Below are positions 1 through 64,000 of a stretch of 64,000 nucleotides of DNA, one piece after another (the first letter of the stretch is position 1; every line of letters begins with the position of its first letter). The notes under the pieces are model-generated. The model had not been told where the DNA came from, did not search any database, and saw only the letters and a program-made list of their open reading frames with translations. Made by a program: the position numbers and the translations under genes. Source of the stretch: Fereydounia khargensis (lineage: Eukaryota; Basidiomycota; Ustilaginomycetes; Urocystidales; Fereydouniaceae); assembly GCA_026413255.1 (NCBI GenBank), contig JAOCZO010000013.1, positions 287,124-351,123 on the forward strand, in the 5' to 3' direction.

Positions 1-298
1 AGCACATCGCCGACCCCACTGCTGGGCGAGAAGAAGCGCTCAAGCGTGCCGGGCAGCTGGTCGGCGGTAGAGAGGTGTATGAAGCCATCCTTCCTCTACG
101 ATTAGCACCACACACGGCATATAATTCCACGCACATGTCAGCGCTATCAAAGGCCACACAACCCATGACAAGAGACATGCAAGTACTCACGTCGAGCTCG
201 GTTCCTGTCCATGACTTGTCGGGGAGCGAGGCGACCTCGGCCGGCGTGAGGATCTTGTATAGGACGGTGCAGGTGGTGGGATCCCTGGATTGAGCCAT
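1..298 (-). CDS. DUF952 family protein, 3' part cut by the window edge
   Basis: Two exons are visible on the minus strand: 298-191 and 95-1, with a 95-nt GT-AG intron (GTGAGT donor, TAG acceptor). The start is the ATG at 298. Exon 1 encodes a YKILTPAEVASLP stretch and exon 2 a DGFIHLSTADQ stretch, both hallmarks of the DUF952 family of small cytosolic proteins. The reading frame is intact across the junction and runs off the left edge, so the C-terminal part is missing. The biochemical role of DUF952 proteins is not established, and I assign none. It is divergent from SKI2, with 521 bp between the two start codons. The family call rests on these two short motifs. Confidence 0.72.
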   Translation of the reverse strand, partial: MAQSRDPTTCTVLYKILTPAEVASLPDKSWTGTELDVSTCMSLVMGCVAFDSADMCVELYAVCGANRRGRMASYTSLPPTSCPARLSASSRPAVGSAMC

Positions 299-819
299 CT
301 TGATATTGATGCTTGCGATGAGAGATGTGAATAGTCAGAGCTAGGAGCAACGATGGCTCGGCTGTGGCCTCACAAAGGGCTGCGACGCTGTCAAGTCACA
401 CCAAGTTGGTTGGCACTTTTTCCCTCTCCGTGATCGCCGCCCGGTCGGTGGAGGGAGGGCCACCTGAGACGCGCTCCTGCTGCTGCTCCTGCTGCTGCTC
501 CTGCTGCTGCTGCTGCCATTCTGTCGGTCTGTCGATGATGCTTTCGGATTCTCCACATTATTGCAATAAGAAGAAGAATCAAAACTGCGGCTCAGCTTGG
601 CTTGAATCAATCACGCCGCATCCCATCCCACTCCATCACATCACATCAAATTTCAAGAGCACAAACCAGCGTCTGCACACGTCTCTTCGACTCTCCACAA
701 CAGAGCCTACCAAGTCGCCACACATACCCTCAGCTCGGAGTCCTCCCATCAAAGCAGCGCACGAACAAAGCAGCACGTACAATAGAGGATCCTCTGCGCA
801 TCCTGCGCCCACATCAACT
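299..819. other. Divergent promoter region with a CTG-rich microsatellite
   Basis: This lies between the ATG of the DUF952 gene and the ATG of SKI2. It holds an interrupted CTCCTG/CTG tract at about 474-516. An open frame continues upstream of the SKI2 start through this tract, but its sequence is low-complexity and resembles nothing in Ski2, so I treat it as untranslated. Confidence 0.5.
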
Positions 820-3800
820 ATGGTCGCCACACAGCGCATCGGCCTCGAGGCTTTCAACGAGGCGACCGACGCCCTCCGTGTCCATGGACCCAAGCCAAGC
901 GAGGAGCTCGAGTCAGGAGAGGTCCAAGAGGCCGAGCTCAAGACTGACGTTGAAAGAGAGTTCCTCAATCCCGGCTCTTCCCTGCCATCCAACGAGCAGC
1001 CTCTTGACCAACTCCACTGGCAACGTGAGCCTCAACTTCAGCGCATGCTCTGGGCCGAGCCTTCCGTCAGCCTAACCTCTCTCGAATTCGTCAGGGCTGG
1101 CCTCGAGGGCCGCATTGTCGGATACAAGGAAGTATCTCACGACACGCAGGCCATCTTGCAGGCCCACAACTCCACATCTTTGCTTCGCAAACCTGCTGCA
1201 GCTTCCAACTTTGTTCGTGGCAAAAGTGCCTTCGTTCCCTTCGCACCCGGCGGCCTTGAGGATGAGGTCATCAATGATCCAGTCTCTTCTCAAGATGCAG
1301 AAAGGACTGAAAGCGAGCGCGTGCTCGCTCAAGTTCAGGAGATGGAGGACGCTCTCAGCTCAGGGCGCGGACTTCGTAGCCTCGCTCCTGGCCTCAGCAG
1401 ACCTTTCAGAGATCCGAATGCAGCCTCGGAAGATGATCAAGAGGACGAACAGGGTCTCGATATGGGTGCATCGCAAGCCATCGATGGACTCAAGCCCATT
1501 CCAATCTACCGACCCACTGACATCTCGGGTCCGTCCAGCCGGGGTGCTTCCCAAACCCTTAGCCTTCCCTCGAGTCGAGCACAGGACGCTCAGCTTGATG
1601 AGCTTCTGCCAATCGAAAGACCACAGCCTCTTGCTGAAAGGAGACATGCTCGCCTCGAAGCCAAGCGTGACTGGGCTCACGTTGTAGATGTGAACCAGGC
1701 TCTGACAAACTTCCATGAGCTAGTCCCTCAGATGGCCCACTCTTTTCCATTCGAGCTTGACAACTTTCAAAAAGAGGCAGTGTACCATCTTGAACAAGGA
1801 GACAGTGTTTTCGTCGCTGCACACACGAGTGCTGGAAAGACAGTAGTGGCAGAGTACGCCATCGGACTGGCACAGAAACACATGACAAGGTGAGTCTGAC
1901 ATTATCGTTGCCATTTTTGCAGGAGGAGAGGAAATCTTCCCGTGTGTACTGACCTCAATGCCTTCCGATCAACCTTCATTTTATCGCAGATGCATCTATA
2001 CCTCGCCGATCAAAGCGCTTTCAAATCAAAAATACCGTGACTTCAAGCAGACTTTTGGCTCAGAGAATGTCGGAATCCTGACCGGCGATGTTCAGATCAA
2101 CCCTGAAGCCCCGTGCTTGATCATGACGACCGAGATTCTCCGAAGCATGCTGTATCGAGGTGCCGATCTCATTCGCGATGTTGAGTTTGTCATTTTCGAC
2201 GAGGTCCACTACGTCAATGACCAAGAACGAGGCGTGGTCTGGGAAGAGGTCATCATTCTTTGTCCTCAGCACATCAGTCTGATTCTCCTATCGGCAACAG
2301 TACCCAATACCAAGGAATTTGCAGACTGGGTCGGCCGAACCAAGAAAAAGGACATTTACGTCATCAGCACCCCCAAAAGGCCCGTTCCTCTCGAGCACTT
2401 CCTCTACGCTGGCCGAGAAATTTTCAAGATTGTCGATGCAAACGCCCAATTCCTCGGTAACGGCATCAAGGACGCGGGTGAGGCATTGAAACGTAAGCAA
2501 GAAAAGGAAAGAGAGGCTGCTGGCTTGCCATCTCCCGTCCGTGGTGGCAGAGGAGGCGGCAGGGGTGCTGCTTCTGGGGCCAACAGTCGCGGACGAGGAG
2601 GAATGACACCCGCACGGGGAGCAGCATCAGCCGGCCGTGGTCGCGGCGGAACGAGCTCTACAGTGTCCCATCGCGGCGGCGACAAGAATCTTTGGGTCCA
2701 CTTAGTTGGCTTGCTTCGCAAGAAGGAGCTACTGCCTTCTGTAGTCTTTGTGTTTTCCAAGCGTCGATGCGAAGAGTATGCTTCCAGCATGCCGAACACC
2801 GATCTCTGTAACGCGAAGGAGAAGAGCGAAGTACACATTGCTATTGAGCGAGCCTTGACTAGGCTGAAAGGTGAGCTCCACCGCTTGGTACTCAATGTCG
2901 CATTTCACGGTTCTCCTGACTGACACACTCCCGATACCGATACAAAGGCACGGATAAAAACTTGCCCCAAATCAAGCGGATGCGCGACCTCCTTGGTCGG
3001 GGTGTAGGTGTGCACCATGGTGGCCTGCTGCCCATCGTCAAAGAGGTAAGGAGCCATGTCTTCGGGAGTCAACAGGGAGAAAGGAGCTGAGGAAACCCAT
3101 CATCCTTGTCCTTAGATTGTCGAAATGCTGTTCCAGCGAGGTTTGGTCAAGGTTCTCTTTGCTACGGAAACTTTTGCCATGGTAAGTATTGACATGGCGC
3201 ACGCTTCCACGGATGAGCAAGCGATTAATCTTGCTTCGTTTCCAGGGTGTCAACATGCCGGCGCGCTCTGTTATCTTTTCGGGCATTCGAAAGCATGATG
3301 GCCACGGCTTCAGAGACCTGCTCCCGGGCGAGGTGAGTGTCGGATGGAAACGGTTCATCATGAAGTTCTATTGATATCATCTCCCTCTAGTACACGCAAA
3401 TGTCGGGTCGTGCTGGTCGACGAGGTCTGGACGCGACTGGTGTAGTGATCATCAACGCATCCGACGGTTTGCCAGAGGTGAGTTGCTGCCAGAAGAACTA
3501 GGAAAGTGGCTCATTTTAACGACTAACTCATCCTGACACCATTCCAGACTGCTACTCTCCATAAAATGCTTCTTGGCCAGCCAACTAAGCTACAGTCACA
3601 GTTCCGTCTCACCTTCAACATGATCCTAAACCTGTTGCGTGTGGAGGCCCTCAAGGTTGAAGAGATGATCAAGCGCTCATTTTCAGAGAACGCCACACAG
3701 AAGGCCCTTCCAGAGCAGCAAAAGAAGGCAGAAGAGGTGAGTTAGCTGCGCGACCGATGCGTGATAACTTCGACCAGTATTCGCTTACAAAGTACTCTGC

Positions 3801-5643
3801 TATCCTTTGGAAAGGTCGAACGCAAGCTTTCAAGATTGCCAAGACCAAAGTCAGTTGAGGAAGAGGAGCAGCTTGCCATCCTGTACGATCTGTCGCAAGC
3901 CATCATAAATGCCAACCAGGATATCTACGATCTCGCACTGAGGAACCCACAGGGGGCAAAGAACTTTGGCCCTGGCCGGGTGGTCTTGCTGCGCGATAGT
4001 GTGAGCACTCTTAAGCCCAAGTTTGGACATCGCATGCAGCATAATGACTGACCTCTTCGTTTTCTTCGCTTTGCCATAGCATTTTGATAACGACACGGCG
4101 GTCATAGTGCGACAAGTTGCCAACACAGAATTCTTGGTTCTAGCTGCCGTCTCAAAGGAAAGGAAGAGTGGATCGCTCGGTGAGTTGAACGCAAGGTACC
4201 GGCAAGCGAAGGGCATACTGACAAGCGCTATCTTTCCTCCTCTCAGATATTTCTGGCTCGACTGCTCCACTCTGGCCGCCGATGGTGGAAAGTGCTGGTG
4301 ATGATCTTACATATGACCTCCGTGAGGTTTCAATCTCGAGTATCGTCTTCATCACGGACTCTGTGATCAAAGTGAGTTTACGTCTCTGCTGGTGCTTCTT
4401 TGCAAGCAATGTTCAGCGCTGATACCTTGTCAATTGGACAACCAGATCGATGCACCTCTCATCATGGCGCACCGCATTTCAGCCATGACCAAGGCAGTCG
4501 AGCTGCTCACCCCGATTCGATCGAGCATTAGTCAAGCAGGAACTGGATCGCTTCCTGGAGAAGTCGACTGGTCCAAGCTCCGCCGACTGGACTTCCAAGA
4601 AGCGATGCGTTCCCGCGAAGCTTACTCTTCCAGAATCCAACAGCACCTTGGCTGCTTCCAAATTGAAGCTTTCAGTTCCAATGTGAGCGCTAGTCCCTTC
4701 CAAAGAAAACTTCCTCTGCTGCAGACAAAACTGATCTGGACCACTTGACAGTACCGCATGGTGCATGTACGCAAGGAGCTGGAAGCCGAGCTAAAGATGC
4801 TTCTGCTGAAGCAGTCAGATCAGAACCTTGAGCTGTTGCCCGACTACCACCAGCGCATCGAGGTACTCAAGACGCTCCGCTTCATCGACCCAATGTCCGA
4901 AAGTGTGCTTCTGAAAGGTCGTGTGGCGTGCGAGATCAACTCTGCAAACGAGCTCATCTTGACCGAGCTAATTCTCGACAACACCCTGACAAACTTCACG
5001 CCCGAAGAGACAGTCGCTCTGCTCAGCATCTTTATCTTCCAGGAAAAGACAGAGCTGATCCCAGAGCTGACCCCAAAACTTGCCGAGGTGAGTGTTCAAA
5101 TTACCCTGATCATCGATCTTCGATTGTGTGGAACATCCACTGAAGAGGGGTCTCCTTTACAGGGCTACGGTATCATTGTCGACATTGCGGATCGAGTCAA
5201 CGCCGTACTCTCTTCGAATCAAATCAACTTTGAAGACTTTGGGGCCCCACAAAAGCTCGGTCTGGTCGAAGTCGTTCACGAGTGGGCCAAAGGAATGGTG
5301 GGTTTTTGCAGCAATCAGCTTGACCAGCCTCGACTTTAATTTCTCATCTTCTCTCCCCCCCTTCACCCTTATAGCCGTTCGAAAAGATCACGGAACTCAC
5401 GGACGTGCAGGAAGGTACGATTGTTCGCGTAATCACCCGATTGGATGAAACATGTCGCGAGGTACGAGATGCCGCTCGTGTTATTGGCGACTCGGAGCTC
5501 TTCACCAAGATGGAGCTGTGCCAGACTCTGATCCGGCGTGACATTGTCTTTGCAGTGAGTCTTGGCAACCTCGTGCGTCATAATCATAAGACCGTCATTT
5601 GCTAACCAGCTTTGCTCCCCGCCAGGCGAGTCTGTACTTTTAA
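820..5643 (+). CDS. SKI2: Ski2-type DEVH-box RNA helicase of the cytoplasmic exosome cofactor
   Basis: Fifteen exons join in frame to give 1264 aa, close to the family's usual length of about 1290: 820-1889, 1990-2870, 2948-3045, 3116-3181, 3246-3332, 3391-3477, 3548-3736, 3815-4000, 4080-4179, 4247-4371, 4446-4682, 4752-5087, 5163-5297, 5375-5554, 5626-5643. Visible motifs are Walker A AHTSAGKT (about residue 334), DEVH (about 427), a SAT motif (LSATVP), the motif VI-like [12 protein letters not shown], and the typical Ski2 C-terminus DIVFAASLYF. An Arg/Gly-rich insert (GRGGGRG, SRGRGG) follows the first RecA lobe. Ski2 with Ski3 and Ski8 feeds mRNA to the cytoplasmic exosome for 3'-5' decay. 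The last exon is only 18 nt and is supported by the conserved C-terminus. The start at 820 is the first ATG that opens an ordinary N-terminal extension. Introns are 60-100 nt. Confidence 0.93.
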
Positions 5644-5816
5644 TAGTCCCATTGAGGCCGTCTGTTGTGAAGTTTTGACTGCGCCACAATCAAAAGTGTC
5701 CCGATTGAACTGGATGCTAATACAATGTAATACAATGTATTGACTCTGAGGGCAAGAATACAGTCCTCGCAGTGGAAGAGCCTTGGATGGAGAAGAGATG
5801 CGACAAGTTGAGAGCC

Positions 5817-7376
5817 TCATGGCTGGACGCTTGCTGGCGGGACAGGTTGGGGCTTTTCGGTGGCCGAGGTGTCGATGTCGACGGGAACGGGCGCGGGGAC
5901 TGGGGATGGATCGATGTGGGAATCAGCCGCTGCAGCAGCGGTCACGGCAGGAGGTGCGTCCGAGTGACCGGTAGTGCTATCCGGTTTGGGGTTGCTGTAA
6001 GCTTGGAGGGCCGGATTAGAGGCTGAAGTGGAAAGCGGGATAGATAGCTGGGTAGCAACGGTACGTTGGGATGGGGTGCGGTGAATGCTGACTCTGTCAG
6101 ATGGCGCACCTGGCCCTGCTAAAGCTGGGATGAACATTGCTTGAGCCGAGTTTTGGCCGGTGGCGCTTGCGGCGATCGAGTCGCGGGTGCGCGAGCTTGA
6201 GTCGCTTCCTCGACGGCTGAGCGGAGGAAGTGCCTTCAAGCTGGCATAGGTATCGCTGCTGTTCCTCCTGTCTCCCATGAGACTGCCGCCGATACTTCTC
6301 GCACCGCCGAGACTGGGAGCATGACTGTGACCATGGCCACGGCTGCTTGCAGCGCCTCCAAGACTGTGAGCGGCAGTGGAAGAGGCTAGGGTCAGAACGC
6401 TGGCATTGTCCGGAGGCAAGGCAGATGGCTGTGGGTTGTTGGCAGGATGAGGACGAGAGTGAGAGGGAACGTTGATGAATGGGGACGAATCGTCAGTGAT
6501 GGTCTGCTGGTTGGGAACGCCTTGTGAAGCTCGACCTTGAGGGGGCGAGGCGAACTGGACGGCGGAGGTGGAAGCGGCGCCTTCGCGGGAGCTCGAGCTC
6601 GAATTGGGATTGATCGAGGGTAGCTGGGCAATATGGGTGGTGGGCAGGACGGTGGGGTCGCGAGTCTCGAGGCTCATGAGCGTGGTAGGCTTGGTGCTGG
6701 CCCTGCTCTTGCCCGTGTCCATGGTTCGATTGCCGATCGAGTCGCGACCAAGGCCGTCTCTGCTGCTGGATGCAGAATCCGAGCTGGAGCGAGCATTCTG
6801 ATGGGCCAGCCCGATGACGTTGGGATCCGAAGTGGACAGCGATTGGGTGGGCTGTTGAGACTCGTTGACTGCGGCGGCGGCTGTCGTTGAGGTTGCCGAG
6901 GGAGCAGTGGCAGGAAGGACGGGTGCGGCTACAGGGTCTTGGGATGGTGCCAGAGTGTGGGTATGAGTCTGGTGCAAAGGAGATGGGGATCTGGCGAAGT
7001 CAATGTTTCCGAGGGGTTCCTGTGGCGGTAGACTAGCAAGTTGAGGTGGAGGTGTGCCTGGAGCGGTGCTGCTGCCGGGCACAGTTAGGGTGTTGGCGAG
7101 TCCCTGGGCCGAGTTGGGGGCAAAGGAGGGGACACCGAGGGAGGGTGATGCCGGTGAGGACTCGGCTTGAAGTGGAGCCGAGGCTGTGAGACGTGAGTGC
7201 GACTCCTTGTTGCGCTTTGAGGCAGACTGAGTATGGTCTGGGGAAGCTGACGAGGACGCGGCGAGTACGCTGTTTCTGCGGCCAAACTTCTTGCTAAACC
7301 AGCTTCCGATCGTGCCCTTGCGCTGTCTGGGAAGCGTCTCATGATTGGGGGAGGTGGGTTGCTGTACGGCTGACAT
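5817..7376 (-). CDS. Ser/Pro/Ala-rich protein of unknown function
   Basis: This is a single open frame of 519 aa starting at the ATG at 7376. I do not recognise a family. The N-terminus has a short basic, aromatic stretch (GTIGSWFSKKFGRRNS, about residues 21-36) that could bind membrane or nucleic acid. The rest is low-complexity Ser/Pro/Ala/Thr with many SP and RxxS sites, so it is probably disordered and phosphorylated. It is convergent with SKI2, with 173 bp between the stop codons. The long frame free of stops, a clear start and conventional codon use favour a real gene, but no domain supports it. Confidence 0.6.
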   Translation of the reverse strand: MSAVQQPTSPNHETLPRQRKGTIGSWFSKKFGRRNSVLAASSSASPDHTQSASKRNKESHSRLTASAPLQAESSPASPSLGVPSFAPNSAQGLANTLTVPGSSTAPGTPPPQLASLPPQEPLGNIDFARSPSPLHQTHTHTLAPSQDPVAAPVLPATAPSATSTTAAAAVNESQQPTQSLSTSDPNVIGLAHQNARSSSDSASSSRDGLGRDSIGNRTMDTGKSRASTKPTTLMSLETRDPTVLPTTHIAQLPSINPNSSSSSREGAASTSAVQFASPPQGRASQGVPNQQTITDDSSPFINVPSHSRPHPANNPQPSALPPDNASVLTLASSTAAHSLGGAASSRGHGHSHAPSLGGARSIGGSLMGDRRNSSDTYASLKALPPLSRRGSDSSSRTRDSIAASATGQNSAQAMFIPALAGPGAPSDRVSIHRTPSQRTVATQLSIPLSTSASNPALQAYSNPKPDSTTGHSDAPPAVTAAAAADSHIDPSPVPAPVPVDIDTSATEKPQPVPPASVQP

Positions 7377-7843
7377 GGTGTGGCAAAGAGAGGGAGTTCT
7401 GGATGCTGAGAATCAATGGGTGGTGGTGGTGGTGGTTGGTTGACGATGACGGATGGTGATGACGGGTGGAGGTTGAGGCAAAGCAATCGACAGACCCAAC
7501 CGTCACGTCACGGCACTGTATTGTACGGCACTGTATTGTACGGCACTGCACTGTACAGTACTCTGCTCTCCCGCCCGTAAAAGAGAGGGACTGTGCGCGC
7601 GCCCATCCCCCATCCCCCGTCCCCCGTCCCCCGTCCAACCCTCAGTCGGTCCGGCTCCTCGGCTCCTCCTTCCCCCCGGTGCACACTCGTCAGACGTCAT
7701 CACGACGCGTGGCTCGACAGACGCAGACCCAGGCAGAAGAGACACACACAGACACACAGACACCGAAGCACAACCATCAACCACTAGTTTCAATACCATG
7801 GCTCAAGCCCAAAACTAGTACAGTGACCGCCATCGCTCCCAGA
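7377..7843. other. Intergenic region with 15-bp repeats and C-rich tract
   Basis: Three near-identical copies of a CGGCACTGTATTGTA-type 15-mer lie at about 7510-7556, followed by CCCCCGT repeats at about 7605-7635. A short CA/GA-rich tract lies at 7738-7765. This is the promoter side of the Ser-rich gene and the 3' side of the Rds1-like gene. I see no gene in it. Confidence 0.5.
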
Positions 7844-9361
7844 CTAGCCAGCCTGAAACATAGCCGGGCCAGCCACCACATGGTGGTTGATCAGCGAGAA
7901 ATTGTACGGCGTATAGTGCGTGTCCGTGTCCGTCAGTGCTACAAACATTGTACCTGTTGCCGTCATCCCAAAAACAAGGCATCCTCCATCAGCACGTGTG
8001 CCAATCTCCAACAGCCATGCTACTCCAGTTTACTCACTGTTGACAATCTCGGGTCCCACTGGTAGCACAAATCCATCCGGCTGCCTTGCCCTCGCCGTGC
8101 GTCGTCTCATGTTCACGTCCCAAAGCGGCGCATACGTGACATTCTGCGTCTCTCCAACTTAGCACTCCCGAACCTTCTTGTTGTCCCTTTGCCTCCCTTT
8201 TACTCACATACTGCGAGACAAATGCTGCATACCTTGGGACACCCTTCGTGTGCGTAATCGTCCTTTGACGGTACGGTCCCTCAATCCTGCCCGGTGCGTC
8301 CCACTCGAACAGCGTCTCACGTCCCGTCCACGAAAGCGCCGTCACATTGTTCGAAATGTCCGCTCCTCCCGCCCTCTGACCGGCTCGAATCGCATCGGGG
8401 TTGTTGACAATCGTCAGCCTGGGGTATATCTCCCAAGCCAATGGCTCATTCTCTGGAGGACATTCCACGATGTAGGGATGCAGAAGCGTCCATGCCCACG
8501 ACTGGGGGATGCCAGTCTCGAACCACTCCGGCATCGAAAATACTATCCAAATCCCTCTTCCAATCAGCAACAATCACCTTTCACTTCCGGGCTCGTCCAC
8601 GTCAGGATCAGGCTCCTACTCACATCCCTCGAACTGCCTAAAGACAAACTGTTGACGCGCTTCCGTGGTAATTCTGTTTGACAAGAGCCATCGTCAAACG
8701 TGAGCAACAAGCTCCACCAAGTCTACTCTGGCAAACAAGTCATGGCATGCTGCCCAACTCACGACTGCAACAGAATCTGACCCACGGCACGATTGTCGAG
8801 TTGGTTCAGGAATCCATACACCCCCGATTCGCCCCACCTCGTCAGCTTTTGGCAAAAGTCGATAAATCCGAGCACATCCTTGAACGGGTACCTGTATCGG
8901 CACATCTTCGGTGCACGAGCACCAAGCATATTCGACAGCACCACCGCGTGTCCAATCTCCTGATTGGCCATGTGCTTGATCAGGAATCGGTCTTCGGCAT
9001 CGATACCAACCGCATCAAACTCGGCATCTGAAAAGCGTTCCAGTCCATAGTTGAACAGGTCCAGCTCGATGTACTCTTGGTGAACGCCTAGAGCGATGCT
9101 CTGAAAATCAAAGTTGGAGAAAGTCGCATACGTCGGCTTCTTGACAAAAAGGGATGATCGCGGCTGGTACAGGGCCGAAATGTTCATACCGGCCGTTCTA
9201 GGATCAGCTCCCGCCCCGAGCTTCCCTGCCGGGACGATCTTGACCTTGGATTCAGGGTGATCCCATTTCGACTCCCTCATAGGGTACGCCCAAGGAAGCA
9301 GCGGAAAAGTGGCGATGACCGACAAGGCCACGACTATGATCGCTTCGAGCTTGAACAACAT
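7844..9361 (-). CDS. Rds1-like secreted protein with ferritin-like domain
   Basis: Five exons give 399 aa: 9361-8763, 8673-8624, 8542-8208, 8143-8038, 7953-7844. The N-terminus (MLFKLEAIIVVALSVIATF) is a signal peptide or anchor. The middle carries a ferritin-like helical region (HQEYIELDLFNYGLERFSD, then IKHMANQEIGHAVVLSNML) with conserved Glu/His. Later segments, FETGIPQSWAWTLL and SLINHHVVAGPAMFQAG, match the fungal Rds1 stress-response family. An in-frame TAA at 8030 falls inside the last intron; the true C-terminus comes from the exon at 7953-7844, which supplies the family's usual ending. Rds1 in fission yeast is induced by stress and glucose limitation; its reaction is unknown. The 50-nt second exon is well supported because it restores QFVFRQFEGLFS. 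Confidence 0.85.
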
Positions 9362-10058
9362 TACAATGACTGCAGCCTTGAACGGTTTCGGTCGTTGGGG
9401 GTTTTCTTTTTGTTCTGAATAGCACTGAGAAGAGAGAGAGAGAGAGAGAGAGGGCTTCAGAGTCTGCTGATGCTGGAAAATGGAGGAATGGAGGACGAGA
9501 AAGAAGCATGGCAGGTCGATGACGAGTGCGCCTTATATCCCCGACGACTAGAGAAGCCCACTCCGGAGTGACCATCTGCCGTGTGCTAGAGCGTGTCCTT
9601 GCGTTGCAAGCGGCACTTTCAGCCCGGCCACCTCCGTTTCAAGGTGAATGTGTGCCATTATCAGCATCCACCCCACTAGCGGCTCTGCGAAGCTAGTTAG
9701 CAAGAGGAGAATGTCTAGTCGTCGAAAGTGGCTGACTCAAAATTGAGCTCGAGCCGAGGAGCGCTTGCGGACAGCAAAAGAGAAGAAAACTCTGGATTGA
9801 CCGCTTTTTGACGGGATATCTTTTCTGCTTTTTTTTGCATATTCATCGCTCACTCATTTCCTTCGTCATGGAGACGGCCAAAGACTGCTGTCGCGCTGGC
9901 AAAAAGGGAAGGTTTCCTTGACTGTGACTTAAGAATGCCTTCAAGATCCCACGCTTGCTGAAACAATTTCGGTCAAGCTCGATTCAGTTGCAATCCACGT
10001 CGTGGAGAAGCAGGCGACAGGATCACTGATTGCATGAGAATCAAGCGACCGACCACAT
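9362..10058. other. Promoter of the Rds1-like gene and 3' flank of the coiled-coil gene
   Basis: It contains a (GA) microsatellite at about 9431-9452 just upstream of the Rds1-like start, and a TATA-like GGATATAAGG (minus strand) near 9533. The remainder shows nothing I can support. Confidence 0.4.
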
Positions 10059-10593
10059 TTACAAGAAAACGCCTTGCTCCGCCTCATCGACTTGCATGTC
10101 TTCTTGGCTCCGCTGTGTGCCTGCCTGACTTTCACTTGTCGGTTTTCTTGAATCAGAAGGCGCTTGGATACCGTAATGGCTTGGTACTGTCGTGCTCCCG
10201 CCTGTCTTGCTGGCAAGTACGGATGCAAGTCTGGCCACGAGTGTTTCTTGCTTGGAGCTGTAGTCATAATGACGGGGAATAACGGTGAGCGGATCAGGAT
10301 GGCAAGCGATTGAGCTGAACTGGGCGGGGGTGAGCAACTCACATGGTGACCAGGTTGTCCTGGCATGCCTGATTCAGCTCATCCTTTTCTGCTGCTGGCA
10401 GCTGCGTCTCTTGGCTGCAAAACTCTTGGATCTGGTCGTTGGATTGGCGGAGTCGCTCGACGCTGTTGCGAAGCCGCTTGATCTCATGGACGATTGTGTC
10501 GGCACTGAGCGCCTGTAGCGCCTGGTCGGAAGCATATTGTGTGTCTGACACTAGCGTGGGATGGTTGGTGCTGTCAGGTAAGATGAGCGGCAT
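10059..10593 (-). CDS. Small coiled-coil protein, possibly Tma17/Adc17-like
   Basis: Two exons (10593-10343 and 10257-10059) join with an 85-nt intron to give 149 aa. The central region (EIKRLRNSVERLRQSNDQIQ and, after the junction, ISKQETLVARLASVL) has heptad spacing typical of an antiparallel coiled coil. The C-terminal third is polar and probably disordered (ending DEAEQGVFL). Length and the helix-turn-helix coiled-coil layout resemble Tma17/Adc17, a chaperone for proteasome base assembly in yeast, but I see no diagnostic motif, so this is only a suggestion. The splice junction is supported because it joins two halves of one heptad pattern. Confidence 0.55.
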
Positions 10594-11475
10594 TGTTGGG
10601 GCAAGTCACAGTCAGCGCAGTGCTGTACGGGTGTCGATGGGCAGGTTGTCAGGGTCTAAACGAGAAAAGCGCTCAAGCACGTTGAAGGTAAAATTAAGCC
10701 CAAACGACACGCAAGCCCGGAAACTAAAAATGGCTTGGCCGTGTGCTTTCCCAAAGTGGAGGTCGAGGCTGGCTGGTGCATTCGCGTCCCTTCCCTGTCC
10801 CCGGCCTGTCTGGCTTAAAGATGTAAGTTAGAGCGCGGTACCAGTAGTGCTCAAGTACCCGTTCCGAAATGGTGCAGGTCGGGATTTCACATGGATATGC
10901 ACCATTTTTATCCCATTCAACCCTTCCTTTCCACTCGAGATCCCCCACAGGCCACTTTCTCGGCTATGCGTTCTGATTGCAATCGTAACGACATTCGATA
11001 CACTACTGTACTGAACTCACAGTGTTTACCCCCCCCCCCCCCCATCACTCTGTGCTCTCCATCCGCCATCCGCTACCGAGACAGGACGTAGGGCTTACGT
11101 GCGTATCCATCCAGCAGAACGTTTCCGGCCTAGACGAATTCTGCTGCGACTGCTGCTATCGCTTACCCCAGACTTTGTGTCTCAGGCGGGCCGTGAATCT
11201 GGTGTCGGCCTCAGCAATCCAGCTCGGCGACCCAACTCAGTAAGCAACAACTCACTGTCGCTTCTTGCTGCCCTGCCTTCATCTTTCCCATCCTACCTCA
11301 TCCCGTCAAAGGATGGACATTCTTTCTTGAGCTTGTCCCTTCGGTTCATTCCGACTACTTGGGCCTATCTCACCTCCGCGCACTCCCACATTGCAAACTA
11401 TCGAGGCTGACAAGATTTCGCTTCAAGGTTTCGCCTTGGCTTTTCCTCACTCTACGGTTACGTAAGCCTGCCATC
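10594..11475. other. Divergent intergenic region with a poly-C tract
   Basis: This is 882 bp between the starts of the coiled-coil gene and the GRAM-domain gene. The only notable feature is a run of 12-13 C at about 11030-11043. No convincing coding sequence was found. Confidence 0.4.
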
Positions 11476-14463
11476 ATGGGTTCCAAAACTGATCCCCATG
11501 GGATCCCCTCTTATCCAGGCTCAAGCTCTCACGGTCATGGGAGTTACTCACCTGACCTTTCCTGGGACCACTCTCGTGACTCAACAGCCCGAGAGGCAGA
11601 ATCCAGCACAGCGCAGCTCGCCTCGTCCCCTCCCAAACCTTCCAGCGCTCAGTCTCAGGCGCTCAAGCAGAAGTCGGTCAGTTCCAAGATTCTGCACAAG
11701 CTCCATTTCACCCATTCCTCCTCCCCTTCCAAGTCCACCTCTGCCTCCGAGTTACAACGTGGTGACGTCCAAAAGTCCTCCAACTCGTCTGGGACTCAAA
11801 CCCCCGTCGGAAACACCGATGACTATAGAAGGTTCATTGCAACAGCCGAACTCGAGGACGCCCTTCTCCAAGAGCAGCAGCAGCTCGATCGCCAGCAGCG
11901 CAAAAAGTTCGGCCTCCTCTCACGGAGCAGCTCCAGTGCAGCCCAGAACTCAGCGCTACAGCCTGCCCGCGCGCCAGAGTTCCAATCGGATGACCCTGCT
12001 CCTCTTTCCAAACTCGACAGCGAACTCTCCCGTCACTTTCCCGGCGACCTTTATGGTAGCGAACGTCGAGGCTCCACGTCAAAGCAGTTCCGTCCCGGTC
12101 AAGCATCAACACCCTATAACGATCTCAACACTGATATTATAGACGAGGATGAGCTCGATCACAACGATACTCTCGCCTGGCTCGGCCGCCCACGCATGTC
12201 TCGTCGCATGTCAGACGATTCAGAGTCTTCGGTCGACACCGTCACCCATTTGATGGACGAGGCTTCCCACTATGACCTCATTCGCAGAGCTGCTGCCAGT
12301 CAGGGTCACTCTCCCAATGATGCAAGCATTCATGAGATTGCTGCACGACACAAAGAGCTTCTCAGCGATTTCAAGTCTGAGGTCAGCGGCGGTGCCAGCA
12401 AAGCCCTCAGAAAGCCACTGTTAGAACTTGAAGAGGTCGAGCTTGAAACCTTCCTCCAAAATTTCGCCAGAGTCAGTTTTGAGCGCCGAACAATGGTCCA
12501 ATGACAGCATGTACTGACCAATCTGCTCCTCTCTTGCCCTTCTAGCACACGAGGGAAGTCAAAGTACCCAACCTCCGAGAGAAGAAGGCTAGACGAATGC
12601 CACAGTGGTCTGATTTCCGCATCTCACCCCATGACGAAGGAGACCAGGATCCGATTCGTAAGAAGCGTGGCAGCCTGCTCAATCGCATCGACCGTGGCCT
12701 ACAATCCCTCTGGGTAGACGAGCAACAGACTGGCGAGAACGAAGAAACACACAACTTCAGCAAGGAGCCCTCCTCGCCAAACCTCTGTCCTGTGCAAGGA
12801 GCCTTGACAGCCACGAAGGTTAGGCCAACCAGCCAACCTTTTACCGACTCTGCCTCGGATGCAGAGCTGGGCATATCGAAATCCACGAGCAAGAGCAAGA
12901 AGAACAGGAATTTGAAAAGGTCCAAAGATGTCGGCCGAGCCTCTATGGATACCCAGCATGAAGAGGACGAAGGAAGTCTCGCCCATGGCTCTCCTGACCA
13001 CGATTCAGCCGGAAGGGTCCACAGAGGCTCATTAGTTGAACAGTCCGGATACGAGGAGCGGGTGGATGCCCAAGACGAACAAGTCGATGGCGTCGCATTC
13101 TGCATCGCCTACATTCTCGCATTTGTCGAACGGTTAGCACCTGAGGAGCTCGACTATTCCAGTGACCATGGATACCGCGAAGGTATTATCCGATCCCACC
13201 TTGAGCGTCTTTATACGATCGCCCCGTTCTGGGAACAACTTGGCCAACAGGCGCGCTCCCTGTATCGCTGGGAAGAACCGAGGAGGACTGCCATCGCTGC
13301 TATGATCTACTTTGTACTCTGGTACACCGATATGATCCCAACGGCTTTCCTCCTTACCGTCATGTGGTTCATCATGCGGTTCAAGTACTTCCCCCCGTCA
13401 GAGAGCTATCTTCACGAGAGAGTCCGCTTGCGCTTGGCTCGAGGATTGGCGGCCAATAAATTGTCAGAGAAGTTGAGACGACAAAGCCGACTCGACATCC
13501 TCAGCATCTACAAAAGATGGATCGTCACCTGGGGCGAACCTACCCAGGAGGCAATGGGCATTCTGGCCGATTTCCACGAAAAGGCAAAGAATCTCATCTT
13601 GTGGCGAAACCCACAGGCCTCGCGCCGCTCTCTCATCCTGATCGGCATCTTGAATTTATTTGTCACGTTTGCCTCCGCTCAACTAGTCCTCAAGACAATG
13701 TGGTTTGGTATTGGCATCACCTTTTTTGGTCTTTTGGTAAGTCTCGATTGTCTTGTTTCCTTGTTGGTCTGCTGATGACCATTCTCTTGAGCTAACGATC
13801 GTGTGTCAATCGTAGCCTCTTCAAAGCTACTTCCCCACTCACAGAAAGGCGCTTTCACCAATCTGGTGGCTCATGTTTGGTGTTCCTACAGATGCCCAGT
13901 TCGCCACGCAGATTTTGCGGAAGAGGCATCTTGAAAACGAGTTCCAAACAGCACAAGAGCTGCGCAAGGCGTACAAGGACAACAAAACGTTGGTTCGTCC
14001 GGACAGGCGAGAAAAGCCAGTTCCGATCGAGGAGATTCTGGGGGAAGAAAGACGTATGGACCAAGATTACGTGGAATGCGGCTCACTCAATAACGATCTC
14101 CGTCCTCGCAAGCTGGGGTCCTTCTTCTGCCAGTACAAGGGACTTCCCGGGCGACTTCATATCAATACCCGATACCTCTATTTTACTCCCCTCCATAATG
14201 GATCTCAAAAGCGAGCACATACTGCCTTGACAGCTGTCGGCGGCTTGACCAAGACCAAGAGTATTCGCCTTTGGCTCTGGAGCAGCGTGGGCCTGAAGGT
14301 GGTTCGCACGAATGGAAAGGCGCCCCTGCTGTTTGCAAATGTGCAGAATCGCGACGAAGCTTTTAATCTCATTCTAGCAGTTTGCTCTGAAGGTATGTCT
14401 GGCGGCCGCACTCCCTTTGTTAGCCATGCTGACTCGTTATCCCTTGTCGTGACAGGTCGATGA
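11476..14463 (+). CDS. GRAM-domain protein with hydrophobic hairpins
   Basis: Four exons (11476-12471, 12546-13736, 13816-14392, 14456-14463) encode 923 aa. The first 300 residues are Ser-rich and disordered. There are two hydrophobic segments (AAMIYFVLWYTDMIP with TAFLLTVMWFIM, and SLILIGILNLFVTFASAQLV with MWFGIGITFFGLL), suggesting ER-type membrane hairpins. The C-terminal part contains a GRAM-like core (GSFFCQYKGLPGRLHINTRY, then LYFTPL), a lipid-binding PH-like fold. The order, disordered N-terminus then membrane segments then GRAM, recalls animal GRAMD4-type proteins. The first intron uses a weak GTCAGT donor; it is needed to connect QNFAR with HTREVKVPNLREKK. The final exon contributes only 8 nt. 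The start at 11476 is chosen over an in-frame ATG at 11359 because the upstream peptide looks like untranslated sequence. Confidence 0.72.
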
Positions 14464-14537
14464 TGGAGCATTTCCGTTTTACAGTAACTTTGTATGGAGA
14501 ATATCAGTGCTCATTGCGACTAGCAGGAATGGTAAAG

Positions 14538-15983
14538 CTACACTTGGAGGATGGCCTCAGCGATTGCGTCGCCCAGAGCCTTGGTGTTGCCATTGCCCTT
14601 CATATCGGGTGTCAGGGTGGACTGGTCAGACTTGCCAAGCACACTGTCGATGGCGGCGAGGACCGTGTCCGCGGCTTGTTTCTCGCCAAGGTGGAGAAGC
14701 ATCATCTGACCTGCCCAGATCATGCCGACAGGGTTTGCGATGCCCTTGCCTGCAATGTCTGGGGCTGAGCCGTGAACGGGCTCAAAGACAGAGGGCCATT
14801 CTCTGGTTGGGTTGATGTTGCCTGAGGGGGCGATACCGATGGTGCCTGTGACAGCAGGACCGAGATCGGAGAGAATATCGCCGTGCAAGTTGGAACCGAC
14901 GACAACGTCAAAATGGGATGGCTTTTGAACAAAGTGCGCGGATAGAATATCGATCTGGTGGGAGAGGCGTGTTAGACGAGAAGTGATCTAGGAGAAGGGC
15001 GCAAGGGAGGAGAGAAACGACTGCTGCTTACGTGGAACTGCTCGGTCTTGACATCGGGGTACTGCTTGGCGACCTCCTTGAAGCGCGTGTCCCAGAAGGG
15101 CATGGTAATGTAGATTCCATTGCTCTTGGCTTTGAACAGCGCAACCGTGTTAGTGGGATTGGAAAGAAAAGAAAGCGAGGTTCTCACGACGATCAGGTCA
15201 CGTACTAGCACTGGTCACAGTCTTGCGTTCGCGAGTCTGCGCAAGGTCAAAGGCGTACTTGAGGATTCGCTATGGGAGGGGATCAGATCAAGTAGTCGGC
15301 GGCAAAGTTCTCAAGAGGAGGGGTCATGGAACACAACTCACATCGACACCAATTCTGGTCATGACAGTCTCTTGTATGACAGTCTCGCGCTCTGTTCCTT
15401 CAAAAATGTGACCGCCAATCTTGGAGTACTCGCCTGAGGCGCGAAACACGATAGAAGGACTCAAAGGTTAGGCGCGTGAACGAGACTGAGCGTGTGCTGT
15501 ACCTACCCTCGGTGTTCTCCCTTACGATCCAGAAATCAATCTTGCCTGGGTCGCTGAGCGGACAAGGAACACCAGGCACAAGTCTGCAGGGTCGAAGGTT
15601 GACGTAGAGGTCGAACTGGCGGCGGAATTGGAGCAAGGAGCCCCAGAGAGAAATGTGGTCTGGCACGCGGGCAGGATCACCGACAGCGCCGAAGAAGATG
15701 GCGTCAAACGGCTTGAGGACCTGAACCCAATCATCGGGAAGCATGCGGCCATGCGTTTCATAGTAGTCGCACGATGCAAAGTCAAAGTGCTCGAACTGAA
15801 GCTTGAAGCCAAAGCGCTGGGACGCAGCTTCGAGAGCCTTGAGGCCTTCCGGCATGACTGAAACAGGGAAGGGATGGAGGCTCAGCGTCATAAGAACAAG
15901 AGTGGCGGCAGTAGTACCATACCTTCTTTGCCAATGCCATCACCGGCGATGACAGCAATGCGATAGGATCTCGAAGAGGACAT
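14538..15983 (-). CDS. Tartrate/D-malate-type dehydrogenase (isocitrate/isopropylmalate dehydrogenase family)
   Basis: Six exons (15983-15923, 15857-15507, 15433-15342, 15269-15206, 15129-15032, 14954-14538) give 360 aa, the usual size of tartrate or D-malate dehydrogenases. Motifs: the dinucleotide-binding start RIAVIAGDGIGKE; DAIFFGAVGDP; LWGSLLQFRRQFDLYVNLRP; IVRENTEGEYS; TSATKSNGIYITMPFWD; SNLHGDILSDL with the metal-binding Asp residues; and GSAPDIAGKGIANPVG. These fit NAD-dependent oxidative decarboxylation of D-malate or tartrate better than Leu2-type isopropylmalate dehydrogenase. Substrate cannot be settled by eye. It is convergent with the GRAM gene (74 bp apart). The promoter has a CATAAATAAA box about 90 bp upstream and GA repeats. 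Confidence 0.88.
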
Positions 15984-16630
15984 GGTGGGCAGCAGGATGA
16001 TGAGAGAGAGAGAGAGAAGAAGAAAAGAGATGGAGTTGGGGGAGGAGGATATGCCGAGGAGTAGCGGCTTTATTTATGCGACTGAGATGGTGTTGGTGCT
16101 GACTGGTTGCTGGATGGGAAGAGACCGGAGCCCCACGGTTCTAAGAGGGGATAAGTATGGGATAGCCGGATAATGGAGGCCATACGCCCATACGATGCAG
16201 TGGGGTATGCCATGCCAAGCTACTGGCTGAGCTTCCTGTCATCGGAATATCGGAATACTCCACACTCTCACCCACACAGAGAGAGAGAGAGAGAGAGAGA
16301 CCCTTCCTCACTTCCCCATGGCCGCATAGATGCATGGAATTGGCCGTCTTCGCTCCGTTTGCTGCTCCGTTGGCTCCGTCTCGCTCGGATAAATTCACCG
16401 TCCAAGAGGCCATTGGGTGTCTCTCTGGGTTCCCTCTCGCGCGAAACATGCCCGATTGTGGCTCAACAAGCTCTCGGCCGGATTAGAGGAGGAGAATTTT
16501 ATGCGAGCAAGAAGAAAGGTACAGAGAAATCAGCCAGACAGTCAGTCAGCCAGAGAGTCAGTCCGTTCATCAATTTACACTCTTGACTTTATCACACAGA
16601 CATCACACACACACACACACTCTCCAAGCC
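15984..16630. other. Divergent promoter region with microsatellites
   Basis: This 647-bp stretch holds a GA-rich tract at 16001-16030, a TATA-like TTTATTTATG (16069-16078, serving the minus-strand dehydrogenase), a (GA) run at about 16279-16302 and a (CA) run at about 16603-16620 just upstream of the uL13m start. I see no gene. Confidence 0.45.
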
Positions 16631-17269
16631 ATGTCCCAACACATCGGGAACGTGAGTATCAAACTTGGCTTGATCATACGGCCCCAATGCTTTTCCCATT
16701 CTGACGATCCACACCACAGACATCACTCGCCTTTGCGCGAACATGGCACCACGTCTCGGCCAAGGACCGTGTGCTCGGCTCGCTGGCCGTCAATATCGCA
16801 CGCAAGCTCATGGGCAAGGACAAGCCAGTCTACGACCAGAGCCAGGACTTTGGTGACTACGTCGTTGTCACCAACGCCAAGCAGGTTGTCGTCACGGGCA
16901 AAAAAGCCGACCAGCTCGTCTACAGGCACCACACCATGTACCCAGGTGGTCTTAAGGAGATTACCTACCAGACCATGATGGACAAGAAGCCCGAAGAGGT
17001 GAGTAGTCGTCCAAAAACTCGCAGCTGTGTCAAACATTCCTGCGAGATCAATTGACCTTTTCTATCTGCCTCCTTTTCCCCCCTTGCCGTTGTAGATCAT
17101 CCGCAAGGCCGTATCAGGCATGCTCCCCAAGAACAAGCTCCGTGACAGGCGCCTCGAGAGATTGAAGATCTTTGCCGACGAGGAAAACCCATATGCGGCC
17201 AACATCACAAAACGCTACGACCTAGGTGACGCTTTCCACGCTGCCCAAAACAAGCCGAGTCAGGCATGA
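16631..17269 (+). CDS. MRPL23: Mitochondrial large-subunit ribosomal protein uL13m
   Basis: Three exons (16631-16651, 16720-16998, 17096-17269) give 157 aa. The sequence follows the L13 family: [79 protein letters not shown], ending with a short mitochondrial-type tail. It is a structural protein of the mitoribosome large subunit. The first exon is only seven codons; the ATG at 16631 is the only start that joins in frame to the [12 protein letters not shown] stretch. The next gene (minus strand) is convergent. Confidence 0.92.
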
Positions 17270-17428
17270 TCTCCGACAATCCACACAACATAATGTACTT
17301 GTACCTTGACTCTCTAAAGCCAAACCGCAACACAGAAACAGAATTACATGGATTGTTTCGAGCCCGTGATGCGATGTGAAGTATTGTACAAGATGATGAC
17401 GATGAAGATACCAATGACGCTAATAAAA

Positions 17429-17743
17429 TCAGATGAGGCGAAACATGTTCTTCTTGGTCTCACGGCCGAGCCCTTCCTCGTAGGCTCCGTCAACGACAGC
17501 TACGCCCGCCTCGCCACCGTCTCGGTCAAGGAGCTTGGCCAGTAGCTCGGCATCGCGCTTGAGCATGGAGTGTTTGACCGCTACCGGCGTCTTGTGCATG
17601 GAATTGTCCGCGTCCGTGTCCGTACGCTTGTCCCTCCCCTTGTCCAAGACCTTGTTCGTCCCTGTTGCTGGCTTGAGGGTGGAGCTAGAGTAGAGTCGCC
17701 CTGGCCGTGATGCAGCACTCACAAGCCGGCGAGCAGGCAGCAT
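17429..17743 (-). CDS. Small predicted mitochondrial protein of unknown function
   Basis: This intact frame encodes 104 aa from the ATG at 17743. The N-terminus (MLPARRLVSAASRPGRLYSSS) is rich in Arg and Ser and lacks acids, typical of a mitochondrial presequence with an RxY/S-type cleavage site. The middle is highly charged and the end reads GLGRETKKNMFRLI. I do not recognise the family. Short ORFs of this size can be chance, but the presequence and the position between two other mitochondrial genes (uL13m and NDUFA9) favour a real gene. Confidence 0.5.
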   Translation of the reverse strand: MLPARRLVSAASRPGRLYSSSTLKPATGTNKVLDKGRDKRTDTDADNSMHKTPVAVKHSMLKRDAELLAKLLDRDGGEAGVAVVDGAYEEGLGRETKKNMFRLI

Positions 17744-17935
17744 GGTGCTCGTTGCTTGTCAACTTTGGGCTTGATAGTGGCGTCGGGACGTGGTGATACT
17801 GGTGGCTGTAGCGGTGCCCCCTCACCCTGGAAAGAACGATCTAGCGTAGGAAAATGCGCAGCATCGATCTCAGGGATTCAGGGTTTTGCATTACAAGTAT
17901 ATATACTCAATGCTAAGGCACCACTGCCAAGAACT

Positions 17936-18051
17936 GGCAATCTGTCCGAGTGGTTAAGGAGTAAGTCTCGAATTTCACCTGATTCGATTGCGGTTTTCCG
18001 CATGTGAACTTATAGGCTCTGCCTGCACAGGTTCGAGTCCTGTGGTTGTCG
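17936..18051 (+). tRNA. tRNA-Ser (anticodon CGA) with intron
   Basis: The acceptor stem GGCAATC pairs with GGTTGTC and is followed by discriminator G, as in eukaryotic tRNA-Ser. D-arm TCC/GGA, anticodon stem TAAGT/ACTTA, loop CTCGAA with anticodon CGA, an intron of about 34 nt after position 37, a long variable arm (AGGC-TCT-GCCT, class II) and T-arm ACAGG-TTCGAGT-CCTGT are all present. A T-run (TTCTTTTTTG) downstream serves as Pol III terminator. It decodes UCG codons. Confidence 0.93.
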
Positions 18052-18630
18052 TCAATTCTTTTTTGTTCTTTTTCCTTGATAGCTATAAGCACTTTGACCT
18101 TTTTTACAGAGGCAGGTTGGGCGAGTAAGATTGCATTTGTTTTTTGCGTGGCACGAGATACCTTGCAAGGTGATTTGAACATAAAGGCTAGCATTCCTAG
18201 GCCATGAGTGTGCGAGCCATTTGAGAGCAGAGGCCGGAACATGACACGGGGTAAATGCTGTACGAGAAGAGGGCAGGGTTGGGCCGCGCAGCCGACACAC
18301 GCGATCGACTCTTTCGGACGTGACTTATCAGCGTGAGTAGGGTGAGCAGCGCGTGATCGGAAGGGGGAGGCGCGGGTCCGAATTTGCACGCAAGCCGAAG
18401 ACGGGGCGAAATCGCAAATCAGAGAGGAGTTGTTGGTCGCGGAGGGAGAGAGCGAGAGAGAGCGAGAGAGAGCAAGAGAACAGAGCAAGAACAGCGCAAG
18501 AATGGAACGGAGTGCAGTCAGTCACCATCAATCACCTTCTCGCTTCACCCCTCTCTCCCTTCTTCGTCTACACGCTCTCCACCACACCACCTAGATCTTC
18601 CACCCTTTGCCTCGCCTCCCTCTCACAGAG
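18052..18630. other. Intergenic region, promoter of NDUFA9 gene
   Basis: It begins with the T-rich Pol III terminator of the tRNA and ends with GA-rich repeats (GAGAGAGC units, about 18447-18477) and a C/T-rich stretch before the NDUFA9 ATG. No gene is evident. Confidence 0.45.
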
Positions 18631-19788
18631 ATGCTCTCGCTCGCCGCAGGCTCTTCTGCGGTCGTGCGTGCCGAGGTGCGTGCCGCCTTTGGTGCTCCCC
18701 GCGTCCAGGCCCGCAATCTCCACGACCTCACCATCAAGCGCAAGACGGGCAAGCCCATCATCCGTGCCGGCCCTTACGGCGGAGGTCGCTCTGCCGTATC
18801 TGGCCATGTTGCCACCGTCTTCGGCTGCACTGGTTTCCTCGGCCGATATCTCGTCAACCGCCTCGCCCAGAAGGGCACCCAAGTCATTGTTCCCTACCGC
18901 GACGAGGATGAGAAGCGTCACCTCAAGCTCATGGGTGACCTCGGCCAGATTGTTCCCCTCGAGTGGGACCTCAGGAACGACCAGCAGATCGAAGAGTGTC
19001 TTCGTCACTCGGACGCCGTCTACAACCTCACCGGAAGGCACTACGAGACCAAGAACTTTTCCTTTGCCGATGTTCATGTCATTGGTGCCCAGCGCATTGC
19101 TCAGATTGCTGAGAACGCTGGTGTCTCTCGTCTGATTCATGTCTCGCACCTCAACGCCGACCCCAACTCGCCCTCCTCCTTCCTCAGGTCCAAGTTTGAA
19201 GGTGAAGAGGCCGTCAAGCGTGCCTTTGAGGGCGCCACCATCGTCCGACCCGGTACCATGTGGGGCCACGAGGACCGCTTCCTCAACCAGATGGCCATCT
19301 ACCCCTACGCCTGGAGAGTCAACTACGGACAGACCAAGATGCGACCTGTTCACTCACTCGACGTAGCGCATGCGCTTGAAAAGATGCTAGACGCCGATGT
19401 CACCTCAATGGGTCAGACCTTCTCCCTTGGTGGCCCCAAGGAGTACACCATTGGCGAGCTGCTCCAGATTGTCGAGTCCATCACATTCACCTCCCTTGCC
19501 AAGCCCGGCCTCAACACGCCCAAGTTTGTCGTCAAAGCCGCCGCCAAGATCGCTGACCTTGCCTGGTGGCCTATGCTCTCCCCAGATGAGGTCACCCGCC
19601 GCTACATTGACGACCTTCCGGATGCTGAGGGTACTAAGAGCTGGTCTGACCTCGCCATTGAGCCCGAGACACTCGAGGACACCGCGATTACTTACCTCAG
19701 GAGGTACAGGCCTGCCACACGCTTCGAGGAGCCTGCCAAGGCGGCCACCTCTAGGTGGAAGAAGCCCAAGTACACGGTTCTCGACTAA
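18631..19788 (+). CDS. NDUFA9: NADH:ubiquinone oxidoreductase 39/40-kDa subunit (NDUFA9 type)
   Basis: This is an intronless 385-aa frame. The N-terminus is a mitochondrial presequence. A glycine-rich nucleotide-binding turn (VFGCTGFLGRYLVNRLAQKG) opens an atypical short-chain dehydrogenase fold, followed by VIVPYRDEDEKRHLKLMGDL, VYNLTGRHYETKNFSF, SRLIHVSHLNAD and ATIVRPGTMWGHEDRFLN, all characteristic of the complex I 39-kDa subunit. The classic SDR Tyr-x-x-x-Lys is replaced, as in this family, which binds NADPH structurally without catalysis. It is an accessory subunit in the complex I matrix arm. The ATG at 18631 is the first in-frame ATG giving a presequence. Confidence 0.93.
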   Translation: MLSLAAGSSAVVRAEVRAAFGAPRVQARNLHDLTIKRKTGKPIIRAGPYGGGRSAVSGHVATVFGCTGFLGRYLVNRLAQKGTQVIVPYRDEDEKRHLKLMGDLGQIVPLEWDLRNDQQIEECLRHSDAVYNLTGRHYETKNFSFADVHVIGAQRIAQIAENAGVSRLIHVSHLNADPNSPSSFLRSKFEGEEAVKRAFEGATIVRPGTMWGHEDRFLNQMAIYPYAWRVNYGQTKMRPVHSLDVAHALEKMLDADVTSMGQTFSLGGPKEYTIGELLQIVESITFTSLAKPGLNTPKFVVKAAAKIADLAWWPMLSPDEVTRRYIDDLPDAEGTKSWSDLAIEPETLEDTAITYLRRYRPATRFEEPAKAATSRWKKPKYTVLD

Positions 19789-20738
19789 GTGTTTTACTTT
19801 TTCCTTTCCCTTTATTTCACCTACACATAACCCTGCAACGCAATGACCATTCGGCGATACAAAAGAAGCATACTCGAGGCGCAAGAGTAGAAGATGCGTG
19901 CATGTGTGTGCCTGTGAGAGAGAGAAATGAACGTTTGTGCATGAAATTTAGAGTCACAAATACTCCGTCCTCACAGAGAGCCAAACAGGTACGACACCTT
20001 GAATTCTGAAACAGTTTTCGACCATGTCGGTGGTTTCGGGGTTGTTCTCGCACTCGTTGAGGGAATATTGTACAGGCCACTGCGCCTCTCACACTGTTGA
20101 TGTAACCGGAAGGGTCCACGGACCATGTACGCGTGCGTGACCGGTGCGGTTGATATTGTTCCTTCACCAATTCGCGAACCATTTTTTTTCCCATTTTGGG
20201 TACTGTGGCTGATGCTGTCCATACAACGTGGGATGCGGGGTCTTGTTCTTGGCATGCACGGGTTTTCGGTGGTGGTAGTAGTAAGTGGCCCTTCGCCCTA
20301 ACTGTCAAAGGTTGTACTGTACAGTAGTGTACTGCCATTCGGCGCCTGTGTCCGTCGGTTGGAAAAAGCTGGTCGCCACCGGTCCTGTCTCAGCGGGTAA
20401 CTTCGTCTGCCAAGACCTAGAATCATGCACACACTTGTGCTTTTGCGAAAGACCGCCGTACATGACAGCGAGGGTCCTCGAATTCCCACTCGACTTTTTT
20501 CAATCGAACGGATATCGTTCGCCCGCAACCTGCGGTCTTGGCTGCGAGAAAAAGAATCCCCTGACAGTCGACCTGTGGCCGCGACGAGGACTGGGACAAG
20601 CTCGGTGCACCACCGTAAGCGAGCGAGAACAGAGCGTGCTCTACCGTTGCGTATAAAATGGGACAGCAGCAAGCTCGGAAGTGTCGCCACCCATCAACTC
20701 CCAAAAACCCTCCTTCACCTGGTGTATCTCACAACAAA
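19789..20738. other. Intergenic region between NDUFA9 and the Pra1-like gene
   Basis: This 950-bp stretch has no convincing coding sequence. It contains GTACTGTACAGTAGTGTACTG at about 20315-20335 and, close to the right end, the TATA box of the Pra1-like gene. Confidence 0.4.
20652..20659 (+). promoter_or_regulatory. TATA box of the Pra1-like gene
   Basis: TATAAAAT lies 80 bp before the ATG at 20739. It is a strong match in a strongly regulated class of gene (a secreted zinc-binding protein). Confidence 0.6.
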
Positions 20739-21777
20739 ATGGTCAGCTCGTCGCTTCTGCTCGCCTCACTCGCCGCTCTCGGCGCTGCCTCTGCCGCACC
20801 CACGACGACGCTGTCGTCTGACCTGCTTACCAACCAGCTAGGCCTCACTCGTCGCGCACCTTCAGATGGTGTTGTGACTGACATCCCCATCCACGAGAGC
20901 TGCAATGGCACGCAGCGTGCTCAGATCCAGAAGGGATTCGACGACATGAAGACTCTCGCCCAGGTTTCCCTCGACCGCCTGTTTGCGCACGGCCCCACGG
21001 ACGAGTTCTTCGTCAAGTACTTTGGTGAGGGCGCTGACCCTGCCCCCGTGGTGGGTTACCTCGAGGAGGTGCTCTACTCGGACAAGAGCGAGACCCTTTT
21101 CCGCTGCGACGACCCTGACGCCAACTGCAAGAACCTCCCCGACTGGGCTGGTCACTGGCGTGGTAACAATGCTACCCAGGAGACGGTCATCTGCGAGCGT
21201 TCCTACCACACTCGTCGCCCTCTGGAGCAGGTCTGCGGCCTGGGATTCCAGCTTGCCCGCGACAACCCCTCGCTCTACTGGGGTTCTGATTTCCTCCACC
21301 GTGTGGTAAGTAGAAGATTTCTTCGCCTTGTTCTGTATTTTTACAAATCACACTAACCTCCTACTACATTCTTTTGTGCAGTTCCACGTCCCCGCCGTTG
21401 TGCACGAGAAGATCCACCACATCTCGGACGGCTACAACGGCGCGCTCGAGCTGGCTCGCACCAATGTGAATGGCAGTGTGAGCAACCAGCACTCGATCCA
21501 GTACTATACGCTGGACGTGTACTCGCGCACGGTGATCGAGGAGGGATGCGTCGGCACCCCGCTCACCCCTGAGGAGGAGGCCGCTGCGGAGGCTGCTTCG
21601 CACGGTGGCTCTTCTTCGTCCTCATCCAGCGCTGCTCCTGCCGCTACTGCGACCGACGCTGCTTCTGCTTCTGCTTCGGCTGCTCCCGCTACTGAGCCCA
21701 CTGCCAGCGCCGCTCCGGCCGCTGACGCTGATTGCCACACGCACGCTGATGGAAGTGTTCACTGCGGTGCTCACTAG
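20739..21777 (+). CDS. Secreted Pra1/Asp f 2-like putative zincophore
   Basis: Two exons (20739-21305, 21382-21777) encode 320 aa. There is a clear signal peptide (MVSSSLLLASLAALGAASA). The body has paired Cys residues and WGSDFLHRVFHVPAVVHEKI with H-E-K-I-H at the place where the HRXXH putative-peptidase family has its zinc-binding His pair. After a Ser/Ala/Thr-rich linker the C-terminus reads DCHTHADGSVHCGAH, the His/Cys tail seen in Candida Pra1 and Aspergillus Asp f 2 proteins, which scavenge zinc outside the cell and return it to a transporter. In Candida PRA1 shares a promoter with the zinc transporter ZRT1; no such transporter is adjacent here. The ATG at 20739 is chosen over one at 20658 because it starts the signal peptide. 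Protease activity is not implied. Confidence 0.72.
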
Positions 21778-21983
21778 GCACCCTAAGCATCGCCATTCCC
21801 CAAAACGTTGTTACGCCTTGACGTGCTTTCCTCGTGGGCTCGCCTTGTTCGGCCCGCTCGGATCCTTTTTCGTTTCATGCATTTGATGGATTTGTCTTTT
21901 TGATTGTTTGGCTAGATGGGAAGATACAGTTGTATGATGGATGCGGATGATGGGAATTACGAATGGAAATTACTTTTTTGACA

Positions 21984-22979
21984 TTAATCGGAAAAGGCAT
22001 ATGCGCCGAGGCCGGCCGTGTCGAGTCTGGACGGATGGAGCCATGGTTTTGTGGTGGGTTCAAGAGACTGTTCAGGCTGATTTTCATGCTGTTCGATCAA
22101 AGTAGCGGGTTGCTGCTGCCAGAAGGGATCGGAAATAATGTCGCAGTGGAGTGTGCGGAGTTGCATGCTGATGGCAGACTGCTGTCTCTTGGCGGCCTTG
22201 GCTTCACGCTTGCGCTGGATGCGTGCTAGTGTGTTTGTATCCAAGTTTGTATCCTTGTCATTGTCCTTATCCTTGTCTTTGTCGTTACATGACGTTATTG
22301 GTGGTGCTGATATTGTTGAGGGAGAGGGGGACCGAGTCCATACTAGAGTGGTGCCCTTGCGGTACATGGCTTCGAGTCGGTCATAGTTGATGTTAAATTG
22401 TTGGAAAAGGATGTCGTGCTTCTGTGCGGATACGGTGCCGGATAATGTTTGTGTGGCTTGCTGCTCTGACTGTCCGCCATGCACAAGAGCCCAAAAGGAG
22501 GTGTTGTAGAGGTTGTTGATATGGGTATCGGCCTGTCGCCAGGCAAAGTAGTCACGCACAACGTGTTGGTTGGGGTACTGGACCAGTCGTCCATCAAAGG
22601 AGGGGGGGTGCAAGAGGGGCGTATTGGGGAAGAAGGCAGGCCAGTGGAAGACGTATGCGGCGGTGAAGAGGGAGGTGATGTGGGTGGTGATCTTGGAGAT
22701 GCGGCGGTTGTAGAGGGCGGTGTTGCGCTTGAGCAAGAAGCTGTACTCGTCAGACTCTCCGAATGCCAAGGTGGCGTGGCCCTTGAGTTGGGTCATGACA
22801 TGGCGTGCAGCTGCGTTCATGAGCTCGAGTGCGGCTGGGTCGTTGGGCTTGGCAAAGTGGTGTGCAGCGGAGAACTTGTGGAAGCCCTTGCCGTCGATGC
22901 GGACGACGAGGTAGACCTCTGGTAGAGCAGCATCGGGGAGCTCGAAATTGCGCACGTAAGCGTACTTTGTACCAGCCAT
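21984..22979 (-). CDS. THG1: tRNA(His) guanylyltransferase
   Basis: This is an intronless 331-aa protein. It starts MAGTKYAYVRNFE, followed by YLVVRIDGKGFHKFS (metal-binding Asp), a family block at GESDEYSFLLKR with the second catalytic Asp/Glu pair, TSLFTAAYVFHWP, FDGRLVQYP, DYFAWRQADTHINNLYNT and the late GTTLVW. The enzyme adds G at position -1 of tRNA-His in the 3'-5' direction. A low-complexity Lys/Asp repeat (KDKDKDNDKDT) interrupts the C-terminal part. The frame is open 210 nt upstream of the chosen ATG, but the family starts at MAGTK. It diverges from the MFS gene at 23542. Confidence 0.93.
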   Translation of the reverse strand: MAGTKYAYVRNFELPDAALPEVYLVVRIDGKGFHKFSAAHHFAKPNDPAALELMNAAARHVMTQLKGHATLAFGESDEYSFLLKRNTALYNRRISKITTHITSLFTAAYVFHWPAFFPNTPLLHPPSFDGRLVQYPNQHVVRDYFAWRQADTHINNLYNTSFWALVHGGQSEQQATQTLSGTVSAQKHDILFQQFNINYDRLEAMYRKGTTLVWTRSPSPSTISAPPITSCNDKDKDKDNDKDTNLDTNTLARIQRKREAKAAKRQQSAISMQLRTLHCDIISDPFWQQQPATLIEQHENQPEQSLEPTTKPWLHPSRLDTAGLGAYAFSD

Positions 22980-23541
22980 GGTGGTGGTGGTGGTGATGGT
23001 GGTGATGGTGGTGACGGTGACAGGTCGAGAGGAAGAAGAAAGCCAACCACACGAAAAAAAGGGTCCTTCTCGTTGTCCTCCCCCGGTCTTGCATTTTGCA
23101 TTTCCCATTTTTTGTCGCCCTTTTTGACAGCGCGTTGGGAGTCGGGACTCGGCAGTCGGGCGAGAAGGATGGATGGATTGATTCACCACCGAGGCTCAGT
23201 CCAAGTCGAGTGTTTGCATGAATGCGATACAAATGTTCAACTCGAGTCGTGCACATTCCATCCGCATTAAAGGCGACGAGATTGTGGGAAAAAGGCGGCT
23301 GACACTCACCCGAACCAGCTTGGTATGATCGTACACTTGCACAGCTACAGTATAAATTACAGTAACGACAGCATTCATGCGTCGGTACACGTCAACTCGG
23401 CATCGTCTGATGGATCATGCCAAACCAGCATTGCACCATATGACTCGACACGATCTAAATGTGTCACTTGATTCCAATGCCATACTAGGCCATCCATCCA
23501 TCCCTCCATCCCACCATCATCACTGTTCCAAGTAGCCCGCC
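22980..23541. other. Divergent promoter between THG1 and the MFS gene
   Basis: A GTGGTGGTG/GGTGATGGT trinucleotide-type repeat occupies 22980-23021, immediately 5' of THG1. Near the MFS gene there is a CATCCATC/CCATCATC-rich stretch at 23491-23521. No gene is seen. Confidence 0.4.
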
Positions 23542-25254
23542 ATGGTGGTGACTACCTCGGACAACCCCAACGACACCAATGAGCGCACTCCCTTGCTCCA
23601 CAATGCGCAAGCCGACATTGATACAGCTAGCGAGTATGATGAGCATCGCAAACACCCCATGTCGGCCCGGCAGCGCTTTCGTGCCCAGGCAGTCTGCTAC
23701 GTGTTGGGCGCGCTCATCTACTTTGCCCACTACGCCTCCATTTCGTCCCTGTTCGATATGGTGCGCGCACTCGCCTGCAGTGAGGCCTATGCCACCTCCG
23801 CCTCTTGGTCTCCTGAGCTCTGCAAGCTACCCGCCGTCGAAAAGCGCACTTCGGCCATGGTGACCTCCATCATCGCCAGTAACAGTCTCAGCAGCTCAGT
23901 CTTTGTCCTCGTCTTTGCCTCGCGAGTCCTCTCGCGTCTTGGTCGACGGCCCACCTTTATTCTCTCGCTCTTTTCCATTCTCTTCTTTCACCTGGCCAAG
24001 TGGCTCGTCCCTGTCCTCTTTGCCCACCGTCCCACTCTCTGCCTCAACCTCACCATCCTTATTTTCCTGCTCTCTGGCCTGGTTGGTAGCCCCGACTCGC
24101 TCAGCACCCTTGTCGGCCAAGCTGTCGTCCTCGATGCCTCGCTTCCTTCTCACAAGACAGTCGTCCTCTCCCGCCTAACAGCATGCAATTACATTGGCAT
24201 GGCACTCTCCTTTGTCCTTCTCCGTATCATCCCACAGCCGCCTCTCCCAGCCAATGATTTCGACCGCTTCCCCCTCTTCCTCTCTGTTGTGATAGCCTCC
24301 ATCGCCCTCCTGGTCGGTGTTGCTTTCCTCCCCGAGACGGTACATGCGCGTCCCATCACTGAGGATCAAGAGCAACCAGCGCAACCAGCGCAACCAGCGC
24401 AACCAGCGCAAGCGACCACCATGCTAGGGCGTCTGCGCTCGTCCCTGTCGGCCTTTGCTATTCTCCGGCCGACTCGCAGCGAGACGACGGGTCAACGTGA
24501 CTGGAGGTTGGCGCGGCTCATGGCCGTCCTTATTCTAGGCTTGCAGATTGGTCTGAGCACCAATACACTAGTGATCTACCTCCAGAGCCGAATGGACTTT
24601 CGTGTTCGGCAGCTGAATGCCGTCCTTGGTGGGATTGGAACACTGCGCGGAATCTTTTTGTTTGGTCTTGTCCCCTACCTCGTCCTTCACGTGCGGCGAT
24701 TTTATGCCATCAAGGGCCAGGGCCAGGACCAGGGCCAGGCTGAATCAGCCTCAGAGCAAGACGAGGTTGAACAAGACGAGGAGCAAGAGGACGAGACGAC
24801 GGAGGGCGGCACCCCAAAGCAGCGCGAGTCTGCACACGTCAAGACGGACAAGGCAATCGCATGCACCTCTCTCGTTCTCGAGGCAGTCTCATGGCTTGTC
24901 ATTATGCTAGGTGGACTGGCAATTAGCGTGCCTCTCCTCTTGGTCGGCCTTGTCCTGTTTGTCCTGTCTGGCGCGTGTCTCCCCTCGGTGCAGGCATTGG
25001 CCATCGACGTGCTCTTCTCGCAACAGACATCGCATACGCTCGAAGAGTTTCTCAGTCTTGTCAATGGCCTCTCCAACATCCTTGGTACGCTGGGTCCTGT
25101 TGTCAACAATGTTGTCTATGATGTTTCGATCGACGTTGGCTTTCCCGAAGCCATCTTTCTGCTCTCTGCGCTCTACTCGATCCTGTCTCTTGTGCTGGTT
25201 GCGAGCGTCAGGATTGCGGGCACTGACGAGACTCGCCGCCGTCGTTCAGCCTAA
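23542..25254 (+). CDS. Major facilitator superfamily transporter
   Basis: This is a 570-aa intronless frame starting at the ATG at 23542. The N-terminal cytosolic part contains ERTPLLHN, a common start of fungal MFS proteins. About twelve hydrophobic helices are visible, with the motif A-like RVLSRLGRRPTFILSLFS after TM2. The central loop has four QPA repeats (encoded by CAACCAGCG repeats at 24374-24412) and a later loop is a Gln/Glu/Asp-rich stretch (about 24715-24800). The best general description is an H+-coupled permease of the proton-folate/heme-carrier-like or DHA group; the substrate cannot be told. Confidence 0.82.
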   Translation: MVVTTSDNPNDTNERTPLLHNAQADIDTASEYDEHRKHPMSARQRFRAQAVCYVLGALIYFAHYASISSLFDMVRALACSEAYATSASWSPELCKLPAVEKRTSAMVTSIIASNSLSSSVFVLVFASRVLSRLGRRPTFILSLFSILFFHLAKWLVPVLFAHRPTLCLNLTILIFLLSGLVGSPDSLSTLVGQAVVLDASLPSHKTVVLSRLTACNYIGMALSFVLLRIIPQPPLPANDFDRFPLFLSVVIASIALLVGVAFLPETVHARPITEDQEQPAQPAQPAQPAQATTMLGRLRSSLSAFAILRPTRSETTGQRDWRLARLMAVLILGLQIGLSTNTLVIYLQSRMDFRVRQLNAVLGGIGTLRGIFLFGLVPYLVLHVRRFYAIKGQGQDQGQAESASEQDEVEQDEEQEDETTEGGTPKQRESAHVKTDKAIACTSLVLEAVSWLVIMLGGLAISVPLLLVGLVLFVLSGACLPSVQALAIDVLFSQQTSHTLEEFLSLVNGLSNILGTLGPVVNNVVYDVSIDVGFPEAIFLLSALYSILSLVLVASVRIAGTDETRRRRSA

Positions 25255-25412
25255 GTACTGTACAGTACTGTATTGTAATACCAGCCCCCATTCATTTGTC
25301 GTTTGTCGTTTGTCGTTTGCTGCCCGTCGCTGTCTGTCTCTGTGTGGAGGGAAACAGCGTCAGCCTTGAGATCAGAACATGCAAAAGCCGAAAGAGCGGC
25401 GTCACACGCGAC

Positions 25413-25443
<31 letters not shown>

Positions 25444-25602
25444 TGCAGGGAAAGGCTCTCTCGGCCCTCTCCCTCCCCGCACTACATGACCGTCAGTACA
25501 GTACTGCACTGACTCACGGCGCCTACTGTACTGTACTGTACTGTATCCCTACTCAGCTTTCCTCCACCTCAACCTCAACCACGACCACCATTACACTTGA
25601 CT
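25255..25602. other. Intergenic region rich in TACTGTA motifs and short tandem repeats
   Basis: GTACTGTACAGTACTGTA begins two bases after the MFS stop codon. Other features are TTTGTCG repeats (25296-25318), four copies of a GAAAATG heptamer (25414-25442), CAGTACAGTACTGCACTG (25496-25513) and (CTGTA)n at 25527-25546. This strip serves as the 3' end of the MFS gene and the promoter of the glycosylase gene. Confidence 0.5.
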
Positions 25603-26862
25603 ATGATCACTCGTTCCAAAACAGCAGTTGCAGCAGCAGGTATAGCCTCCCATTTCACCCCTTCAGCCAAGGCGGCTACTGCCTCTCGCCGCCCCATCAA
25701 GCGATCTGCCTCTGCAGCTGCTCTGCTCGACGCCACAGCCCCAGCCCCAGCCCCAGCCCCAGCCACAGCCACAGCCACCGATCCGGCCCCTCCACGTAAA
25801 AAGCGGCTCGCCAACGTAAAGTCAGAGAAGGATACTGTTGCTGTTGCTGATGCTCGCACGAAAAAGGCACCATCTGCACCACCGCAGCTCGAGCTTGTGC
25901 CACCACCAGGCGTGACCGAGGCGGACTGTGCATTGCGCACTACTCTGCCACAGCCAACGCTCCCCTTTGATCTAGCAGCCGCTCGCGACCACCTGTGCTC
26001 TGTGGATGCACGATTCACCCGCCTCTTCAACCTCGTCCCACTACGGACGTACGAGGAGTCATTTGTCGACCGCCAGCTCAACCTCTTCAAGACGATCACC
26101 ACGTCCATCTTGGGGCAGCAGATCTCCTGGCTCGCGGCCCGATCCGTGCTCTACAAGTTCTGTCGCCTCTTTGCACCTTCCATGCCTGAAAAACCCGATT
26201 TTGTCGGCTACCCACGCGACAAGTGGCCCTTCCCCACGCCACTCCAGATCCTCAATACGAGTGATACTGATCTTCGTGCCGCGGGACTGTCGTTCGCCAA
26301 GATCAAGTACATCAAGGACCTCTCACTCCGCTTTGCCGATGGCAGACTTGACATTCGATCTCTCATCCAGCTCACCGACGAGGAAGAGTACGTGGCCGAA
26401 CTGAGCAAGATCAAGGGTGTTGGTAGATGGACGAGCGAGATGATTCTCATGTTTGCCCTCCACCGTCCCGATGTGCTTCCGTGTGGTGACCTCGGCGTCC
26501 AAAAGGGCATGCTCAACTTTTTCCTCAGCCCCGAACCCAAAATCAGCATCAAGAAGCGCCGCACACCTGCCGAGCAAGACGAGGACCAAGAACAGGACCA
26601 AGTCTCCAGCACCAGCACCAGCACCAGCATCGCCACTGCTGCTCTTGTTGAAAATAACCCCGAGTCCGATGCTCCGTCTTTGGCACCTTTACCTGCACTG
26701 CCTTCGGGCATCACACAGCAGATGCTGACCCATCGCGCCGCCGGGAACAAGGTCAAGCCAGGCGTGTACCTAACGCCGGACGAGATGCACATGCTAGCCG
26801 CCCAGTGGGCACCCTACCGCTCTGTGGCGACCATGTTCATGTGGGCTCTCGTTGATGTATAG
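25603..26862 (+). CDS. MAG1: DNA-3-methyladenine glycosylase II (HhH-GPD superfamily)
   Basis: This is a 419-aa intronless protein. The first 100 residues are basic and low complexity (an APAPAPA / TATAT run). The catalytic core starts near FNLVPLRTYEESFVD and has TITTSILGQQISWLAARSV, the helix-hairpin-helix LSKIKGVGRWTSEMILM, and the catalytic Asp in PCGDLGVQKGM (about residue 296). The last block is HMLAAQWAPYRSVATMFMW. It matches Mag1/AlkA enzymes that excise alkylated purines in base-excision repair. A polar insertion (EDQEQDQVSSTSTSTS) separates the core from the last helices. The ATG at 25603 gives a basic, nuclear-type N-terminus. Confidence 0.92.
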   Translation: MITRSKTAVAAAGIASHFTPSAKAATASRRPIKRSASAAALLDATAPAPAPAPATATATDPAPPRKKRLANVKSEKDTVAVADARTKKAPSAPPQLELVPPPGVTEADCALRTTLPQPTLPFDLAAARDHLCSVDARFTRLFNLVPLRTYEESFVDRQLNLFKTITTSILGQQISWLAARSVLYKFCRLFAPSMPEKPDFVGYPRDKWPFPTPLQILNTSDTDLRAAGLSFAKIKYIKDLSLRFADGRLDIRSLIQLTDEEEYVAELSKIKGVGRWTSEMILMFALHRPDVLPCGDLGVQKGMLNFFLSPEPKISIKKRRTPAEQDEDQEQDQVSSTSTSTSIATAALVENNPESDAPSLAPLPALPSGITQQMLTHRAAGNKVKPGVYLTPDEMHMLAAQWAPYRSVATMFMWALVDV

Positions 26863-28105
26863 TACTGTAGTCAAGAAACGCAAAGGAAAGGAATAAAGTA
26901 CAAGTATTATCGCATCACATTATATCACCGATCTGGTGGCCATGTCCCGATATCCGTCGTATCGGTTCCGCAGCCAAGTGTCCGTCTGGGGTGGCCTGAT
27001 CTTCGGTGCAGTGCAGGGTGCAGTGCAGGAGGAGGAACCCTTCTGCGGCCTGTAGTAAAGTCACTCGCACTTTCACAGCTGCCAAGAGCCAGTGGCCACC
27101 CGCCTTGGACGCACGTTCCCTTTTCCATCCATAAACCCAACCCGAGAGACCCGATGCGGCCGACTGCCCCGCGGACATGCACCTGCGGTGGTGGGCCAGT
27201 CTGCCCGCTGCACCGACGCGTGCGTGTGTTGCGTGTGTTTGCGGTAAAACGTAAACTTCCGAGCCCTGGGCCCCCGCTGCCCTGTTCGCGTGCGGGCCGT
27301 GCTGCTTGCCTGTGTTCCGCGGACGTGCCCTGCCGCCCTCTCCAATCCTACCGTCCTTTTCCGCCTTGCGCGTCTGCGCCTCAGGACCCACTCGGAACTG
27401 GCAACCCGTGTGCCCTGAATACAGACAGAACTCAGAGTTGCTGGCTGAGCTCATCAGGGCAACCAAGCCAGCCGCAACCCCTTCCTTCTCCCCCGCGCAG
27501 ACGGTCGGCCAAATAACTTACAGTACAACGCTACTGTAACAAGGACTGCAACTCTAGCATCACATTACAGTACACGCCTTATCGCTCACATTAAGTTCAC
27601 TTGCGCTAAGAAAGGAAGGCAGCGTGTCTTTGCTCGTCTCGTTGCTACACTGAATTGTCTCGTGCAATGATATTACGGTCCTGTTTCCATGGCGTGAGAC
27701 CCGTGGTGGGTGCAGATACCGTACTTTACTTATCCTGTGCTTGTTCAGGACGGATGCCGCGATCAGACGTACAGCAACTAGCGTGTGTGCACAGTCCAGG
27801 GTTCGAGCCAAGCATCCAAAATCGGTGATGCAGCGACAGGGATGGATGGAAGGCAAGTCCGGGTTTACTTCACTGTAATGACGATGATACTGTGCTGTAT
27901 TCTATGGCAGGCTGTTATTGCACTCTCCTCTTCCGCTGGCTCTGATGCTGCGCCCTTGTCGGAGACCGAAAAAGGATCGGAACGGGGTCAAACCGAGGCA
28001 AGTTCAAGGTGGCTGAACGAAGAGTGCTGTAAATCAGCTCATCTTTTTTTTTTTTTTTTTTTTTTTTGCCTTTTACCTTGCTGGCTATTCCATGTAAGTT
28101 AGCGA
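26863..28105. other. Intergenic region without a supported gene
   Basis: TACTGTAGTC begins within the stop codon of the glycosylase. The left part (26900-27450) is GC-rich and has chance open frames on the minus strand. A 23-base T run lies at about 28036-28059. Several TACTGTA-type motifs occur (27530-27575, 27886-27900). Confidence 0.45.
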
Positions 28106-28178
28106 GCTTGACCTGTAAAGGGTGCAGCTCATCTGCCCAGTCTCTCGCAAACAGGATTCGAATTTCCTGCGTCAAGCC
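28106..28178 (+). ncRNA. tRNA-like 73-nt element with Pol III terminator (unassigned)
   Basis: A perfect 7-bp terminal helix (GCTTGAC with GTCAAGC) encloses 58 nt that include a T-arm-like hairpin AGGA-TTCGAATT-TCCT, and the element ends one base before T7. The overall length of 73 equals a tRNA. However, no proper D-arm or anticodon arm can be drawn and the A-box is poor. It may be a decayed tRNA or an unrelated Pol III transcript, or chance. Confidence 0.25.
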
Positions 28179-29014
28179 TTTTTTTCCCCTCTCCTGTGAT
28201 TCTGCCTCTTGTCCCCCACGCGCCTGTCTGTCTGCCTATCTCGCTCCCTCATTTTATCCAGCCGCCCAATCTAGTCTAGTCGGGGCAAAATCAAAACACA
28301 CAGACTGTAACCCACAGGCACGCATTAAAGACTACTGAAGCCACAGCAACAACAAGCCGTAATTCTATCGGAATCGCCGAATGAACAATGCCTGTACCGT
28401 ACTGTCACATTAGCATGCTCGCTTGCTTGCTGTGGTGTTAGTCAGTATCGACTCACACACCCATCCCCTGCGAGTCACTTCACTGCTGCGAGTCACTTCT
28501 GCATGTGCTTCAGCAATGCACTGCTGCTGCAGCGCATCTCCCTTCCCCTGCCTGTCTGCCTGCCTGCTGAGACCCCTCGCCCCTGCCCTCATCCGATTTC
28601 CGGTGGGTCCCTCTTCCACGGAGTTCGGCACGCCTCGGCCACCACACGGTTCAGGTTCAGATTCGGTCAACGCCCTCGTCTTCCTCCTCACTTTTTTTCT
28701 TGGGCTTCTCCGCTCCTCTGCCCGTCTGCCTCCCTTCCCCTTCCCGCTTGCGTGGCAGCTTGGCTCAGCTTTGCTCACCTTCTCTTGGCCACAGGAACCC
28801 ATATATACTTTGGCTTGTGTGCTCATTATCTTCCAAGGCCACCTGCGTGTGCGTGCTTTCTCCCCATCGAGACAGAGGTCAATACTCTTCTCATATACCA
28901 ACAGCAGCAAGAACAACAGCCGCAGCAGCAACGACTCCCCTCCCTCTCCACCCCACCACATCAAAAAAAAACACGCCGGGTGCATTCCGTCAACAAGGCT
29001 CTATCTCCCCAATC
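28179..29014. promoter_or_regulatory. Promoter region of the PDR-type ABC transporter
   Basis: This stretch is C/T-rich with a TATATA box at 28801-28806, about 210 bp before the ATG, followed by CAGCAG/CAACAG repeats at 28902-28932. An in-frame open stretch reaches back to 28700, but the peptide it would encode is low-complexity and unlike ABC proteins. Confidence 0.4.
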
Positions 29015-32000
29015 ATGTCTGGGGCTGCTCAGCCTGGTGGCGCTTCGGCCACCGACAGCTTTATTGCTACCAACCACGCCAACCAACGCGAGGCCGACGA
29101 GGCTGTTTCCAGCGCCGCCGTCTCCGAGACCCCCTCCGGAAGCGAGGGCGGTCATCCCGTCGACATTGCTGATGCCGAGCGTCAATTCACCGAGCTCGAA
29201 AGGTATCTTTCCAGCAGGGACAAGGATGCCGACGTTGAGAAGCAGGACGAGAACGAGGTCTTTGATCTCCGCGAGTGGCTCTCCGGCGTCCAGAAGGAGG
29301 GCGAAAAGATCGACCAGAAGCGAAAGAGCCTCGGTGTTAGCTGGAACGATGTTTCCGTCGTCGGCACCGCCTCGATGGACCTCAACGTGCCCACTATCCC
29401 CTCCATGGCCCTCTTTGAGGTAATCGGCCCTGTTATGGGTATTCTCGGTCTCTTCGGCATCAAGCTCATGAAGCCCAAGACTCGCAACCTTCTCCAAGGC
29501 TTCACTGGCTCTGCCAAGCCTGGTGAGATGGTCCTCGTTCTTGGACGCCCTGGTTCCGGATGCTCCACATTCCTCAAGACCATCACCAACAAGCGCAACG
29601 GCTTCATCGACACCCTTGGCGATGTCCACTACGGCGGCATTCCCGCCGATGAGATGGCAAAGCGATACATGGGCGAGGTCGTCTACTCTGAGGAGGACGA
29701 CCAGCACCACGCTACCCTCACCGTCGCTCGCACCCTCGACTTTGCCCTCCGCGTCAAGGCGACTGCCAAGATCCTCCCCGAGCACACTCGTCAGACCTAC
29801 CGCAAGCTCATCCGTGACACTTTGCTCAAGATGGTCAACATTGAGCACACCAAGCACACTCTCGTTGGAAGCCCCACTGTTCGAGGTGTTTCTGGCGGTG
29901 AGCGCAAGCGTGTGTCGATCCTGGAGGGTCTCATCTCGGGTGCCACCGTGTTTGGCTGGGACAATTCCACCCGTGGTCTCGACGCTAGCACCGCGCTCGA
30001 CTACGTCAAGAGCATGCGTATCCTTACTGACATGCTCCAAGCCACCATGTTTGTCAGTCTCTACCAGGCCTCGGAGGGTATTTGGGAGCAGTTTGACAAG
30101 GTCATGATCATTGATGAGGGTCGCTGTGTCTACTACGGTCCTCGCACCGAGGCCCGTCAGTACTTTATCGACCTTGGCTTTGCTGATCGCCCGCGTCAAA
30201 CTTCGGCCGACTACATCACTGGTTGCACTGACCAGTACGAGCGAATCTTCCAGGATGGCCGCGACGAGACCAACGTGCCCAGCAACCCCGAGGCCCTCGA
30301 GGAGGCTTACCGCAACAGCCGCTTCTACAAGGCTGCCCTTGCTGACAAGGAAGCCTACGATGCCGTCGCCAAGGCAGACGCTGAGGCAACTCAGGAGTTC
30401 AAGCAGGCTGTCATCGAATCCAAGCACACTGGTGTTCGTCAAAAGAGCCAGTACACTGTGCCTTTCTGGCAGCAGGTCTACGCGCTCTGGCTTCGTCAGA
30501 TGCAGATGACGATTGGTGACAAGTTTGACATTTTCATGTCTTACGTCACTGCCATTGTCATTGCTCTTCTTGCCGGTGGTATTTTCTTCGATCTGCCCAC
30601 CACTTCGGATGGTGTCTTCACTCGAGGTGGTTGTCTCTTCATTCTGCTCCTGTTCAACTCGCTTACCGCTTTCGCCGAATTGCCCACCCAGATGATGGGT
30701 CGCCCCATTCTGGCTCGTCAGTCCAGCTTTGCCTTCTACCGTCCCTCGGCTCTGACTGTTGCTCAGCTGCTGGCTGACCTGCCTTTCGGTGTGCCCAGGA
30801 CGACGATCTTTGTCATCATCCTCTACTTCATGGCCGGACTTGCTCGAACGCCAGGTGCTTTCTTCACCGCATGGTTTATCGTGCTTGTTGCCTACTACAG
30901 TTTCCGTGCGCTCTTCTCCTTCTTCGGAGCGGTCACCACCAACTTTTACTCGGCTGCCCGTCTCGCTGCCATTGTCATGTCCGCGCTTGTCCTCTGGGCC
31001 GGATACGTTATCCCTCAGGCTGCTATGAGGCGATGGCTCTTCTGGATCAGCTACATCAACCCCGTCTTCTATGCATTTGAGGGTATGATGGTGAACGAGT
31101 TCAAGTCGATCACCTTCACCTGCGCTGGCGCTCAGATTCTTCCCAGCGGCCCCGGCTACCCTCAGGGTCTCGGTCCCAACCAAATTTGCACTCTGGCCGG
31201 AGCCACGCCTGGTAACGACCAGATTCCGGGTCTTGCCTACCTGCGCGCTTCGTTCGACTACCGCGAGGGCCACTTGTGGCGAAACGTGGGTATCCTGCTC
31301 GCCTTCCTCATCGGCTTTGTTGTCATGACTGCCGCCGTTGTCGAGCTCATGGACCAGGGTGCTTTCGCCTCGGCCATGGTTGTCAAGAAGCCCCCGAACA
31401 AGGAGGAGGCCGAGCTCAACAAGAAGCTCCTTGACCGTCGCTCTGGTGACGCCGAGAAGACGGAGGCCAAGCTTGAGGTCTTTGGCCAGTCGTTCACGTG
31501 GGCCAACCTGCAGTACACGGTTCCCGTTTCTGGTGGCCACCGCAAGCTGCTCGACAGCGTCTACGGATACGTCAAGCCTGGTACCATGACGGCTCTTATG
31601 GGCAGCAGTGGTGCTGGTAAGACGACGCTTTTGGATGTGCTCGCCGACCGCAAGACGATTGGTGTGATTGAGGGTGACCGACTGATCGAGGGAAAGCCCA
31701 TCGATGTTTCCTTCCAGCGACAGTGTGGTTACGCCGAGCAGCAGGACATCCATGAGCCCATGTGCAGTGTCCGTGAGGCCCTTCGATTCAGTGCCTACTT
31801 GCGTCAGCCCTACGAGACTAGCAAAGAGGAGAAGGACCAGTACGTTGAGGACATTATCGAGCTCCTGGAGCTGCACGACCTTGCGGATGCCATCATTGGT
31901 TACCCTGGGTTCGGTCTCGGCGTTGGCGACCGCAAGCGAGTGACGATTGGTGTCGAGCTGGCTGCCAAGCCCTCGATGCTTCTCTTCCTTGACGAGCCCA

Positions 32001-33376
32001 CCTCGGGTCTGGATGGACAGTCGGCTTTCACCATTTGCCGTCTGCTGCGAAAGCTTGCGGACAACGGACAGACGATTCTCTGCACTATCCACCAGCCCTC
32101 GGCACTCCTCTTTGAGACTTTCGACAGGCTGCTTCTCCTCGAGCGTGGTGGCAAGACGGTCTACTTTGGCCCGATTGGCAAGGACGGCAAGCACGTTATC
32201 GACTACTTTGCTCAGCGCGGTGCTCAGTGCCCGCCCGGTGTTAACCCTGCCGAGTACATGCTGGACGCGATCGGAGCTGGTAGCCAGCCCCGTGTTGGCC
32301 CGCGAGACTGGGCCGACTGGTACAAGGACTCGGAGCTTTTCCAGGACGCACTTGTCGAGATTCAGAACATCAACGAGAAGGGCGCCCAGAAGCCCAAGGC
32401 AGAGACTCGCAGCACGGAATACGCCGCTCCCTGGTTCTACCAATTCAAGGTCGTTCTCAAGCGAACCATGCTGAGCACATGGCGTCAGCCCGCATACCAG
32501 TACACGCGATTCTTCCAGCACATTGCCTTCTCATTGCTTACTGGTCTGCTCTTCCTGCAGCTTGGTAACAATGTGGCTGCGCTGCAGTACCGACTTTTCG
32601 TGATCTTTATGCTTGCAGTCATCCCGGCCATCATTATGGCGCAGATCATGCCATTCTGGATCATGTCGCGATCCATCTGGATTCGTGAGGAGACGAGCAA
32701 GACGTTCGCCGGTACCGTGTATGCGGTCACCCAGCTTATCAGCGAGGTTCCGTACGCGCTTGCGTGCGCTGTCGTGTTCTTCCTGCTGATCTACTACGTT
32801 GCCGGATTCCAGAGCGCATCGGACCGAGCTGGCTACTTCTTTGCCATGTCGTTCCTTGTGGAGCTGTTTTCGATCACGATTGGTACGATGGTCGCCTCGT
32901 TCTCCAAGTCGGCCTACTTTGCGAGTCTGTTTGTTCCGTTCATTACGATCGTGCTCTCGCTTACCTGCGGTATTCTGTCGCCACCTCAGTCCATGTCGAG
33001 CGGACTGTACAGCAAGTTCTTGTACAACGTCAACCCGATTCGATTCGCCATCTCGCCCCTGATTTCGGGCGAGCTGTACGGCCTGGACATTGTATGCGAC
33101 CAGAACGAGCTGAGCAGATTCCCGCCTCCCGCGGGCAGGACGTGCGGCGATTGGGCGGCTGGCTACATTGCCATGGCTGGTGGACAGGTGCTCAACCCGA
33201 ATGCGACGGACGAGTGCCAGTACTGCCCCTACGTTACGGGCCAGCAGTTCTACGCTCCGTTCGGCATTGACTTTGCTGACCGTGGTAGGGACATTGGTGT
33301 CGTGATTGCATTCTGCGTTTTCAACGCGATTGTGACGGTACTGTGCACCAAGTACTTGCGCTTCAGCAACCGTTAA
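29015..33376 (+). CDS. PDR-type full-size ABC transporter (ABCG family)
   Basis: An intronless frame gives 1453 aa, the usual length. The order is NBD1-TMD1-NBD2-TMD2. NBD1 has the fungal-specific degenerate Walker A GRPGSGCST (about 177-185), signature VSGGERKRVSI (about 292) and GWDNSTRGLDAST. NBD2 has the normal Walker A GSSGAGKTT (about 863-871), a degenerate signature GVGDRKRVTIG (about 969) and Walker B LLFLDEPTSGLDG. This asymmetry, one degenerate site in each composite pair, is the hallmark of Pdr5/Cdr1 drug pumps. Each TMD shows about six hydrophobic helices, with the Cys-containing extracellular loop before the end. Expected role: plasma-membrane efflux of hydrophobic drugs or lipid movement. 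The ATG at 29015 begins MSGAAQPGG. A long minus-strand open frame across this gene is an antisense shadow of its codon bias. Confidence 0.93.
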   Translation: MSGAAQPGGASATDSFIATNHANQREADEAVSSAAVSETPSGSEGGHPVDIADAERQFTELERYLSSRDKDADVEKQDENEVFDLREWLSGVQKEGEKIDQKRKSLGVSWNDVSVVGTASMDLNVPTIPSMALFEVIGPVMGILGLFGIKLMKPKTRNLLQGFTGSAKPGEMVLVLGRPGSGCSTFLKTITNKRNGFIDTLGDVHYGGIPADEMAKRYMGEVVYSEEDDQHHATLTVARTLDFALRVKATAKILPEHTRQTYRKLIRDTLLKMVNIEHTKHTLVGSPTVRGVSGGERKRVSILEGLISGATVFGWDNSTRGLDASTALDYVKSMRILTDMLQATMFVSLYQASEGIWEQFDKVMIIDEGRCVYYGPRTEARQYFIDLGFADRPRQTSADYITGCTDQYERIFQDGRDETNVPSNPEALEEAYRNSRFYKAALADKEAYDAVAKADAEATQEFKQAVIESKHTGVRQKSQYTVPFWQQVYALWLRQMQMTIGDKFDIFMSYVTAIVIALLAGGIFFDLPTTSDGVFTRGGCLFILLLFNSLTAFAELPTQMMGRPILARQSSFAFYRPSALTVAQLLADLPFGVPRTTIFVIILYFMAGLARTPGAFFTAWFIVLVAYYSFRALFSFFGAVTTNFYSAARLAAIVMSALVLWAGYVIPQAAMRRWLFWISYINPVFYAFEGMMVNEFKSITFTCAGAQILPSGPGYPQGLGPNQICTLAGATPGNDQIPGLAYLRASFDYREGHLWRNVGILLAFLIGFVVMTAAVVELMDQGAFASAMVVKKPPNKEEAELNKKLLDRRSGDAEKTEAKLEVFGQSFTWANLQYTVPVSGGHRKLLDSVYGYVKPGTMTALMGSSGAGKTTLLDVLADRKTIGVIEGDRLIEGKPIDVSFQRQCGYAEQQDIHEPMCSVREALRFSAYLRQPYETSKEEKDQYVEDIIELLELHDLADAIIGYPGFGLGVGDRKRVTIGVELAAKPSMLLFLDEPTSGLDGQSAFTICRLLRKLADNGQTILCTIHQPSALLFETFDRLLLLERGGKTVYFGPIGKDGKHVIDYFAQRGAQCPPGVNPAEYMLDAIGAGSQPRVGPRDWADWYKDSELFQDALVEIQNINEKGAQKPKAETRSTEYAAPWFYQFKVVLKRTMLSTWRQPAYQYTRFFQHIAFSLLTGLLFLQLGNNVAALQYRLFVIFMLAVIPAIIMAQIMPFWIMSRSIWIREETSKTFAGTVYAVTQLISEVPYALACAVVFFLLIYYVAGFQSASDRAGYFFAMSFLVELFSITIGTMVASFSKSAYFASLFVPFITIVLSLTCGILSPPQSMSSGLYSKFLYNVNPIRFAISPLISGELYGLDIVCDQNELSRFPPPAGRTCGDWAAGYIAMAGGQVLNPNATDECQYCPYVTGQQFYAPFGIDFADRGRDIGVVIAFCVFNAIVTVLCTKYLRFSNR

Positions 33377-33849
33377 CGACAAGGGTTCCACTTTGCTCCT
33401 CCGCCTCTTTCTTATAAACACTGTCCTTTTTGTCTAGTAGTATCACATTTACCCCGGATCCATCTCTCTGACACCCCTCTCTCTCCGCCATGATTGTTTG
33501 TACATGAACGAGGCGTAATAGATGAACGATGATAGATTTCACCTCTCGAAGCATGTCTTGGTCCCTCATTGGCGTGTGTTGGTGGGTGTGTCTTGACTGA
33601 GCATGGACTCGGGAGGGACTTGCATGGAAAGGTCTGAGATGCAGTGAGGCATTGCGAGGAGACAGTCAGTCGATCAGTCGTATAGGAGGCATTCATGCAT
33701 GCATGATATACAGTAGTACTGTAGTTGTTGCCGTATTCATCTTCTGCGTGTTTTGCCTTGGGGGCTCAGATCTCACATGGCGGTGAGAGTATACAAAGAC
33801 CAGTGCCTGGGACAAGCTGAGTTTTTTTCCTCCCCTTTACACCAACGCC
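33377..33849. other. Intergenic region between the ABC transporter and LURP-one gene A
   Basis: It contains CAGTAGTACTGTAG at 33711-33724 and a TATA-like GAGTATACAAAG (about 33786-33797), some 55 bp before the next ATG. Otherwise I see nothing. Confidence 0.4.
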
Positions 33850-34645
33850 ATGGGTCAAGCGTCTAGTCAGCCACTAACACCCGCCGCACTGACGGCGCCT
33901 GCGGTACCCACGGGTGTCGTGCCGGCGTACACAAAACACTCGACATCAATCTTGCTGACAGTCAAGGAGGAGACACATTTTTTGAGTAGCAAAGATGTGG
34001 CCTTTACTGTATGTGCTGTGTCCCTTTCCTCCTTCCGGCTCATACTTTCGCTGACAGCGATGAGACGAACACGCTCTCTTTCAGGACGTACATACGGGCC
34101 AACAGATTCTGTTTGTGCGCGGGTCAGGAGGAGCATTCAGTCCCGCATGGGACATTATGGACAGCAGCCGAAGTGAGGTGCTCTTTCGACTCGAGAAAGG
34201 CGGCATGTTGAGCCGCACATTGACCTGGAAGCAACCAGGTAGCAGAGGTGGCGAAACCATTTTGACGCTGCAAGAAGGCGGCTCTGAGCGAGGCCCACAC
34301 CTGCTCTCATTTACCAATGTCGCTTACCAAGGCGAAAAGGTAGGCTTGTTCCTTCATTGCCACTGGGATGTGAGCCAGGCCGTGGTGTACACCTCCCAGC
34401 GTGCCATCGAGCAGGGATCCGCATACGCCATCATCAGCTACACAGCGCGCTTGGGCAGCGGCGGGTGGAAGTACTCCATAGCAGTGGCCGCTGTATTCGA
34501 CGTCACCCTTGCTGCCGCGGCCACACTGCTCCTAGGCCAGATTCTTGACCGCAAACGAAAGCGCCGCAGAAACAGAACGAACGGCGGCTCTGCAGGATTC
34601 GGCGGTGGAGCAGGAGGAGGCGGCGGTGGTGGTGGTGGTATGTAG
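33850..34645 (+). CDS. LURP-one-related (LOR/tubby-like) protein, copy A
   Basis: Two exons (33850-34008, 34085-34645) give 239 aa. The start MGQASSQ fits an N-myristoylation site (Gly2, Ser6). The fold resembles LURP-one-related proteins: LLTVKEETHFLSSKDVAF, then DVHTGQQILFVRG, WDIMDSSRSEVLFRLEKG, HLLSFTNVAYQGEKVGLFL, and a last hydrophobic stretch AVAAVFDVTLAAAATLLLGQ. Phospholipid scramblases and tubby share this beta-barrel with a central helix; fungal members have no known reaction. After this come a basic patch (KRKRRRNR) and a Gly-rich tail encoded by GGCGGTGG repeats, which copy B lacks. The gene is followed in the same direction by copy B, and the intron position is the same in both, so they arose by tandem duplication. 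Confidence 0.75.
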
Positions 34646-35094
34646 GCCGGATGAGCCAGCTGCCAAGCTAGCGGCATGCACAAGCGGTGTAAACTGTATT
34701 GTAGTCTACAGTGTTGAATACCACGCATTGACAGTGGCAGTGAAGTGAGGCGGTGCGCATAAGACCTGAGCAGTTCCGCCAAAGTACTGTACCGCACAGC
34801 ACGTTACGCGGTGGCCTAGTCCCAAGAGCTCGCCAAGGGTCTACCGTACGTCAACGTACTCAGTTTCAGGACCCTTTCTGGTCCCTCGCTTACACAAAGC
34901 CCCACAACACAATATTGAAACGGTAGCAAATGCTTACATTCAGCGCATTTGATTTGATATACCGCTCTCCCCTGCCTCGGTTCAAGAAGTCCTGATGATA
35001 GCTTGTACAGTACAGCCTGATTGTGGCTACATAAAGGAGCAGCAATGACACATTCTCTCTTGTCTCGACTCGCACAAGCATCTAATTCAGATCA
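34646..35094. other. Intergenic region between the two LURP-one genes
   Basis: ACTGTATTGTAG (34691-34702) and GTACTGTACCGCACAG (34783-34798) lie downstream of copy A. A CTACATAAAGG box about 70 bp before the copy B ATG may be its TATA element. No gene is seen. Confidence 0.4.
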
Positions 35095-35803
35095 ATGGGC
35101 CACGAATCTAGCAAGCTCAACGTCCCTGTCTATTCCCCTCCGTTCCCTCTCGCTGTCGTACCTTACTTTGCCCAGCACCAGACGCCAATTGACCTTGTCG
35201 TCAAGGAGAGCAAGCACGTTCTCTCTCACAAAGATGTCAGAGTCCTTGTAAGCACGTACCGTGTCTAGCCAGACTTGAGTTCTCAGACTAATTCCGCCAC
35301 ATCAGGACGCAGCGACGAAAGAGCCTATACTCAAGGTCAAAGGCAAAGGTATATTCAACTCTAAATGGGAGATCCTCGACCATATGGACAACAAGGTGCT
35401 CACCCTACGCGGGACGTCAGATGACTTTTTTCTCAAGATCAGGGGCTCTCCATCAGACGATACCTCCACCCTGCTTCTGCGCATCGAAGCGGGCTGGACT
35501 TCTCGTGGTCCACACAAGCTCACATTCACCAACGTTGCCGGGCGCGGTGAAAACGTGACGCTCATCCTTCAAGGCAAGATCAGCAAGGGCGCAGCCACAC
35601 TCGCTCTATCGGACGGAGGTCCTACAATCGCGACAATCGCAGTTGGAACCAGAGACTCGAACGAGTATAACTACAAGTACAATGTCCGCCTCGCTCCACA
35701 AGTCGACATAATCCTCGTTCTCACTGCATGTATTTTCATCGGCGAGCGTTTGGACGAAAAGAGCTGGGCAGAAGAGCTGGTTGTCGGTGCCTTGGCTGGC
35801 TAG
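35095..35803 (+). pseudogene. LURP-one-related protein, copy B, broken by a one-base deletion
   Basis: Exon 1 (35095-35247) starts MGHESSKLN, again an N-myristoylation-type start, and reads DLVVKESKHVLSHKDVRVL. Exon 2 starts at 35307 (DAATKEPILKVK, aligning with DVHTGQQILFVR of copy A). The homologous frame then shifts near 35338-35345 and continues as GKGIFNSKWEILD, KLTFTNVAGRGENVTLILQG and DIILVLTACIFIGERLDEK up to the TAG at 35803. One missing base in an A-run (GTCAAGGC) explains this; with it the two exons total an exact 217 codons. A 40-nt alternative intron (acceptor at 35287) would keep a frame, but it is too short and loses the conserved block. This is either a recent pseudogene or an assembly error. 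Confidence 0.7.
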
Positions 35804-35991
35804 CCTTGGCCCATGTACCTAGAGCCGCAGAATCCCTCACCTTGACAGACACAGTAAGACACAGTCTTATTTCCGTATAGCACTTCACGACAGGTTGGTA
35901 ATCACAGTAAATTATCGCCGCTGGTCCAGTTCAAAATCTTCTCTTCACGTTAGGATATGCGAGAACAGTCAAGGATCATTCACGACCTCAT

Positions 35992-37504
35992 TCAATTGTT
36001 GGTCTGCCACACGACAATGTGCGAAATGTCAGCAGCATAGCCACCGTCACTCTTGCCGGCGAGCGTGATGTCGTTGCTGCCCGCAGCGAGGGTGACCTTG
36101 ACAGGCGTATCCTGCAGGTTGCCAGTGGCACTGCCTCCGGTTGGATAGACGACCTCGACTGGCGTGCCCGAACCGACTTGAATTGTACCGAACCTCCAGT
36201 TAGGGTATGAGTCGGGGTTAGCGTAGTACACGCTCACCCACACATCGCCTGCACTGCCATCAGGTGTCTGTACACCGGAGAGCTTGAGATTTGCATCGGC
36301 GCCAACGTAGGTGAGAATCTTGCCTCCAGGACAATTGGTGCAGTCCTGGAATGCAGTCTGTGAGTTTGACCCGCCGATGGTACCCTCACTGACGCAGTAG
36401 GTCTTGCCTTCGGGAGAGGATACAGCGCCGCTCGAAACATCAATCTTCCATACGGGACGGTAGTCAATCTTGTTATCCTTGAAAGGCTGCCAGACGTAGC
36501 GGGACTGGCTGAGGTCCGTCTCCCACCATCGATCGCCAATATAGATGTCCGTGTCGCCGATGCGAAGCTCAAAGGTGTTCTGGCTGTTGTACGTGTTCAG
36601 GTCGGCTGGAGCAATATCAGCCGTCTTGGTCCACGGACCACTCATGGAGCTGGCCGTGTACAGGCTGTTTTGGTTTGGTCGCCAGCCGCTCTGTCCACTG
36701 ACAATCATGTTGTACACGTCCCCCTGCTTGAAGACACCAAAGCCCTCAAGTCGTCCGTCAATCTTGGCAATCCGGCTGACTAGACTTGTGTAATCGTTCG
36801 TCATGGTTGCAACGGCCACCTCAAGGTTGTCGTTGGTGGCAAAGATCAGGTATCCAGATCCTGAATGACAAAGGCTTGAATTCAGCGCGACGAACAGAGA
36901 CAGACCATGAGCGGAACTCTACTTACCGTCTTCGTCCTTGAACACGTTCATGTCACGGCTCTGCAGACCGAGAGGGCTGAAGACCGAGTTACAGTCATAC
37001 GGACCGGTAGGTGCGTCGGCGGTGCACACGCCAACCTGGGCGAGCGAGTAGTTTGAGCTATCCGCATGGAACCAGAGCACGTACTTGCCCGTAATGTCGT
37101 TCTTGAGGATCTTGGGTCGCTCTCCGACCTGGAACGGAAGGTCAGACGAGGGTTGCACGATAAGTCCCTTGTTCTCCCAGTTGGTCAGATCCTTGGACGT
37201 GTAGAGCGAGAACCCTTGAAAGCCATTCGAGGCTCCTTTGTACTCGCCAACCCAGTAGAAGGTGTCACCCTCCTGAGTGATTCCCGCTATGCAAACAGAC
37301 TCCTTGTGTCAGATACCGGAATCATCCTCATACTAGACGTTGTTCACGCAACTCACCAGCATGGGCATTGATGAACTCTCCATTTGTGTCCCTCCAACGA
37401 TCACCGCTGACGAGGTATGTTTCGGCTTGCGCCGAGGTTAGCGTGAAGCTGGTTGCGAGGGCGGCCAGCGCTAGAATCTTTGACAGGGAACGAAAGGACG
37501 GCAT
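35992..37504 (-). CDS. Secreted glycoside hydrolase, GH43-like (exo-beta-1,3-galactanase type) with C-terminal carbohydrate-binding region
   Basis: Three exons (37504-37357, 37286-36927, 36860-35992) give 458 aa. There is a signal peptide (MPSFRSLSKILALAALATSF, cleaved near SAQA). The five-bladed-propeller signatures are WRDTNGEFINAHAGGI with the catalytic-base Asp region, FYWVGEYKG, ERPKILKND, VLWFHAD, SRDMNVFKDEDGSGYLIFAT, RLEGFGVFKQGDVYNMIVS and DIYIGDRWW. These fit GH43 subfamily 24 galactanases. From about residue 330 there follows a beta-rich region (VWVSVYYANPD, VEVVYPTGGSA, DITLAGKSDGGYAADISHIV) resembling CBM35. It would act on plant arabinogalactan side chains outside the cell. It is convergent with the LURP-one pair. 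Confidence 0.82.
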
Positions 37505-39558
37505 TTTGGGCCGAAGTTTGGAGAGAGGAGAGACGTGACTTGTTGACGAGGGATTCGCATGAACAATGCTTGTCCTTCCAAACGTTTTATAGCCGTACCC
37601 TGTCTCTTGGACACCATTGGAGCAACGACTCGAAGGCAGAGTCCTGTGGGTATTGACCAGGGCGAAATAGGTTCGTAGCAAGGCTGTGCTCCGGAGAACT
37701 TGATTGATCCGCTGCACGAATTGCTCCGGGAAGGATTGCCGGGTGTCTGCTTCCATCGACGGCTGTTGCTACCCTCAAAAGCTCTGTGGTCATAGAGACT
37801 GGCCCGCAGAGAGAGGGCGCGAGCCCCGAGCGCCAGTCATTAAGGTACTGGACGGTGCCTGCGGCCGAAGTTGAGGACAATCACGCCAACAGTGCACGAG
37901 CCACTCGGGAATTGCTGCGATCAATGACACTACGGCACGGTGATGAAAGGTCGATGTGTTGCGTTGTCAAAGGCGTACCATTCTCGAGTGTGGTGCCATT
38001 GCGGCCGAGGTTTGCTCCCGGCAAAGTGGGTTCTCCGGACGACGACCTTGTGGGAGGGTAGAGCAACGTTGGCATCCTTGAAGCCTTATGCAGGAGTGCA
38101 GAAATTCGGCGAGAACACCACCAACCCCAGTACCATCCCCCGCTTTCCTCCACTTTGTGAGGCTCATCCAGTCTGCCCCACCTTTCCCCCGCAAAGCTCG
38201 GCTAGCTTGACAAGCTTCGGCATTCTCCTGACGAGACCAAACATGTCCGACTTTGACGAACATCAAGCACTTTTCAGTATGACCTCGCATTCCCGTCCCT
38301 TTCCTTTTGGTCCACTTGCCGAGCGAGCACATCAGCGGGACACGTCTTGGATGGCCGGCCGACCGATAGACGCAAATAGGGTGCTGCCTGATTTAGGTTT
38401 GACGGGACGAAGCAGTGTTTCGGACCTGTTTTGCACCTCCTTCTTCTACAGTGGCTTATGGCTCTATTAGCCTGATCCACGTTCTCCGTCTCACCTATGC
38501 TTTCGGGTCGGGCAGCACCGTGTTTTGACCTTTTCATATGTGCTCTTCGACACAGCACATCTCGTCCTGCTCAATCGTGCCCTGTTGTAAAGTTTCTGAT
38601 AGAAGGGTAACGCCTCGATTAAGGTGCTGAAGACCTAGGGCTCGGTATCGTAGACATTCTGAGACTCGGAGCAGGTGGTTTTCGGCCGATGAAGCCTGAC
38701 TGGACTGTCTCATCCGGGTTTGTACGCTCAGTGGGCTTGACCCGCTGGCAACTCGGAGCCTTTCCATTCTGCTTGCGCTCACTGCGAGAATGGCTACGTT
38801 CCTGGTTGAGAGCACACTATCGCGCTCAGCCAAGTCCCCCAGAGCAACAAAGTTCATTTCAAATAGCAGCAAGTCCATGAATCAACAATCCGCTCGCCGT
38901 TGAAAAGAGTCGCAGCAGGGTACCACAATCAAAGGTACAGCCCACCTTCATGCCGTACCGCACATAGTTGCGGAGCAACGTACAATAATTTCGGGTCTTA
39001 GATACGCCAAGGTTGGACCTGGTAACAAGGATCAACACGGGCGCATTCCAGTGAAGCGGGCCGTGCCCTCTTGCTCGGCAAGGTTGCTTTCAAGCACGCA
39101 GCAACTGCCAAAGAATGACCCCGATGCTCCTTTGATAAGGCGCTGACAAAGCTCACTGTACTATTGTAAGGTGGCGTCGGAGACAGCTTGGCTGGACACC
39201 TACCACCAATTCACGTTTGTGCACAGGCTCGCTCGAATGAGCAATCAGTCGGATGATCAAGAAGGCCTGGTACAGTATGTGTCGACTGTGATATCCATAC
39301 ACGGCAGTAAGGCGCACAATGCCTCGTAGACGGTAGGATACCCTAGCAAACAAGGTCTACCATTACAATGTCATCAGAGCCTTTAAGTAGGGGCTAAACT
39401 AGGAGATCCAACCCTCTTCTTTCCCAATCCTTCCTCTAGACCGACATTCTTTGACGCGACCATTGCTCGACTAGTGAAAGTAAGTGCCAGATCTGAGTAG
39501 TCACTCGTCGTGCCGGATATTGACTAATCCTGGAAGAACTGCCTCTCCCATCAGAAAG
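37505..39558. other. 2-kb gene-poor stretch
   Basis: No frame here shows a signal peptide, domain or family resemblance. A 76-codon frame at 38242-38469 begins MSDFDEHQAL, but nothing supports it. The last 79 bases before 39559 form the 5' UTR intron of the next gene (GTAAGT at 39480, acceptor TCAG at 39554). A possible TATA-like TTTAAGTAGG lies at about 39381. Confidence 0.4.
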
Positions 39559-39873
39559 ATGCAAGTCTTGGGCAAGCTAATATTCATCGTTTTGGGCGCT
39601 GCGACTGTTGTAGCCGCGCCTGCTGACAGTGGAAACGATGATGGCGGTGACATCACCTTTGGTTTCTGGTACATCTGGCTCGGCCAGACCAAGCATTTCG
39701 GAGGAACCTGCGTGTCAAGCGATGGCATAAATGACGTTGCTGTGATTCGTGCTCATGGCTTCAAGTGCAAACATGCCTCTCCCGACTTCTTTTATCGATG
39801 CATCAACCACGAGTACACGCCCGAGATGCTTACTGCCCTCGCCAAGACCTTGACCTGTGCCCCTACTCAGTAG
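39559..39873 (+). CDS. Small secreted 4-cysteine protein (effector-type), member 1
   Basis: 104 aa with a signal peptide (MQVLGKLIFIVLGAATVVAA). The mature part has four Cys spaced C-x18-C-x10-C-x18-C, with HGFKCK before the third segment. The gene at 41105 has almost the same spacing (x19, x11, x19) and the same (G)F-x-C-K feature, so the two are diverged paralogues. A GTAAGT...TCAG intron of 75 nt in the 5' UTR ends four bases before the ATG. I recognise no named family. Size, secretion and paired cysteines suggest an apoplastic effector or defence-type protein, which is inference. Confidence 0.68.
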   Translation: MQVLGKLIFIVLGAATVVAAPADSGNDDGGDITFGFWYIWLGQTKHFGGTCVSSDGINDVAVIRAHGFKCKHASPDFFYRCINHEYTPEMLTALAKTLTCAPTQ

Positions 39874-41104
39874 GCTTCCAACGGTGTAGTACATACCGTA
39901 CGACAGAATCCAATCGATAAGTTTTTTCGTTCTGCACCCAAAAATATTCCTCCCGTCCACTGTTCATTCCACCTTGGGCAAAGAATCGACAGTGGGACTG
40001 AGTGTTGCGATACGAGGTGATCTGCTACAGTACTTCACAATTTTCAGCAAGCGATACCGCAGTGTTCTGGTGAGGCAAGGAATGATACTCTGCGAAGGAT
40101 CAGTGTCCGAGGAGTGAAACTAATAACGCCCATAAGTTAGCTCGTGCAACACAACATCCGTTACCGTGGGAAAGCACGGCTGCGGCACTCCTGCGCACCA
40201 CACCATGGTCCGATCAGGTAAGACCAGACGCTGGACCTGTTATGCCTCTGTACAAGTACTGCCAATGGATGGGTCGCGAAATCGCCCTACGGAACGGCAC
40301 AGCCCAAGAAAAGCCTCAGTCAAAGATGCTGACGTGGACAAAGATGGTTTGAGCAGAGCGAGCTTCAATCGCAACAGCCACATTGGAGTCAAGCTAGATT
40401 TTTGAAAACCGCCCAGGTACGATGGATGGAAAAATGAGAGAAGGCCGGATGTGGCTCTCCCGGCAGCGATGCTGCATCGAGCTGGTAGCTGGGGAGACAA
40501 GGATAGCAACTGGAATCAATCGCAAGGAAAATTTACGAGGACGGACCAAATTCCGCCAACTGCGAGCGCAGAATCGTCCCACCACGACAGTCGTCTCACC
40601 TCCCAAAGCGTGGGAAAACCTAGTCCTCTCATCATGAGCAACACGGCGCTTCTGCGCTTGCGCTTTCTCTCCTTCGATTCAGCGATTGGGCAGTGAGATA
40701 GCTGATGAGCTGGTCAGAGATCAGGACTAGGCATCAACGCAGCAGAGGACAGTGGCCCCGCCGTTGTGAGGCAGGCGTTGAAGCAAGGATCGCCTGATGG
40801 AGATTCGGTGCAGCCTTGCTCAGAGCCACTTTGTTCAGTTGTGACGTGGCAAAGGGATCATCGAAGGAGATGTGTCAAAGATAAAAAGAGGACCTCTCAG
40901 CACCCCTGTATCTGTATCTGCCCATCTTCTCAAGAATCTCTCGAGGTGCCTCTTCTCAGCTTCAAGTGCTCAAGTCCAAGTCATACCTTGCCTCTTCTCC
41001 GCTTCTAGTGCTCGACCAGCTACGTGAGTATCTGCCATTGTGAACTGCCTGGCTTGAATAGTGATCCCTCTTAACGTCAAATCACCATTCCCCTTTCAAA
41101 TAGG
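39874..41104. other. Intergenic region, promoter of the second 4-cysteine gene
   Basis: No gene is recognised. The right end holds a TATA-like GATAAAAAG at about 40880 and a 5' UTR intron (GTGAGT at 41024, acceptor TAG at 41103) directly before the next ATG. Confidence 0.4.
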
Positions 41105-41398
41105 ATGCTTCTTTCGATCAAGACTTTTCCCTATCTCATTGTCGCCCTCTTCATCCTTGGCATGACTATCTCAGCCCAGAACATCAAAGCCACCTACAAC
41201 TTGAGCGATGGTGTGCACAGCATACCGTGCACCCACGAAGGCGACCTGAGTGCATGGATACAGACCCTTAAGGATGCGGGGTTCACATGCAAACAGGATA
41301 TGCCGGGCGGCCATTACGTCGTTTGTACGAACCTCAAGTTGGACCTTGCGGGCATCAGAGCCTTCGCCAACACCCCCGGCCACTGCATAAAGAACTAA
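41105..41398 (+). CDS. Small secreted 4-cysteine protein (effector-type), member 2
   Basis: 97 aa with a signal peptide (MLLSIKTFPYLIVALFILG, cleavage near ISAQ). Four Cys in the mature part are spaced C-x19-C-x11-C-x19-C, with AGFTCK at the second Cys and YVVCTN at the third, parallel to HGFKCK and FYRCIN in the gene at 39559. An 80-nt intron in the 5' UTR ends one base before the ATG. Function is unknown; it is probably secreted by the fungus into its surroundings. Confidence 0.7.
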   Translation: MLLSIKTFPYLIVALFILGMTISAQNIKATYNLSDGVHSIPCTHEGDLSAWIQTLKDAGFTCKQDMPGGHYVVCTNLKLDLAGIRAFANTPGHCIKN

Positions 41399-42218
41399 AG
41401 GGATCGTCCACCCACTGAAAAGCTCAGCGAGGGTCTCGACCTCTACTGTCCTGCGGCGGTGACACAAGTCGAGACGGCTGCATCGATGGCGACGGTACCC
41501 AAGGAGCTGCCCATGGTCCTTTTGCGTTCTTGGCCCGGCCTGTCCCCTTTCTGGTTCCAAACGACAGGCTTGGCCCCACTCCCCCTCATGATTCTGAGCC
41601 CAAAACTCTATCCCCCTTACTCTTGCGATCCCCTTTCCATACTCTGTAGTACTGTATCAGTCTTGAAGGCACTGTGCTGTTGAATGGTAGCGAATCGCAC
41701 ATAACACACATCGTGCGTAGGACTGTCCGAAAGACTCGGATGCTCTCAGGAGCCTGAAAAATGCCATGTGGTCGGAATGATGCCTTTTCAAAGCGGGGTA
41801 CGGTAAAGATGTCGTGTACTATGCTGCCGTCCCAACCTCTACCGTACAGTACATGGAGATAAAACTCCGCCAATCTACCGCGACTGCGGCGCCGATCTCA
41901 TTCAAACTCAGCGATCCACACTGTCGCATCACAGGGCACTCCTTGGACTCATCAGTGGATGAACGCGCTGGACTTCTCGATTCATGTCCCGCCTCGGCAT
42001 TCATCGGCTTGCCTTGTTTGTGTGGCTACAAGCCAAAACACACATTTGTTTGAGGCCTACCTGACAGCTCTCACGGACGATGGCCAGAGAAACGGGAGCT
42101 CAACGCAATATCATGGTGGTATTTAAAAGAAATGGCTCAAGCTGCCTCCAGACTGTGCCACACTCATTGCAGCCATTACCATACAACTCCCTAGAACCTA
42201 CTGTGCCAAAGACTCATC
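41399..42218. other. Intergenic region
   Basis: It contains CTGTAGTACTGTATCAG (41643-41659) and ACCGTACAGTACATGG (41840-41855), both of the recurrent TACTGTA class. No gene is seen. Confidence 0.4.
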
Positions 42219-43136
42219 ATGATGGTCAAAATCTCTGCTGTCCTTCTTCTTCTTTCCCTAGGCCTCTTTTCAGCTCCGATAGAGGCCGGTGAAGGGCTCA
42301 AGTCAGGCTCTGGCCGAATTGATAAGGCGCTCAGCATCCTCCTTTTAAAAACAAAGCCGCAAGGATTCTGAAAGGAGCATCTCCGAGGCAGGAAGCCACC
42401 TTTGTCCACCACGACCGTCTCTACGGCCCTAACCGTCACGCCAACCGTGACTGTCTTCAAGTTGGCCACTCCTAAGGTCACAACAGTGACCCGAACCAAA
42501 GATAGTACAGCCTACACGACTGTCCTGCAGACCGAGAACAAGGTTGCTGCTACGGCCTACACCACTGATGCCACAATCACCGTTACCGAAATTCAGAGTA
42601 CCACGCAAACCTCTGCAGTACCGACGACCATGACCGACTCCACCACAATGACAGTTTACGAGCCCACAACCACGACGGTGTTCACAATGATCAATGCCGG
42701 AATTCTTGTCCGTGTGGAGGGACTAGAGGAGCGCTTCAACGTTCCCAAGCCGCTCCTCCCCTACCAGGATGCTCTGAGCGACGCTTGCCTCAAGCTCATC
42801 TACGGATCCACGGCGGACACACCCGTGAAAATCACAAGGACAAAGACGGTGTTTGCCAAGACTTCTCAGACGGTAACAGTCACCGTTGGCAAAACACAAG
42901 GCACAAAGACTCTACGTATTGCAACGACGGTGACCCAGACAGTCCCCGTAACTGTCAAGACTACTGTCAGCAACACGTTGACCAAGAGTGTCACCCGAAC
43001 CAACACCGATACATTGCGTGTGACGGATGTCATCACAATCGCTGAGACTGCAAAGACAACAGAGGTGAAGACTACAACCCTGGCCTCGCCTACCGTGACG
43101 ACCGCAAGCACACAGGTGCTTTACCCCTCGAAGTGA
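42219..43136 (+). CDS. Secreted Thr-rich protein
   Basis: The model has two exons (42219-42288 and 42388-43136) giving 272 aa. Exon 1 encodes a signal peptide (MMVKISAVLLLLSLGLFSA, cleavage near PIEA). A TGA in the same frame at about 42369 falls in a 99-nt intron with an unusual GTGAAG donor and a GAG acceptor; splicing joins the signal peptide to GRKPPLSTTTVST in frame. Over a third of the mature protein is Thr or Val in TVTVT/TTT patterns, apart from one more ordinary segment (GILVRVEGLEERFNVPKPLL, with one Cys after it). Such a composition suggests heavy O-glycosylation, as in cell-wall mannoproteins. No GPI signal is visible at the C-terminus. If the intron is not real, the gene is interrupted. 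Confidence 0.55.
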
Positions 43137-43357
43137 AAGAAATGATAACCGTGGCCTCTGTCGCTTGAAAAGCAATGTTGCGGCATCCTGGTCGATTTGT
43201 ATGAGATTATCGTACAGTATACTGTTACTATTTGACAAATTGATGTTTTGTCTTGCATGCTTTTGTAATCAGCTGTACACAGGAAGCCTGAAAGGTACTG
43301 TAAAGCAAAGGAAAAGTGCTTCGCGCTTATGATCCATAACGTACTGTATCAGTATCA
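43137..43357. other. 3' flank of the Thr-rich gene
   Basis: It contains ATCGTACAGTATACTGTTAC (43208-43227) and GTACTGTATCAGTATCAG next to the repeat element. Nothing else is seen. Confidence 0.4.
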
Positions 43358-43607
43358 GTTGAAGGGTCGAGTAGCTGGAATTGATTGCAGTGGTGATGAG
43401 CTTCGGTACGGCACAGTACTGTATCGTACAGGATTAGGATTTGATTCACTGCGCGTGCTAAGGTGGCAGGGTGTGCATGCAAACATGCTTCCTTGCAGGC
43501 ATTGGGGTGTTTACGCAAACACGCGCGCTTGCTGGCGCTGAGCGGTTCGCGCAAACAGCCTCAATTGCAGGCACTGCACTGTTTGCGCAAACGCTCTTCA
43601 TTTGTAT
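43358..43607 (+). repeat. MITE-like repeat element, copy 1 (diverged), with 36-bp array
   Basis: The left end GTTGAAGGGTCGAGTAGC and the next 80 bp match the element at 49561. After this lie three complete 36-bp units (43469, 43505, 43541) and a partial fourth (43577). Each has a near-palindrome related to TGTTTGCGCAAACA followed by about 16 variable bases ending in a GCAGGCAYTG-type block. The right end (ACGCTCTTCATTTG) is a decayed form of the inverted repeat ACCCTTCAACTA. This right end overlaps the last codons of the secreted-protein gene at 43598-44185. Confidence 0.65.
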
Positions 43608-44185
43608 CTAAATCTACGAAGGGCTTTGAAGGCCAACGATCCAGCAAAGCCTTCTTGGATGTCTTTCTGCACCTCAGGCGTCAAGTAGGCCTTCACCGCG
43701 TTGGAATCCTTGAGACAGCTCAAGTTCCAGCAAGACTTGAGACTATCATACTTTTCCTTGTGCTTGAGGAGATCTTCAAAAGCCTTCTGCCACATGTCAA
43801 AACCAGTATACAGCGCGCGCATCTTGAGTCCGCGATCTACTTCCTCTGAGTTCAAATATCTGAACAGCATTCGCGCACGCTCGACTGTGCTTTGTTCCGC
43901 TTTCTCTTCGTCTTTGAGTAGAAGGTCAGACTTGCTGATCCCATGCCATTCAAGTGCCGATCTGGCTAGATCCTTTTTACGCCAGACAGCGTCTCGGATT
44001 TCGCTTCTAAGCTCTGTTGGATCCGCCATGCGTTGAAGAATGTACTCTGGATCTTGGTGGACGTGCCTTCGCCATTCGCTTTCAAAGTAGAAGTCATGTG
44101 AAGGTTTTTGATCTTGAAAGGGATGCTGAGCCATGGTAAGCAGAGCAGCAGCCACAAAGAATGTGACAGTGACAACAGGACGCAT
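43598..44185 (-). CDS. Secreted helical protein, effector-type family member A
   Basis: 195 aa from the ATG at 44185, with a signal peptide (MRPVVTVTFFVAAALLTMAQ). The mature part is predicted helical and charged, with YFESEWRRH, DPEYILQRMADPTELRSEI, ERARMLFRYLNSEE and ALYTGFDMWQKAFEDLLKHK. The broken gene at 45436-46265 shares these blocks in the same order (EYFEIRW, EPGYILDGWDDTSDLSEGI, DRARMVFAHLNAE, AMYTGLEMKQRAFGDLLKYK). The secreted proteins at 51999-52526 and 53291-53821 show weaker resemblance. No known domain is seen. The stop codon and 3' end lie in the decayed end of the repeat element at 43358, so the C-terminus may have been altered by that insertion. Confidence 0.68.
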   Translation of the reverse strand: MRPVVTVTFFVAAALLTMAQHPFQDQKPSHDFYFESEWRRHVHQDPEYILQRMADPTELRSEIRDAVWRKKDLARSALEWHGISKSDLLLKDEEKAEQSTVERARMLFRYLNSEEVDRGLKMRALYTGFDMWQKAFEDLLKHKEKYDSLKSCWNLSCLKDSNAVKAYLTPEVQKDIQEGFAGSLAFKALRRFRYK

Positions 44186-45097
44186 GATGCCTTGAAGAAT
44201 TGTTCGGTGAACTTATGCCAGATGCAGTTTTGCGTAACTGATGTGGAGAAGACAAGCTTTGGGAAAATGACAATGCTATGTCAAGGGGCCCAAGGAGCAT
44301 ACTTTATGTAGAGAAGCAGATCATTCAAACGCATGCTGACAGCTCTTACAGGCCATGGACGCATCACTGAGACAGCCCTTCCGAAAAATGCCCGTGGATT
44401 TGCGCGCAAAGCAATGCGTAAGCGCCATCATCCGAAGCTCCGGAGGTTCCTGTCCAGGCTCAGAGTGTCTACATACAGTATGTTCTGCTTGAAATTGGCA
44501 GGGTGGCGACAATCCCTTTGATGAGCACAGTAAGGCTCAGACCTTCTGCCATCACTGAGTTCCCGGCCAGCTCTTTGATCCAGTACATCACTTGAAGACA
44601 AGAATCTAACCAGGAAGAATTCACATCCGAGCGCCACCACCCATCTCAGCATTTCAGACGCTTGACGGAGCCGAGCAATGCCGGGCCTAGTGAGTCGGGC
44701 CTCTCATCAGAAAGTCACTCCTTGGGACAAGAGTAGCGTTGTTGATACTTGAAATGGCACTTGGACTTGCAACAAAGGGGAAAAGAACCAGCTCACGTCT
44801 TACAGTGTTTCAAAATAATCTTTGCTTTGACCTCTAGTCTTTACATGTTGCTGCAGCGTCACACTGCTCCTATCGAGCTTCTATTGTACTTCAGGGCCGT
44901 TTCTTCAGATGAAGGCTTGGGAAAGGAATGAGCCTTGTCAATTGTATCCAATGAAGCCTTCAGGCTTCTGATGCAAGTGCACTCCACCGAAAGAACCGCG
45001 ACGTTGTACCAGTCATCCCTTGGCCCTAGCAGTAAGGCCGGTCTTACGTGCTCCAGATTTGCTGCCAGATGAGTGGCTTTGGATTTGCAATCGCAAG
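44186..45097. other. Intergenic region between the two paralogous secreted-protein genes
   Basis: No gene or repeat could be supported. The two genes are divergent across this interval and the 5S-like sequence that follows. Confidence 0.4.
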
Positions 45098-45240
45098 CAC
45101 AGCATCAACCATCCTGTAGTGTGGTTCAGTTTCAATCATAGTGGAACGGGAAAAGTCAAACCTCCGAGCCGAAGCTAAGCACGCTAGTCCTGACTCGGTC
45201 CGGACTGAGCTGCCTTGGAAAGGAGTACTGTGATGCTGTG
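45098..45240 (+). rRNA. 5S rRNA-like sequence, probably a diverged relic
   Basis: GAGCCGAAGCTAAGCACG matches the box A region of eukaryotic 5S rRNA genes (GAAGCTAAGCA), and the next 60 bases (GACTCGGTCCGGACTGAGC, then CTGCCTTGGAA) follow the order of the intermediate element and box C. The ends CACAGCATC and GATGCTGTG are perfectly complementary, as helix I should be. The length of 143 nt exceeds the usual 118-121, the extra bases lying in the first half, and the downstream T run is weak. It is probably a pseudogene, or a dispersed diverged copy. Confidence 0.35.
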
Positions 45241-45435
45241 TTTGTGATGGCGCTTAAAACGGCGGCGGTCACTTCACTTCATGCTCTCAGAAATACGAAA
45301 AGCAAAGCTTTGGACTTCAACCGAATCATGCAAAAGGGTCCGATCCTAAGGTGGTCATTACGGAGGACGGGCTTTCCCGTCTGAAGCAGGTTGATGTCCT
45401 CAGCTCATCGCGGCTCGGACAGAAAGTACTGAATT
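45241..45435. other. Short intergenic stretch upstream of the broken secreted-protein gene
   Basis: Nothing recognised. Confidence 0.3.
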
Positions 45436-46265
45436 TTGGATTTAGTTGATGGCGCTAACCCTTCACTCGTGTGCCGAAATCCTGAAGCGTTGAGGTTCAT
45501 ACAGGATCCTTCCAAATCCTCAGAGACACAGGAAAGGAAGATCATGCGCTTTGAAAAGTCTGATAAAAGGCCTGCAACTCCCTTTCGCTTTTCTGATCAC
45601 TTCTCTCGCAAGTCAGAACTGCCTCAAGCTGAATCGTTTCTTTTCCATTCATCTAGGGGACTGCCAGCAGGTACTCTATTCACCCGCTTTCGACACACAA
45701 CGCGACTAATCATCACCTTTACCATCCTGATCGTGGCAATCGCGGTGCTCATTGCGGCACAACCTCCACGCCTCGACCTGCTGCCCTCCTCAAACGAGTA
45801 TTTTGAAATTCGTTGGCATGACCTCTGGGGTGATAGTGAGCCTGGGTACATTCTTGATGGTTGGGACGACACGTCGGACCTCTCTGAAGGAATCAGTAGG
45901 GCCATCTTTGAAAAAGAGAAAGTGGCAAAGGAAGCGCAGAAGTTGGAATCAGCAAGGAAAATCTCGGCCTTGACCTGACACCAGGTCAAAGCACGGTCGA
46001 TCGTGCGCGTATGGTGTTTGCACATTTGAACGCGGAGGGATTGAATCGCAAAGTCAAGCTAGGTGCCATGTACACTGGGCTTGAAATGAAACAGAGGGCT
46101 TTTGGAGACCTCCTGAAATACAAGCAAGAATACGATCTTCGGCTCGCTTCTCAGGGCTCCAAGGCAGTGGACGAACTTTTCACGCCCCAGGAAACGGAGG
46201 AAATCAGGGAGGCCCATGCTGGATCCGGAGCCTTGACGAGTAGCCTCGGCATGTACGTGGTGTAA
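45436..46265 (+). pseudogene. Effector-type family member B, membrane-anchored, broken by a one-base deletion
   Basis: The first part (45436-45978) starts MDLVDGANP or, more likely, at a later ATG such as 45544, and has a strong hydrophobic segment (LIITFTILIVAIAVLIAAQ). It is followed by EYFEIRWHDLW and EPGYILDGWDD, homologous to member A. Near 45948 the homologous frame shifts by one base (KEAQKL, then GISKENL in another frame) and continues through DRARMVFAHLN and DLLKYKQEYD to the TAA at 46265. Adding a single base makes 277 codons exactly, so one G is missing from a GG run. The N-terminus is longer than in member A, so the hydrophobic segment could be an anchor rather than a cleaved signal. 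It is a pseudogene or an assembly error. Confidence 0.6.
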
Positions 46266-47082
46266 TGGAGGCACCAAAACTCCTCTTTGACTCTTTCGTG
46301 TAAATATGTAAGGTTGGCTGTCAAATCATTCTGGTTTCGTTGCGATTTACAACCAAGTACGCTAGATGTACTGTATAGATCTGTTTAATAAAGTGTGTCG
46401 GTCCCTTTCCTCCACTGTACACGCTTTAAGCACCCGTCAAGCTTAGAAAACCAAAGGAAATTCCTCACATACTGTACAGTATAGGGCTATGAAGACTTTT
46501 TTAAGTGCCACCACAGCGTTTGCATCAGAATCTATTCACGATAAGCTTCAATCTCAGAAGGTGCATCTTCAGTTGTGAACGGCAGATACTGTTCTGTCGT
46601 GTTTCACTCGGATGTGTCCATGTCATCAGACCTGAGAAAGAGGACATCTGCTGCCACGAAGGCAATTGGGAAAGGCAGTCTAATCTGAACGGGTCCAAGC
46701 CTTGGTAAAGTGGCGCAAACGGAAATTCGGAGCCCTGACTCCCTAGCTTGTTCAGACTTACCGCCGGATCCGGAACAGAAACCAACTTCGAAGGGAGGCA
46801 AGAGCTACTGCAGCTTTGACTTTGTGTGTTGCTGCACTGTGAGTCGGAACGACCTAAAAAGGACTCGGAGACTGGCGGCCGTAAATGGGAAGAATGGAGA
46901 AAGTTTAGGCTTGAAGCACCAACAATGAAACCCATCAGCAGACCTAGTCCGGGAGGGAAATCCGATGAGGTGCTCTCGAAGAACTGAACAAGGATGAAAG
47001 GCTTAAATGGGAGTGAGAGCAGCTTCATCTGTCGTTCTGATTCTTTCTTTCGCACTGCCCCTTTGCTTAATTCGACCAATCA
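46266..47082. other. Intergenic region
   Basis: TGTACTGTATAG (46367-46378) and ATACTGTACAGTATAG (46470-46485) lie 3' of the broken gene. A minus-strand open frame of 184 codons (47079-46525) has no recognisable features. Confidence 0.4.
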
Positions 47083-47698
47083 ATGAAACTCCAGGTGCTG
47101 TTCCACACAGTCCTATTCTATGTACAGATCGGCCTTGTCATGACGGCGTATCTCACCGACGAGGGCTATGTGGCCTTCTATTGCTCGGACGCTCTCGCTC
47201 TTATCAATGGACTGGAACCGATGTTAAGAGAGCCCGACTTCCACCCTCACGTTGTAAGGTGATTAGAAAGAGCAAAAGATACTGCTATATTAAAGTGGAG
47301 GCTGACTTGCTGGAGCTACGCTGACGAAATGTCACTTCTTCTTCTTCTTGATCAGACTGATAAGGTCGCTCAATCTTGAATGGCCCGGCTTAGACAGCCC
47401 AAACCTGTTCCTGGTGTACGATGAGCACCTTGGAAGCCTTCCTGAGGCACGGAAGCAGGAATACTTTGAGAGGATCAGAAACATAAAGCTGCAATACCCC
47501 GACACGGGACCGAAAGGACTGAATGCATTTAGCAAAACACGCTCTCGAGTCTGGAGGTTTTCCCTGCCCCCGCGTGGGAAGACAGACAACAAGCTCAAAG
47601 GGGCTGGCTCCATCAGCTTTCCGGATCGAGGGAAAGCGAAAGAACAAAAATGGAAGACTTTTAAAAGCTTCAACGATGTCACTCATAATCGTGGATAG
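47083..47698 (+). CDS. Predicted secreted basic protein, unknown
   Basis: The model has two exons (47083-47258, 47356-47698) giving 172 aa. Exon 1 encodes a hydrophobic start (MKLQVLFHTVLFYVQIGLVM) that would act as a signal peptide. The join HPHVV/RLIRSLNLEWPG is in frame with an AAG/GTGATT donor and a TTGATCAG acceptor. The second half is rich in Lys/Arg with SRVWRFSLPPRGK and KWKTFKSFNDV. I do not recognise the family. A competing frame from 47007 also begins with a hydrophobic stretch (MGVRAASSVVLILSFALPL) but runs into a stop at 47324 without joining the second exon. I prefer the model given, with moderate doubt. Confidence 0.42.
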
Positions 47699-47810
47699 GA
47701 ATCGCCAAGATGCCCAAGTTACTTTCTTTTGAGCTCGCAACAATGCGGTTGAACATTCGAGGATACGAAGAGGAAGTGGCAAGAGTGATACGAGGGTTTA
47801 GAGCAAGTGC

Positions 47811-49266
47811 TTAGACAGCTTGGGTATGTATGGCAGACTCGAGCCCAACGAGAAGGCCAATCACATTCATGTCACCAAAGGGTGAGATCTGAGAGGCAAG
47901 CATGCCGCAAGTTCCATCGTCAAAATCGGCCCACCCTGCGCCAAAAAGAAAGCGAAGGTCAGTCAAACTTCTGCTTTCTTCAGTCAAGAGTGCGTGAGTG
48001 TATTCACAGTAGCAATTGGCAATACCACACCAGTACAGGGACTGTTGGAGTCCGCAGGAAGGAGGGTTAGTATCGGCAGATGAACTGATATATTGAAGCG
48101 AAAGGCGCGAAAAGGGAGACTCACGTTGGCGCTGCGCTGGAAGAGGGGGTGCTTGGCTGGTGAACCGAAGGTACGTTGTGTTGGAGGTCAGTGGTTTAAA
48201 GCGCAAGCCGAGATGGGAGCAGCAAGAAGTGGAGAATTCTGGGAGAATTCTGAGAGGACATACTGTTGACTTTCAGCCCACCAAAAGCCCAGTTCTTTGG
48301 CAGGCCCGGAGCACCAAGCTCGACAATCGGATTGGTAAGTTCGGGGATAGCATCGGGTAAATCCTTGGTGAGATCTTGTTGAAGTTTGCCTGTAAGCTGA
48401 TCTTTCTTGAGCAGCTCAACAGAATCAGGCTTGAGTATCTGGTTACCAGTGACTGGATGAGTTCCCTTGTTGACAAGCGCGGCAAGAACCTGGCAATAGT
48501 CACGCGGGTTGGCAAACAGGCCGGCGCCACCATACTGAACCTCAACTTTGCTGTCCTGCAGGGGCATCCAGTGTGGGATTCCCGAGATCGATCCATCGGA
48601 AGTCGCACGGAAGTTCATGCCAGCCAGCCTGGGAAGGAGGCCAGCTGACTCGGGGAGGAAGCTCATGTTCTTGGCTCCCACTGGCTCGAGGATGTTCTCT
48701 TGCATGTAGTCATTAAGCGATTGGCCAGATACGCGCTCAATAAGCTGACCGACCCAGTCAATACCTGTGGCATAATGCCACTCGCTGCCAGGCTCGGCAA
48801 CGAGGGGAGCAGTGATGGAAGACTTGCTGCAGGCAAATGAGGAGAGGCTCTTGCTGTCAAACCACTTTTTGACCTCGCGGTTGAAAAAAGGGTAGCCCTG
48901 GCCGCAGGTGTGAGTGATCAGATTCCAGACGGTTGGCTTGTGCTTGGGAGCTGATCCGTCCATAAGCTTGGCATCTGCCAGTTCGGAGCAATACTTGCTG
49001 GCATCATCGTCAAGGGAGACTTTGCCTCGTTCCACAAGCTGAAGGAGGGCAATGGCGGTGAGGAGTTTTGTGCAGCTAGCGATCCAGAAGATGGCATCCT
49101 TGGGCATGGGCTCGTCCTTTCCAGCCTGGCGAACACCTCCGGCGGCGTAGGCAAGCTCCCTGCCTTGGCGGTCAGTGGCATAAAAGACGCAGCCAGGGAC
49201 GTTATTGACATCCTTTGTGGCCTCGTCAATCTGTGCTTGGGTGCTCTGCTGAAGTTGGCTTGACAT
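47811..49266 (-). CDS. Serine hydrolase of the beta-lactamase/LovD-type family (class C fold)
   Basis: Four exons (49266-48264, 48156-48125, 48041-48008, 47935-47811) give 397 aa. The catalytic S-x-x-K is SCTK at residues 64-67; the Tyr motif is YATG at about 165; a late WCGIANCYWW block takes the place of the KTG/HTG triad. The spliced C-terminus (WADFDDGTCGMLASQISPFG) closes the family fold, and without the two small exons this block would be lost. Fungal members are esterases or acyltransferases (LovD-like) more often than true lactamases. It lacks a signal peptide, so it is cytosolic. A TTTATATA box (49325-49332) lies about 60 bp upstream. Its promoter region holds the repeat element at 49561. 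Confidence 0.85.
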
Positions 49267-49324
49267 GGCGGTTTGTGTACTTGGGCCAGAGGTTTGGGCG
49301 TGTGTTCCCTGACACCCCTCTGAG

Positions 49325-49332
49325 TATATAAA
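49325..49332 (-). promoter_or_regulatory. TATA box of the serine hydrolase gene
   Basis: TTTATATA (minus strand) lies about 60 bp before the ATG at 49266. Confidence 0.5.
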
Positions 49333-49560
49333 CAATGGTTCTCCCCGCTCTCTCCGTAAGTACAGTACTGTAGGCTTGCGGACAGAGAGGATGCAGCACA
49401 TATTCAAGTCATGTGCCCATGCTCTCAAGAAAAATATCCCCGCCTGCATAACATCTGTCTTTGCGTGTGGAGGTTCGGGCGGCTTGCGCACCCAAAACAG
49501 TCACGCGGGGTATCTAGAGAGACCCTGGACGCACGGGGCAGCAGCAGTCTTGTTCGATAC
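49333..49560. other. Upstream region of the serine hydrolase gene
   Basis: It contains AGTACAGTACTGTAGG at 49361-49376. Nothing else was noticed. Confidence 0.3.
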
Positions 49561-49821
49561 TAGTTGAAGGGTCGACTAGCTGGAATTGATTGCAGTGGTG
49601 ATGAGCTACGGTGCAGTACAGTACAGTGCAGGATTTTGATTTGAATCGAGGGTGCGCGCGCGAGCACGCTGATCCATGGACTGGAGGGTGCGCGCGCGAG
49701 CACGCTGATCCATGGACTGGAGGGTGCGCGCGCGGACACGTTGGGAGCGCTCCGCCAGGGTGCGCGCACGAACACGTCGGGCAGGGCCAAGAAGGGTGCG
49801 CGTGCGAACACCCTTCAACTA
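49561..49821 (+). mobile_element. MITE-like element with 12-bp terminal inverted repeats and internal 36-bp array, copy 2 (best copy)
   Basis: The element starts TAGTTGAAGGGT (49561-49572) and ends ACCCTTCAACTA (49810-49821), a perfect 12-bp inverted repeat whose outer TA could be the target-site duplication of Tc1/mariner-type insertion. A leader of about 85 bp follows, then units of exactly 36 bp at 49650, 49686, 49722, 49758 and 49794. The repeat is GGGTGCGCGCGCGAGCACG (19 bp, near-palindromic). The 17-bp remainders are identical in units 1 and 2 but different in 3 and 4. The last unit runs into the right terminal repeat. There is no transposase inside, so it would be non-autonomous. Confidence 0.72.
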
Positions 49822-51237
49822 TGCTCTTCATAGCTGGGAAACTACTTGGCATTGGAGTGTACTGTACTCGACTCAAGTATGATCTTTTGCCTTCCCATAC
49901 TCCCGGTCCCATTGTCCTTTGCTGCCCACTTCAGCCGCCATTGTATTGTATGTTGTACGCGGAAAAGGATCTAGCCAGCACTTCACGGGCGCACAAATGT
50001 TTGGGGAATTTGCGGGGCCCTGCCCAGCCTGAGCTTGCAACGAGCGAGAATCAGGCCGTAACTTGCTCCGAGATTGCTGCGGGCTGCCAAGCTGGTCTCG
50101 AAGGTTGACACTGCCTTCACCGCGCACGACTCAATTGTCTTAGTGGCGCGCCGAGAACCAGCCACGTCACCGCTCAGACTTTCACATCAGACGACTGCAA
50201 GAGGCTGCGAACGTGTGATCCAGAAAGGCATGGAACAGGGGGCTCATTTGAGAGGTCTAGTATGGTAGTGCAGCATAAGCTGGCCAAACCGTGCAAGTTT
50301 GTTCACTTGAGTCTATGACAGTCCAACATGCCAATCGAATGATACTGTACCGTGACTGCAATATGTGGGAACAGGCGACTCGATAGTTGCAAGCCGCTCA
50401 CCAGTCTTGTCTGCACGCAACGCATTACGCAAAGTAGGTTCGGATCATGGACAGTGGCTTCGCATGGCTTCAGACCAAATTTGAACAGCGATGACTGAAT
50501 TGTTTCCGCAGGAGCAAGTCGCGATTTGGAGCGTTTCTGAGCGCCAATCACAAAACCAGTGGCTGTTCCAGCCTCTACAGCCGCAGAACGTTACAGTAGC
50601 TTCGGTACTGTATTTCACCGGGAAAATCCCATTGTCTTATTACGCCAGTCTGCTGATTGTTCAAGGGTCGTTCAAGTGGCGCTCTTTTACGCAGTCCGTA
50701 CCGATCAAGGCCGAGCCGAGGACCGCAGCAAGAACGGAGGTCAGAATCAAAAAGGCATTCGACTGCGTAAAGTTACTGACTACCACTCAAAGCTAGCGTG
50801 CCGTCCGAAACTAACATGCTGTCCGAAGCTAGGAACGCCACAGCTGTCTCGGACACGGAGGAGCAGCACCATTTCCTGAGCATGCCATTGCAATCAGCTG
50901 ACCTTTAGGGTCACGCATCAGTACTCTGCGTCGATCACCTCTCTTAGGCTCTACCAAAGGAACATACTGACCAATCATTTTCCCTTTGACTAGGCTGTTT
51001 GCGCTTTTGGGAGAATCGTCGATTGCAGCATCTGATGGAAAGGAGAAGCATATAAGCAGGCCGATCTAGGCTCAGGTTCCTTCTCTTCTCCCCCATCGTT
51101 CTTCTCTCTCAATTCTTTCACATTCAAAACTGACATTCGCAAGCAATCAAGTGAGCTCAACTTGTTCAAACATGCTCTCAATCTACTCTGCCCTGGTTAC
51201 TGACATGGTCCACCATTACTAAAACCTGATACAGCAA
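49822..51237. other. 1.4-kb gene-poor stretch
   Basis: No supported gene. TACTGTA-type motifs occur at 49858, 50343 and 50606. The right end carries a TATAAG box at 51051-51056 and a 5' UTR intron (GTGAGC at 51151, acceptor ACAG at 51234) for the next gene. Confidence 0.4.
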
Positions 51238-51468
51238 ATGAAGCTCACCTGCGCTGTCCTTGCTATGGTTGCCTCTCTGGCCTTCTTGGTGCCTTTCTCC
51301 ACGTGCCGCCCCGTCCTTGATGTTGGTGGACTGCGCGAGACGATCTATGAGCTAGAGACTGCTCTTACTGAAGGACGAGATGTCGAGCCCACCAAAGTCG
51401 ACCCTCACCCTCGACCTGATTTGCCTATTCGCACTATGGGTGGCGTAGTTGTGAAGGACTACAATTAG
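51238..51468 (+). CDS. Very small secreted protein
   Basis: 76 aa with a signal peptide (MKLTCAVLAMVASLAFLVPF, cleavage near STCRP). The mature part of about 52 residues has no Cys beyond the cleavage region and contains GGLRETIYELETALTEG, likely one helix, then a Pro-rich stretch (DPHPRPDLPIR). An intron in the 5' UTR ends three bases before the ATG, like the genes at 39559 and 41105. Unknown family; small size, secretion and regulated-type TATA promoter suit an effector or a secreted peptide. Confidence 0.58.
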   Translation: MKLTCAVLAMVASLAFLVPFSTCRPVLDVGGLRETIYELETALTEGRDVEPTKVDPHPRPDLPIRTMGGVVVKDYN

Positions 51469-51998
51469 CACAAATATGTAGGACATGTTGATTCTGCCTT
51501 ATTCAACATAATGTACTGTACTGTACTGTCTTGCAGATCCAATCCCCAATTCTCTTCATATGATCTTTTTTGCGCTCAAGAAGCAAGTGGTAGTCGTGGG
51601 CAGTCGTGCTGCAATATTGCGCAAGCCCTTCCGCACTGGGCTCCAGGGCACACAGTACTCTTGATGGAAAGGAAAGGTATACTGTATACTGTACTTTACG
51701 GTAATTTCGAAGCTTGCTCATCCCACCGTGACTTCAAAAGTTCGATCAATGCGACAATCGTGGTTACAACACGCTTTCCACATTTGTCTCGGAACCATCC
51801 TTAGCCACCATGGGCGGACTGGAGCTACAGTATAATTCACATTACTATAATCAGGTGGAAAAGTCGGGACTAGCCTCCGGCGCCAACCTTCCAAAGCTCC
51901 GAGTCCAGCGTCTCGGAGACAACATGCATGATGATGATCATCAGTTCCCGACTTTGATTGTGATCGCAATTGGCAAACGAAGGCAATCAGAGGATTCT
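51469..51998. other. Intergenic region between convergent secreted-protein genes
   Basis: TGTACTGTACTGTACTGTC (51512-51530) follows the stop of the small gene, and ATACTGTATACTGTACTT occurs at 51679-51696. An open frame covers part of the strip (51810-52124), but it is antisense to the next gene and has no features. Confidence 0.4.
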
Positions 51999-52526
51999 TC
52001 AGATATGCACGTAATGTTCGTATGTGATAGTGATCTTTTCCAGGCCATCAACAATACTTTGCAACTTGAGAAAATCGGTGTCGTCCGGAAGCGGATTTGC
52101 TTTGAGCATATCTCTGTATGTTGAGTAGGCAAAGTCGAGTTCATTCTGCGCACTCCACAGGGCATTGTGGAGCTCTTTTTCCGAGTTGGCCCTGTTCATG
52201 TCCTTGGCTACTGAGACCGCCCTATCATGGTACATCTGGATTGGCTCATCAGACGTAATGGATGACAGAAGGCGATCGATTCGAGCCTCCTCCTCTTTTG
52301 CACTAGGTGGCTGTTTCATTGACAGGGAAGCCAGATTGGCACGTTGCCGCCTCTCCAAGTTCCCAGTATGTAATGGAAAAGTGTTCGGATGCATGTTGGA
52401 CTCGTAAATCTCTGTAAAAAGGTGCAAGTAATCAGTCTTCGATATGCTTGGTCTGCTCGGGACCCTTCCGGCGGACGCAGTAAGGAAGAGCCACAGCAGG
52501 AGAAAGTTGCCGACGGTGAATCGCAT
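51999..52526 (-). CDS. Secreted helical protein, effector-type
   Basis: 175 aa from the ATG at 52526, with a signal peptide (MRFTVGNFLLLWLFLTASAG). The mature part lacks Cys and is charged and helical, with DRAVSVAKDMNRANSEKELH, ALWSAQNELDFAYSTYRDML and SIVDGLEKI. A DR-x5-A-x3-(N/D)RA-x-S pattern is shared with the protein at 53291-53821, and weaker similarity (RAR..., NSE, DLLK) with member A at 43598. A TATATA-like stretch (about 52635) lies about 110 bp upstream. No named domain. It may belong to one diverged family. Confidence 0.6.
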   Translation of the reverse strand: MRFTVGNFLLLWLFLTASAGRVPSRPSISKTDYLHLFTEIYESNMHPNTFPLHTGNLERRQRANLASLSMKQPPSAKEEEARIDRLLSSITSDEPIQMYHDRAVSVAKDMNRANSEKELHNALWSAQNELDFAYSTYRDMLKANPLPDDTDFLKLQSIVDGLEKITITYEHYVHI

Positions 52527-53290
52527 TTAAAGAGGCTTGCAGAGGCGGATCAGACTGGACCCGGGTTGCGTGGCTGAAAAAGTTTGTGGTACGATAGGAT
52601 TGAGAGTCTGTTGTCCAAACAAGAACCTGACTTGACTATATACAGCTTGATGCCCTCCGATTTGCTCACTCAGTCTGGTTCCCTGCCAGTCACAACACAG
52701 TACTGTAAAGTATGTCTGTTGAGCCAGCACGCTTGCTAAATCCCATCAGGGCCCTCAACCGCCCTATTCCATGCGATAAGGACGTCCCATGAAGAGACTG
52801 AGTTAATTGGCAGGTGAGCATCATCGTAGAGGGGGATTCATGCGCACTTCAAGTCCCCTTCGGACCTCGGATCAACTTCCGCTCTTTTCATCTCTTTGTA
52901 GGAGTCAGACCATGTAATCAATTGTGTCCGACTGATTGCAATATATGTGTCTATCGCAATCAGTAGTAAGGTGTATTGAAGCCACGCTCGGGGGAGGCTA
53001 TTGTCAGTGAGGCTGAAAAGTGCATCTCTCCGGACGCTGCTTGTCGTTGCTGGCTCACCTGACCCACAATAAGCTTTTTATGCGCTCCGAGGGCCAGATC
53101 AAGCCTTGTGTCAGGACACGATTGGTGAGAACCTAGGCAAAGCGCCCTACAATGCAGCTTCTAACCTAACGAGATGGCGTGCTAGCTGCCAATGTGTAGC
53201 CAGAGCTACATTAGAAAAACGAGGGCAGGGTTGTTCAAGCTGCTGAGTCCAAGCATTCAATCCAGACTTTGCATCTGCCCACTTTCATTC
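52527..53290. other. Divergent intergenic region between two secreted-protein genes
   Basis: CAGTACTGTAAAGTATG occurs at 52699-52715 and a TATATA box for the minus-strand gene at about 52635. Otherwise nothing. Confidence 0.35.
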
Positions 53291-53821
53291 ATGATGCAGA
53301 TGTGCACACTGCTTATGTCCATGCTTGTCACTTGGAAGACAAGCGCTCTTGGAGACGAGTCATTCTCACAGAGGGTCGCAAAATACTACAAAGACCCGCT
53401 TATGCCACCTTTTTGGTGGTGGTCTGATCAACGAATTCAAGCAGCAAGAGCTTTGAGCAAAAATCAGATGAATATCATGATATCCTTTATGCCCTTGAGC
53501 GGAGATATCATGCCCGTAAGTGGAAACGAAGTTCAAGATAGAGTAATGGACATAGCCTTTCAACTCGATAGGGCCAAGTCAAAGGCAGAGGCCTTTGTGC
53601 CCCTCTTGTCTGCTGTGGCCGAACGTAACTTTCTCCTCAACATTTTGCATGAGGACCGCAGATGGTATGACAAACAGGTTCTCATTGGTGGCGAAAAGGC
53701 TACTCCTTTCTTTGATGAGCGCGTAGGAGAAAGCATTAGAGGCATCATGTGCTTGGACAACCTCTTTAACAAATTTGATGCCGATTCACAATTTCCACGG
53801 CTTACAATCTTCTTTCCCTAG
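53291..53821 (+). CDS. Secreted helical protein, effector-type
   Basis: 176 aa if started at the ATG at 53291, which opens a signal peptide (MMQMCTLLMSMLVTWKTSALG). An upstream in-frame ATG at 53192 would add 33 residues with no signal. The mature part has WWWSDQRIQAARALSK, DRVMDIAFQLDRAKSKAEAF, EDRRWYDKQVLIGGEK and GIMCLDNLFNKF. Its DR-x5-A-x3-DRAKS block aligns with the block in the neighbouring divergent gene, supporting an ancient tandem duplication. Function unknown. Confidence 0.58.
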   Translation: MMQMCTLLMSMLVTWKTSALGDESFSQRVAKYYKDPLMPPFWWWSDQRIQAARALSKNQMNIMISFMPLSGDIMPVSGNEVQDRVMDIAFQLDRAKSKAEAFVPLLSAVAERNFLLNILHEDRRWYDKQVLIGGEKATPFFDERVGESIRGIMCLDNLFNKFDADSQFPRLTIFFP

Positions 53822-54121
53822 GGCTGCTGTGTACACTCAGGTTGGTCGCCCTTCTAGCCTCACTTCGCCTCACCCGCATAAGACAAGCTGATACTTTATT
53901 TCAAGCAACACAATACAGACTGCAAGTAAGCTCAGCCGCATTTCTCCCCCACGTACTGTTTGATCGAGCCAACGTACAGTGGCACCGGATGAATTGAATT
54001 TGCACCTAGTTTGAACACAACCCACCTGAGAGCTTGGTGTAGGGATACACTTTCACAACCCATCTGATTTGTGCGTCGAAACATCAATTCAGACTGCCTC
54101 CAAAAAATGGTGGAGGATACC
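53822..54121. other. Intergenic region between convergent genes
   Basis: This is 300 bp between the secreted-protein gene and the terminal exon of the permease. No feature was seen. Confidence 0.3.
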
Positions 54122-55852
54122 TTAGTATACATATCTGAACGACTTGTCCCTGTGGGAAAGAGGAAAAGGCATGTCAGCAATGAGCCTCCCATAGCAGCAT
54201 AACATGGCCAAGCGGCCTCGTGTCCACTCACTGCATATCTGTCAGTCCTTCGACACGGACGTCTTGCTTGTCGCCCTCCAAAGCAGCCGCACGGTCGCGT
54301 TGTTGGTTCCATCGCCAGTGGAAGAATGTGATGCTAGACAGCAGCACCAGTGACCCTGCCAGCGTGACCAGAATAGCAATCTGGGCAGGTACATACCGGG
54401 GCGCATCCTCCGGTCGGTACGTTTGCGGACCAATAATGTTGCCCGCGGCATAGGCCACTTGGAACGAGGTGGCAAAGATGACACGCTTGGTGTGCCCCCC
54501 GACGTTGGTGGCAATGTACGCCACGCATGCTGCCAGCGTGGGGATGTAGAATACCACCAGCAAAATGCCTGCCATACTTGCGCCCTGATTGCCAATGCAG
54601 CCTACCACCAGACCGGCACCCAGGACGCTCAGGCAGAGACAGAACAAGGCTCCAGCGGCTCGAGTGCCGGTTAGACGGAACATGCCTCCGTACACCAACA
54701 CGCCGATCACTTGAATTGCGCCAGATGGCATGGTCAGCAGGATCGACTGGCCCACGTTGAATCCGAACGATGCAATCAACGTAGTGCTGAATACGGTGAT
54801 ACCACCATTTGTGATGCTGATAGCAAACTGGAGGAACCAGAGTAGATACAGTCTCGGGTCCAAGATGGCCTCAATGGTCTGTTGCCTCGGGTTTCCCTTG
54901 CCTTGCGAAGCGTCTACGCTTGTGGTCCTAATCAGTTCTGCCAGAGCCGTGCGCTGCTCAGCTTGAAGGAATCGCGCTCTGTCCGGGGAGGAAGAAAGCA
55001 CGAGGGCAATGGCCAGACTCAGGGCGACAGTCAGTCCGCCGAGGATGAGGAACATTACACGCCATGACTGAATGACCAGTCCCGTATGGTGCAGCAACCC
55101 GTACGCCATGGGTGCACCGAAGAAGATGGAAACACCGTTCATGCACTGCAGGATGGCGGAACGTAGCACGATCTGCTGCTTGGTGTAGAAGCGTGCCGTC
55201 AGCAGTGTCGTGCAAGGGATCAAGCCACCCTCGAAAAAGCCTAGCAAGAATCGGAGGGCAAGCATGGATGCAGGCCCGTGAGAGGCCGCGTGCGCACACA
55301 TTATCACTCCCCAGATGAAGCAGGAGACCGAGAGGTAGTGGATGATTGAGAAGCGTTGCAGTAGCCATGTCACAACTGGTTGACACGCCAGGTAGCCAAA
55401 GTAGACTGCGATAGAGCCAGGTTAGGGCAGGGTAAGTGGTAGGCAAGGAGGTCTTTTGGTTGGTCAGGTGAAAACAGAGCCACTCACAGATGGAGCCGGC
55501 CCATGAGTACTCAGATCCGGACATGCCTATGTCCTTCTTCATGCCCATGCTGTTGGCATAGCCCAAACAGAACTTGTCCTGGACTGCGAGACGATAACAG
55601 AAGAGCGAAAGAAAAACGCCTCAGTAGTCAAGCACGGTACGAAGCTCAAGGGTCATGTTCACCAGACTCACATTGTAGCATGACGGCAAGGGAGAGGATT
55701 GGCAGCATGACCATGTCGGTCCTTCGCCTGGCTTGACGGGTGAGTATGTCATCCGTGTATGTGTAGGTGGTGCAGCTGGCAAGGGCAGGAACCTCCTTGT
55801 TTATGGAGCTGCGCTTTTCGTCTATGTCTTGGTTTGGGAGAATAGTTGTCAT
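54122..55852 (-). CDS. Dal5-like permease (allantoate/anion:cation symporter family, MFS)
   Basis: Four exons (55852-55672, 55583-55488, 55405-54232, 54149-54122) give 492 aa. Twelve hydrophobic segments are visible. Family blocks: RRRTDMVMLPILSLAVMLQF, DKFCLGYANSMGMKKDIGM, EYSWAGSIFYFGYLACQP, RFLLGFFEGGLIPC, and the short last exon giving the typical ending DKSFRYVY. Without that exon the frame would end in DMQ at 54228 and miss the family's conserved tail. Dal5-type carriers bring in allantoate, ureidosuccinate, small peptides, nicotinate or other organic anions; the substrate is not readable here. It sits beside an amidohydrolase and a Zn2Cys6 regulator, possibly one catabolic group. Confidence 0.87.
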
Positions 55853-56646
55853 CTTGGCGAATGGCTGGGTGGGGAGAAGTGTTGCTTACATGAATCCCTT
55901 TCTCATTTTATCCCTTTCTTGCACCTTCTTCCCCGCAGACTGTAGAAGGGTCAAGTGATAAGTATGCACGATAAGCGACGCTGTCAGGGACGGAGGGACG
56001 GACAAGCAAGTCGCCGGGTCGACAGTCAGATGTCGGGCGCCTCATCCACGCTATCGTCCTGTCTCGCTTGAGTATCTGTCGTCCGCACGGCTGCATTTCT
56101 CGTCCGCTCTCGTCCGCTCTCATCCGCTCGCGTTATAGTACTGTATCTAACAGTTGCATTGTGGAGAAGGAATGCGCGGAAACAGATACAGTACAGGCAC
56201 AACATGTGTGGTGAGTGGGTGACTCGCTCTCATCCGCACACCTGCATGGCGACCGGCCCATACGACCTCAAGCGCAGCTTTTGATAACCTTCTTGGGATG
56301 ACCATATGGTACCACTCCTGCTGGCTCACTTGACCCTGCGTATCTGTCGTTTGACACGTTATCTACCCAGGGAACCATGTGGTAGCCAGCATCCCGCATC
56401 TAGTTCAAGTCCGCCCCCGCGGCCTACATTCTTCTCGCCCGCTCTCAGCCGCACTCATCCCCGTCCGCGTCGGCGCACTCTGCAACCACTCGCAAAAACC
56501 ATGTCGTGCTATGCTATGCCATGCTAGGCTTTGCTATTGCAACGTACACAACGGCAAGCTCAAGAACTTAAAAGGGCGACAAAGTGACCCGCCATCCCTC
56601 TATTCGGCTCATAAAAAATCCTGCGTCTCGTACAATTCTTGCAAGA
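55853..56646. other. Divergent region between the permease and the M20 gene
   Basis: CGCTCTCGTCCGCTCTCATC-type short repeats lie at 56105-56134, with TAGTACTGTATC at 56137-56148 and ACAGTACAGG at 56188-56197. As a shared upstream region of two metabolic genes it may hold common regulator sites, but I can point to none with certainty. Confidence 0.4.
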
Positions 56647-58130
56647 ATGACCCCTACTGCCTCGTCTATTCCCACAGTTCCCACTGCTCCGTCTGGAGCC
56701 AAGAGCGTTCCTGGCTCTTCACCGTCTCCGTTCCATCAATGTGCTACGTGCGGAAAGGACTCGTGGCAGATGGATGCTTCAATCATCGAAAAGGGCGTAT
56801 TCAAGCCTGGTGCTTCAGGACCATCGCTGGCCTACATCCGCAAACATGAACAGGTGATTGATCTGCTCGTGCTGCCACCAAGGCTCTCGATGGGGCAATG
56901 CGAGAGCTGAGCCTCGCAATCCACGGCAACCCAGAGCTTGGTTTCAAGGAGAGGTGAGTTGGACACATGCTCAGTGAGAGCGAGTTAGATCATGGACTCA
57001 CATTAGGCAAATCTAGTTTTGCTGCAGACACGCTGTGCACCTTCATGGAGAGCCAAGAGGGATGGGAGGTCAATCGGGGTATTTGTGACCTTCCAACAGC
57101 GTGGTCGGCCACCTGGACCAGTCCCTACGGTAAGGGACCCCGCACAATCGGATTCAATTCAGAGATGGACGCCCTGCCCGGTATTGGCCATGCGTGCGGA
57201 CACAACCTGATCGCCGTAGCTGGTCTTGCATCGGCGATTGCCACTGCCAAGGCTCTCGAGGATGCTCGATATCCCGGCACTGTTGTGCTGCTGGGCACGC
57301 CCGCCGAGGAGGGTGGTGGAGGCAAGTGCCTCATGCTTGAGCGTGGCGCATACGATGGCATGGATGCGTGCATGATGGTCCACCCGGGACCGTTTGATTG
57401 CGTTGGCTCCTCATTGGCCGTCCGACACTTTACTGTCCGCTTTCGAGGCAAGACGGCACACGCCGCTGCCACGCCGTGGGCAGGAGTGAATGCACTGGAC
57501 GCAGCGGTACTTGCGTACAACGGAGTGAGCGTGCTTCGTCAACAGACCGAAGATGGGATCCGAATCCAGGGAATCATGCTACCAGAGACGGACTGGGCTC
57601 CCAATGTGATTCCGGACGTTGCGCGGCTCTCGTTTGGTGTGCGTGCTCCCACGGTCAAACAGATGAACCATTACATGGGTCGAGTGCTTGAGTGTTTCCG
57701 AGGGGCCGCCATCTCAACAGGGTGCAGTGTCGAGATTAGCGAGGACGAAGAACCGTACTACGACATTGTGGTCAACTCGCCCCTTGCGGAAATGTACGCC
57801 TCGCTCATGGACAAGTACGAGGGCATCAAACTGGCCACCAACGTGCCTTTCTCTGGCTCGACTGACTTTGGAAACGTGACTCACAAGCTACCCGGTCTCC
57901 ACCCACTGTACGAGATTCCACTTGACAACAGGATGAAGGACGCCAACCATACAATTGGATTCACAAAGGCAGCGGCTACCAAGGAGGCGCACGAGGCTAC
58001 CATGCGATGCGCAGCTAGTATTGCGGCCACGGCGGCTGTGTTTGTCACTGACGATGCGTTTGCAGACGCAGTGGTGCTCGATTGGAAGGAGCAGCAGCGT
58101 CTGTTGGCTGAACAGGAATCGTGCGAGTGA
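56647..58130 (+). pseudogene. M20 family amidohydrolase (PM20D2/aminobenzoyl-glutamate utilisation type), frame broken near 56857
   Basis: Exon 1 (56647-56953) and exon 2 (57017-58130) join by an AG/GTGAGT...TCTAG/T intron in the frame that carries ALDGAMRELSLAIHGNPELGFKE and FAADTLCTFMESQEGW. Exon 2 is complete: GFNSEMDALPGIGHACGHNL (metal-binding Asp, His), TPAEEGGGGKCLMLERG (catalytic Glu pair), CMMVHPGP, FRGKTAHAAATPWAGVNALDA (dimerisation domain), VPFSGSTDFGNVTHKLPGLHP and HTIGFTKAA. But upstream of about 56857 the protein reads AYIRKHEQVID in a different frame; one missing base (GATCT for GATTCT) restores 473 aa in total. It cleaves amide bonds of N-acyl amino acids or dipeptides in related enzymes. 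The frameshift may be real decay or an assembly error. Confidence 0.75.
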
Positions 58131-58395
58131 TACAGTAGTACTGTAGCTCTTGAATTGCAATGCTATCCGCCTATTGTCACCACGTTGAATGGTCCGGTAC
58201 AGCATTCTAGTTGAGAGGGAAGCGTTACCGTACTGTACAATACTGTACGGCCGATACACGTCAAATAGAGCTTTTGCGGCTGAGTCGACTAACTGATTGT
58301 GGAGAAACACACAGTCAGTCTTTTCCTTTCCTTCTGACCACATCCTCTCCCGTGGATTGTCATAGTCAATCTGCACTGCACCTCAATGAGCAGCC
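58131..58395. other. Intergenic region
   Basis: ACAGTAGTACTGTAG begins two bases after the M20 stop. ACCGTACTGTACAATACTGT lies at 58227-58246. TAGTTGAGAGGG (58209-58220) resembles the terminal repeat TAGTTGAAGGGT of the MITE-like element, perhaps a solo end. Confidence 0.4.
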
Positions 58396-60897
58396 ATGTC
58401 CAGTCGCATTCACCAGCTGCCTATGGGCCGCGAGGAGGTCGTCCCCACCGAACTGAGCCCAATGGAACTGCTTGCAGGTGAAGCACTTGCTCAGGTCGGC
58501 CGACGCACATCATCCGCATTAGCACCAAGAGCAGTGCCACCAACACGACCATTATCATCATCATCATCACCACCACCATTGTCACCAGTATCAGCATCAA
58601 GGCCGACACCAACCGCATCCACACACGCAAGAAAGATCACTCGCTATCGTCCCATCAGGAGCTGTACTGAGTGTAGGCTACTCAAGCGCAAGTGCGATCG
58701 AGCCCGTCCCATATGCCAACAGTGTATTCGTAACGGAAGGCAAGATCGTTGTCGCTTTGTAGAATCACATTCTCGCCATCTATCGCTACCCCGACCACCA
58801 CAACCACCAATACCAACACCACCACCACCACCAAGATGCTCTCCTTCACCGCCCGTCTCCACACCCTCGCCCGCACCCGTATCTGCATCCACAAGCAAGT
58901 CTACACTTCCCATAGGGCGTGGCTCTCCTGATCTAGTTGCAGAGGCAGGTCCAACCGAAGCCCTTCATGCCTCTCTCGCTCGTCTTCGTTACCAGGCATT
59001 GGTCGAGACTTTGGCCGAGCATCAGCACCTCTTGCTTCCTACCATTGATCAGCTTGATGAGATACTCAGCTTCTACCGATCAGGAGTCGAGCCCTTTCTC
59101 CGCTGTACCATGGTTGAACTCAACGGACCTCGCTTTGAGCGCTGTCTCCGCTGGTGGCATATCCACAACGCCGAATCCTCCACCAACTCTGAGACGGCAG
59201 CAGCCTCTGTCGCTGCGTTTGATCCAACCTCTTTCACCTTGATGATTGTCATCTTGGCCCTCTCCCTCCAAGTCGCTGAAGCTAGCGGTCGAGCTGCTCA
59301 TCTTCCTTGCTTCTGCTCGTCCCAGAACAAGCTCATTCGCGTGGCAGGCGATTGCATCGATGCGCTTCAGGCAGCTTGTCCCCCTAGCTGGGCCACGGTC
59401 TTTATGGCTCCCATCGACCTTGTCAAGGCAACCGTGCTGCGTGGACGATGGTTCTTGAACCGCCTTCAGCTTCAAATGTCCCGCTCCTGCCTTGCCTCGG
59501 CGCTTCATCTCGCCTGTGTTGCTGGTCTCCACCTAGATGGAGCCCATCGATCCATGCGCAAGGAGGAAGCCGAATCACGACGCCAGCTCTGGTGGTGCGT
59601 CATGGCCGAGTCCCTTGCAGCCCATCGCCTCGATGCATCTACCATGCTCCTGCCACCGTCTCCTATGTCACCCTTTGCATCATCATCTCATAGCAATGCG
59701 GCTGGCATCGAGACCAAGTTGCCCTCGGACATGAGTGCCACCGAGTCACAAATGCTTTATGTTCACATCACATACCCAGAGTCAATCCTGCTTCGCAGAC
59801 ATGGTCCCATCCACTGCGATCCTATAGAATTTGGCTTTCACAGCACCTACTCTCGATGGGCCGCCCTGCGCGTGATAAGGCTTAGGGGCGTCAGACAAAC
59901 GGCGGAGAATGTAACTGGCAACCATCTCTCAGTTGCCGAACTTGAGCAACGGTATCTCCAACTCTCGATTGAATTCACCCCGGTCGAACTGCGCTGGACC
60001 GAGGACGACGAAGAGCGACTTTTCAAGTTGTCTTCCTTTGATCCCACTGATCCTTCCCTTGACCAGCGACACTTTATGGAACGCATCGCACTTCACCTTG
60101 AATGCAATCTTGCCCGCGTTGAGCTTCACATTCCGTCCATCATCAAGGCTTATCGTCAGGATCGTCGTCGTTCTCATCCTTCCGAATGCGATCTTGATTC
60201 TTGTCATGGGAGACAAGGATGTCGGCAACAACGTAGATTTGGCGAGAATGCCAATCCGCGGGTTGAACAAAATGACCATGATACTTGCTGTGTCCACGAT
60301 AACGATAGCCACGATTATCATGGCAGCCTTCGCAAGTCGCTTGACGCGGCCCAGGCGCTCGTCACTCTTGTGGCAGGATGTCTACCAGCCATGCCTCCTC
60401 CTGTGCTAGTTGAGCCACTGCTGCATGGCGCGCTACTCGCTGGAATGGTCCTGGCCATTGCGCTACAGATGAATGGTGGCAGGGACGAGTCTAAAGCCGT
60501 GCTGGTTCATCCTCTCCTCCGACGCTTGCTTCGTGCGCTTGCATCCAGGGCCACAAGTACCACGCCTAGATCCGTGACAGACTACACGGCCAAGATACAC
60601 CACTTTCTTGTCAGTATAAGCCAACACTGGCATACTTCCTCTCTCCCCACCTCTCACCCAGGCGTGTTTGCCTCGACACAAGGCGATGCGGTAGCTGCCA
60701 CGGCTACAGCTACCACACCTGATCCATCAGGTCTCCACTCTTGGACGGTGTTTGACATGTCAAGCAACGCTCCCTTTGCAGCCGGATTACCCCTCCAGCA
60801 GTTTATTCAGGGAAACGAGTCCGATGACGACTCGCATTCCACCGACCCGTGGACACTGTGGCAGGTCATGTGTGCCGGTCAGATGCCCCAGTTCTAA
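58396..60897 (+). CDS. Zn2Cys6 transcription factor
   Basis: 833 aa, intronless. The Zn(II)2Cys6 binuclear cluster is at about residues 90-118: C-TE-C-RLLKRK-C-DRARPI-C-QQ-C, later RQDRC. It is preceded by Ser/Pro and followed by Pro-rich linkers. The middle homology region (fungal-specific transcription factor domain) starts near QLDEILSFYRSGVEPF and includes RSCLASALHLACVAGLHLDG and RRQLWWCVMAES. A short His/Asp-rich insert (NDHDTCCVHDNDSHDYHG) is unusual. Being next to the M20 enzyme and the Dal5-like permease, it could control them, which is inference. The ATG at 58396 is the first one in the frame. Confidence 0.9.
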   Translation: MSSRIHQLPMGREEVVPTELSPMELLAGEALAQVGRRTSSALAPRAVPPTRPLSSSSSPPPLSPVSASRPTPTASTHARKITRYRPIRSCTECRLLKRKCDRARPICQQCIRNGRQDRCRFVESHSRHLSLPRPPQPPIPTPPPPPRCSPSPPVSTPSPAPVSASTSKSTLPIGRGSPDLVAEAGPTEALHASLARLRYQALVETLAEHQHLLLPTIDQLDEILSFYRSGVEPFLRCTMVELNGPRFERCLRWWHIHNAESSTNSETAAASVAAFDPTSFTLMIVILALSLQVAEASGRAAHLPCFCSSQNKLIRVAGDCIDALQAACPPSWATVFMAPIDLVKATVLRGRWFLNRLQLQMSRSCLASALHLACVAGLHLDGAHRSMRKEEAESRRQLWWCVMAESLAAHRLDASTMLLPPSPMSPFASSSHSNAAGIETKLPSDMSATESQMLYVHITYPESILLRRHGPIHCDPIEFGFHSTYSRWAALRVIRLRGVRQTAENVTGNHLSVAELEQRYLQLSIEFTPVELRWTEDDEERLFKLSSFDPTDPSLDQRHFMERIALHLECNLARVELHIPSIIKAYRQDRRRSHPSECDLDSCHGRQGCRQQRRFGENANPRVEQNDHDTCCVHDNDSHDYHGSLRKSLDAAQALVTLVAGCLPAMPPPVLVEPLLHGALLAGMVLAIALQMNGGRDESKAVLVHPLLRRLLRALASRATSTTPRSVTDYTAKIHHFLVSISQHWHTSSLPTSHPGVFASTQGDAVAATATATTPDPSGLHSWTVFDMSSNAPFAAGLPLQQFIQGNESDDDSHSTDPWTLWQVMCAGQMPQF

Positions 60898-61164
60898 CGC
60901 ATCAGCAACAACACGCTCCGCAATTGATACCCCCTCGCAAATGCCACTTCTTGTTCTTCTTCTTCCCATCCCAAACCTGTCGCTGGTGCTGTACTCTACC
61001 CTCTGATTGAAATGATAACGCATTTCTTAAACTGCAGGGAGCAAGCAAGCAACGCAACTGTATTTTTAAGCAAGCGTTTGGCCACACCGCCTCCTTCCTG
61101 CTTTGTTTGTGATGATGTATTCTGGTATAGTCAAGCATACTGCTGGGCCGAGACCGTCGTCAAA
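60898..61164. other. Intergenic region between the regulator and tRNA-Ala
   Basis: Nothing supported was found in this 267-bp interval. Confidence 0.3.
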
Positions 61165-61251
61165 GGGGGTTTAGCTCAGTTGGTAGAGCGTTCGCTTAGC
61201 ATTGCTAGTGCTGAATGCGAAAGGTCGCGTGTTCGACTCATGCAGTCTCCA
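61165..61251 (+). tRNA. tRNA-Ala (anticodon AGC) with intron
   Basis: GGGGGTT pairs with AGTCTCC and discriminator A follows. D-arm TAGCTCAGTTGGTAGAGCG is standard. Anticodon stem TTCGC/GCGAA encloses TTAGCA, a 14-nt intron (TTGCTAGTGCTGAA) and T. The T-arm is GCGTG-TTCGACT-CATGC. A T7 terminator lies 11 bases downstream. The mature length is 73 nt. Confidence 0.94.
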
Positions 61252-61303
61252 GGTGCTCTCATTTTTTTGTTCCATGAAGGTGTCGAATCAATACATGGGT
61301 GGG

Positions 61304-62479
61304 CTATCGGCTTGTGTAAGTCTCCTCACGGGCTACTCTTCTCCAGTTCTTGGGGTAACCTCTTGAGATCCGCCAGTCCTCGCTGCAGTTTGCAACGTTT
61401 TTGAGCAGCGACTGGCGCCAACCACCGTCTCCGTCCTGATGCCAGCTGACTTGACCCCATGACCAGGAGAGGAAGCTCTCGGCTCTTGCACCGTCTGTGG
61501 AATCAAGAAGGCCGACTGCAACATCCACAATGTCCGGTCTGTCATCCACAGCGTAGAATACTGTTGCAGAGCATGTACCGCAAAAGTAGCGCTGCACGTC
61601 CGGAGAAGAGGCAAAATATGTCAGTGTCCCAGCAGAGGCGTCTTTCCGATCAATGAGCGCTTTCAATTCAATAGTTGTTGCGGGGAACGCTGAACCGTTT
61701 CCAAAGGCAAGGTTGACAAGCTCGCAGAACGTCCAGTTCACAATGTCAATACCGTATGCTGAGCGACAAGAGTCACATCCATCCAGAGTGGCAAGAAGCT
61801 TGTGCGTGACTGGGTCGACAAACCAAGGTAGTTCTTCTTGCTTTTTGTTGCTGTAATTGCCTTGACGTAGTTCCAGATCCACGCCTTTGCACTTGCATCG
61901 CACGGGCACAGCATTGTCAACTGTCCCTTCATATCCAGTCAGAACGCAGCTTCCTGGCCAATCCCATGGCAGTTCTTGTCCATTTTCACTGCGTCCCATA
62001 AAGCTCTTCATCTTGCTTCCATCTGTGTTTGGTTGCCGAAGCCAGGGAGCCGCTCCGCCGTCCAGCGTGTCACCTACAAAGATATTGTCTACAAAATTGA
62101 CAACGTTGGCCCTGATATTTGTCAGCGCTCCTGTGAAGGCACTCAGGCCTCTACTTGGATCCTTTGGATGACTGAAGAAGAAGGGAGTGCCACATGCTCC
62201 GCAAAAGAGGATGTGGAAGCGGGGCGAGAACGGAAAGGTCTTAAGTTTCGATGTGTTGACGTTGACAGTTGGCTCTGGCCACATAATGACAGGTGCGTAC
62301 ATTCCACCAGTACTGTGGCGGCATGAGTGACAGTGGCATGCGCGTGCTGGCAGAGGAAGCATTGATTGCGCTACCTGTGTGGTGAAGGCATGTGCTTTGC
62401 AAAGGCACTGCAAGGTCAGAGTCACCGTCTCCTCCAACAAGGGTGTTGTCATTGTAATAGGTGAAGGCCTTGCCGGCAT
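61304..62479 (-). CDS. Protein with two tandem GFA (CENP-V/formaldehyde-activating-type) zinc domains
   Basis: 391 aa in one exon, starting at the ATG at 62479 (the next in-frame ATG, 62452, is also possible). Domain 1: LQCLCKAHAF, ACHCHSCRHSTGG, FCGACGTPFFF. Domain 2: VRCKCKGVDLEL, DGCDSCRSAYG, FCGTCSATVFY. Each repeats the Cys pattern C-x-C, C-x-C-x2-C, C-x2-C of the GFA fold that binds two zincs. Fungal members are mostly uncharacterised; the true formaldehyde-activating enzyme is a bacterial relative. The 5' end of the gene abuts repeat copy 3 (terminal repeat 7 bp before the ATG), so its promoter is at least partly formed by that element. Confidence 0.85.
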   Translation of the reverse strand: MPARPSPITMTTPLLEETVTLTLQCLCKAHAFTTQVAQSMLPLPARACHCHSCRHSTGGMYAPVIMWPEPTVNVNTSKLKTFPFSPRFHILFCGACGTPFFFSHPKDPSRGLSAFTGALTNIRANVVNFVDNIFVGDTLDGGAAPWLRQPNTDGSKMKSFMGRSENGQELPWDWPGSCVLTGYEGTVDNAVPVRCKCKGVDLELRQGNYSNKKQEELPWFVDPVTHKLLATLDGCDSCRSAYGIDIVNWTFCELVNLAFGNGSAFPATTIELKALIDRKDASAGTLTYFASSPDVQRYFCGTCSATVFYAVDDRPDIVDVAVGLLDSTDGARAESFLSWSWGQVSWHQDGDGGWRQSLLKNVANCSEDWRISRGYPKNWRRVAREETYTSR

Positions 62480-62485
62480 TGCAGA

Positions 62486-62555
62486 TAGTTGAAGGGTCAA
62501 CTAGCTTGGATCGATTGCGGTGGTGGTGAAGGGCTACAGTAGATAGGTTGTGCAA
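62486..62555 (+). repeat. Leader of the MITE-like element, copy 3 (truncated)
   Basis: TAGTTGAAGGGTC followed by ACTAGCTTGGATCGATTGC and GTGGTGGTGAAGGGCTAC match the first 60-70 bases of the element at 49561. Similarity is lost after about 62550 and no right end or 36-bp array follows. Confidence 0.6.
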
Positions 62556-62583
62556 CGCGTCTCAAAAGCAGCTCAGGATCAGT

Positions 62584-62640
62584 GTTGAGGGGTCGACTAG
62601 CTGGAATTTGATCGCAGTGGTGAGCTACAGTACAGTCCCT
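62584..62640 (+). repeat. Leader of the MITE-like element, copy 4 (truncated)
   Basis: GTTGAGGGGTCGACTAGCTG, then GAATTTGATCGCAGTGGTGA and GCTACAGTACAG repeat the leader again, 98 bp after the start of copy 3 and in the same orientation. No right terminal repeat could be found towards the telomere. Confidence 0.6.
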
Positions 62641-62895
62641 AGTACTAGGCTATCGGTCCCACGAGCGGAGGACACTGTTCTAGTGCCCCAAGCATTTTAG
62701 TGGGACTGGACCGCTCGCCAAAATCTGGTCCCAACAGTCCCAAGGCAAGAGACTGGGCTAGTGCCGAGGTTCTGACCGACTTCATTTCAGAATATCGAGA
62801 TTAGACTTTTTGAGACGCGTCCTCTGCTCTAGTGCCCTTGGGACAGCTCCAGCCAAACCAAGTCGGTCCCAAGGGTCTGGTGAGACTGGTGAGAC
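62641..62895. other. Subtelomeric unique stretch with scattered GGTCCCAA motifs
   Basis: GGTCCCAC, GGTCCCAACAGTCCCAAGGC (62728-62747) and CGGTCCCAAGGG (62864-62875) anticipate the minisatellite that follows. No gene. Confidence 0.4.
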
Positions 62896-63155
62896 CAGTC
62901 CCAAGAGTCCCAACAGTCCCAACAGTCCCAAGAGTCCCAAGGGTCCCAAGGCGAGTCCCAAGCCCAGTCCCAAGGCGAGTCCCAAGCCCAGTCCCAAGCC
63001 CAGTCCCAAGGCAAGTCCCAAGCCCAGTCCCAAGGCGAGTCCCAAGGCCAGTCTCAAGGCGAGTCCCAAGGCCAGTCTCAAGGCGAGTCCCAAGGCCAGT
63101 CTCAAGGCGAGTCCCAAGGCCTCGCAAGTCCCAAGCTCTCGCTGCAAGTCCCAAG
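62896..63155 (+). repeat. Subtelomeric minisatellite, AGTCCCAAGGCG units of 12 bp
   Basis: The array starts with 9-bp units (CCCAACAGT, CCCAAGAGT) and changes to about fifteen 12-bp units, AGTCCCAAGGCG or AGTCCCAAGCCC, in places alternating with AGTCTCAAGGCG to form 24-bp higher-order units. It ends in two imperfect copies (CAAGTCCCAAG). Its 12-bp unit keeps every frame open, so the long open frames on both strands are not evidence of a gene. Confidence 0.85.
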
Positions 63156-63910
63156 TTGCTTGGCCCCCAACCAGAGTTCATTTCATGAAGCTCCTACCAG
63201 GAGCAACGCGTCCCCCTTCCCTTGTCCAGCTAGCTCTGATAAGCTCTCGCCACTCAAGTTGGTGTTGCTATCCTGCCCAAGCAGCTTGCACCATACCATT
63301 CCATGCCCCCCGACCCTACCTGGTATCACAAAATACCCCTGACCTCAACTTGTTCTTCCATTAATGTATATTATAGTAAGCAATACAACACTGTACCACA
63401 GACACATGCAGTCAAGGTGTGATGGTGATGGCAAGTGTAATGGCACTGTAATGTGCAGTGGCAGGGCAACTCATATCAGTCGGGGCTGATGGAGTTCAAG
63501 GGAGTGGTGAAATTAGGTGGCGAGGGCGGCTCAAGTCGCGTCTGAATTTCCAGTCAAATGTTCTAACTGATATGGCCAGAAAAAGTGCCTTTGGGTGGTC
63601 CAATATGAGGTCAATTGAATGGGAATGGTGTCCCATGGCCTTGCAAGGGCTGGAACAAAAATCTCACGGGTCACTAAGGGGGTCTTTGGTGAGGCCAAAA
63701 CCATGAGATTTTGGTTTTGGGCTAGCCGAGTGAGCTGCAGGGTCCAGCCTTGTTTGACAGGCAAGCCGATGTCGCAATGTGCAGTGTCACACCAGGGAAA
63801 AAAAACCAGAAAAAATAGGGTGACTAGCATTAGCAGGAGTACAGTCGCGAGGGCCTCAGAGTAGCATAGCAAGTGGTACTGTCATTGGACTGATATGATG
63901 GAGTTGTAGC
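63156..63910. other. Subtelomeric sequence without recognisable genes
   Basis: No coding sequence could be supported in the last 755 bp before the telomere. In particular there is no helicase-like subtelomeric gene. Confidence 0.5.
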
Positions 63911-64000
63911 TTAGGGTTAGGGTTTAGGGTTTAGGGTTAGGGTTAGGGTTAGGGTTAGGGTTAGGGTTAGGGTTAGGGTTAGGGTTAGGGTTAGGGTTAG
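63911..64000 (+). repeat. Telomere, (TTAGGG)n
   Basis: About fifteen TTAGGG repeats fill the last 90 bases. Two TTTAGGG variants lie within the first 25 bases, at the junction. The G-rich strand reads 5'-3' towards the right end, as for a true right chromosome end. Confidence 0.97.

Follow-up and report, generated by a model that had tools for sequence, protein, structure and literature searches.

Inverted repeats enclosing an array of near-palindromic blocks, at exactly 36-bp intervals, raise two questions about a short segment of the Fereydounia khargensis genome: is the segment a mobile element, and why would a mobile element carry such an array? The segment lies in the window, by which we mean the whole stretch of 64,000 nucleotides that was analysed. 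The window forms the right-hand end of contig C13 and closes in TTAGGG repeats; the genome measures 10.46 Mb. The best matches from named species to an NDUFA9-like protein of the window come from Ustilaginomycotina: Pseudozyma hubeiensis at 80%, Thecaphora frezii at 77% and Violaceomyces palustris at 76%.

E1 and its genomic relatives

Inspection of the window sequence placed TAGTTGAAGGGT at 49561-49572; positions 49810-49821 are its exact complement. In between, near-palindromic blocks start at 49650, 49686, 49722, 49758 and 49794, in steps of 36, 36, 36 and 36 bp, which confirmed the five tandem units of exact 36-bp period described in the original prediction. Units 1 and 2 had been called alike down to their variable segment, and they are indeed identical over the complete 36 bp. 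TRF also reported the array with a period of 36. With up to three mismatches allowed, the block pattern matched the window eight times (both strands), every time inside this array, against 0.12 matches expected, and it occurred nine times in the whole genome against none for the reversed control. When the 261-bp segment was used as a query, at least 27 partial matches were obtained in its own genome, the segment itself included. A 15-base head pattern with at most one mismatch was found in at least 20 places against one for the reversed control, and a looser 14-base pattern in at least 26 places against five; all genome match counts for the family are lower bounds. Because of these genome matches, and because the block and head patterns exceed their controls, the array and inverted repeats of the window copy (E1) are not a product of chance.

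The terminal inverted repeat had been described as perfect over 12 bp. It is present at both ends, but what the other copies share is the inverted repeat AGTTGAAGGGT/ACCCTTCAACT; the T and A outside it belong to the flank, so that 11 bp are mobile. The flanks ATACT and ATGCT form a 5-bp duplication with one mismatch, and the mobile unit is therefore the 259 bp from 49562 to 49820 (Table 1). Judged from the list of frames rather than from family searches, the reading frames of E1 merely run through the array. E1 sits upstream of a minus-strand frame of 431 aa (48196-49491), beta-lactamase-like by eye, whose 5' end is 70 bp away.

Table 1. Window coordinates of E1, its parts and further family members
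Feature	Position	Strand	Basis
Mobile element E1, MITE-like, 259 bp, without convincing gene	49562..49820	+	sequence, genome matches, flanks
Left terminal inverted repeat AGTTGAAGGGT; 12 bp if flanking T at 49561 is counted	49562..49572	+	
Right terminal inverted repeat ACCCTTCAACT; 12 bp if flanking A at 49821 is counted	49810..49820	-	
Left flank ATACT, degenerate 5-bp target-site duplication, 4/5 matching	49557..49561	.	
Right flank ATGCT, partner of left-flank ATACT	49821..49825	.	
Conserved head, common to aligned body types; fades past ~46-52 bp	49562..49607	+	15 heads aligned
Array unit 1: 19-bp near-palindrome and 17-bp spacer	49650..49685	+	
Array unit 2, same sequence as unit 1	49686..49721	+	
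Array unit 3; own palindrome GGAGCGCTCC within spacer	49722..49757	+	
Array unit 4	49758..49793	+	
Array unit 5, truncated; dyad extends into right terminal inverted repeat	49794..49820	+	
Second window member E15; units of GTTTGCGCAAAC type with a lag of 36; flanked by GTATC on either side	43357..43603	+	
Further head copy near telomere; matching tail not recognised	62487..62535	+	
Degenerate head ahead of AGTCCCAAG-rich region; matching tail not recognised	62583..62635	+	

Queries taken from other bodies gave mostly places that had already been found, and a hand count puts the family at about 25 loci. Copies measure 144-328 bp, or 401 bp with a nested copy, and nesting of copies within one another was seen on C12, C4 and C36. 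E3 and E4 share 97.2% identity at unlinked loci with differing target duplications. Alignment of 15 heads revealed that the first 46-52 positions are conserved across body types, after which the bodies diverge. The opposite end has only the 8-11-bp inverted repeat in common, and the copies are asymmetric in this respect. The right end of E15 is decayed and was placed with the flank in view. Paired ends were seen in further copies, so that E1 is not the only one to possess them, and units in tandem are found elsewhere as well. Being short and non-coding, with terminal inverted repeats, a duplication of fixed length and dispersed copies with common ends, the family has the properties by which a MITE is recognised, and the earlier description of a MITE-like element with an internal near-palindromic array stands.

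No match was found for a 22-base head pattern in viral contigs or for a 23-base head pattern in prokaryote genomes. ARAGORN gave a single tRNA-like match, of unclear anticodon, in 25 loci, and insertion beside tRNA genes is not supported. By hand count (the size of C32 missing), 14 of the 25 family loci are no more than 25 kb away from a contig end, a bias with a binomial p of 1e-5 to 2e-4 if an estimated 17-22% of the genome is taken to lie so close. A 9-12-bp AGTCCCAAG minisatellite (window 62897-63142 and 63911-64000) directly follows degenerate family heads and is under 1 kb away from the TTAGGG telomere.

Target-site duplications and the mobilising enzyme

Exact 5-bp duplications flank 13 of the 19 copies whose ends were placed, in each case by hand, as against 3 of 342 mismatched left-right pairs. 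Exact identity over 2, 3, 4, 7, 8 or 9 bp was found in none of the 19, and over 6 bp in one (E14, in which the terminal T has seemingly been lost). The duplications read GGTTT, GCATT, GTTTG, GATGT, GTCGA, CCCGC, GTTTC, GATTC, GAGGC, GATAC, GGCTG, GTATC and GTTTC; G comes first in 12 and C last in 7 of these 13, a tendency towards GNNNC. In the six copies without an exact duplication, the flanks agree at four of five positions in E1 and E16in, three in E18, two in E14 and E20, and one in E5. Besides that of E15, the 12 other duplications were recovered by an unselected pairing of end motifs that kept identical 5-mers. This pairing gave 14 rows, among which C13:294162 (1121 bp) was dropped, its ends being unlike those of the family, and the C6 row is E14 with an alternative end. 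Given 5-bp duplications in 13 of 19 copies, the family is a MITE whose mover is probably a transposase making a 5-bp staggered cut.

The original prediction had taken the terminal TA to suggest Tc1/mariner mobilisation. A Tc1/mariner-type MITE with a TA target duplication would account for the T and A that flank the AGTTGAAGGGT ends in the window copy, but the base before the head is C, G or A, not T, in 13 of 20 head matches, and exact 2-bp duplications number 0 of 19 where exactly 5 bp are duplicated in 13 of 19. The TA of E1 is a coincidence, the T being the last base and the A the first base of the ATACT/ATGCT duplication. A Tc1/mariner identity is thus ruled out by the exact 5-bp duplications and retains next to no probability. 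LTR retrotransposons likewise make 5-bp duplications, and these, together with the short terminal inverted repeats, could be read as the mark of solo LTRs. We regard such an origin as highly improbable, as the ends are AG..CT rather than TG..CA, the bodies differ in sequence, and a paired copy enclosing an internal region was not seen among the copies inspected.

Canonical hAT elements with an 8-bp target-site duplication do not fit, as no copy of the 19 shows identity over 8 bp. Mutator-like (MULE) elements, whose target-site duplications measure 8-10 bp, do not fit either, none of the 19 showing identity over 8 or 9 bp. Helitrons possess neither target-site duplications nor terminal inverted repeats and were set aside since the family has both. 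In the parts of the account available, hAT5 elements are given 5-bp duplications and members of CMCT (CACTA/EnSpm-Mirage-Chapaev-Transib) duplications of 2 to 5 bp, with CMCT ends of CA..TG in most cases (PMC12730594). As far as that account goes, the 5-bp duplication of the family is like that of hAT5 and falls within the CMCT range. Unlike the mostly CA..TG ends of CMCT, those of the family are AG..CT outside the duplication, and by these termini the family does not fit the CMCT clade/Transib.

A search of the genome for the hAT dimerisation domain and for MULE yielded no transposase, which counts against the best explanation. The hAT dimerisation domain had no genome match, a weak result in that control genomes were silent too, and MULE transposase had none either, the control being positive in 4 of 14 genomes. 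One head, at C35:9099, adjoins three genes, and this orphan cluster spans 2278-9099 of L071 (C35). Its frames include one of 425 aa, whose Tet_JBP match stays below threshold, and one of 359 aa, for which the homology search run returned nothing. The Tet_JBP match is weak (E 0.02, 14.6 bits against a cut-off of 34.9) and is the sole one in the genome (E 0.04). The orphan protein (L071 7767-8843) is single-copy in the genome and gave no match among 2402 candidates at E 0.001. The third gene gave no Pfam family at E 0.1 for its longest frame and one homologue at 45% (P0121). Single-sequence structure predictions were too poor to use, with a mean pLDDT of 32.8 for the orphan and 34.3 for the protein with the Tet_JBP match. 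Because a second end with matching flank was not found in L071, we do not claim the cluster as an autonomous element; nor was a transposase recognised in it. Transposons with TET/JBP genes are reported, in the parts of the account available, from Pucciniomycetes, Agaricomycetes and Pezizomycetes (PMC12730594), and the C35 match is too weak to add Ustilaginomycotina as a further host.

Period and dyad symmetry of the bodies

Directly visible in the copies are the following: 1) inverted repeats of 8-11 bp; 2) a one-sided head of ~50 bp; 3) 5-bp duplications; 4) dispersal; and 5) nesting. The body is an array of ~36-bp units, placed in most copies around near-palindromes. A body was defined as a copy minus its 55-base head, and 20 copies with a head and a cuttable body were compared, E17, in which no tail was recognised, being cut at 240 bp and E19 joined across the nested E3; headless pieces (C23:117716, C11:57476 and C6:529958) were omitted, as were heads for which no body or tail could be recognised. 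When lags of 18-79 were scanned, the best self-similarity lag was 35-37 bp in 17 of the 20, the exceptions being E6 (41, with 36 second), E14 (41) and E18 (40). Sixteen bodies scored above all of their 200 dinucleotide shuffles, and the score was reached by one shuffle in E10 and in E19, by two in E18 and by 14 in E20. Among 423 tiles from the rest of the window, 21 had a lag score of at least 12; two of these were at lag 34-38, and one of the two lies inside the family member at 43357-43603.

Clustering divided the 20 bodies into 7 groups when the similarity threshold was 16 and into 8 when it was 20, and every threshold-20 cluster includes a member with a best lag of 35-37. At a threshold of 13, which is the largest of 60 null values, the bodies merge into two groups, so that judged by this similarity a remote common descent is possible. 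E1 (259 bp) and E2 (187 bp) are a net 72 bp apart, equal to two units, with 96.2% identity in aligned bases. The array of E3/E4 is inverted relative to the head, scoring 42-44 against E1/E2 as the reverse complement and 23-26 in forward orientation. These array changes would be accounted for by units slipping against each other and by inversion at dyads. Slippage had been proposed before, and the idea fits both the whole-unit length difference between E1 and E2 and the identical neighbouring units; the slippage step itself is uncertain.

Under a mismatch-tolerant dyad score, on which the excess depends and whose thresholds were chosen after the strict-palindrome result, the 20 bodies together scored 247.6, about five times the shuffles (mean 51.4 and maximum 106.4 in 200 shuffles). 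Per bp, the score was 0.081 in the bodies and 0.0116 in 240 tiles from the first 48 kb of the window. Copy by copy, 14 of 20 scores were reached by five or fewer of 200 shuffles. The signal was much weaker for strict palindromes (arms of at least 6, no mismatch), none being present in 7 of 16 copies, in a count for which the ends of E5, E14 and E15 were slightly off. The dyad excess is absent in E3, E4, E8, E18 and E20, and E19 is without any dyad, which counts against the best explanation. The dyads vary by copy: GTGCGCGCGCGAGCAC in E1, GTTTGCGCAAAC in E6 and E15, CACCCGCCGTGGCGGGTG in E10 and E17, TCGCAGCCTCAGGCTGCGA in E9, GTCCAGCTGGAC in E12 and CGACTCTGGAGTCG in E16in.

Units of the same copy agreed at 538 of 738 positions in the cores (0.73) and at 254 of 505 in the spacers (0.50), a count over 41 unit pairs from 13 copies that leaves out one identical pair (in E1) and somewhat favours the core, as unit centres were set by the dyads. 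For E1, with the identical pair again left out, core identity was 0.86 and spacer identity 0.33. Spacers are conserved above cores in E16in, however, and there is no difference in E15 and little or none in E2, results that speak against the best explanation. Covariation was calculated on cores picked by hand. For type A/B (26 cores), the percentage paired was 74.5 against 70.1, exceeding all 500 shuffles, and the covariation score of 0.217 was reached by none of 500. Neither the count of pairs with two-sided change nor that of pair types was above shuffles (460 and 495 of 500), and sliding the partners by -2 columns gave a covariation of 0.273, above 0.217. In type C (16 cores) and type D (15 cores), pairing and covariation were not above shuffles. 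As it fails in two of three unit types, we do not accept covariation as proof of selection on the dyads. Maintenance of the dyads is suggested by these comparisons.

We consider it likely that E1 is a copy of a low-copy, non-autonomous cut-and-paste MITE, a reading in which we include its presumed mover, the slippage and the dimer sites. A DDE-type transposase from elsewhere would recognise the ends and head and cut with a 5-bp stagger. Slippage during replication, together with template switching at the palindromes, might duplicate, remove and invert units. The dyad and its spacing would be kept because each unit is a candidate binding site of a dimeric, transposon-linked DNA-binding protein, and different body types may have drifted to different dyads. 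Its main rival, to which we give about an even chance, is a MITE whose array has no function. One ancestral minisatellite would be expanded, contracted and flipped by slippage and hairpin-templated repair, with the 36-bp period inherited and the near-palindromes upheld by quasi-palindrome correction. The identity of units 1 and 2, the length difference of two units and the inverted array are consistent with such a history, as are covariation in types C and D no higher than in shuffles and the merging of the 20 bodies into two groups at the loosest threshold, which allows common descent. It is harder to reconcile with cores conserved above spacers overall, with type A/B covariation above shuffles and with 7-8 body clusters at the stricter thresholds despite a common lag.

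A more far-reaching proposal, which we hold to be rather doubtful, is that the family keeps its body geometry (a dyad every ~35-37 bp) while the dyad sequence is exchanged among copies with the same ends and head. If this were true, a host or element protein would read the spacing and the two-fold or cruciform/hairpin shape instead of the sequence; alternatively, the bodies would be interchangeable cassettes, each with the sites of a different DNA-binding protein. A further reading, in which transcription of the body would yield a series of short RNA hairpins with a small-RNA or structural role, seems improbable. Both strands of E1 do fold better than 200 shuffles (z of -3.4 and -4.9), as do two of five 150-base pieces of other copies (z below -3). 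However, the other three reach only a z between -0.8 and -2.3, the predicted minimum pairs units with each other rather than forming one hairpin per unit, and an Rfam match at gathering scores was absent in the eight loci searched. Near-palindromic tandem repeats can be expected to fold in this way, and such folding does not speak for an RNA function.

Relation to known repeat-bearing elements

What usually defines a MITE family is a single body sequence shrunk from a parent. The present family is ordinary as a MITE; what is unusual is a 36-bp dyad ladder kept through dissimilar bodies. Here the ends and head are fixed, and the palindrome-array body changes its sequence but hardly its period. 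In CACTA/En-Spm and hAT MITEs, short repeated transposase-binding sites lie near the ends, some in both orientations, and these subterminal repeats are conserved within each family because one transposase reads them. By contrast, the repeated dyad of this family differs between copies with the same ends.

In the parts of the account available, pDv/36TR of Drosophila virilis is a dispersed mobile element with internal 36-bp tandem repeats and direct terminal repeats, and its array size varies among copies (PMC6922343). As far as it is described there, the likeness is one of layout: 36-bp units of variable copy number within a mobile element. Unlike pDv with its direct terminal repeats, the family has short inverted repeats, 5-bp duplications and units that differ among copies, and the available parts of the pDv account mention neither dyad symmetry nor differing units at one period (PMC6922343). 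The short interrupted repeat cassettes (SIRCs) of Arabidopsis, of which 3050 are reported, ~57% of them without palindromes in the parts available (PMC10342631), resemble the family in that direct repeats alternate with diverse sequence within a MITE, as in E1 (core 0.86, spacer 0.33). A common head or end is not described for SIRCs in those parts, whereas we find one family with fixed ends and head and interchangeable dyad arrays of near-constant period. In the literature searched, part of it available as excerpts and with subscription journals and Repbase outside its scope, we did not find such a family described. Set beside its nearest precedents among tandem repeats borne by transposable elements (pDv, SIRC), the family has as its new feature an apparently conserved spacing with exchangeable palindromes.

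With these copies as a natural series, one can ask whether selection acts on the structure of transposon bodies, and the same series bears on the birth of tandem repeats and satellites inside mobile elements. Their GNNNC 5-bp duplications define a fungal family whose transposase is yet to be named. At the start of contig C35 (L071 1-250, C35:1-250), a 37-bp unit that contains a TTGGCCCTAAGGCCAG dyad occurs in 6.8 copies, with no head recognised; this repeat is perhaps an array of the family's kind grown into a satellite. The motif ACGCGT, the MCB motif known from S-phase promoters, reaches 1.69 per kb over the 20 copies, compared with 0.09 per kb for the window, and is present in 6 of the 20, of several body types (C12:140121, C35:47405 and C11:362650, for example).
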